Shown: positions 1 through 34,563 of the stretch, in pieces | Position numbering within the stretch: position 1 is the first letter of the stretch | How the letters are laid out: each line of letters opens with the position of its first letter | NCBI GenBank assembly: GCA_946628495.1 | Contig: CAMOWQ010000010.1 | Location: 1 to 34,563 of the forward strand | DNA length: 34,563 nucleotides | Direction: 5' to 3' | Source: an uncultured Treponema sp. | GTDB taxonomy: Bacteria; Spirochaetota; Spirochaetia; Treponematales; Treponemataceae | Notes under the pieces: generated by a model | What the model was told of the DNA's origin: nothing | The model's database searches: none | Seen by the model: the letters and a program-made list of their open reading frames with translations, nothing else | Translations under genes and position numbers: made by a program

Positions 1-2
1 CA

Positions 3-2642
3 AAAATTCTTATGAGCGACAGTTATACCAGGGAGTTTACGGAGGAAGATGTAATTCTTGAACATACGTTCCTTCTTAAGCCTGAACGAACAGAAGGAAC
101 TGGAATCGTCAGCCTTGAGATGGGAATACCAGATTCCGTAACGGACGTAAAGCTGAAATGTGATGATGGGACCTGGCCTTCTGCACTCGACAGTGCGTCT
201 TTAAGCGGCAGCGGCGCTTCAAAAAAAGCAGTAATAAGCAGCAGTACGGTACCGTCGGGAAGTTACGGCGTAATGATACAGTTCTACAATGAAGATGGAT
301 TCCTGCTATATTACGAGAAGCAGGAAATAACGGTATTCCAGAACATGACGACTTCCAGATGGTATGATAATGGTGGATCTGTAACGGTAAAGACGGACGG
401 AAGTTATGAACTTACGGATGCAACCATAAAAGATTCCGCACAGTACTCAATATTCGTAGGACAGATGAATCTTCCGACTGGAACGGTATACGGAAGTGAC
501 GAGACGGGAACAGGAAGCCTCTTTGCACCGTATGCAACACTTGGCAAGGCAATAAGCTATATTTCTGCGATAAACGCACCGGACAGGATTTATACGGTTT
601 TTGTAAGAGGTGTTGTAGAGGGAAAGACCGTCATTTCGTCAGACCTGTCTTCAAAAATGAAGAAGCTCATTATAGAAGGATACAGTCCCCTGGGCTCGGA
701 CGGTTTGCCGCTGGACATTCTTGATGCAAAACTGACGGCAGCAGAGGCGGACGGTTCTGTAATCACTCTTTCTGCTGGAATACCTGTCGTAATCGAAAGA
801 ATGTGTATTACAGGTGGAAAGACGACTGGCAGTGGCGGTGGAATAGCCCTTATGGCGGGAGAGCTTACTCTTGGAGATGACGTACTGATACATAGCAATA
901 CGGCAGGAGTAAGCGGAGGAGGAGTGTATGTTTCCTCTGGTGCAGCCTTGTGTGTAAGGGGCTGCGTAGGCATATACGGAAATACGGGCGGAACTACTGG
1001 TGCGGATAGGTCTAACGTATATCTGCCTTCTGGAAAGAAAATCAGGGTAACGGGAGCCTTATATAGCGGAAGCGGGCTCTCTGCAAGGAATTCGAATATC
1101 GGAATAACGACGGCTAATGTACCTGATATGGAAAATCCCGTAGCGATTACAGTGGGATACGGATACGGAGCGGATGGACTTAATGAGGATGTTCCTCCGG
1201 GACGCTATTTCAAGGGTGACGCGTATGGTCTAACAGTAGACGGATTTACGGGAGAGGCTGTGCTTTCGGTAAGCGGCGGCGGAATCAGTATAGATGAAAA
1301 TTATAAAGATGTAACGCTTTCGGCAGATGGAAGGTTGTTTGCTCCCGAGGCCGCTTCAAAGGTTGTAACAGTTTCTGCGACTGTTACGGTAGACGGCGTA
1401 TCGACAGGTATTACAGCCGGAGACGGAGAAGATGAAATAACGTACAGTTTTGCCCTTAATTATCATGGCGAGGCTGTTCCCGAATCTTATTATACGGTTG
1501 GAACTAATACATTAACGTTTGGTTCGAATGCTCCGGCAGGTAATTATACTTTGATTGCAACTGGTATTTATAAGGGTAAGACTTATTGTACCAGCTTTAT
1601 GATTAAAATAGGTTATGACGATGATTTAATTGTTGTTTCCAGTTATGAAGAAGCTATTACGGCTATATCTTCTATGACAGAAAATGGAAAAATAAAAATT
1701 ACATGCGAACTTTCTGATACACAATTGAAAGATATTTCAGATGCTGTAAAAGCATTGGCTACTTCAAATCCTGACATAGAAATTGGAGTTGATTTAAGTG
1801 GAGTTACTGGTATTACAGAAATATCGTATGCAAATGATTTCTTCTATGAATGTGAAAATTTAGTATCCCTGTCATTCCCTTCTAATATTTCTTCAATTCC
1901 TGCGGGTTGTTTACGAGGCTGTATTAAACTAAAGAATCTTGATTTCCCTGCTTCTATTACAAGTTTTGGAACTGAACAAGTTTGTTATTTGTGTACAGCA
2001 CTGGAGACTGTTACTATTGGCGGTAGTGCAACAGCTGATAACGGAACAATGAAGGTTGCAGACAATGTAGTATATTCTAGCGATGGTAAGACCCTGTATT
2101 TCTATGGAAAGAAGGCATTCACTGGTACTTTTACTGTTCCAGATGGTGTAAAGAAAATTTATAAATGGGCAATGTGTTCAAGTAAATTTACAAACGTTAT
2201 TCTTCCAAGCGGTATACAAAGAATACAAGATTTCGCTTTTTCATGGAGTGATAAACTTCAGTCAATTGAAATTCCTGATTCTGTTATTGAATTGGGAAGA
2301 AGTGCATTTACTTGGTGTACTGATTTAACTTCCGTTGATTTTAATCCGTCTATAGACTATATGGGAAGTTCTATTTTCAGTAATACAGGTATTACATCAA
2401 TTGTTATTCCAAATGGAGTAAAAGAATTGGGCTCTGATTTCTTCAGGTATTGCTTTCATTTGACAACAGTAGTATTGCCGGTTTCGTTGGAAAGAATAGG
2501 AAATAATTCGTTTAAGGATTGTGATGTATTGGAAACTGTAAAATACAGAGGTTCGGAAACAGATAAAACAAATCTTGAAATTCAGTCTGGTAATGATTCT
2601 CTTACAGCTGCAACCTGGGAGTATAATTATACTGGAAATTAA
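3..2642 (+). CDS. BspA-like leucine-rich-repeat surface protein, 5'-partial
   Basis: Likely cell-surface or secreted protein; its exact role is not determinable. The ORF track starts it at the ATG at 12, but the frame stays open to the window edge and no signal peptide follows that ATG, so the true start is probably upstream. Residues about 165-350 carry Gly-rich beta-helix-like turns (GGGIALMAGELTLGDD, SGGGVYVSSGAAL), as in polymorphic-outer-membrane or pectate-lyase-like repeats. A spacer that looks Ig-like follows. Residues about 570-860 are LRR_5/BspA-type repeats (SIEIPDSVIELGRSAFTWC, ITSIVIPNGVKELGSDFF). In Treponema and Bacteroidetes such BspA repeats are linked to adhesion and protein binding; that role is inferred here. 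The DNA changes abruptly: the first 1.45 kb is GC-richer and uses many ACG/GGA codons, while the LRR part is strongly AT-rich, suggesting a recombined mosaic. It converges on the cellulase gene with 40 bp between. Confidence 0.8.
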   Translation, partial: KILMSDSYTREFTEEDVILEHTFLLKPERTEGTGIVSLEMGIPDSVTDVKLKCDDGTWPSALDSASLSGSGASKKAVISSSTVPSGSYGVMIQFYNEDGFLLYYEKQEITVFQNMTTSRWYDNGGSVTVKTDGSYELTDATIKDSAQYSIFVGQMNLPTGTVYGSDETGTGSLFAPYATLGKAISYISAINAPDRIYTVFVRGVVEGKTVISSDLSSKMKKLIIEGYSPLGSDGLPLDILDAKLTAAEADGSVITLSAGIPVVIERMCITGGKTTGSGGGIALMAGELTLGDDVLIHSNTAGVSGGGVYVSSGAALCVRGCVGIYGNTGGTTGADRSNVYLPSGKKIRVTGALYSGSGLSARNSNIGITTANVPDMENPVAITVGYGYGADGLNEDVPPGRYFKGDAYGLTVDGFTGEAVLSVSGGGISIDENYKDVTLSADGRLFAPEAASKVVTVSATVTVDGVSTGITAGDGEDEITYSFALNYHGEAVPESYYTVGTNTLTFGSNAPAGNYTLIATGIYKGKTYCTSFMIKIGYDDDLIVVSSYEEAITAISSMTENGKIKITCELSDTQLKDISDAVKALATSNPDIEIGVDLSGVTGITEISYANDFFYECENLVSLSFPSNISSIPAGCLRGCIKLKNLDFPASITSFGTEQVCYLCTALETVTIGGSATADNGTMKVADNVVYSSDGKTLYFYGKKAFTGTFTVPDGVKKIYKWAMCSSKFTNVILPSGIQRIQDFAFSWSDKLQSIEIPDSVIELGRSAFTWCTDLTSVDFNPSIDYMGSSIFSNTGITSIVIPNGVKELGSDFFRYCFHLTTVVLPVSLERIGNNSFKDCDVLETVKYRGSETDKTNLEIQSGNDSLTAATWEYNYTGN

Positions 2643-2682
2643 AGGTTTCAGGTTACAACTGTAAAATGTTTTAAGATTTGTT

Positions 2683-4269
2683 TTATTCTGCTGCAGAAAC
2701 CATTGCTTTAATAAATTCAGGGTCTTTCTGTGTTGCAGAAGGCTTATCAAAAACATTAAAGTTTCCGCCATCGTCCCAGAGAATTGTAAGCATTTTATAC
2801 CGCTTTGCCTGTTTTACAAAATAGTTTATCCAGTTTATACGTTGAGTAAGGTCTGTTGTTTTAACGGCACCGGTTTCTCCAATAATTACAGGAATTCCTT
2901 TTTGTGTATATTCCTCATCGATTTTGATAAAGAGTGCATCCAGCTGAATTTCCATCGCTCTTGTAAAATATGGAGTTGCATATTCAGGACCCGAGCCCAT
3001 TATATAGTTGTGGAAAGTTGCAATAAGACGGCCGTCTGCAGAATCAGAAGGCATTTTAAAGTATTTATTGTAAAGTGCAGCGCCGTCGGAACAAAGGCTT
3101 GGAATCATAACAAAACGGGTTGCATTGTTACCGCCAGATTTTCGGATTTCATCAAGACATGCCTGATTGTAAACGTTCAAAATTTCAAAATCTTTACGGC
3201 ATTCTTCGCATTTTCCCGAAGACATTGCAGGTGTCCATGCATGTATATGTCCCGCGTTTCTTGGCTCGTTCATTGTTTCAAAAATAAGGTGTTCATCGTA
3301 ACCGTTATTGAATGCCTGTGCAATCTGTTTCCAAATGGCTCGTAGGAACTGTTCAGATTCAACTTCGTCGCCAGTGCCTGTTCTGTAGCCTTCTCCGTGC
3401 TGCAAAGGTTTTGTCATTTTGTCGCGTACTGAGTGGTGTTCATTCAAAATTACATATAAACCTGCGTCCAAAGCCCAGTTTACAACAGTTTTTACGCGTG
3501 CCATCCAAAGCGGATCAATTGTGTAGTTTTCGTCGATGATGTGGTTTGCCCAGGTAACAGGCATTCTCAAAGTTTTGTAGCCTGCATCTGAATACATTTT
3601 TATGATTTCAGGAGTGATTTTTGGACTTCCCCAGAGAGTTTCGGATTTTAAGCCGATTGGATTTCCCCAGCCCCCGATTGATTCAAAGGTATTTCCCATG
3701 TTTACACCAACTTTCATGTCTTCAAGCAATTCAAACCCTGTGATTTTTGTGTTGATTTTTTTAGCAGGCATCGTGTCCAAAACCGGTTCATCTGGAGAAT
3801 AAATAAAGCTTGTTGCAATATCTTTCTTGAACGTAAGCGAATACAATCTTACCGAACCTGCAATTTCAAGTGCCTGAACGGAAATTTTGCTGACTGCCTT
3901 CTTTGATTTATCTTTGAGCGGAATAAGAAAAGAAGTTGTGCCTTCTTCGATGTATGCTTTTGTAATTTTTCCGTCTGAATATTCAATGCTTACCGTAAAA
4001 CCCATAAGGGCAGCTTTATTTGTAAGTTCAAGCGAATTGTAAGCACTTGCATCAACAGGAGGATTAAATTCCTGCGAAACGCCTGTTTTGCTCTGCATGA
4101 ATGTGATAGAATTTGTTTTTTTGCTGATTTTAGTCTTTGATTCATCCCAAGCAGTGAATTGCGAAAGATCGACTGCAAAAGAATCAGCTGCTTGTGCAAA
4201 AAGTTGTGATGTAAGACCGCAAATCATAAGGATAAACATCACACCGAATACAAAAAATTGTTTTTTCAT
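2683..4269 (-). CDS. Secreted GH5-family endoglucanase (cellulase)
   Basis: Predicted exported glycoside hydrolase of family 5 that cleaves beta-1,4-glucans or related beta-glycans. I start it at the internal ATG at 4269 (528 aa) rather than at the longer ORF start, because this Met has an AAGAGG Shine-Dalgarno and opens a clean signal peptide (MKKQFFVFGVMFILMICG...SQLFA, about 25 residues). Residues 28-150 form a small beta-rich accessory domain. Residues about 175-525 are the TIM barrel: VGVNMGNTFES at the start, NEHH near 276-279, acid/base E335 in FETMNEPRN, FHNY near 419-422, and nucleophile E465 in VIIGETGAV. An insert after NEP carries a CEEC pair. GH5 subfamily and true substrate cannot be fixed by eye. 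It is transcribed alone, divergently from the gene at 4435. Confidence 0.93.
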   Translation of the reverse strand: MKKQFFVFGVMFILMICGLTSQLFAQAADSFAVDLSQFTAWDESKTKISKKTNSITFMQSKTGVSQEFNPPVDASAYNSLELTNKAALMGFTVSIEYSDGKITKAYIEEGTTSFLIPLKDKSKKAVSKISVQALEIAGSVRLYSLTFKKDIATSFIYSPDEPVLDTMPAKKINTKITGFELLEDMKVGVNMGNTFESIGGWGNPIGLKSETLWGSPKITPEIIKMYSDAGYKTLRMPVTWANHIIDENYTIDPLWMARVKTVVNWALDAGLYVILNEHHSVRDKMTKPLQHGEGYRTGTGDEVESEQFLRAIWKQIAQAFNNGYDEHLIFETMNEPRNAGHIHAWTPAMSSGKCEECRKDFEILNVYNQACLDEIRKSGGNNATRFVMIPSLCSDGAALYNKYFKMPSDSADGRLIATFHNYIMGSGPEYATPYFTRAMEIQLDALFIKIDEEYTQKGIPVIIGETGAVKTTDLTQRINWINYFVKQAKRYKMLTILWDDGGNFNVFDKPSATQKDPEFIKAMVSAAE

Positions 4270-4335
4270 AATAACCTCTTTATTGATAAGTCTAAAAAAT
4301 CTGGTTCGCAATTTTTTAGTGACAACAATATAAAT

Positions 4336-4364
4336 ATTATCACACAAAATTTAATTTTTCACAA
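4336..4364 (-). promoter_or_regulatory. Candidate sigma70 promoter for the GH5 gene
   Basis: On the minus strand TTGTGA (4364-4359) is followed by a 17-nt spacer and GATAAT (4341-4336). The -35 matches the consensus at 4 of 6 positions and the -10 at 5 of 6. It lies 67 nt before the chosen ATG at 4269. The region is very AT-rich, so chance matches are likely. Confidence 0.4.
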
Positions 4365-4374
4365 AAATAAAGAT

Positions 4375-4402
4375 TTGAAATTTAGTATAAATATATTACA
4401 TT
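4375..4402 (+). promoter_or_regulatory. Weak candidate promoter for the small protein at 4435
   Basis: TTGAAA (4375-4380), a 16-nt spacer and TACATT (4397-4402) precede the gene. The -10 is only a 4/6 match in AT-rich DNA, so this is tentative. Confidence 0.3.
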
Positions 4403-4434
4403 ATTTAATAGATACAAAAATTAGGAGACATGTT

Positions 4435-4845
4435 ATGGCAAATGACCTTCAGGTAAGAGAATCTCTTCGGCTTATTGACCAGCTGATTCCGCTTGTTTCG
4501 GAAGCAGAACGTCAGCTTACAAGTGCAAGAAACTGGGGTTTTCTTGATGTTCTTGGCGGCGGTTTTATTGTTGATTTGATTAAGCATTCTAAATTGAACA
4601 GTGCAAGCAACACAATGAATCAGGTAAATTATCTTATGCAGCAGTTGCAGCATTCTCTTTCTTCTATAAGTGCTCCTGCTGATTTTACAATGCAGGTTGG
4701 TTCTTTTGCTACGTTTGCAGATTTCCTTTTTGATGGAGCTCTTGTTGATGTTTACATGGTTTCTAAAATAATGGGAAGCATAGATCAGGTTCGCAGATTA
4801 AAAGACAAACTTTATATGCTAAAAAATCAGTTGGAACGTATGTAA
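4435..4845 (+). CDS. Small helical protein of unknown function
   Basis: The ORF track begins at 4258, but the ATG at 4435 is preceded by TTAGGAGA (a good Shine-Dalgarno), while the earlier 59 codons read through the divergent promoter region. The real product is therefore about 136 aa beginning MANDLQVRESLRL. It is mainly amphipathic helix with a central glycine-rich hydrophobic stretch (FLDVLGGGFIVDLIKHSK) and a C-terminal helix (VRRLKDKLYMLKNQLERM). There is no signal peptide and no catalytic motif that I recognise. It resembles a type of small conserved cytoplasmic protein seen in Firmicutes and spirochaetes, but I cannot name the family. It is probably monocistronic, since a new promoter and a riboswitch follow it. 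Confidence 0.8.
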   Translation: MANDLQVRESLRLIDQLIPLVSEAERQLTSARNWGFLDVLGGGFIVDLIKHSKLNSASNTMNQVNYLMQQLQHSLSSISAPADFTMQVGSFATFADFLFDGALVDVYMVSKIMGSIDQVRRLKDKLYMLKNQLERM

Positions 4846-4884
4846 ACGTAAACCTTAAAATAAATTATAGCGTGCATGGACGGT

Positions 4885-4913
4885 AAAAAATTTGTGCCCG
4901 TAAGAATTTTTTT
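4885..4913 (+). terminator. Weak candidate terminator after the small protein
   Basis: AAAAAATT (4885-4892) can pair with AATTTTTT (4905-4912) around a 12-nt loop, followed by a T/C-rich run. The stem is A/T only, so it would be a weak intrinsic terminator, but it sits between the small gene and the next promoter. Confidence 0.25.
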
Positions 4914-4922
4914 CTCTTTTTA

Positions 4923-4951
4923 TTTACAGTCTTGATAAATATTTATAGAAT
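4923..4951 (+). promoter_or_regulatory. Sigma70-type promoter of the cobalamin riboswitch operon
   Basis: TTTACA (4923-4928), a 17-nt spacer and TAGAAT (4946-4951); both hexamers match the consensus at 5 of 6. The predicted transcript start near 4958 falls exactly at the 5' edge of the riboswitch, which supports both calls. Confidence 0.65.
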
Positions 4952-4956
4952 ACACA

Positions 4957-5211
4957 CGGGTATTTCAATGGAACTGTGTGAAAATCACAGACTGAATGCG
5001 CAACGGTAATAAGAGCGGTAAAACGGAAAAAACGGCTGCAATCACTGAAAGTAATTTTGGGAAGATTTGTTTTTTCTCTGCCGGAACAGGCGGGTTTCTT
5101 TAAGTCCGGAAACTTTGGTATCCGTTGGAATTTTATAATTCCAGGTATTCCGTATGGAGTGCTATCCATTAATTTTGGGAACTGCGCAGATTCGGTTCCC
5201 GGAGATAAAAA
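4957..5211 (+). promoter_or_regulatory. Cobalamin (B12) riboswitch with expression platform
   Basis: This 5' leader carries hallmarks of the adenosylcobalamin-type aptamer in the right order. They are GGAAC followed by TGTGTGAAAATCACAG (paired arms), then ACTGAATGCGCAACGGTAA (compare the family's RCxG..CCCGCxACUGURA block), a long variable insert, and a B12-box-like AGTCCGGAAAC at 5103-5113. Downstream are three successive short hairpins: GGAATT/AATTCC (about 5127-5142), ATGGA/TCCAT (about 5154-5169) and GGGAAC/GTTCCC (5177-5200). The last abuts the GGAG Shine-Dalgarno (5201-5204) of the lipoprotein gene, and no terminator U-run follows, so control is probably translational. It accounts for most of the 366-nt gap between genes. 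Repression by B12 of the downstream uptake genes is inferred from the family. Confidence 0.82.
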
Positions 5212-5742
5212 ATGAAAAAATCAATTTTCTCATTTGTAAGGCTGCCTGTTGCAGTACTTTTGTTGTGTTTTGCGTTCGTTCTTACATCATGTGGACCGAT
5301 GGTTAATCCTCAAAACAATCCTACAGCTACACCTGTTGCTTTAAATGATAACAGTAAGCTTATCGGTACATGGGAATCGTCTTTCGGCGAAATCTATGCA
5401 ATTGCAAAAACAAGTCTTTCTAACGGCGGTTCTTGGGGCGACTGCTATGCCGGCGACAATCTTGTAGTTCTTGCAGAAACAGAAACAAGTGGAATCATCT
5501 TTATTAAATATACAAGAGCAATGACTGCAGATTATAAGTATTCTACTGACGCTTCTGTTGCACCTGATGTTGGTAAATGGTATGCACTGGCTTACAAGAA
5601 TTTGACAGATACATCACTTTCTATTTCAGGAGCATATAAGGCAGATGGAAAATCTTCTGAAGATTCTCTTGAAAACGCAGTAAAAGAATTTACAGTTGAT
5701 AACGGCTATTTTGGAACTTACAGCGAATGTGTTAAAAAATGA
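5212..5742 (+). CDS. Small lipoprotein in the B12-regulated uptake operon
   Basis: Predicted 176-aa lipoprotein. It has a signal peptide with a clear lipobox (FVLTSCGPM, lipidated Cys27), a short linker rich in Asn/Pro/Thr, and a compact beta-rich domain starting LIGTWESSFGEIYAI that recalls lipocalin-like or small calycin folds. I recognise no named family. The gene begins 7 nt after the GGAG at the end of the cobalamin riboswitch, and its stop overlaps the start of the receptor gene (ATGA at 5739-5742), so the two are translationally coupled. Being first in a B12-controlled operon with a TonB receptor suggests a surface or periplasmic partner that captures corrinoid. That is an inference; Bacteroides BtuG plays such a role but belongs to a different fold. 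Confidence 0.85.
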   Translation: MKKSIFSFVRLPVAVLLLCFAFVLTSCGPMVNPQNNPTATPVALNDNSKLIGTWESSFGEIYAIAKTSLSNGGSWGDCYAGDNLVVLAETETSGIIFIKYTRAMTADYKYSTDASVAPDVGKWYALAYKNLTDTSLSISGAYKADGKSSEDSLENAVKEFTVDNGYFGTYSECVKK

Positions 5743-7727
5743 AAAAACTGACATCTTTTGCCGTTTTTGTGTGTTTTTTCCGGATAATTGCAGCACAGGA
5801 AATTACACTTCCTCCGATTTTTACTTATATTGAAGATTCTCTTGTAGAACAGAAGGAAGTTTTAACGGCAGAAGATATCAGCAGGGCAAACGTAACAGAT
5901 TTGCCCTCTCTTCTTTCGTCCGCAGGCATTCAGATTTTATCGTATGGTGCTTACGGACTTGAACAAAAACCAAGCATGCGTGGTTTTACAGACGAGACTG
6001 TCCGTGTGATTATTGATGGAATCTGCGTAAACAATCCTCAGTATGGAACTTTTGATTTTACTTCGCTTAATCTTGAAGATATTGAACGTATAGAAATTGT
6101 TCGCGGCGGTTTTACGGAAAGTGTTTCTGATGAAGGAGCCGTTGGCGGTGCAATTTATATTTCAACAAGAAAACAGGAAAAAGGGCAAAATTTTTCGTCG
6201 GATACTTCATTCTCTTCTTTTTTTAATATAGAAAAACCAGTTGATACAATAACCCAAGGGCTTGGGTACAAAGGTCAGATTTCTGAACAGTCTTATTTGA
6301 ATTTAAATTTAAAAGGAACAACGGCAGAAAATAAATATCTTTATGAATCTGCATCTGGCAGAATAAGACAGCGTGAAAATTCTTCGGTATTGGATGGAAA
6401 TTTAAGTGCCGATTTTCTTCATTACTTTAAATCCGGTTCCTCTATGAACATAAGCGATTTATTTTATGCAGGAAAAAAATGTACTCCTGGATCTGCTTCC
6501 GGTGTGGAATATGGGGTCCAGCAGGATTATTCTAATAATGCAACCGTTCATTTTGTACATCCGTCGTTCATGGATTTGTGTCGTTTTGAAAATTCCTTTG
6601 CGCTTTTAGATTCAATACGATATTACGATACTCAAAATGCGCATTCTTCGCACCAGCTGAATACAGGAAAATATTCTGGAAGTGCAAATTTCTTTAAAAC
6701 AGGTATTTTGCGGCAGTCGGCAGGCATAACAGCTGAACTTTCCCATCTTAATTCTACAGATGACGGCATTCATACTCAGGGGGAATTTGCCATAAAGAGT
6801 ACATCCCGCCTGGAAATTCCTCTTGGTACCACAGAAAATGCTTCTAAAACGAAGAATATGCTTGATATTTCTCTTCCTGTTTCGTTTAAAGTATGTGGCG
6901 AGAATCTTGCATTTGTTCCAAAGTTTGGAATTGGATTTGAATTTTCAAAAATTAATGTTTTTGCAGATGTTTACAGAATGGTTCAGTTTCCGAATATGGA
7001 CGATTTGTATTGGGACGACGGTATTTATAAAGGAAATCCTGAGTTAAAACCCGAAACAGGGTGGGGCGGGGAAATTACGATGAATGTTCATGATGTTCTT
7101 CTTCCTTTTTCACTTTGTGCATTCACCAATTATTACGAAAACAAAATTCAATGGACATCTTTGTCTATGAACGACGTAAGTACATCAGGCATTCAGAATA
7201 ATTTAACTCAAACTTCCGAACCGAACAGCCATTCTAGTTCTGGCGGAAAATCTGGAATGGCGCCGCAAAATATTTCAAGTGCATTTTATTTTGGTATTGA
7301 TTTTTCGGCTAAGAAAGAATTCGCGGATGGTCTGATATGCTTTAAGATGAACGCGGAATATTTATATACAATGTTGCTTGATAAATCAAAAATTACGTAC
7401 GGTAAAAAAATAATGTGGACTCCCGATTTTGTGGCTTCTTCGTCATTGTTTGTAAATATTCCAAAAGCAGAAAAATTTCCTGGAGCATCGCTTGGTTTAG
7501 AAATAAATTATGTTGGAAAACGTTATATTTCAAATTTGAATATTTCTTTTATGAAACCTTATGTTCTTGTAAATATTGTTGGGGAATCAAAAAAGATTAA
7601 GGTTTGGTCTTGCAATCTTGTTCCTTATTTTCGTTTGAATAATCTATTAAATACAAGATACGAAAGTGTAGAAGATTATCCGATGCCGGGTATAAATCTA
7701 ACAATCGGACTTAAACTTAGCAATTAA
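5739..7727 (+). CDS. btuB: TonB-dependent outer-membrane receptor, probable cobalamin transporter (BtuB-like)
   Basis: A 662-aa outer-membrane protein for TonB-driven uptake. It has a signal peptide (MKKLTSFAVFVCFFRIIAAQ), then a plug domain at about 35-150 with typical motifs (VTDLPSLLSSAGIQI, KPSMRGFTDETVRVIIDG, IERIEIVRGG), and a long alternating-hydrophobic beta-barrel with GNPELKPETGWGGE and a C-terminal LNNLLNTRYESVEDYP. Control by the upstream cobalamin riboswitch through the coupled lipoprotein gene is the main reason for naming cobalamin as cargo. By sequence alone it could serve another siderophore or corrinoid. No TonB, ExbBD or BtuCDF genes lie in the window. The last residue is Asn rather than the usual terminal Phe/Trp of barrels. 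Its 3' end overlaps the convergent kinase gene by 11 bp. Confidence 0.85.
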   Translation: MKKLTSFAVFVCFFRIIAAQEITLPPIFTYIEDSLVEQKEVLTAEDISRANVTDLPSLLSSAGIQILSYGAYGLEQKPSMRGFTDETVRVIIDGICVNNPQYGTFDFTSLNLEDIERIEIVRGGFTESVSDEGAVGGAIYISTRKQEKGQNFSSDTSFSSFFNIEKPVDTITQGLGYKGQISEQSYLNLNLKGTTAENKYLYESASGRIRQRENSSVLDGNLSADFLHYFKSGSSMNISDLFYAGKKCTPGSASGVEYGVQQDYSNNATVHFVHPSFMDLCRFENSFALLDSIRYYDTQNAHSSHQLNTGKYSGSANFFKTGILRQSAGITAELSHLNSTDDGIHTQGEFAIKSTSRLEIPLGTTENASKTKNMLDISLPVSFKVCGENLAFVPKFGIGFEFSKINVFADVYRMVQFPNMDDLYWDDGIYKGNPELKPETGWGGEITMNVHDVLLPFSLCAFTNYYENKIQWTSLSMNDVSTSGIQNNLTQTSEPNSHSSSGGKSGMAPQNISSAFYFGIDFSAKKEFADGLICFKMNAEYLYTMLLDKSKITYGKKIMWTPDFVASSSLFVNIPKAEKFPGASLGLEINYVGKRYISNLNISFMKPYVLVNIVGESKKIKVWSCNLVPYFRLNNLLNTRYESVEDYPMPGINLTIGLKLSN

Positions 7728-9126
7728 GAGGAATCATTAAAGTGATTACGGCTCCTGTGTGTCCGTCTTCGCGATTGTTAGCTGTAATTGTACCGCCTAA
7801 GGCTTTTACAATTGAACTTGAAATAGAAAGTCCAAGTCCGGCTCCTCCAACCGCACGTGAATGTGCCGGATCGCCTCTATAAAATCGTTCGAAAATATGA
7901 GGAAGAACTTCGTCAGTAAATCCAGGCCCGTCGTCAATTTCGTATATGCACATTAAATTGCTTTGGGTTTCTGCTTTTAAAGCAATATGACACTGGTCTT
8001 TTGAAAATTTAATGCTGTTCGAAATTAATGCTGTTAATACCTGATGAAGAAGTTCTATATCTGTGTTAAAAAGTACATCGTCGTCCGAACTGAAATCGAT
8101 GTGAACGTTTGGAGAAATTGTTTCGAATTCATTTTTAAGGCGCAGGAACATTGTCTGGATGTAAAGCGGTTCCGAAAGCGGTTTTTCGTAGCCTGCTTCA
8201 AGTTTTGATATTTGCAGAAGGTTTGTTATAATTGCATTCATTGAATTTGCTTCTGTAATAATCATATTTAGCGAAGTTTCAAGCTGTTTTGGATCTTCCT
8301 TGCCCCATCGTTTAAGGAGCTTTGCCTGTCCTAGAATTCCTGCAACTGGAGTTTTTAATTCATGCGAAACATTACTTGTAAAATTTCGTTCACGGTCAAA
8401 ATCTGTACGAAGGCTTTCGAATAAACTGTTGAAGGTTTTTGCAAGTTCATCAATTTCGTTGTTGTTATTACTTACAGGCAGCAGTTGCTCAAGATTTGTA
8501 CTGCTTATTTTTCGTGCCTGATCTGTAATTCTCTTTACTGGTCGTAATGTAAGCCGGGTAATAAAAATAGAAATACAGAACGAGATTATAAAAATCGGAA
8601 TCATTGTAATAAGTTCAAGTTTTGGTACAACTTTTATAAGATTTAACGAAGAATCTCGTTCAATATCCATTGCAGTTTCAATAATGATGATGTCGCCCTT
8701 ATCGTCTAAAATTGGCATTGCATAGTAAAGAATATTTAAATCACCGTCTGCAAAAAAATCTTTCTGATAATACTGCATTGCACGTCCATGTGTTGTCTGC
8801 AAAAGCGGAAGAAAAGGGTCGTTTGTAAAAAGAATGTCGCCGGACTGCTCTTCGTAAATTGTGTAAGTCATGTAGTAAGGAATTCCCAGCAGTTCCGGCT
8901 GAAGGTTATTGATATCGTCTACGCAGATACAGAGAAGGTTTGCGGCATCTTCAAGTTCTATGCTCTGATTATAATTAATGGTTAGTTTTAAAAGCATTAC
9001 AAATACAGAGGTAAGAAATAGAACTACAACTGCAACAATCACCATAAAAAATATAGACAGGCGGGTTGCAATTGAGTTCATGAATTTTACTATATGTTTT
9101 TGCCGTGAACCTTGTTTCTTTTTCAT
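7717..9126 (-). CDS. Sensor histidine kinase, OmpR-partner type
   Basis: A 469-aa membrane kinase and partner of the adjacent response regulator. It has a TM helix at about 23-47, a periplasmic sensor of about 120 residues with no recognised fold, a second TM at about 172-190, and HAMP at about 190-245. HisKA follows with phosphoacceptor H255 in FTSNVSHELKTP. The HATPase domain carries an N-box (LISNSIKFS), DDGPGF, IFERFYRGD and GGAGLGLSIS. All catalytic boxes look intact. It is the last gene of a minus-strand operon (secreted protein, regulator, kinase), 43 nt after the regulator stop. The start has no strong Shine-Dalgarno, but the Met opens a positively charged N-terminus ahead of TM1, as expected. 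The signal sensed is unknown. Confidence 0.95.
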   Translation of the reverse strand: MKKKQGSRQKHIVKFMNSIATRLSIFFMVIVAVVVLFLTSVFVMLLKLTINYNQSIELEDAANLLCICVDDINNLQPELLGIPYYMTYTIYEEQSGDILFTNDPFLPLLQTTHGRAMQYYQKDFFADGDLNILYYAMPILDDKGDIIIIETAMDIERDSSLNLIKVVPKLELITMIPIFIISFCISIFITRLTLRPVKRITDQARKISSTNLEQLLPVSNNNNEIDELAKTFNSLFESLRTDFDRERNFTSNVSHELKTPVAGILGQAKLLKRWGKEDPKQLETSLNMIITEANSMNAIITNLLQISKLEAGYEKPLSEPLYIQTMFLRLKNEFETISPNVHIDFSSDDDVLFNTDIELLHQVLTALISNSIKFSKDQCHIALKAETQSNLMCIYEIDDGPGFTDEVLPHIFERFYRGDPAHSRAVGGAGLGLSISSSIVKALGGTITANNREDGHTGAVITLMIPLNC

Positions 9127-9169
9127 ATTTATCTTTTGAAACTTTGTATAATTGTGTAAGGAAGATTTT

Positions 9170-9841
9170 TTAGACCATCATATAGCCAATTCCACGTACA
9201 GTTCTTATATATTCATCTTTAGTCTGCTGTGAAATTTTTGTACGAAGGTAATTTACGTAAACATCAACAGAGTTTTCTTCTATATAATAATCTTTTCCCC
9301 AGACTTTATCGATAATACTTGAACGGTTAAGCGCAATGTTCAGATTTTCGATAAAATATTTAAGGATAAGGAATTCCGTTTTTGACAGGAAAACCTGATT
9401 TCCCTTGATTGTTGCTGTCATATTCTGAATATTCAGTTCAAGGTCACGGTTTTTAAGAAGTCCGTTTGCTTTTGAATTTGCGGCGCTTCTTCTTAATACG
9501 GCACTTACTCTTGCAAGAAGTTCTTCAATTTCAAACGGTTTTGCAATGTAATCATCTGCACCGGAATTTAATCCGTTTACTTTATCGTAAGTTTCGTTTT
9601 TTGCAGTTACAAGAATAACCGGCACGCTTGAAGTTTTTCTAATGCGGCGGAGTACTTCTGTTCCTGTAATTTCAGGAAGCATTATATCAAGAAGAATTAA
9701 ATCTGGTTTTTCAGATTCAAATTTTTCCAAAGCTTCGCGTCCATTTCGTGCAAGAACTGTTGTATAACCTTCATGATTTAATTCAAGGTTTTCAAAATTC
9801 AATACAGTTTCGTCGTCTTCAACAATTAATATTTTCGCCAT
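9170..9841 (-). CDS. OmpR/PhoB-family response regulator
   Basis: A 223-aa two-component transcription factor. The receiver domain (1-115) has the acidic pocket VEDD, phosphoacceptor D52 in LILLDIMLPEITG, a Thr in VILVTAKN and a Lys in IAKPFEIEELL. The C-terminal winged helix (about 128-223) has LSKTEFLILKYF, VDVYVNYLRTKI and IRTVRGIGYMM, typical of Trans_reg_C. Its start codon overlaps the end of the upstream secreted-protein gene by 16 bp and is preceded inside that gene by AAGGAG and GGAG, so it is coupled to it. The kinase at 7717-9126 is the evident partner. Targets are unknown, although the secreted protein encoded in the same operon may be part of the same signalling pathway. Confidence 0.96.
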   Translation of the reverse strand: MAKILIVEDDETVLNFENLELNHEGYTTVLARNGREALEKFESEKPDLILLDIMLPEITGTEVLRRIRKTSSVPVILVTAKNETYDKVNGLNSGADDYIAKPFEIEELLARVSAVLRRSAANSKANGLLKNRDLELNIQNMTATIKGNQVFLSKTEFLILKYFIENLNIALNRSSIIDKVWGKDYYIEENSVDVYVNYLRTKISQQTKDEYIRTVRGIGYMMV

Positions 9842-10374
9842 TCTCCGTTCTCCTTGGTCTTATAATATTCTGTATTTATAGAAACTTCTGGAAAGTGCTC
9901 TTGTTTCATCACTAATCCATTCATAGATTGTATACCATTTATGTCAATCGTGAACAAATTTTTTTCATCTTTTATAGGATAATCCGTGATGAAATCGTAT
10001 TTATCGAAATAATAGCGAAGTCCTCGTGTGTTTTTTGTAAATAGATAGTCTTTTTTTGCATACTGGCTTTCGCAGGATGCTTTAATACATTCAGATTTTA
10101 CTGTGTAAGGATTTATTTCCTGATTGAAGAACAGGTCAACAATCATTTTTTCATCGCAAAGAAAGATTTTTATTCCGACAAGAGTAAATTCACCGCTAAG
10201 ATCTGTAAGTCTTGTACCTCTGAAGTTTTTGAATTCCTTTTTTGATTCTATACGTGGAGATACAGGCAATGGCGGCGGAAACGACCCCGGATTTCTTGGA
10301 GAAGGCGTCTGTGCACTTAAGAATGCAAGGCTGAGAATAAAAAATGTACTTAGCAATAATCTGAGGCTTCTCAT
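9826..10374 (-). CDS. Secreted/periplasmic protein encoded with a two-component system
   Basis: A 182-aa protein with a signal peptide (MRSLRLLLSTFFILSLAFLSAQ), a short Pro-rich linker (TPSPRNPGSFPPPLPVSPR) and a beta-rich domain (EFTLVGIKIFLCDEKMIVDLFF, YYFDKYDFITDYP). It contains three Cys (FLC, ECIKASC). No family is recognised. It is first in an operon and overlaps the response regulator by 16 bp, so all three genes are co-expressed. The arrangement suggests an accessory periplasmic sensor or a feedback inhibitor for the kinase, by analogy with auxiliary proteins of other two-component systems; this is inference. The start at 10374 is chosen because it opens the signal peptide; there is no clear Shine-Dalgarno. 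Confidence 0.8.
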   Translation of the reverse strand: MRSLRLLLSTFFILSLAFLSAQTPSPRNPGSFPPPLPVSPRIESKKEFKNFRGTRLTDLSGEFTLVGIKIFLCDEKMIVDLFFNQEINPYTVKSECIKASCESQYAKKDYLFTKNTRGLRYYFDKYDFITDYPIKDEKNLFTIDINGIQSMNGLVMKQEHFPEVSINTEYYKTKENGEWRKY

Positions 10375-10480
10375 AATCTTTAGCTAAATGATAAACGCAA
10401 ATATTCCAAAGTGGAAGAGTTTTTTCCTTAAACTTGCATTAGAGATTTCTAATTTAGCTATGCACTTAAAAAATAATTTA

Positions 10481-10508
10481 TTGTTATTTTTTAAATTGAT
10501 GTTAGAAT
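10481..10508 (+). promoter_or_regulatory. Candidate promoter giving a leaderless transcript of the EAL gene
   Basis: TTGTTA (10481-10486), a 16-nt spacer and TAGAAT (10503-10508). Only six bases separate the -10 from the ATG at 10515, and there is no Shine-Dalgarno, so transcription would start at or next to the start codon. Confidence 0.45.
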
Positions 10509-10514
10509 GATTAT

Positions 10515-12095
10515 ATGTTCAAGAAGTATTCCTGGAATATATTATTTTTTATTATCTCTTTGGCGGTTATTATAATCGGGTTTTCTGCGGAAAGAATTGT
10601 TTTAGCCCAAAAAGCCGTCCTTTTTATTTGGATACTTGTTGCCGCTGTTTTATTCTGTTCCCTCTTTAGTGTTTTGTATGCTTACCATTTGAATACGACA
10701 GATAGTGTTTCTGGAGTTGCAAATGTAACAGGTATGATGGCATATTCCGTTGTTCTTCGGTTTTTTAAAAGATTTGATAAATATTCATGCTGTTTTATGA
10801 ATATAAAAAATTTCAAGTATATAAACGAAACTGTTGGAAACGGCGGCGGCAATTATGTTATTGCTATGTTTGCACGAAAAGTCCGCGGTTGTCTTAAACC
10901 CGGTGAAATGATATGTCGTCTTGGCGGCGATAATTTTGCTGTACTTATAAAAAAGGGCAGAGAAAAGCAATTTATTGATTCAATAGCAAATATCAAGGTT
11001 TCGCTTGAAAGGGGATCTGTAAACAAGAATTTTGTATTAAATACTCGAATGGGAATTTATCCTATTGAAAAAGGCGTTGATATGAATGCTGCTCTTAACT
11101 CCAGTTCTACAGCATTAGCCTATGCCCGTAATAAAACCTTAAAAGATTGTGTCTGGTTTGAACGTGTAATGCAGGAAAAAATATTTAATGAAAAAGAAGT
11201 TCTTGTTACTTTTTCTCCGGCACTTCAAAATCATGAATTCCATGTTTATTATCAGCCAAAATTTAATATGAAGACAAATCAGGTGATTGGTGCAGAAGCT
11301 CTTGTTCGATGGATACAAGATAACAAAACCGTTTGTCCTGATGATTTTATTCCAATTCTTGAAAAAGAAGGTTCTATTGCACATCTTGATTTTTTTATTT
11401 TTGAAAAAGTGTGTCAGGATATAAAGATGTGGATAATAGAAGGCATTGAACCTCCAAGAGTTTCAATTAATTTTTCGAAAATTCACATTCAAGATTCAAA
11501 TTTTGCAGACAGAATTATTTCAATAATTAAAGAATACGATATTGATTTTAAATATTTTGAAATAGAAATAACCGAGTATGCAAGTTATAAGGATTTTTCT
11601 GCATTAAGAGATTTTGTTGTGTGCATGAAAGAGCATGGAATTGCTGTTTCTATTGATGATTTCGGAACTGGTTATTCTTCTCTGTCGCTGCTTACAAATC
11701 TTCCTGTTGATGTTGTAAAACTCGATAAATCATTCATTCAGAATTTCGAAGAAGACAGGGTTAGGAATTACGAACTTTTGCGTAATCTTGTAAATATGAT
11801 CCGCGGTTTTGATTGTGATGTTATCTGCGAAGGCGTTGAAACAAAAGAACAGGTTGAATTTTTGATAGGCGTTGGCTGTTATCTTGCACAAGGTTTTTAT
11901 TACAGTCGACCGATTGATAAAAATCAGTTTGAACGGCTTATTGTTACGTCTAGTGTTAATAGTCTTACAAGTAAAGGTTATCCTGGTTCAATGAATACGG
12001 CTTCTGTTCATGATAATATCAGGCATATTCCAGAAAGTTCCGTTAATTCTGGTGTTCCTAAACCTGATGATTTTGGTGAATTGGAAGAAATATAA
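10515..12095 (+). CDS. Membrane c-di-GMP phosphodiesterase (degenerate GGDEF plus EAL)
   Basis: A 526-aa inner-membrane signalling enzyme that should hydrolyse c-di-GMP to pGpG. Two N-terminal TM helices (about 8-27 and 33-57) form a hairpin without a sensor domain. Residues about 62-212 are a GGDEF fold that has lost function: the signature reads RLGGDNF and the metal Asp of the first strand is Asn (FMNIKNFKYINE). Residues about 225-475 are an EAL domain with its key residues kept: GAEALVRW (261-263), SINFSK, FEIEITE, SIDDFGTGYSSL, VKLDKSF, ICEGVETKEQ and AQGFYYSRP. The C-terminal 50 residues look disordered. So I predict phosphodiesterase activity, with the GGDEF part perhaps acting as a GTP sensor. 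It may influence motility together with the MCP encoded two genes downstream; that link is inferred. Confidence 0.93.
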   Translation: MFKKYSWNILFFIISLAVIIIGFSAERIVLAQKAVLFIWILVAAVLFCSLFSVLYAYHLNTTDSVSGVANVTGMMAYSVVLRFFKRFDKYSCCFMNIKNFKYINETVGNGGGNYVIAMFARKVRGCLKPGEMICRLGGDNFAVLIKKGREKQFIDSIANIKVSLERGSVNKNFVLNTRMGIYPIEKGVDMNAALNSSSTALAYARNKTLKDCVWFERVMQEKIFNEKEVLVTFSPALQNHEFHVYYQPKFNMKTNQVIGAEALVRWIQDNKTVCPDDFIPILEKEGSIAHLDFFIFEKVCQDIKMWIIEGIEPPRVSINFSKIHIQDSNFADRIISIIKEYDIDFKYFEIEITEYASYKDFSALRDFVVCMKEHGIAVSIDDFGTGYSSLSLLTNLPVDVVKLDKSFIQNFEEDRVRNYELLRNLVNMIRGFDCDVICEGVETKEQVEFLIGVGCYLAQGFYYSRPIDKNQFERLIVTSSVNSLTSKGYPGSMNTASVHDNIRHIPESSVNSGVPKPDDFGELEEI

Positions 12096-12172
12096 ATTTT
12101 ATTACTTTTTTACTTTTATAAAATATTACACATATTCTTTATAATAGAACATTTTTCTAATTGGTTTTGTGT

Positions 12173-12200
12173 TTGACAAAAATACTAATTCTGTAATAAT
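12173..12200 (+). promoter_or_regulatory. Consensus-like promoter immediately before the M16 peptidase gene
   Basis: A perfect TTGACA (12173-12178), a 16-nt spacer and AATAAT (12195-12200). The predicted transcript start near 12206-12208 leaves about 2-4 nt before the ATG at 12210, and there is no Shine-Dalgarno. A second TATAAT at 12140-12145 lacks a -35 but could give a longer leader. Confidence 0.6.
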
Positions 12201-12209
12201 AGAACCATT

Positions 12210-15059
12210 ATGAAATATTCAAACTTTATCAGAAAATTGAATTTTGCCGTGCTTATTGTAACGGCAGTTTTATTTGTCGGATGTGCATCTGCTTCTAAAA
12301 AAGAAAAAAATGCAGAATTGTTGATTGTAAATCCTGCCATAAAAACCGGAGATTTCGGAAATGGTATGAATTATTATATTCTTAAAAACAGCGAACCTAA
12401 AAACCGTATATTGTTAAGGCTTGTCGTAAATGCCGGTTCGTGCATGGAAGAAGAGGATCAGAAAGGGGTTGCTCATTTTATTGAACATCTTGCTTTTAAT
12501 GGAACAGAACATTTTGAAAAACAGGCAATCGTAGATTATTTTGAAAAAATCGGTATGAATTTTGGTGCCGATTTGAATGCCTATACTTCTTTTGAACAGA
12601 CGGTTTATATGCTGGAAATTCCTGCAGATAATCCCGAAATTCTTGAAACTGCAATTCTTATTCTGCATGACTGGGCTTGTGCTGTTACTTTCCCTCTGGA
12701 AGAAATTGAAAAAGAACGCGGCGTTGTTACCGAAGAATGGCGTCTTGGTCAGGGCTTCCGAGGTCGTATTACAAATACGATGATTCCATTCATATTAAAA
12801 GATTCTGCATATTCAGAACGCCTTCCGATTGGTGATATGGATGTAATTAAAAATGTTTCCCGTGAACGGATTCTTGATTTTTATAAAAAATGGTACAGAC
12901 CAGATTTAATGAGTGTTGTTGTTGTCGGCGATGCTGAAGTTAGTGATATTGAATCTGCACTCAAAAAGACAATGTGTACTATTCCAACTTCTAAAGATAA
13001 ACTTAAGCGTCCGGAGTTTGCCGTTCCAGCTCAAAAAGATAAATCAATTCTTATAATGAAAGATGCAGAGCAGAATTCAACAGAAATTGATATTTTTAAA
13101 CTGAACGAAAATTATAAACCTGTAAAAACAAAAGATGAATACAAGCGTCTTATGGCTAGGGTCATTGGGCAGACGGTTTTAAATCAGCGTATTTCTGAAA
13201 TTGCAAACACGCCTGAAGCAAAATGGTTTTATGGAGGAATGGGTTCTTCTTCTTTTTCGAATGGGGCAAATTTTGATGTTTTGACTCTTGCGCCAAAAGA
13301 CGGGCAATTTGAAGAATGCCTTAAAGCTTTTTTTGACGAATGCGACAGAATTTCTACATTTGGAGTTACCGCTCCTGAAGTTGAACGAATCAGACAGTAT
13401 TATTTTTCTCAGGCTGATTTAATTCTTAACAACAAAGATACAACTCCTTCTTCGGAATTTGCATCGGATATCATTCAGTATTGTACCGAAGGCGAAATTC
13501 CGTTTGAATCTGAATATTATTCAGAGCTTTTAAGGGAAACAATTAATGCCATCACTATAGAAGAAATTAATGCGGCATTAAAAAAAGAACTTTCTGAACG
13601 TATGAATCTTATGTTCATTCTTGCTTCGGATAAAGTGCAGGATTTGCCGGACGAACAGCAGATAATGGATATATGGAAAAATTATAAAAATCAGGAAATT
13701 GCAGCTTACGAAGATGATGCAGACGGCAAGGATATTATGGAACGCCCTGCAAAAATCGGAACGGTTGTTTCTAAAAAAGAAATACCTGAAGTTGGCGCAA
13801 ATGAATATATGCTTTCTAACGGAATTCGCGTAATCACCAAAAAAACTGATTTTGAAAAAGACTATGTTTACATCAATATTTCGAGCAAAGGTGGTTCTTA
13901 TCTTGTAAAAGATGATGAAGTTCCGGGTGTTGGTTCTTGTCTTAGTTATGCTTTGTATTCTGGTTTTGATGGAATGACTTTTAATCAGCTTAGAAAAAAG
14001 ATTGTTGATAAGAATATAAGCCTCAGCTTTAATGTTTCTACAACTCAGGAAAAATTTTACGGAGGCTGCCGTCCTGCTGATGTAGATGCTTTCCTTCAGA
14101 TAATTCATCTTTTTATGGTAAAACCTCAGTTTACACAGGAAGGCTGGGCTGTAACTTATTCTGCCCTTGAAAATTCGGCAAAAGGTTTTGGGCTTTCTCC
14201 TGATGATTTGTTCTATGCAAAGGTAAATGAATTTCTTTATGGTGATGATATAAGGTTTACTCCTTTTGATATGGATTATCTTGCAAAAATGACCCCTGAA
14301 CTTAGCGAAAAAGTTTACAGAGAACGTTTTGCAAATCCTGCTGATTTTACTTATGTTTTCGTCGGCGATTTTGATGAAGATTCTCTTATAGAAAGCTGCT
14401 GTGCTTTTGTAGGTTCAATGCCGACAACGGACAAAAAGGAAGAAACTGTATATAAATATCACAATTTCCCTAAAGGCATTCAGAATGCGGTCGTTAATAA
14501 GGGGCAGGATGAACAGGGAAGGGTATACATCGGTTTTGGTGGAAGTTTGCCTGCTCAAAAAGATGCGGAACTTGCCTATAAAGAAGATATAATCATTAAT
14601 TATCTTGAAGATTTGCTTGATATAAGACTGCGCGAAATTATCCGCGAAGACAAGAGCGGTTCATACGGAATAAGCGTTAATTGTGGTATTGACGGATATC
14701 CTGAACGATTCCACAGGTCTTCTATAAATTTTGGCTGCGAACCAAAACGCGAGCAGGAGCTTGTAGACGAGGTAATCAATCAGATAAAGATTATTCAGAA
14801 TGAACCGATTTCACCTGAATACATTGAAAAAATCAGGGAATCTGTACGACGCAACCGCGAAACAAACCTTAGAAACAACAACTGGTGGATGAACAGGCTT
14901 GTTTATTCGCTCGTCTTTGATTATGAGCCTTTATGGGTTTCTGGAAATGTTGAAAAATCTATTGAATGGATAACTGCCGAAAATATTCAGGCTGCTGCAA
15001 AAAAATATCTTGATACGTCAAATTATTTTACGGTATTTCTGAAGCCAGAAAATAAATAA
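12210..15059 (+). CDS. M16-family (pitrilysin-like) zinc metallopeptidase, lipoprotein
   Basis: A 949-aa two-lobed peptidase, probably anchored in the envelope and degrading peptides. The N-terminus is a lipoprotein signal (FAVLIVTAVLFVGCASASKK, Cys25). The catalytic zinc site is the inverted HxxEH motif, HFIEHLAFNGTEHF (H89, E92, H93), with a Glu in the EKERGVVTEEW stretch about 75 residues on as expected third ligand. The second half (about 510-949) repeats the M16 fold without zinc ligands (VLSNGIRVITKK-like strand, then FVFVGDFDE-like core), as usual for M16B. Length fits the full two-domain family. It has its own promoter and is followed by a weak hairpin. No pqqL-type context is present, so the natural substrate is unknown. 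Confidence 0.93.
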   Translation: MKYSNFIRKLNFAVLIVTAVLFVGCASASKKEKNAELLIVNPAIKTGDFGNGMNYYILKNSEPKNRILLRLVVNAGSCMEEEDQKGVAHFIEHLAFNGTEHFEKQAIVDYFEKIGMNFGADLNAYTSFEQTVYMLEIPADNPEILETAILILHDWACAVTFPLEEIEKERGVVTEEWRLGQGFRGRITNTMIPFILKDSAYSERLPIGDMDVIKNVSRERILDFYKKWYRPDLMSVVVVGDAEVSDIESALKKTMCTIPTSKDKLKRPEFAVPAQKDKSILIMKDAEQNSTEIDIFKLNENYKPVKTKDEYKRLMARVIGQTVLNQRISEIANTPEAKWFYGGMGSSSFSNGANFDVLTLAPKDGQFEECLKAFFDECDRISTFGVTAPEVERIRQYYFSQADLILNNKDTTPSSEFASDIIQYCTEGEIPFESEYYSELLRETINAITIEEINAALKKELSERMNLMFILASDKVQDLPDEQQIMDIWKNYKNQEIAAYEDDADGKDIMERPAKIGTVVSKKEIPEVGANEYMLSNGIRVITKKTDFEKDYVYINISSKGGSYLVKDDEVPGVGSCLSYALYSGFDGMTFNQLRKKIVDKNISLSFNVSTTQEKFYGGCRPADVDAFLQIIHLFMVKPQFTQEGWAVTYSALENSAKGFGLSPDDLFYAKVNEFLYGDDIRFTPFDMDYLAKMTPELSEKVYRERFANPADFTYVFVGDFDEDSLIESCCAFVGSMPTTDKKEETVYKYHNFPKGIQNAVVNKGQDEQGRVYIGFGGSLPAQKDAELAYKEDIIINYLEDLLDIRLREIIREDKSGSYGISVNCGIDGYPERFHRSSINFGCEPKREQELVDEVINQIKIIQNEPISPEYIEKIRESVRRNRETNLRNNNWWMNRLVYSLVFDYEPLWVSGNVEKSIEWITAENIQAAAKKYLDTSNYFTVFLKPENK

Positions 15060-15063
15060 AAGG

Positions 15064-15088
15064 TTCGGGCAGATTTTATATGCCTGAA
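15064..15088 (+). terminator. Hairpin after the M16 peptidase gene
   Basis: TTCGGGCA and TGCCTGAA pair over 8 bp with one G-U, around a 9-nt AT-rich loop, a few bases after the stop. No T-run follows, so termination would be inefficient or need Rho. Confidence 0.35.
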
Positions 15089-15116
15089 ATATTAAACATT
15101 GCATCTTATAATTTTC

Positions 15117-15144
15117 TTGAAATGACAAAATTATCGTGTATAAT
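15117..15144 (+). promoter_or_regulatory. Strong candidate promoter of the MCP gene
   Basis: TTGAAA (15117-15122), a 16-nt spacer and a perfect TATAAT (15139-15144). The start near 15151 leaves a leader of about 24 nt that contains AAGGAG at 15162-15167. This also shows that the ORF-track start at 15136 lies inside the promoter and cannot be used. Confidence 0.65.
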
Positions 15145-15174
15145 TTAATTGTATTTTATACAAGGAGAGATGCA

Positions 15175-16989
15175 GTGTTTAAATCATTACGCAGCAAGTT
15201 TATAGTAACTCTTGGCGCATTATTTTTAATTTCTATTGGCTTAATAACTTATTTATCTTCCCGCATAATTCGAAGTGGTGCCGAAACTTTATCGGCAATG
15301 CAGGGTGCACCTGTTGTAGAGAAAACGGTTAATCATATTAATGGCGATGAATTCGAAGCATTCTTAAAAAAAATGGACGAAAACGATCCGTATTATGAGG
15401 AACTTCGAATTTGGATGCTGGATTTGAAGGAATCTGTCGGCTGCCAGTATCTTTATACAATGGCAAAAATCGGAAATAAATATGAATATATCGTAGACGG
15501 AAGTTGCGACCCTAACGATAAAGACAATTTTTCTAAGCTTGGAACCGAAGAAGATATATCCTCCTGGGGAGACGCACCTTTAATTGCTCTTACAAAAGGC
15601 AATATAACGCATTCTAAGTTGGAAAATCAGGCAGTTTGGGGTTGGACAATAAGTACTTATATGGGAATAAAAAATTCCAGCGGCCGCATTGTCGGAATAG
15701 TTGGCTGTGATTATGGTGTAAGTTTTCTTGTAGAACTTATAAAAAAGGAGATAACAAAGCTTTCGTTTATAGGTTTGTTCTTTGCTTTTGCAGGTTGTTT
15801 TGCGGTATGGATTTTTACTAAGGTTATTTTTGATTCTATGTCAAAAATTTCGGGATCGCTTGAACAGATTTCTACAGGTAAGGCAGATCTTACTGCCAGA
15901 ATTCCAGAAACAGGCGGTCTTGAATTAAGGGTTCTTGCAAAAAACTGTAACAATGTAATTTCAAGCCTTGATGATTTAATAGGCACTTTGCAAAAAGAAA
16001 GCGATATTCTTACTCAGACAAGTACGCAGGTTCTTGAAAAAATGAATTCGCATATGAAGCAGATTGGAACTGCCGTTAGCGAAGTTAAGAATATTGATTC
16101 CGGTATAAATAATCAGGTACAGAAAGTTGAATCTATTTATGGAAGTGTAAGGCATGTTGAAAATGAAATTACAGGTTTGAATGCCCGCATAAGTGATCAG
16201 ACAGGGGCAATTCAGCAGTCAGCAACGGCAATTGAACAGATTTCTTCGACAATAGAATCAGTATCTCAGGTTGTAACAAAAATTTCCTCTGAATATGACA
16301 AGCTTGTAAGCGAATCTGACAAAGGAAGGGCTACACAGGAACGTGTTGCAAAACAGGTTGAAACAATTTCAGAGCAGTCTAAAAACCTTACTCTTGCAAA
16401 TCAGGCAATTGCAACAATTTCAGCACAGACAAACCTTCTTGCCATGAATGCCGCAATCGAAGCAGCTCACGCAGGAAATGCAGGAAAAGGTTTTGCCGTT
16501 GTTGCAGACGAAATCCGTAAGCTTGCAATTACTTCTGCCAATCAGTCTGCCGAAATTGAAAAACTTCTTGCAAATGTTAGCGAATCAATCGGGCTTATTG
16601 TTGAATCGTCCGCGGTTTCTTCTCAGGCGTTCTCAACTTTGGGAATGCGTATTGTAGAAATGGACCAGCTTATGAAATCTGTTCAGACTGGTATGAATGA
16701 GGAAAATTCTTCTGTTCAGAATATTCTTGAAACAGTTAGAACTCTTAATGCAACAACAGAGGCAATTTCCGTTGCTTCGGCACAGATTAAAAACGAAAGC
16801 GGAAAACTGTTTTCCGAAATTGAAGGATTGCAGCAGCTTTCTACCCGTACACATCAGCAGTCGGAAACTGTATCGGAATCAATTGAAGAAATGAAGGAAA
16901 GTTCTGAGATTGCCCTTGCAGCAACTCAGAAAAATATGGAAGCAGCCGACAGTGTAATTAATAAAATTACAGGATTTAAAGTCGGCTGA
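15175..16989 (+). CDS. Methyl-accepting chemotaxis protein
   Basis: A 604-aa transmembrane chemoreceptor. I choose the GTG at 15175, 7 nt after AAGGAG, over the track start at 15136, which overlaps the -10 box; the protein then begins [17 protein letters not shown] with TM1 at about 9-28. The extracytoplasmic part (about 30-185) resembles a Cache-type sensor ([33 protein letters not shown]). TM2 lies near 190-215, then HAMP, then a long coiled-coil signalling domain with the conserved tip ([32 protein letters not shown]). There is no C-terminal NWETF-like CheR/CheB tether. The ligand is unknown. It converges on the GT4 gene with 7 bp between. No che genes are nearby. Confidence 0.96.
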
Positions 16990-16996
16990 TATTACT

Positions 16997-18226
16997 TTAT
17001 TTCTGTTTTTTATGCAGTTCAATTGCTTCTTCGTAATAAGACACGAGTTTTGGCGTAAGTGCTTTTAATGACCACTTTTCTGCCCAATCTCGTGCTTCCT
17101 GAACTTTTTTTGCATAAAGCTGCTTGTCCTGAAGCAAATCGATAACTTTTTCTGCAAAAATGGCTGCATCATCTTTTACCATAAAGCCGCCGTTATCGCC
17201 CTGCATTACGTCAATAGTACCCATTTCGCCAATTGCAACAACAGGTAGTCCTGCCATCATTGCTTCCAGCGTTACAAGTCCCTGTGTTTCTGTTTTGCTT
17301 GGGAATACAAAAACATCGGCTGTATGATAGAAATATGATAATTCGTCTTTTGTGCGATAACCGGTAAAGATAACATCTTTGTTGCAGTGCAGTTTTTTTG
17401 CTTTTTCTTTAAGATGTTCAAGTTCAGGGCCTCCACCTACAATAATCAGCATTGTATCAGGAATGATTTTCTTAACCGTAAATAAAACCGGGAAAAGGAA
17501 TTCAAGATTTTTTTCCTTTACAACACGTCCTACATAAAGAAGAATATGTTTTTTCTGAACAACCGGGAAAAGTTTATGCAGCTGATTATAATAAAGCTTT
17601 TTATACTCTTTTTTGATTTCTCCGTTATTGTTCGGAATGCCAGTTGGAAGAATTTTTGGCACACGCTCTATTTTGTAAGCCTTTACGACATCGGCAATTC
17701 TTTGTGTTGGAGTGATAATTAAATCAACTCGTTTAAGATAGAATTTTATAAGTTCCTTGGCAATTTTTTTTGCAGGGTAGGCCGGCATAAAATGAATATA
17801 TCCGTCTACATAATCTTCCCACATAGTATGGAAGGTATAAACCTTTGGAATGCCTCTGTGTTTTGCATAAGTAAGTCCGAACCAGCCGATAATAAATTCT
17901 GTATTGATATGGATTACGTCTGGTTTAAAATCGTCCATTTCGTGTTTTACAATACGCCAGGCCGTTAATTTTGCAGACTTATCTTCTTCGGAAACAAAAA
18001 CATTAAACGAGGAAATTCGAAGAATTTTTATGCGGGAATCTATTTCCGGATTATGATCGTAATATCCCTTAGCACGTAAATCTAAAAGTGTTGATTCATC
18101 ATAATCGCAGCAGACAATACAAACATTGTGACCAAGGTTTGTAAGTGCCTCTGCGTATGATTTTACAGATACTGAAACGCCGTTGATTCTTGGATAAAAA
18201 GAATCTGAAAACATTGCTATATTCAT
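16997..18226 (-). CDS. GT4-family glycosyltransferase
   Basis: A 409-aa retaining GT-B glycosyltransferase. The N-lobe starts MNIAMFSDSFYPRINGVSVSV with the usual glycine-rich loop. The C-lobe shows LYVGRVVKEKNLEFL, IVGGGPELEHLKEKAKKL, VIFTGYRTKDEL and the donor motif FPSKTETQGLVTLEAMMAG, where E-x7-E is intact. The overall pattern is that of diacylglycerol glucosyltransferases and related cell-envelope enzymes (compare MgtA/alMGS types), so a glycolipid role is plausible but not proven. It is 31 nt downstream of the beta-helix gene on the same strand and may be co-transcribed. The start has only a distant AAAGG. Confidence 0.9.
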   Translation of the reverse strand: MNIAMFSDSFYPRINGVSVSVKSYAEALTNLGHNVCIVCCDYDESTLLDLRAKGYYDHNPEIDSRIKILRISSFNVFVSEEDKSAKLTAWRIVKHEMDDFKPDVIHINTEFIIGWFGLTYAKHRGIPKVYTFHTMWEDYVDGYIHFMPAYPAKKIAKELIKFYLKRVDLIITPTQRIADVVKAYKIERVPKILPTGIPNNNGEIKKEYKKLYYNQLHKLFPVVQKKHILLYVGRVVKEKNLEFLFPVLFTVKKIIPDTMLIIVGGGPELEHLKEKAKKLHCNKDVIFTGYRTKDELSYFYHTADVFVFPSKTETQGLVTLEAMMAGLPVVAIGEMGTIDVMQGDNGGFMVKDDAAIFAEKVIDLLQDKQLYAKKVQEARDWAEKWSLKALTPKLVSYYEEAIELHKKQK

Positions 18227-18257
18227 ATCTGTATACTAACCTTTTTTTATTCAAGTG

Positions 18258-20294
18258 TTAAGCCAGAGTTTCTGATTTTGCATCTTTTCCGTCGGCAAAC
18301 GGGCCTGCAATTGGAGATGAACTGCGTTTTTTACCGAAATAGTCGGTATCGAATATAATAGGTGTTCCATCCGGATTTTCGTAGTTCTGTTCCGGTTCAA
18401 AAGCAGGTGGAATGTCTTCTGTTTTTAACAGATTGCATTTTACACTGTCCGCTGGTATTGTTCCGTCGGCAATCAAATCATAAAGGTTTGTTTTAAGGAA
18501 ATATTTTCCGTCTTTTTCTTCAAAACCAATCTGAATATCATGAAGGCTGTCTACAAATGCCTTTTCTTTATTCATAGGGCATGCTCCGTTAAAGTAAAGA
18601 TTGCCTTCTGCCCAGACAGGAAGTTCTGAATAATAGCGGTCTGTTGTCATAGAACCCATGCCACAATAACCTTCGAACTGATTTTTCCATTCATCAAAAG
18701 TCGGATAATTATTGTAAGGTTTTGTTCCTACTACAAAGTTTGAATCATCCCAGTCGTTGTGAGCGTTATCAAGCATTCGCGCTGCAAATTCTGTGCAGAT
18801 TGGCTGCTGAATAAAAATATTGTTGTAGAATTTACAGTCGCCGTGCAAGATTGTCATAAAACCTGCAATTTCTGTTCTGTGCTTCATATGATATGGTGTA
18901 TAACGGTTTGAAGGACGGTTAGGTGCGCCATTATTACATCCACGTCCAACTGCCGTAAAACTTCCTGCAATGATGTTATGAACAACTGCAACTCCCTGTG
19001 TTGCAAGTTTTAATGCTCGTGGAGAAAGGAAGATATTGTTGTCTATAAGTGTTGGTCCGTGAGAAACTTCTATAAACAGGTCTTCTGCAACTTCGCCGCA
19101 GATATTCTGTCCTGGTCTCTGTGGCGGAATATTGTCGTGGAAAAAGTTTTGTGTAACGCGTGTTCCCTGTGCCTGCCAATCGAGCCAGATTCCGCGTGTA
19201 CAGTGATGAATATGGTTTCTTCTATAAATAACGTCGATTGCGGCATGCATTTTAATACCGCCAATCTCTGCTCCTGCAAGATTCTGCTTGTTATTTATAT
19301 GATGAATGTGGTTGTCTTCGATGATGGAGAAAACACCACCAAGATGCCCGACAATTCCAGTTTGTCCGCAGTCGTGAATTTCGCAGCGGCGTACAATATG
19401 AGAACCGATATTTTCTTTGCTCCAGCCTTCTACTTGAGCCTGACAGATACAGTCGCGTTCGGTTTGAGTTCCATCTTTGTATTTTGTCTTAAGCCATTTG
19501 TTGTCGTTTTCCGGCTGAAGATATTTTCCTAAAGAAATTCCTGAACATTTTGATTCGTAAATTTCGCAGTCTTCGATAATCCAGCCTTTTGACCAGTGAG
19601 GACCAACCATTCCTTCCTGATAAGCTGTTGGTGGAGCCCACTGTGTTGCTGCCTTAGAAACTTTAAACCCGCTGAATGTTATATAGCCGATTCCTTCTGC
19701 TTCCGGATAAAAACAGTTTCTGCGAACAGTAATTTCTACATTTTCTTTATTCGGGTCAAAGTCATGGAAGTTTGCATAGAAAACAGTTTCGTTTTTTGCT
19801 TCGTCCTGTTCTGCAAACCATTTATATGTAGAAAATTCTGCATCCCAGGCAGCAGCGTAAACTTCGCCTTTTTTTACTTCTTCAAGGCTTTGTGCTTCGT
19901 AAAGAGATTTTTCGTTTAAGAAAACGTCTCCTGTGTGAGCCGTAATATAGGCAATAAACCAGTCGCCGCTTATAAGAGTTGTAAACGGATTGTAATCTCC
20001 AAAAATTTTATTGGAAACGCGGGCAGTCCAGACAGTGCCTTCTACCTTTGTCCATCCTTTTACCTGTTCTGCTCCTGTTATGTGTGCACCTTTTATTGAA
20101 GTTGAACGGTAAACAATCGGTTTTCCTTCTTCTCCTGCATTTTTAGGATTTACGGCTTCCCTGTAAATTCCGGGAGCAACTATAACTTCATCGCCTGCTT
20201 TTGCAATATCTGCAGCAGACTGAATTTTATTAAACGGTTTTTTTTCTGAACCGTCTCCACCAGCAGCGGCGGAAACATCAACATAATATTTCAT
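18258..20294 (-). CDS. Right-handed parallel beta-helix protein, possible polysaccharide-active enzyme
   Basis: A 678-aa protein beginning MKYYVDVSAAAGGDGSEKKPFNKIQSAAD, the DUF1565/pectate-lyase-like entry to a right-handed parallel beta-helix. PbH1-type coils are clear at about 240-420 (HIVRRCEIHDCGQTGIVG, IIEDNHIHHINN, VIYRRNHIHHCTRGIWLDW). Such proteins include polysaccharide lyases and family-141-like glycoside hydrolases, but I cannot place it in a family. It has no signal peptide, so it is probably cytoplasmic and would act on imported oligosaccharides. The start at 20294 is supported by AAGAGGA and a nearby TATAAT on the same strand. The GT4 gene follows closely. Confidence 0.8.
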   Translation of the reverse strand: MKYYVDVSAAAGGDGSEKKPFNKIQSAADIAKAGDEVIVAPGIYREAVNPKNAGEEGKPIVYRSTSIKGAHITGAEQVKGWTKVEGTVWTARVSNKIFGDYNPFTTLISGDWFIAYITAHTGDVFLNEKSLYEAQSLEEVKKGEVYAAAWDAEFSTYKWFAEQDEAKNETVFYANFHDFDPNKENVEITVRRNCFYPEAEGIGYITFSGFKVSKAATQWAPPTAYQEGMVGPHWSKGWIIEDCEIYESKCSGISLGKYLQPENDNKWLKTKYKDGTQTERDCICQAQVEGWSKENIGSHIVRRCEIHDCGQTGIVGHLGGVFSIIEDNHIHHINNKQNLAGAEIGGIKMHAAIDVIYRRNHIHHCTRGIWLDWQAQGTRVTQNFFHDNIPPQRPGQNICGEVAEDLFIEVSHGPTLIDNNIFLSPRALKLATQGVAVVHNIIAGSFTAVGRGCNNGAPNRPSNRYTPYHMKHRTEIAGFMTILHGDCKFYNNIFIQQPICTEFAARMLDNAHNDWDDSNFVVGTKPYNNYPTFDEWKNQFEGYCGMGSMTTDRYYSELPVWAEGNLYFNGACPMNKEKAFVDSLHDIQIGFEEKDGKYFLKTNLYDLIADGTIPADSVKCNLLKTEDIPPAFEPEQNYENPDGTPIIFDTDYFGKKRSSSPIAGPFADGKDAKSETLA

Positions 20295-20300
20295 ATTAAT

Positions 20301-20314
20301 CCTCTTAATTATAA
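20301..20314 (-). promoter_or_regulatory. Candidate -10 element and RBS of the beta-helix gene
   Basis: On the minus strand TATAAT is followed directly by TAAGAGGATTAAT and the ATG at 20294. The AAGAGGA is a good ribosome site; the -35 region is poor. The leader would be very short. Confidence 0.35.
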
Positions 20315-20372
20315 ATGATACACCTTTGTTTTAAAATGTGTATAAAGAAAATATACTATTGTAGTATTTTTT

Positions 20373-20400
20373 TTGCATTGTCCTTTTTACGTACTATAAT
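20373..20400 (+). promoter_or_regulatory. Promoter of the MoxR-VWA operon
   Basis: TTGCAT (20373-20378), a 16-nt spacer and a perfect TATAAT (20395-20400). The predicted start near 20407 coincides with the beginning of the GC-rich leader, which suggests that the leader is transcribed. Confidence 0.55.
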
Positions 20401-20405
20401 AAAAG

Positions 20406-20530
20406 GTAGCGCCGAGCATGGAACAGCTTTAGTCCACCGCAAGCGAGGACGGCTGCAGGGCAGACGGACGAGTGCGGAGGATGAGCGTTAGCGAACTGTG
20501 GAACGCGAGTTGGTGTTGGGATGCGCAAGG
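20406..20530 (+). other. GC-rich transcribed leader or dispersed extragenic element
   Basis: About 120 nt at roughly 62% G+C (74 of 120 by count for 20411-20530), set in flanks near 30%. It lies between the operon promoter and the Shine-Dalgarno at 20527. It contains a CTGCAG palindrome, a GCGTT/AACGC pairing (20485-20489 with 20502-20506), and two similar words (ATGGAACAGC, TGTGGAACGC). It matches no riboswitch or RNA family I know. The ORF track reads part of it as an N-terminal extension (SELWNASWCWDAQG), which I think is spurious. It could be a structured 5' UTR, a small RNA or a copy of a repeat. Confidence 0.45.
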
Positions 20531-20537
20531 AGATTTT

Positions 20538-21866
20538 TTGAAAAACAACATAAATTATCTGCGGGATTTAATGCTTACTGGTTTTGAAATAAGCAGGCAT
20601 TCTAAAGTGCCAATGCTTTATCTTGGAAACCCGGGAATTGGTAAAACAACGATTGTGAATCTCTGGGCAAAACGCAACGGTTATCATGTGGAAAGCCTTA
20701 TTGGAAGTGCCTTTGACCGCAGCGAAATTCTTGGATATATGGTAAATGACGGCGGCGAATATCTTAAAACAAAAGATCCTGAATGGTTTCATTCGATTAT
20801 CGAAAATGAAAAAAATGGTGTTCCGTCGGTTCTGTTTATTGATGAAATTGCCGGTGCACCAAAAGATGTTCAGGCAAGCCTTTACCGTTTGATTTTTGAG
20901 CGTACTATTGGCAACGGGCATTCTTTACCGGAAAGCACGATTATTGCAAGTGCAAGTAACTACAAGGCAAATCTTCCTGTTATGTGCGATATTACGAGCC
21001 CTAACATAAACAGATTTTGTGTTGTAAATCTTTGTCCGGTTTCTTTTGAAGGTTTATATTCTGAATTTTTGCAGGAAGAATGCGCATTGGAAGAAAATCT
21101 TCCTGTTTTTGATAATAAGCCTGTTTCCGAAGAATTGAATAGACAAATTTCTGCAGCAGTTTACGGCATTTTCGAAAATATTAACACGGCATATTGTGCA
21201 AAAGACAGTTCAAAAGGTTTGTTTGATTATACCAATAAAAACCTTAATAATATTTTTGATGCAGATTATTCAACTTCCGGCGAAGTATATAATTTTATTT
21301 CCGGGCGAACAATTTCTTACTATAAGGCAGTTTTTCGTGCAATGTACATAATCGGTCTTAAAAACAAGGCTTATATCGGAAAATTTGTTGACGGGCTTAT
21401 CGGGCTTGGTTTTAATACATTCCCGGAAATTAAGGAACTTAATGCGTACCGCCGTTTTATTCTTGAACTTACAAAAACTGAACTTTCTAAACTTGATAAT
21501 TCTGCAGACGAAGAAACTCCGGTAAAACTGGAATTTAAGGATGATGATTCAATTTCTAAAATGGTTCATGCCGTTATGCTGCAAAAAGATAAACTTGGCC
21601 TTATTAATTTGCAGGATGTGATGTCGGAAATTTATCTTAAGATTGTTTATACATTTTCGGACAAGACGGAAGAAATTTATGATTTTCTTGTTGATAATAC
21701 GAGTGATGTTTCAAAAACAGCGGCATTTCGCGAAGATTATGAATCAATCAAGTTGTTTAGAAATATTATTGAAGAAAGCCGCGATACAAAAGAGCGGGAT
21801 GTTATGCTAAAAACAATAGATGACATAATTCTGACTTACAGATTTTATGCATTATCTTGTATTTGA
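20538..21866 (+). CDS. MoxR-family AAA+ ATPase
   Basis: An AAA+ chaperone-like ATPase that typically works with a VWA-domain partner to remodel or activate target proteins. I start it at TTG 20538 (442 aa, KNNINYLRDLM...), 5 nt after AAGGAG, because the track's GTG start at 20472 lies inside the GC-rich leader and adds a peptide of foreign composition. Walker A is GNPGIGKTT (about 30-38), Walker B is VLFIDEIAG (D102/E103), sensor 1 is TIIASASNY, and a candidate Arg finger is in SPNINRFCVV. The C-terminal lid is helical. The operon continues with an 84-aa protein and an HExxH/VWA protein, the expected partner. Upstream control may involve the unusual leader. Confidence 0.9.
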   Translation: MKNNINYLRDLMLTGFEISRHSKVPMLYLGNPGIGKTTIVNLWAKRNGYHVESLIGSAFDRSEILGYMVNDGGEYLKTKDPEWFHSIIENEKNGVPSVLFIDEIAGAPKDVQASLYRLIFERTIGNGHSLPESTIIASASNYKANLPVMCDITSPNINRFCVVNLCPVSFEGLYSEFLQEECALEENLPVFDNKPVSEELNRQISAAVYGIFENINTAYCAKDSSKGLFDYTNKNLNNIFDADYSTSGEVYNFISGRTISYYKAVFRAMYIIGLKNKAYIGKFVDGLIGLGFNTFPEIKELNAYRRFILELTKTELSKLDNSADEETPVKLEFKDDDSISKMVHAVMLQKDKLGLINLQDVMSEIYLKIVYTFSDKTEEIYDFLVDNTSDVSKTAAFREDYESIKLFRNIIEESRDTKERDVMLKTIDDIILTYRFYALSCI

Positions 21867-21879
21867 TGAAATATATACC

Positions 21880-21893
21880 GTCCGCCAGCGGAC
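21880..21893 (+). other. Short perfect inverted repeat between moxR-like and the next gene
   Basis: GTCCGC-CA-GCGGAC, followed by a CA-rich tract (ATACACATACACAGGCACAGG) that runs into the Shine-Dalgarno. It may be an RNA hairpin for stability or differential expression within the operon, since no T-run follows. Confidence 0.4.
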
Positions 21894-21926
21894 ATACACA
21901 TACACAGGCACAGGAGGCTTTATAAA

Positions 21927-22181
21927 ATGACAATGCAGAATATAATTTTAGGCATTCTGGATAAAGACTGCGCAAAATATACAAAAGAACAGCTTTTGGA
22001 AAAAAAGAATAAATTTAAAAAAATTGGCATACGCAATAATTTCTTTTATTTTTTTGATGAATTTGGCGTTCCAAGACTTATTTCCCGTTCGGATATTAAA
22101 TATCTGCTGTCGGTTGAAAATTTTAAGTTATGTTTAAAAACTCCTGATGAATTTTTAGAATTATATAAGGATATTTTGTAG
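21927..22181 (+). CDS. 84-aa protein of unknown function in the MoxR-VWA operon
   Basis: A small, basic and aromatic-rich cytoplasmic protein beginning MTMQNIILGILDKDCAKYTKEQL, preceded by CAGGAGG at good spacing. The pattern of Lys, Phe and Tyr (KKNKFKKIGIRNNFFYFFDEFG) and the helical C-terminus (SVENFKLCLKTPDEFLELYKDIL) suggest a small alpha/beta domain. No motif or family is recognised. It sits 60 nt after the AAA+ gene and 29 nt before the VWA gene, so it is very probably co-transcribed and may be an adaptor or regulator of the pair. A second Met at codon 3 is an alternative start. Confidence 0.78.
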   Translation: MTMQNIILGILDKDCAKYTKEQLLEKKNKFKKIGIRNNFFYFFDEFGVPRLISRSDIKYLLSVENFKLCLKTPDEFLELYKDIL

Positions 22182-22210
22182 GTTTTGAATTTAAGGGTGA
22201 ATAACGGATA

Positions 22211-23650
22211 ATGGGAAAAAAACAATACAGGCATTTTAATGAAGCAGAAGAAGAACTTAATCTTATTGTTCATACAGTTTATGAAATGCCGGAGGAATTT
22301 GAAAATGAAAATCTGGAATTTCCGTTTGCATTTGTAACAAGAAACGGGCTTTCTACAAATTCCTACAAAATCTATATCTCGAATTATTGCCATGGGGATA
22401 TGTTTTTGCTTCACGAAATGGGGCATATTATTTGTCAGCATTTGCGTTATGAAGAAATTATCCATGAGCAGATTATGGAAAGACTTAAAGCGGTCTGGAC
22501 AAGAGCTTTCGGCAAATATTTTTCAAAATGCACGGATCATTTTGCACATCTTCTCTGTAATTACGCAATGGATATGGAAGTAAACACCCGTTTTTTTGAT
22601 GTTGATGAAAAGCCTGCAATGATAAGGGAACTTGTTTCAAGTGAATGGGACAGAAGAAAAGTTCAGTATCAGCGGCATGGATTAAAAAAATCAATAAGAC
22701 GGTCGGATCTTTCAAAAGAGGGAATAAGCCCTGTTTTTCCTGAAGATTATGGTTTTGAGCGGAATCTTACCTGGCGAAAATATATTGATTTAATGCTTCT
22801 GAATCCTGACATGTTTGCTTTTATTTTGTATGAAAATTTTAAAAAACAGGGTGTTCAAATTAGTTCCGACGGTAAGGTATCTGAAAAAGAAATTGAACGT
22901 ATTACAGAAAATCATGATACGACAGAAGGCATTGGTAACAAATTAAGCGAATACGAAAAAAATATAGATAAAGGGAACGATAAAGGTAAAGGTTCCAGAA
23001 AAGACTTCCTTAGTCAGATTCAGAAAATTGGTCCTGAAACGGCAGACTTTATTCGTGAACGTTCTGTTGCAGATTTTAAGGATACCCGAACCGACTATCT
23101 TTATCTTACAAACCGTGGAAAAACTTATGGTGTTCTGCGTGGAAAATCGGTTGACCACAATGATTATATGATGAAAAACATTTATGTAATTGTTGATACC
23201 TCTGGTTCTGTAGATTCGGAAAATTTAAGGAGACTGCTTTCTCTTTTTACACAGTTAAAAGCTTTTGTTGGAGAACAGAGCAAAGTGATTTTTTGGGATA
23301 CGGAACTGCAAAATGTATGTCCGCTACGAAAAAAAATTACAGCAATTCCCCGTGGAGCTGGAACAAATATTGCAAAGGCAATTGAATATGTGCGGCAGAA
23401 ACATTGCAGGACAAACGATGCTGTTTTTATAATTTCTGATTATTTTGACAATCTTGATGACTGGCTTACAGAAATTAATAAACTGCCTTGTACGTGTTAC
23501 GGAATTTGCTGGACTTTTGAAGATGCAGGAAAAACTATAGAGTCCACATTTGCTGCAAACTCTTATTTTGCAACCAGATATGGTAAAAAAATAAAAGAAT
23601 TTTGCAGCAAAGTCGAAACGCTTTTTGTAAGTTTTAATAATTCTCGTTGA
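22211..23650 (+). CDS. HExxH metallopeptidase-like / VWA-domain protein (DUF2201 type), MoxR partner
   Basis: A 479-aa protein combining two domains. The N-terminal part (about 10-210) has a zinc-peptidase-like FLLHEMGHIICQH (H68, E69, H72) and NYAMDMEVN near 117-125, as in DUF2201_N. A Lys/Gly-rich linker (KGNDKGKGSRK) follows. The C-terminal part (about 320-475) is a VWA-like domain with MIDAS DTSGSVD (D329, S331, S333), RGAGTN and an IISDYFD strand. In this family the VWA protein is the partner of the MoxR ATPase encoded upstream. Whether the HExxH site is catalytic is unknown, but the residues are all present. No signal peptide, so it is cytoplasmic. The start at 22211 has only weak upstream purines and may rely on coupling. 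Confidence 0.88.
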   Translation: MGKKQYRHFNEAEEELNLIVHTVYEMPEEFENENLEFPFAFVTRNGLSTNSYKIYISNYCHGDMFLLHEMGHIICQHLRYEEIIHEQIMERLKAVWTRAFGKYFSKCTDHFAHLLCNYAMDMEVNTRFFDVDEKPAMIRELVSSEWDRRKVQYQRHGLKKSIRRSDLSKEGISPVFPEDYGFERNLTWRKYIDLMLLNPDMFAFILYENFKKQGVQISSDGKVSEKEIERITENHDTTEGIGNKLSEYEKNIDKGNDKGKGSRKDFLSQIQKIGPETADFIRERSVADFKDTRTDYLYLTNRGKTYGVLRGKSVDHNDYMMKNIYVIVDTSGSVDSENLRRLLSLFTQLKAFVGEQSKVIFWDTELQNVCPLRKKITAIPRGAGTNIAKAIEYVRQKHCRTNDAVFIISDYFDNLDDWLTEINKLPCTCYGICWTFEDAGKTIESTFAANSYFATRYGKKIKEFCSKVETLFVSFNNSR

Positions 23651-23659
23651 TAATATCTT

Positions 23660-24322
23660 TTAGAGAATCTTTTTAAGCGGTTTTCCGACAAGAGTGATTA
23701 CAGGACCAAGAAGCAGCGACATCAATATTGAACCGACAATTGAACCTTGAATGCCGTTGGGATTAAGTTTGCCTGCGATTACACCAAGAAGAACTGCCGA
23801 AAGATCGAATACAATCCTTACAATAAAGAATGGGATTTTTGGCATCCATCTGCTTAAAATGTTAGGAATTGCGTCATAAGGTGCAACACCCATTTGCGCG
23901 TTAATGTAAACGGCTGCAACGGTAACAAAAAGAAGAAGGGTAACGGCAAAAATCAGAATGCGTACACCAAAGCTTCCCTGCGTAAGGACAGCCGTAAACC
24001 CGGTTTTTTCCCAAATCCATCGGCACAAATCAACAACGTAGCCAATAAGAATCATGTTGGCAAGAGTTCCAAAACCAATCATCTCTACACCAAAAATGAA
24101 CGTAAAAACAAGCATAAGTCCGTATACAAGCACTTCGGTATTGCCAAGACCCCAGTTCAGCAGAGAAGCGATGTTCAGATTCATAAAGCTTGCAGGGTCA
24201 GTTCCCCAGCCGAGTTCCACAAGAATAGAAACAAAAACACCCATCAAAATAACAGCGGGCAGCATAAAAGAAAGGCGTTTTGCACAGTTTGGTACAATAA
24301 ATTGTTTAAAAGAAAATTTCAT
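23660..24322 (-). CDS. YczE/YitT-type integral membrane protein
   Basis: A 220-aa polytopic membrane protein with about five or six TM helices (MLPAVILMGVFVSILVELGWG, VLVYGLMLVFTFIFGVEMIGFG, ILIFAVTLLLFVTVAAVYI, and a hydrophobic C-terminal segment). Typical YczE-family words are present: GWGTDPASFMNLNIA, GTLANMILIGYVVDL, GVAPYDAIPNIL, and GSIVGSILMSLLLGP. Function in the family is unclear. An AGGT 8 nt before the ATG serves as a modest ribosome site. It is 55 nt downstream of the cyclase gene on the same strand, so co-transcription is possible. It converges with the VWA gene with only 9 bp between the stops. Confidence 0.85.
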   Translation of the reverse strand: MKFSFKQFIVPNCAKRLSFMLPAVILMGVFVSILVELGWGTDPASFMNLNIASLLNWGLGNTEVLVYGLMLVFTFIFGVEMIGFGTLANMILIGYVVDLCRWIWEKTGFTAVLTQGSFGVRILIFAVTLLLFVTVAAVYINAQMGVAPYDAIPNILSRWMPKIPFFIVRIVFDLSAVLLGVIAGKLNPNGIQGSIVGSILMSLLLGPVITLVGKPLKKIL

Positions 24323-24377
24323 AACATCAACCTGATATGTTGTCTAAAAGAATAATTGCAACGAGTATATTGAGATT

Positions 24378-26033
24378 TCAGGCAAATGTATAGACGTTAA
24401 GTTTTTCGGTTTTTCCGCGGATTTGTGCAGCATCTACAAGTTTAAGGGCAGGGGAAGAAGATTCGTCTTTTTGTGATTCGTCTGATTTTGTATTGGCGGC
24501 TGTTTGTGGGGAAATGGACGGGCGGTTACCGATGCCTGTTTTTGGGAGAACGGCAGGACTGTTACCGATGCCTGTTTCAATTTGTTCTACCGTTGATTGT
24601 GATATTAACAAGTCAGTGCTGTAAGTTTTGCAAAGGCTTTCTATGCGGCTTGCTGTGTTTACAGTGTCGCCGATTACAGTATATTCCATGCGGTTTGATG
24701 CCCCGATTGTACCTGCAAAAACGTTTCCCGTATGAATGCCGATTCCAAAATGAATTTCAGGCAGATTTTCTGTTTTATATTTAGAGGCATTTTCTTCGTT
24801 GATTTTTTTTAGAGCTTCCCTCATTTCAAGCGCGGCAAGAAAGGCATCCTGTGCATGAGTTTTGGATTCGACGGGCGCACCAAAAATTGCCATAATTGCA
24901 TCACCAATATATTTATTTATAATTCCGTGATGATTTGTAATGCATTTTCCAAGTTCCGTAAAATATCTGTTTAAAAAAGACACGACAGCCGGAGCTTCCA
25001 TTTTTTCACTCATCGCCGTAAAATTCCGTATGTCGCAGAAAAGCACCGTAACCTGCAGCGTTTTTCCGCCAAGCGCATTGTTGTGAAGCATTTCATTTTT
25101 CATAAGATAGTCGCGTACTTCTGGATCAACGATTTTTCCAAAGGTATCACGCATGAACTCTTTTTCGGCAAGAGAGTCGGACATATCGTTAAAGCTGTCG
25201 GCAAGCGTTCCAAGTTCGTCGGCAGTTACAATTGAAACTTTGCTTTTATAGTCGCCGTTCTGAATTTTTTTAGAAGCGTCGGTCAATTCATTAAGAGGAT
25301 TTATGATGATGCGTGAAAGTGCATTTGTAACCGCCAGTGCCATCAGAATAAAGAAGAACGAAATTATTATGATGTCAATTTGAACTGGCAGATGGTTGTT
25401 TACTTGAATTGTAATCAGGCTTGTAACAAGCAGAATAATCGGGAATACCGAGCAAACCATGATGCAGAATGTAAGAAGATGCTTGAATCTTGGACGGAAC
25501 GAAAAATCATTTTTAAGGATATGACCTTCTGGAAAAACTTTTGGAAGCAAAACAGAACGGTTTAAGATTTCAATTGCAAGATAAGAAAGCGTCCATGCCG
25601 TCATGCCGGAAAAAAGTGAGAAAACCCAGCTTGAAAAAAGAATGCCTTTTATGTGAATGCCAAGCGTGATTTTTGCATAAATTGCAAATGGAATTTCAAC
25701 AAAATAATACAGATTCCAACCGATTACGGACGAAAGCGAAAAAACAGAAGGAATTTCTGCAAGGTTTTTTACGATTTTTTCATCGCTTCTAAAAATCTTC
25801 ATTGAATAGGTTATGCATACGAACGTCGGTACAAGAAATGCAGCAACCAGCGCAAGATTAGAAATATATGTGCTGTCTAAAAATTCCTGCCAGATGCGGT
25901 TACTTTCAGTATCCATAACCGGTACAAAAAAAATAACAGGCACAAGAATTGCAACAATATTTGCGAAAATTACAATTACGCCGTAAATGCGGGTCATTTT
26001 GGCTATAAAACTTTTGTTCAGTTCCATCTGCAT
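24378..26033 (-). CDS. Class III adenylyl cyclase with membrane domain and HAMP
   Basis: A 551-aa enzyme converting ATP to cAMP. About six TM helices fill residues 15-240, HAMP follows at about 240-292 (IIINPLNELTDASKKIQNG), and the catalytic domain spans about 325-550. Metal-binding Asp are D334 (VLFCDIRNF) and D378 (YIGDAIMAIFGAP). The ATP-selecting pair is K374 (INKYIGD) and D456 (YTVIGDTVNTASR), and N459 and R463 are kept, so it should be an active adenylyl, not guanylyl, cyclase. Near the C-terminus a low-complexity insert of about 45 residues with a doubled TGIGN word splits the usual final beta-hairpin, which resumes at KLVDAAQIRGKTEKLNVY. The start is at Met1 or Met3; neither has a strong RBS. 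What the TM region senses is unknown. Confidence 0.92.
   Translation of the reverse strand: MQMELNKSFIAKMTRIYGVIVIFANIVAILVPVIFFVPVMDTESNRIWQEFLDSTYISNLALVAAFLVPTFVCITYSMKIFRSDEKIVKNLAEIPSVFSLSSVIGWNLYYFVEIPFAIYAKITLGIHIKGILFSSWVFSLFSGMTAWTLSYLAIEILNRSVLLPKVFPEGHILKNDFSFRPRFKHLLTFCIMVCSVFPIILLVTSLITIQVNNHLPVQIDIIIISFFFILMALAVTNALSRIIINPLNELTDASKKIQNGDYKSKVSIVTADELGTLADSFNDMSDSLAEKEFMRDTFGKIVDPEVRDYLMKNEMLHNNALGGKTLQVTVLFCDIRNFTAMSEKMEAPAVVSFLNRYFTELGKCITNHHGIINKYIGDAIMAIFGAPVESKTHAQDAFLAALEMREALKKINEENASKYKTENLPEIHFGIGIHTGNVFAGTIGASNRMEYTVIGDTVNTASRIESLCKTYSTDLLISQSTVEQIETGIGNSPAVLPKTGIGNRPSISPQTAANTKSDESQKDESSSPALKLVDAAQIRGKTEKLNVYTFA
24517..24576. repeat. Short direct repeat in the cyclase C-terminus
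   Basis: The word GTTACCGATGCCTGTTT occurs twice, about 40 bp apart, inside the cyclase gene. It encodes the two TGIGN motifs of the low-complexity insert. A repeat of this kind can vary by slippage or recombination in units of whole codons. Confidence 0.6.
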
Positions 26034-26106
26034 ATATTTTTTCTCATGAGGTTATGCTTATTATAACATTGATTGTGTGATTATAGAAAGAAATAATTTA
26101 TTCTGC

Positions 26107-26135
26107 TTGAAATCATGCCATAAACTGACTATTCT
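26107..26135 (+). promoter_or_regulatory. Candidate promoter of the histidine phosphatase gene
   Basis: TTGAAA (26107-26112), a 17-nt spacer and TATTCT (26130-26135). It fits the ATG at 26198 with a leader of about 55 nt and rules against the ORF-track start at 26135. Confidence 0.4.
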
Positions 26136-26197
26136 TGGTATATAGATTGATGTGCATAGGTCTATGCCTGAAAAGATACAGCAAGAGGAATTCAGAA

Positions 26198-26887
26198 ATG
26201 AGATTTTTATTTATTCGACATGGGGAACCTGATTATATAAATGATTGCCTTACGGCAACTGGAAAATTACAGGCAGAAGCTGCTGCAAAACGTCTTGCGG
26301 GCGAAGGCATTTGCGAAATTTATGCGTCTCCGCTTGGTCGTGCACAGGAAACGGCGAATTATACTGCTGAAACACTCGGTCTAAAAATTACTACTCTTGA
26401 TTTTATGCGAGAAATTTCGTGGGGTGGAGAAGGAGTTCCTGATGACGGCCACATTTGGACACTTGCAGGGAAAATGCTCTACGAAGATAATTTTGATTTT
26501 TATAAGCAGGATTGGCGTGAACATCCGTATTTTAAGCATAATACTGTTATGCCCTGCTACGATAAAGTTGCAGCCGGTATAGATGAGTTTTTAGAAGGAC
26601 AGGGTTATCGTCATGACGGCAGAAGATTTTTTTGCAGCCAGCCGAATGACAAAACTATTGCTCTTTTTAGTCATGGCGGTTCAGGAGGAGCTGCATTGTC
26701 TCATATTTTATCCATGCCTTTTCCTTATGAACTTTGTGTTTTTCCTTATACTTATACTTCGGTGATTGCGGTGGATTTTCCGTCAAAAGCAGGCTGCTTT
26801 GTTCATCCGCGAGTAGAACTTTTTAACGATGCTGCTCATATCAAAGGTTTGGGCGATGAGTTGAAGGTGCAGCAGAAGGTAGATTAG
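26198..26887 (+). CDS. Histidine phosphatase superfamily protein (phosphoglycerate-mutase-like)
   Basis: A 229-aa cytoplasmic phosphatase. The ATG at 26198 is chosen because AGAGGA precedes it and the protein then begins directly with the catalytic strand MRFLFIRHGEPDY; the 21 codons upstream in the track overlap the promoter. Catalytic residues are H8 (RHG), an Arg and Glu in the loop region (REISWGGEG), and a second His in ALFSHGGSGGA. The substrate may be a small phosphoester; it is not a clear metabolic GpmA, which has other signature loops. It stands alone and faces the SPL-like gene. Confidence 0.88.
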   Translation: MRFLFIRHGEPDYINDCLTATGKLQAEAAAKRLAGEGICEIYASPLGRAQETANYTAETLGLKITTLDFMREISWGGEGVPDDGHIWTLAGKMLYEDNFDFYKQDWREHPYFKHNTVMPCYDKVAAGIDEFLEGQGYRHDGRRFFCSQPNDKTIALFSHGGSGGAALSHILSMPFPYELCVFPYTYTSVIAVDFPSKAGCFVHPRVELFNDAAHIKGLGDELKVQQKVD

Positions 26888-26903
26888 AGGATTATCATTT
26901 TTC

Positions 26904-27773
26904 TTAAAACAAAGACGGTTGTAAAGGATCGTTTTCTGGAAATTCTTCTATCCATTTAAAAATGCTGTCTGTGCCAAGCATGATGTTGTTCTGGCGGCAG
27001 AGGGTAGAGAGGTAAGTCATAAGCTCATGTTCATGCGGGCTTGAACACATATAGTTGTAGCCGAAGGTACGGATATAGCGGTTTTTGAGATTGCTGTTAG
27101 GAAAGTTTCGCTCCAAAGCAGCGTAAAAATATTCTCTATTTCCTTCTCGCAAAGTTAGCCCCATTCCAAAACATATGATTGCGTGAACTTTTGCACGAAC
27201 GCAGTAATCAACAATTCCTTTTACATTTTCTTTTGTATCATTTATAAAAGGCAGAAGCGGACTGAACCAGACAACGGTGGGAATTCCTCGTTCGTGGCAG
27301 GCTTGCAAAACTTCAAAGCGGCGGCTTGTGGGACAGACGCCAGGTTCAATTTTGAGGCAAAGTTCGTCATCTGCAGTGGTGAGCGTCATTTGAACTACGG
27401 CTTTTGTCTTTTTGTTTATGCGTTCAAGAATATCCAGGTCGCGAAGCACAAGATCTGATTTAGTTATAAGAGTAGCGCCAAAATTGTATCGGTCAATAAT
27501 TTCAAGACAGCGGCGCATAAGGCCAAGTTCTTTTTCCAGAGGAATGTAAGGGTCGCACATTGAACCTGTACCAATCATGCAGCGTTTGCGTTTTTTACTA
27601 AGTGTTTCTTCCAGAAGTTCCGGTGCGTTTTGCTTAACTTCTATATCTTCGAACTCATGCGTAAACTGATAGCACTTGCTTCGCGAATCACAGTAAATGC
27701 AGCCATGCATACAGCCGCGGTAAATATTCATACTGCGAGGTGTTAGAATTGTCTTTGCGGTTACGAAGTGCAT
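26904..27773 (-). CDS. SPL-like radical SAM protein (COG1533 type)
   Basis: A 289-aa iron-sulfur enzyme. The cluster motif CMHGCIYCDS (Cx3Cx2C) follows ILTPRSMNIYRG, the usual entry of spore-photoproduct-lyase-like proteins. Other family words are CMIGTGSMCDPYIPLE, GATLITKSDLVLRDLDIL and QMTLTTADDELCLKIEP. The reaction is not established for these non-sporulating relatives; DNA repair or nucleotide or protein modification is possible. I choose the ATG at 27773 over the track start at 27830, because a TATAAT lies 6 nt before it and the upstream codons cover the promoter. There is no Shine-Dalgarno, so the mRNA may be leaderless. Confidence 0.87.
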   Translation of the reverse strand: MHFVTAKTILTPRSMNIYRGCMHGCIYCDSRSKCYQFTHEFEDIEVKQNAPELLEETLSKKRKRCMIGTGSMCDPYIPLEKELGLMRRCLEIIDRYNFGATLITKSDLVLRDLDILERINKKTKAVVQMTLTTADDELCLKIEPGVCPTSRRFEVLQACHERGIPTVVWFSPLLPFINDTKENVKGIVDYCVRAKVHAIICFGMGLTLREGNREYFYAALERNFPNSNLKNRYIRTFGYNYMCSSPHEHELMTYLSTLCRQNNIMLGTDSIFKWIEEFPENDPLQPSLF

Positions 27774-27779
27774 GAATTT

Positions 27780-27785
27780 ATTATA
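27780..27785 (-). promoter_or_regulatory. -10 element directly before the SPL-like gene
   Basis: A perfect TATAAT on the minus strand, six bases before the ATG at 27773; the -35 region is weak. Initiation would fall at the start codon. Confidence 0.45.
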
Positions 27786-27892
27786 GCACAAAAAATATGG
27801 CTGTGTGATGTCATGTTTTGAGAGGTTCAAATTTTTCCTAAAATCAGAAAATATATGTTATACTTTGCTTAAGAAAACCGAAGGGAGTTTTT

Positions 27893-29098
27893 ATGTTCAT
27901 CGCTTGGGAAATCATAAAATTTATCTTAAATGTTTTGGCAATTACAACAATTGTAGATATCATTCTTATGGGGCCATTGTTTCCTCATTTTGAAAAACGT
28001 GCAAAGAGGTCGAAGTTTTTTGTAAGCCCAAAGAAGGAAACTGTGCGAACAGAAGCAGGCAGTTTTTTTGAATTTCAGGAGGGTGGCGGTTGTGCAGGTT
28101 TTTCTTCTGCTTTTGTTCTGAGGCATCTTGGCGAAAATGCCAAAGGGGATGAAGTTTTTAAAGAAGTTCCATTCACTTATGGTAACGGGGTTGCTTTTCC
28201 AAAAGGCATAACAGGATTTTTCAAAAAGCGCGGAATCAAAATGAAGGCATGCTGCGGTAACCTTGCAGCGTTGCAGAATGAACTTACCCATGGAAATCCA
28301 GTGATTGTTGTAATCCGTTCTTTTGTAGGAAAAAGTTTTTTGCATTTTGCCTGCGTTACCGGTTATGATGAAGAAAATATTTATTTTGCAGATTCTATAA
28401 AAGATTGGGTTAATGTGGATGAGGCTGGTAATCTGATTAAGTCAGAGGAAACTTCGGGTGCAGAGTCGGCAAGTGAGTCATCTTCTACGTCAGAACAGAA
28501 GGTTTACTACAATCGCGTTGTTCCTGTGGCGGAATTCAAAAAACTTTGGAATACTTCAATGCTCAAAATGCCATTATACTTTAATATTTATTTTGCAATG
28601 TCTGCGCCGGCTGAAAGCAAGGAACTTTGGGACGCATATAATTCAAATCTTGAAAAAATAGAAGGACTTACTTTGGTGCGTGGCGAGGAGGAGAAGATTC
28701 CAGAAGGGGTTTATCATCTTGTCTGCGAGATTCTTGTTCGACACACCGATGGTTCGTATCTTTTGATGAAGCGCGATCCGACTAAGCCTCTTTATCCGGA
28801 TATGTGGGAAGCAACGGCGGGTGGTTCGGCATTGCAGGGGGAAAGTCCTGTTGAAGGGGCAATGCGTGAACTTCGTGAAGAAACGGGAATCGTGTCAAAA
28901 TCGCTTGAAAAACTGGACTGGTCGTTGGGAAAAACTTGCATTCACTGCCGGTTTTTGTGCGTAACAGATTGTAAAAAAGATTCAATAATATTTCAAAAAG
29001 GCGAAACCTGTGCTTACCGTTGGGTGAGTGCAGAAGAACTTCTGGCTATTCCAGACGAAGAACTGGTTGGCTGGCAGATGAAGAGGTTTGTAAAATGA
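27893..29098 (+). CDS. Fusion of a membrane-anchored C39-like peptidase domain with a Nudix hydrolase
   Basis: A 401-aa protein with a good GGGAG ribosome site and a TATACT -10 at 27859. A TM helix at about 8-28 is followed by a C39/papain-like domain (about 55-235): Cys67 in EGGGCAGFSSAFVLRHLG, His151 in SFLHFACVTGYD and Asp167 in IYFADSIKDW, a plausible catalytic triad. A Ser-rich linker at 187-202 lies within this part. From about 270 on there is a complete Nudix domain with the box GGSALQGESPVEGAMRELREETGI (G311, E317, R325, E326, E329, E330), which needs Mg2+ and hydrolyses nucleoside diphosphate-X or similar. I know no standard family with this pairing. It overlaps the next gene by ATGA, so it is translationally coupled. 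Confidence 0.85.
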   Translation: MFIAWEIIKFILNVLAITTIVDIILMGPLFPHFEKRAKRSKFFVSPKKETVRTEAGSFFEFQEGGGCAGFSSAFVLRHLGENAKGDEVFKEVPFTYGNGVAFPKGITGFFKKRGIKMKACCGNLAALQNELTHGNPVIVVIRSFVGKSFLHFACVTGYDEENIYFADSIKDWVNVDEAGNLIKSEETSGAESASESSSTSEQKVYYNRVVPVAEFKKLWNTSMLKMPLYFNIYFAMSAPAESKELWDAYNSNLEKIEGLTLVRGEEEKIPEGVYHLVCEILVRHTDGSYLLMKRDPTKPLYPDMWEATAGGSALQGESPVEGAMRELREETGIVSKSLEKLDWSLGKTCIHCRFLCVTDCKKDSIIFQKGETCAYRWVSAEELLAIPDEELVGWQMKRFVK

Positions 29099-29670
29099 CA
29101 ACAATCTATTTTGTAAGACATTGTAAACCAGATATTAGCATAGCAGATGACAGAAAGAGGCCTTTGACCGAAGAAGGACTTGCAGATTCTACAAAGGTTA
29201 TGGAAGTTTTGAAGGATAAAAAAATCGATATGTTCATTTCAAGTCCATACAAGCGAAGTTATGATTCAATAAAAAAGGCAGCTGATTTTTACGGGCAGTC
29301 AATACTTACTGATGAAAGGCTCCGCGAACGTAAGGCTGGGAAAGACAGCAACAATCACGAAATGTTTAAAAAGCGCTGGGCAGATTTAAATTTTGCAGAA
29401 GCAGACGGAGAATCAATCGGTGAAGTGCAAAAAAGAAATATCGAAGCTTTAAACGAAATCCTTGAAAAATATCAGGATAAAATAATTGTAATCGGCACAC
29501 ACGGAACCGCGCTTAGCAGCATCTTTAATTATTATGATTCCAGTTTTAACGACGAAAGTTTTATGAAAATTGTAGATTTAATGCCATACATTGTAAAAAT
29601 GGAATTTGACGGCAAAAAGAACGTTTCTAAAGAAGAGGTGTTTTCTATTTATAAGGAATGGAAAGGCTGA
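29095..29670 (+). CDS. Histidine phosphatase superfamily protein, RHC variant
   Basis: A 191-aa phosphatase that begins MTTIYFVRHCKPD at the ATG overlapping the stop of the Nudix fusion gene; the longer track start at 29020 lies inside that gene. The catalytic His is in RHC instead of the usual RHG, a less common variant. FISSPYKRSYDSI gives the family's Arg, ERLRERK-like residues follow, and VIGTHGTALSSI has the second His. It is coupled to the Nudix gene, and a P-loop kinase follows after 32 nt, suggesting one operon that handles small phosphorylated molecules. The substrate is unknown. Confidence 0.87.
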   Translation: MTTIYFVRHCKPDISIADDRKRPLTEEGLADSTKVMEVLKDKKIDMFISSPYKRSYDSIKKAADFYGQSILTDERLRERKAGKDSNNHEMFKKRWADLNFAEADGESIGEVQKRNIEALNEILEKYQDKIIVIGTHGTALSSIFNYYDSSFNDESFMKIVDLMPYIVKMEFDGKKNVSKEEVFSIYKEWKG

Positions 29671-29702
29671 TACAAGTTCGAATTGAAAGAAAGAGAACTA
29701 AA

Positions 29703-30218
29703 ATGAAAACATTAATCATTCTCTGCGCCCCATGTGGCGTAGGAAAATCAACAATAAGAGAGCTTCTCGCCGCACGAAATCAGCTGACAGATTATGCCTG
29801 CATCGACACAGATGCCGTAGGCCTGAACTGGCACGACTACGCAGGCACAGACCATGAAAATCAATATCAAACAGATTGCCTCAAACGTGCAGACGAAATC
29901 TCCGGCGACAAAAATATTTTCTTTGTGAGTGCCGGCATGAATCCGCCGAACTTTTATAACAACGTGGATTTGCCCGAAACAATAGGGAGAACTTTTTTTA
30001 TCGGTATGACCTGTTCTGATGAAGAAATCACAAAACGCCTCAAAGCCAGACCGGCCGAACGCAAAACCGACAGCGATGACTTCATAAAAAGCCAGCACGA
30101 ATACAGTGCCTGGTTCAAAAGAAGTAAAGGAAAATTCCAGCTTTTTATTGATAATACAAATCAGACACAGGAAGAAACTGCCGGGCTTATCGAAGACTTT
30201 ATAAACTCACTACAGTAA
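29703..30218 (+). CDS. P-loop kinase-like protein (AAA_17/AAA_33 type)
   Basis: A 171-aa small-molecule kinase-like protein starting MKTLIILCAPCGVGKSTIRE, with the Walker A at about 9-17 and an Asp-rich strand ACIDTDAVGLNW that often binds substrate or Mg2+ in this group. A later Arg-rich lid (KRLKARPAERKTDSDD) fits nucleotide kinases. The ATG at 29703 is preferred to the track start at 29658 because it opens the first beta-strand. Codon choice is C-ending and GC-richer (for example GCC, ATC, GGC) than its neighbours, hinting at recent acquisition. Its end overlaps the opposite-strand Cys4 gene by 20 bp. Confidence 0.82.
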   Translation: MKTLIILCAPCGVGKSTIRELLAARNQLTDYACIDTDAVGLNWHDYAGTDHENQYQTDCLKRADEISGDKNIFFVSAGMNPPNFYNNVDLPETIGRTFFIGMTCSDEEITKRLKARPAERKTDSDDFIKSQHEYSAWFKRSKGKFQLFIDNTNQTQEETAGLIEDFINSLQ

Positions 30219-30420
30219 TGTGGGCAATATCCTGAATTCTGATATGAGTATCGTTTCCAATGTCCAGGAAGTCGCCCCAGTCTTCGGAGGTAAAGCAGCC
30301 GTGTTCATAACAACCACCATCGGAACGGCAGTTCTGGCAGGGGTTCTTTGAAAACTTTTCGATATTCTGGACAGTGTAAGTGTCGCTTGTTCCGTCTTTG
30401 AATTTTACAAGAATTCTCAT
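30199..30420 (-). CDS. Small Cys-rich protein, possible zinc-binding
   Basis: A 73-aa protein. The TTG of the track (30435) is rejected in favour of the ATG at 30420, which lies 6 nt after GGAGG. It begins MRILVKFKDGTSDTYTVQN, a beta-strand pair, then CQNCRSDGGCYEHGC, four Cys with a His that could bind one zinc, then FLDIGNDTHIRIQDIAHITVV. It may be a compact sensor or RNA/protein-binding domain, but no family is recognised. A TATAAT on the same strand at 30440-30435 precedes it, so it is expressed separately and divergent from yhcH-like. Confidence 0.75.
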   Translation of the reverse strand: MRILVKFKDGTSDTYTVQNIEKFSKNPCQNCRSDGGCYEHGCFTSEDWGDFLDIGNDTHIRIQDIAHITVVSL

Positions 30421-30451
30421 ATCGTACCTCCGCAATTATACTAACCGCACA

Positions 30452-30481
30452 TTGTGAATTCCGCAACAATTATGATAAAAT
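30452..30481 (+). promoter_or_regulatory. Candidate promoter of the YhcH-family gene
   Basis: TTGTGA (30452-30457), an 18-nt spacer and TAAAAT (30476-30481). The GAGG ribosome site at 30488-30491 would fall at the 5' end of the transcript. Confidence 0.4.
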
Positions 30482-30496
30482 ATCATCGAGGTAACT

Positions 30497-30928
30497 ATGA
30501 AAGATTTAAATAAAATAAAAGAACTTTGCCCGTCTGCTTACGATTTTATCGTTAGTAAAGCAAAAGATGCTGCTGTTGGGAAATATGAACTTGAAAACGG
30601 CGCTTATGTTAGCGTTCAGGAATATACAACCAAGGCGCGTGCAGAGGCTAAATATGAAGCTCACAAAAAGTTTATAGATATTCAGCTGATTCTTAGCGGA
30701 AAGGAACTTATTGCCGTAACTCCGATTGAAAAAATGGAAATTAAAGATGAATATAACGAAACAAAGGATGTTATGTTCTTCCAGCACAATGACGAATGTA
30801 CCGATTACGTTCTTGAATCTGGCGATTTTCTGATTTTATATCCGCAGGATGTTCATATGCCAGGCGTTTGCGTGAATGAAAAATCGGCAGTTCGAAAAAT
30901 TGTGGTAAAAGTGCCGGTGTCTAAATAA
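30497..30928 (+). CDS. YhcH/YjgK/YiaL-family protein (DUF386)
   Basis: A 143-aa cupin-like protein of the family that includes EbgC and YiaL, thought to act in sugar or sialic acid metabolism, perhaps as an isomerase or anomerase. Family words are KYEAHKKFIDIQLILSG, ELIAVTPIEKMEIKDEYN and GDFLILYPQDVHMPGV; the His residues (H in EAHKKF, DVHMP) and Glu are likely metal ligands. Start ATG 30497, preceded by GAGG. It is short and complete. No sugar operon surrounds it. The two inverted repeats that follow may terminate its transcript. Confidence 0.9.
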   Translation: MKDLNKIKELCPSAYDFIVSKAKDAAVGKYELENGAYVSVQEYTTKARAEAKYEAHKKFIDIQLILSGKELIAVTPIEKMEIKDEYNETKDVMFFQHNDECTDYVLESGDFLILYPQDVHMPGVCVNEKSAVRKIVVKVPVSK

Positions 30929-30948
30929 TTAAGAGATTGAGCTTAATT
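30927..30948 (+). terminator. AT-rich hairpin after yhcH-like
   Basis: AATTAAG (30927-30933) and CTTAATT (30942-30948) form a 7-bp stem with an 8-nt loop right at the stop codon. It is not followed by a clear T-run, so termination is uncertain. Confidence 0.3.
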
Positions 30949-30950
30949 TA

Positions 30951-30989
30951 ACGGCGGAGATTTCAAGTCAGACTTGAAATCTCCGCCGT
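30951..30989. repeat. Perfect 19-bp inverted repeat (palindrome)
   Basis: ACGGCGGAGATTTCAAGTC and its exact reverse complement, with one central base, make 39 bp. It stands between the stop of the yhcH-like gene and the ATPase gene. The right arm includes the TTGAAA used as candidate -35 of the next gene. It could be an intrinsic hairpin terminator without a U-tract, an operator, or a dispersed repeat. Confidence 0.85.
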
Positions 30990-31002
30990 ATCATGTTATC
31001 CT
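30974..31002 (+). promoter_or_regulatory. Candidate promoter of the DUF4143 ATPase gene, overlapping the palindrome
   Basis: TTGAAA (30974-30979), a 17-nt spacer and TATCCT (30997-31002), six bases before the ATG at 31009. The -35 lies inside the right arm of the palindrome. There is no Shine-Dalgarno, so leaderless initiation is possible. Confidence 0.4.
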
Positions 31003-31008
31003 TAATTT

Positions 31009-32214
31009 ATGATAAAGAGAAAGATTTCTGAATATATTACTTCTTGTATGAAGGATTATCCGTCAGTTGTAGTTTTTGGGCCTCGTCAATGTGGAAAAAC
31101 TACACTGGTTCAAAACATGTTTCCCGATTTTTCTTATGCAAATCTGGAAGACATGAATACGCGCTCTCTTGCAAAAAATGATCCTGAAGAATTTTTTACA
31201 AGATTTCCGGAACCTGTAATTATTGATGAAATACAGCGTGTGCCTGAATTATTAAGTACTGTTCAGGTTCGTATTGATAAGAATAAAAAAGCGGGACAAT
31301 ACATCCTTATCGGAAGCCAGCAGATTTCTCTTAAAAATTCAGTTTCTCAATCGCTTGCAGGTCGTATTGCAATTATTCAGATGCAGCCTTTATCTTTGGA
31401 AGAATTGAAGGCCAGCGGAATTGAACTGGAAAGAGATGTGCAGCTTGTGTCTGGCTGTATGCCTTTTCTCTTTACAAAAAAAGGTTTAAAGCCTTTTGAA
31501 TATTATCGCAACTATGTACAAACCTATCTGGAAAAAGATATTGCACAAATTAATGCCGTTCAGGATTTGATGAGATTTGAAAACTTCATGCGTCTTCTTG
31601 CGGGCCGCACTGGTCAGCTGGTAAACAATTCTGCACTCTCGGCTGATGTTGGTGTATCAAGTACTACAATCGGTTCCTGGCTTTCAATTCTTGAATCATC
31701 GCACATCGTATATACATTGCATCCCTGGTATGAAAACAGAACAAGTCAGGTTGTAAAGACTCCAAAAGTTTATTTTTGTGATACAGGTCTTGTTGCCTAT
31801 CTTTTGGGAATTGAAAATCCGTCACAAATGCAGCGGGACCCCCTTTTAGGAAATGTTTTTGAAAATCTTGTTGTTTCTGAAGCGCTTAAAGCCCGCTATA
31901 ACGCTGGAGCAGAACCAGATCTATTTTTCTTCAGAAATAGTAAAGGCTTAGAAATTGATTTGCTTTTAAAAGAAAATAAACTTCTTTCACTTTTTGAAGT
32001 AAAGAGTGGAAAAGCCTTGAATGAGGAATTTACAAAGAACATGAAAAAATTCTACGACCTGTATCCGTCTCATATTCAGCAATCAGAAATAAAAGGTTCT
32101 GTTATCTATAGCGGGGAAAATTATGAGTCATATAAAGATTTTTCGTATGTCAATTTCCATGATATCTCGCCGTTATTCGAACCAAAAGAAGCTCCTTTTA
32201 CATTAAACTTCTGA
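31009..32214 (+). CDS. AAA_14/DUF4143 ATPase
   Basis: A 401-aa ATPase of the family often annotated as 'ATPase' or 'DUF4143'. The N-terminal AAA core has Walker A FGPRQCGKTTL and Walker B PVIIDEIQRVP, and a sensor strand YILIGSQQ. The C-terminal DUF4143 region has a PD-(D/E)xK-like core: EIDLLLKENKLLSLFEVKSGK. A winged-helix-like segment (ALSADVGVSSTTIGSWLSIL) lies between. The family is widespread and often on accessory DNA; its function is unknown, with links to DNA binding or toxin-antitoxin-like loci only suggested. The palindrome at its promoter could be its own binding site. Confidence 0.9.
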   Translation: MIKRKISEYITSCMKDYPSVVVFGPRQCGKTTLVQNMFPDFSYANLEDMNTRSLAKNDPEEFFTRFPEPVIIDEIQRVPELLSTVQVRIDKNKKAGQYILIGSQQISLKNSVSQSLAGRIAIIQMQPLSLEELKASGIELERDVQLVSGCMPFLFTKKGLKPFEYYRNYVQTYLEKDIAQINAVQDLMRFENFMRLLAGRTGQLVNNSALSADVGVSSTTIGSWLSILESSHIVYTLHPWYENRTSQVVKTPKVYFCDTGLVAYLLGIENPSQMQRDPLLGNVFENLVVSEALKARYNAGAEPDLFFFRNSKGLEIDLLLKENKLLSLFEVKSGKALNEEFTKNMKKFYDLYPSHIQQSEIKGSVIYSGENYESYKDFSYVNFHDISPLFEPKEAPFTLNF

Positions 32215-32253
32215 TTTAGCGACATTTAATTTTATGACAGCGGAGACAATCAA

Positions 32254-33030
32254 ATGAAACTAAGTAAAAAAGATATTGAAGAAAAAATAAAAAATCAGAT
32301 TGCACTTGAGTTTAACTGCTCGCCAGCTGATTTTGACAAAACTGAAAATGTTATTACCACTGCCTGCCAGAGCGAGAATCGCAGAAAGTTTTCAGATAAG
32401 CCTTTCTTTTTGCAAATGGCTACTTTTGGAAAGAGCACTGTAATTTCAGCTGATGAATCAATTCATCCATGGCTTACTGAATGGGTAAAGGGCAAGCAGG
32501 GAATCTGGCTTTTTGAACAGCATAATTATTATGAGCTTGAATGCGAGCTTAGAAAGCACGGCTATAAAATGGCACTGACTCATCATATGTTTATGCCTGT
32601 CCCTGAACTGATGGAAATCAAAACTGATTTAAATATCAAATGGCTGGAACAAAAGGATATCATGCCCTTTTATGGAAATGAGAATTTCCCGAATGCAATC
32701 TGCGACAAGTTCAAACCGGAGCGCCCTGATGTGCTTTGCGTAGTTGCCATGGACGGTGACAAAATTATGGGTATGGCCGGCTGCTCGGCTGATACACCAG
32801 AGTTATGGCAGATTGGAATTGATGTCCTGCCTGAATACCGGGGTAGGGGTCTTGCAAAAACTCTTGTTACACTTTTGAGAAACGAGACTTTCCGTCGCGG
32901 AGCAATTCCATATTATGGTACAAGTCTTTCAAATCTTGCATCCTGGAAAACAGCGCTCGAGTGCGGCTTTAAGCCTTGTTGGGTAGAAAGTGAATCTCAT
33001 ACAGATGAGAAAATGGAATTTGCAAAGTAA
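32254..33030 (+). CDS. GNAT-family N-acetyltransferase
   Basis: A 258-aa acetyl-CoA-dependent acetyltransferase. The GNAT fold is in the C-terminal half (about 120-255), with motif A DVLPEYRGRGLAKTLVTLL and the preceding strand MGMAGCSADTPELWQIGI. The N-terminal half is a separate alpha/beta part with no motif I recognise. Start ATG 32254 is preceded by GCGGAGA. The substrate is unknown; the group includes enzymes acting on antibiotics, amines and amino acids. It lies 39 nt after the ATPase gene, and the deaminase-like gene begins 49 nt after its stop, so co-transcription is possible. Confidence 0.87.
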   Translation: MKLSKKDIEEKIKNQIALEFNCSPADFDKTENVITTACQSENRRKFSDKPFFLQMATFGKSTVISADESIHPWLTEWVKGKQGIWLFEQHNYYELECELRKHGYKMALTHHMFMPVPELMEIKTDLNIKWLEQKDIMPFYGNENFPNAICDKFKPERPDVLCVVAMDGDKIMGMAGCSADTPELWQIGIDVLPEYRGRGLAKTLVTLLRNETFRRGAIPYYGTSLSNLASWKTALECGFKPCWVESESHTDEKMEFAK

Positions 33031-33079
33031 TGGAAAGATGATGATAACAAAAAAGTTTATTAGTGCGTGGGTGTAAATA

Positions 33080-34039
33080 ATGACAGATAATTATAGCAAA
33101 AAGTTTATTCAGGCCTTAGAAAACAAAGATTGTGAAACTCTTCTTTCAATTCCAAAAAGTGATGTGCATAATCATATTGGCCGTGGTTGCCGTAAGCAGT
33201 GGCTTTCTGAAAAATTGAATCATGTATTTGCTGATCCGCCTGCAAAGTTTGACGGACTCATGGGAATGCAGAACTGGTACGTAAACGAAATCCGCGATTA
33301 CACCCGCGAGCATGATGCTTCGGATCTACGCCGTGAAGGTTGTTTTGTAGAGGCTCAGCGTAATCATCTTGTAAGATTTGCTCCGGGATTTGCTGTTGAA
33401 GATATTGATGAATTTGGCAGCATGGAAGCGTTTATGGATTTCTGGCATGCAATGCATAAAAAGTATTGTCCTGAGGCAGCCTTTGAACCGGAGCTTGCCT
33501 TTCCATCTTATGGCGACGTCCACAAAGAAATACCCCTAGCAGAAGAATATTTTGCATCCGGATTTTTTCATTCGATTGATGTTTGTTGTGGGGAAGGGTA
33601 CAAGCCTTTCGATGCTTTTCTTCCTTTATATAAGATTGCAGAAAAAAATCATGTGTTAAAGCGAATGCATGTTGGAGAGTCTGGAACTGCAGAAGATGTG
33701 GAAGCTGCAGTTGAAACTCTCGGGCTGGATGAAGTTCATCACGGAATACATGCTGCCAGTTCGACACGTGTTATGAAGCTGCTTGCCGACAGAAAAATCA
33801 CTTTGAATTTATGCCCTACAAGTAACATCATGCTGAATTATGAAAATAGCTACGAGGATTATCCAATAAAGATTCTTGTAGAAAATGGTGTGCCTGTTAC
33901 GATTAATACAGATGACCTTCTGGTTTTCAATAGTTCTATTGATGAAGAATATCTCCGCCTGTATGAAGCAGGCACTTTGACTGCAAAGCAGCTGGATGAG
34001 ATTCGTCTCTGGGGAATATATGGCGGAAAAAGACAATAG
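33080..34039 (+). CDS. Adenosine deaminase-family metal-dependent hydrolase
   Basis: A 319-aa member of the amidohydrolase fold, ADA branch. Zinc ligands and catalytic residues are at expected sites: H30 and H32 (SDVHNHIG), H197 and E200 (RMHVGES), H221 (VHHGIHA), and D278/D279 (TINTDDLLVF). The C-terminus is slightly short against typical ADA (330-350). The likely reaction is hydrolytic deamination of adenosine or a related 6-aminopurine, but several substrate-loop words differ from classical Add. It overlaps the next gene by 20 bp, so the two are coupled. The RBS is weak (GGGTG). Confidence 0.86.
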   Translation: MTDNYSKKFIQALENKDCETLLSIPKSDVHNHIGRGCRKQWLSEKLNHVFADPPAKFDGLMGMQNWYVNEIRDYTREHDASDLRREGCFVEAQRNHLVRFAPGFAVEDIDEFGSMEAFMDFWHAMHKKYCPEAAFEPELAFPSYGDVHKEIPLAEEYFASGFFHSIDVCCGEGYKPFDAFLPLYKIAEKNHVLKRMHVGESGTAEDVEAAVETLGLDEVHHGIHAASSTRVMKLLADRKITLNLCPTSNIMLNYENSYEDYPIKILVENGVPVTINTDDLLVFNSSIDEEYLRLYEAGTLTAKQLDEIRLWGIYGGKRQ

Positions 34040-34499
34040 TCTCAAAATCTTGCTCACAGGTTTTAAGGGAAAGAATAATTCTTCGGGAAAACTGGTTCAG
34101 GCAATTTCTGAAAACTACAGGCTGCTCACAAATTCGTTTGATGGTCTGAAAAAAGATATTGAAGAAATCAGTGGAGACATTAACTTTCTGATCATGTTTG
34201 GATGCGATAAAAATCTAAAAGATTCTGTACGGATCGAAAGATTTGCAGAAAAGAATGGTGAGAAGATTGCTTCTGGTGCTGATCAGGCAAAAATCTCGAC
34301 GAGTCTTGATAAGGCTGGGATAGAGAATTGTATTTCAGATACCTCAGGCCATTATTTATGCAATGAGGCATATTGGTATGCTTTAAAAAAGCTTAATGGA
34401 AAGGCAGTCTTTATTCATATTCCAACAATCAAGAATTTGGATGAAAGTTTTATTGATAAAATGAAAAAGTTTGTGAGTTATGAAATAGGAGGCAAATAA
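34020..34499 (+). CDS. Compact pyroglutamyl-peptidase-like protein (C15 family)
   Basis: A 159-aa protein starting MAEKDNSLKILLTGFKG at the ATG at 34020, preceded by GGGGAA within the deaminase-like gene; the track's Met at 33996 has no RBS. It keeps the peptidase C15 pattern: LTGF near the N-terminus, SVRIERFAEKN with Glu73, SDTSGHYLCNEAYW with Cys114 and VFIHIPTI with His133, which would form the Cys-His-Glu triad. Classical Pcp enzymes are about 200-215 aa, so a large part of the middle region is missing. It could still remove N-terminal pyroglutamate, or act on a related peptide. It is directly followed by the GNAT gene. Confidence 0.75.
   Translation: MAEKDNSLKILLTGFKGKNNSSGKLVQAISENYRLLTNSFDGLKKDIEEISGDINFLIMFGCDKNLKDSVRIERFAEKNGEKIASGADQAKISTSLDKAGIENCISDTSGHYLCNEAYWYALKKLNGKAVFIHIPTIKNLDESFIDKMKKFVSYEIGGK
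34487..34492 (+). promoter_or_regulatory. Strong ribosome-binding site for the GNAT gene at the window edge
   Basis: A full AGGAGG, 7 nt before the ATG at 34500 and inside the end of the C15-like gene. It is one of the best Shine-Dalgarno sites in the window. Confidence 0.7.
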
Positions 34500-34563
34500 A
34501 TGGCAAGCAACATCGAAATAATTCCTTTACCAAAAGAGCAGTGGAAGGGTACTCCAATTCCGC
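34500..34563 (+). CDS. Start of a GNAT-like acetyltransferase gene, 3'-partial
   Basis: Too short for the ORF track. The ATG follows the TAA of the C15-like gene without a gap and has AGGAGG at 7-nt spacing. The 21 visible codons read MASNIEIIPLPKEQWKGTPIP. This resembles the N-terminus of a class of GNAT acetyltransferases (a 'PLPKExWKGTxIP' start), but identity is only suggested by this stretch. It appears to be the last gene visible in a deaminase, C15, GNAT operon. Confidence 0.6.
   Translation, partial: MASNIEIIPLPKEQWKGTPIP

Follow-up and report, generated by a model that had tools for sequence, protein, structure and literature searches.

We identified a locus in an uncultured Treponema in which a cobalamin riboswitch precedes two overlapping genes, one for a small lipoprotein and one for a BtuB-like TonB-dependent receptor, and the role of this operon in vitamin B12 uptake is well supported. 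We favour, with a probability of about 0.6, a reading in which the riboswitch controls the two genes as a coupled pair, the lipoprotein captures corrinoid and the receptor imports it. The window (the whole stretch of DNA analysed, 34,563 nucleotides) carries the following features of the locus:

4923..4951, + strand: promoter-like site TTTACA-17-TAGAAT, 10/12 consensus bases
4970..5113, + strand: cobalamin riboswitch aptamer (RF00174), cmscan 50.2 bits, model positions 47-167 of 189
5114..5211, + strand: putative expression platform (leader from aptamer to start codon), from the fold of 5100-5225
5212..5742, + strand: open reading frame for a small lipoprotein of 176 aa (ATG 5212, TGA 5742), with signal peptide (residues 1-26), lipid Cys27 and predicted calycin-like barrel (about residues 52-175)
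5739..5742, + strand: ATGA in the sequence, where the lipoprotein stop overlaps the receptor start by 4 bp
5739..7727, + strand: BtuB-like TonB-dependent receptor of 662 aa (Pfam Plug at residues 39-138, barrel at 194-620)

Riboswitch, receptor and genomic setting

An initial annotation made from the letters of the window had pointed to cobalamin-aptamer motifs and a B12-box-like sequence ahead of the lipoprotein gene. Rfam recovered both: RF00174 matched well above its gathering score (50.2 versus 31.5 bits, E 8e-10), and the B12-box end of the match reads AGTCCGGAAAC (5103-5113). This site is the sole Rfam match within the window and the sole RF00174 match in its own genome (2.57 Mb, 82% complete). 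From the family assignment we infer that the aptamer binds a corrinoid and represses expression. The downstream leader (5100-5225) folds more stably than shuffled sequences (z -3.6), and a predicted hairpin at 5173-5204 pairs the GGAG ribosome site at 5201-5204. Because this ribosome site would be held within the predicted last hairpin of the leader, the fold fits, and suggests, control at the level of translation. The proposed promoter fared less well. The site at 4923-4951 does resemble the consensus, but sites of this kind are no commoner in the region than expected by chance (8 found versus 10.6 expected in shuffled sequence).

The coupling of the two genes and the nature of the second had been read correctly, as ATGA joins the lipoprotein and receptor genes and the product of the latter contains Plug (1e-16) and TonB_dep_Rec_b-barrel (2e-14) domains. 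Among NCBIfam models it scores best against TIGR01779 (B12 receptor), although at 78.2 bits it falls far below the equivalog cut-off of 599.7, and we therefore use the label BtuB-like. When a profile of 16 operon receptors was compared with the PDB, the top four entries were 8bmx, 8blw, 8p98 and 8p97, each matched near full length, and BtuB structures outranked colicin I and siderophore receptors. BtuB is named in two of these four entries, all of which presumably stem from work on Bacteroides BtuB.

Elsewhere, the genome encodes one FecCD (BtuC-type) permease and one BtuF-type (Peripla_BP_2) protein, on the same contig, together with one TonB; as in most loci, btuF lies outside the operon. 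No CbiC was found in the 82% complete assembly. This gene content (one BtuF-type protein, one BtuC-type protein, TonB and no CbiC, in an incomplete assembly) fits that expected of a corrinoid scavenger. A 936-residue frame with a B12-binding domain is like methionine synthase in size only. The only other Plug protein of the genome, a 954-aa frame (locus L232, 1703-7635, contig C26), is clustered with ExbB/ExbD-like genes and the single TonB.

The lipoprotein family and its predicted fold

Judged by its sequence, the 176-aa protein is a bacterial lipoprotein: the signal peptide ends in the lipobox LTSC (residues 24-27), and Cys27 is invariant in 37/37 aligned homologues. It had been described as belonging to no recognisable family, and searches of Pfam, NCBIfam, PHROGs and the PDB bear this out, returning nothing above noise. 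Within the family, sixteen aromatic positions are kept in at least 70% of members. At one locus (L114, 132-1088) a single 319-aa protein appears to contain two tandem copies of the lipoprotein domain.

AlphaFold models were obtained for the window lipoprotein (pLDDT 88, core above 95) and for a distant family member from locus L113 (pLDDT 83). Both have eight strands with a helix ahead of the last strand. In fold searches both matched lipocalin-family barrels and the Treponema pallidum lipoprotein TP0751, and the L113 model also matched avidins. All of these matches were weak (E 0.008-0.05, TM at most 0.55), and for this reason "calycin-like" serves only as a working label for the predicted eight-stranded barrel. 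Calycins are a ligand-binding superfamily. The expectation that the lipoprotein would differ in fold from BtuG agrees with the models, which are eight-stranded barrels and not beta-propellers.

Conservation of the operon among spirochaetes

Among 146 genomes of the genus, 45 gave lipoprotein matches. One of these was rejected as false, being a weak match (E 0.003) inside a 1127-aa frame (L075 in genome G041). For the 43 homologues outside the window, a TonB receptor lies downstream, directly or one gene away, in 40, and a relative of the window's own receptor lies downstream on the same strand in 39; at two of the latter (L068, L072) a large lipoprotein gene stands between the small lipoprotein and the receptor. 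At L032 the downstream receptor is the more divergent one. Of the three homologues lacking a receptor, L049 lies at a contig end, L048 is an orphan and L065 has a riboswitch but no receptor nearby. Counted per genome, 41 have both lipoprotein and receptor and 92 have neither, with discordance in 3 and 10; genome relatedness would inflate any P value drawn from these counts, and hence we rely on none. The ten genomes with a receptor but no detected lipoprotein are mostly explained, either by contig ends (G002, G010, G117, G081), by a divergent lipoprotein copy (G046, found by profile; G140, by eye) or by receptors that are more distant (G005, G012, G115, G131).

A cobalamin or AdoCbl-II riboswitch scoring above the cut-off lies directly upstream of the lipoprotein in 25/43 of these homologues, and six more have a sub-threshold match in the right place. 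With about 0.45 RF00174 matches per genome in the genus, chance placement upstream of the lipoprotein is negligible. About a quarter of the genus loci have no riboswitch match whatever. Most other cobalamin riboswitches of the genus (L123-L148) lie ahead not of this lipoprotein but of proteins that are secreted or lipid-anchored and carry the motif EILVVSFGTSYN, which we take to be that of CbiK cobalt chelatases.

A second family of larger lipoproteins, about 500-650 aa long and without a Pfam match, appears repeatedly in these operons (L039 8314-10824, the same as L088; L068 7202-9154; L072 9459-10994; L049 587-2227; L032 8400-9933). Its members are encoded next to the small lipoprotein or are fused to the C-terminus of the latter (836 aa in L039). 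At L049 a weak riboswitch match is followed first by a gene of this family, and in genome G016 a sub-threshold riboswitch (C126:2269-2426) is followed by the large and then the small lipoprotein gene.

To cover a wider range, 85,462 prokaryote species genomes were scanned by an alignment-based method. This yielded 40 lipoprotein loci, all in spirochaetes, using search patterns that derive from this genus and may miss homologues elsewhere. The loci come from Treponema berlinense, T. bryantii, many rumen and gut Treponema and more distant members. Distant homologues (26-31% identity) retain the riboswitch, lipoprotein and receptor. Three of them (L111, L113, L115) have a strong upstream riboswitch (59-76 bits) and a receptor directly downstream, which at L113 and L115 is followed by a BtuF-type binding protein, a FecCD-type permease and an ABC ATPase (L113 by Pfam). 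The btuF-btuC-btuD series is also found at L195 (the same contig as L113), L200, L208, L213 and L216. Phylum-wide, a TonB receptor stands beside the lipoprotein in 36/39 loci, and 13/15 loci of one such set have a cobalamin-class riboswitch; hits weaker than about 1e-6, which align mostly over the N-terminal half that includes the signal peptide, were left uncounted here. The order can vary, as at L202 (riboswitch, receptor, lipoprotein). At L065 and L211 the lipoprotein gene is the first after a cobalamin riboswitch, and there is no receptor in the neighbourhood, which argues that its link to corrinoid is its own. In the genome carrying L065 (G103; lipoprotein alone under the riboswitch, 2906-3597), a receptor is found on another contig (L231, 325-3363), directly behind a gene that, judged by eye, reads as a ZnuA-like metal-binding lipoprotein.

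A low-GC group (26-30% G+C, probably Brachyspira; L181-L190, L192, L196-L199, L204) often has tandem copies of the small lipoprotein, with between one and four per genome. These genomes also encode another small lipoprotein, which matches no Pfam family, and most of them a divergent Plug receptor. In this group btuF and btuC were present in one case, and RF00174 had no match in the ten loci scanned.

The initial annotation had staked its proposal on the presence of an aptamer and on the company kept by homologues of the lipoprotein. The aptamer is there, and homologues in other spirochaetes, far from lying mainly away from corrinoid-related genes, are overwhelmingly found beside cobalamin riboswitches, BtuB-like receptors and btuFCD.

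Proposed function, alternatives and significance

We propose that the locus encodes the outer-membrane half of a system that takes up corrinoid (vitamin B12). At low corrinoid levels the riboswitch would leave the ribosome site free, and coupled translation would then make the lipoprotein and the BtuB-like receptor together. At the outer membrane, the most likely task of the lipid-anchored, calycin-type lipoprotein is to bind corrinoid and pass it on to the receptor, with which the lipoprotein may form a physical complex. The receptor would import the corrinoid with TonB energy, and its transport further inward would fall to the one BtuF-type and the one BtuC-type protein, whose genes lie elsewhere in the genome. 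The best explanation, we infer, is that the lipoprotein captures corrinoid on behalf of the receptor, in the manner of BtuG. There is also precedent for the kind of ligand: TP0751, a treponemal lipoprotein of lipocalin fold, binds the tetrapyrrole heme, so that a treponemal lipocalin is able to hold a tetrapyrrole (PMC7521688).

A different place in the same pathway has to be weighed. The lipoprotein could face the periplasm, where it would take corrinoid from the receptor to BtuF or store it. We consider this unlikely, yet by analogy a serious alternative, because the T. pallidum lipocalins TP0751 and Tpp17 have been argued to be periplasmic small-molecule binders (PMC7521688). In keeping with it, no surface-export signal is discernible after the lipid cysteine, where acidic residues do not stand out clearly against a background set that was small and impure. 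However, the commonest partner of the lipoprotein is the receptor and not BtuF, whose gene is outside the operon in most loci, and the known BtuB-paired lipoproteins, albeit from another phylum, act at the surface (PMC10404256). The tight coupling and gene overlap with the receptor could also be expected of a protein that aids the receptor as an assembly factor, lid or stabiliser and binds no corrinoid, and among the lipoproteins of Bacteroides B12 operons, BtuL and BtuK2 did not bind B12 (PMC12751083). Such a helper role seems to us improbable, since at L065 and L211 the lipoprotein gene follows a cobalamin riboswitch but has no receptor gene in its vicinity, the predicted fold is calycin-like with many conserved aromatics, and the tandem copies seen in some genomes are easier to reconcile with ligand scavenging than with a part in assembly.

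The operon could also import something other than a corrinoid, such as heme or a metal complex, and merely be regulated by B12. The score of the receptor below the BtuB equivalog cut-off would allow for this, as would the close relative of the receptor behind the ZnuA-like gene in G103. We regard this as very improbable: BtuB proteins are the best structural relatives of the receptor family, complete operons continue with btuF-btuC-btuD (though this type of transporter also serves siderophores and heme), and beyond its only FecCD and only Peripla_BP_2 protein the genome offers no obvious importer for B12.

Lipoproteins that capture B12 are known from the Bacteroidota, and in the gut they influence the outcome of competition for scarce cobamides. 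The E. coli BtuB-BtuFCD system comprises a TonB receptor, a periplasmic binding protein and an ABC importer, with a riboswitch on btuB; unlike the receptor described here, whose gene is paired with that of a lipoprotein, that BtuB is not known to have a lipoprotein partner. BtuG is a beta-propeller, far larger than the small calycin-like barrel predicted here, and no sequence relation between the two was found. The resemblance is one of arrangement and proposed job: in Bacteroides thetaiotaomicron, too, a B12 riboswitch governs an operon that holds the genes for both the lipoprotein and a BtuB receptor (PMC6143338, PMC10404256), and the spirochaete protein would, like BtuG, capture corrinoid and feed the receptor. 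BtuJ and other DUF4465 proteins are likewise small, secreted or lipid-anchored B12 binders from riboswitch-controlled uptake operons; however, they form an augmented beta-jelly-roll (PMC12751083, PMC13398666), unlike the barrel modelled here, and the DUF4465 Pfam model is matched by 0/37 members of the spirochaete family. BtuH, an accessory B12-binding lipoprotein of Bacteroidota cobamide operons, differs in having Ig-like PKD domains and a globular C-terminal B12 domain (PMC8941943). It has no Pfam or PDB sequence match to the spirochaete family, and the solved BtuH was absent among the family-profile matches in the PDB up to E 10. The lipoprotein may work like BtuG, BtuH or BtuJ, but it belongs to none of these families. 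With TP0751 and Tpp17, lipid-anchored proteins of a treponeme, it would share the eight-stranded lipocalin barrel, in its case as a prediction (PMC7521688). TP0751 is among the best fold matches of the models, although there is no detectable sequence relation and identity in the structural alignments is 6-12%.

Taking the family as a whole, we give about even odds to a broader proposal, in which a corrinoid-capture lipoprotein of calycin fold evolved independently in spirochaetes and serves BtuB-like receptors throughout the phylum. Some lineages would have built on this scheme with tandem copies of the lipoprotein and with additional lipoproteins, so far undescribed, that are encoded in the same operons. 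In the open-access literature we found no description of outer-membrane B12 uptake in spirochaetes, of such a lipoprotein or of a lipocalin that binds cobalamin; to our knowledge, this would be the first calycin-fold B12 capture protein in bacteria.

Looking ahead, if the proposal is true, spirochaetes, rumen and gut Treponema among them, have a fold-distinct, phylum-wide counterpart of the Bacteroidota capture lipoproteins, and the strategy arose more than once. It would also give a function to an unannotated lipoprotein family and provide small, easily expressed candidate B12-binding proteins, with which the passage of B12 across the spirochaete outer membrane becomes directly testable.
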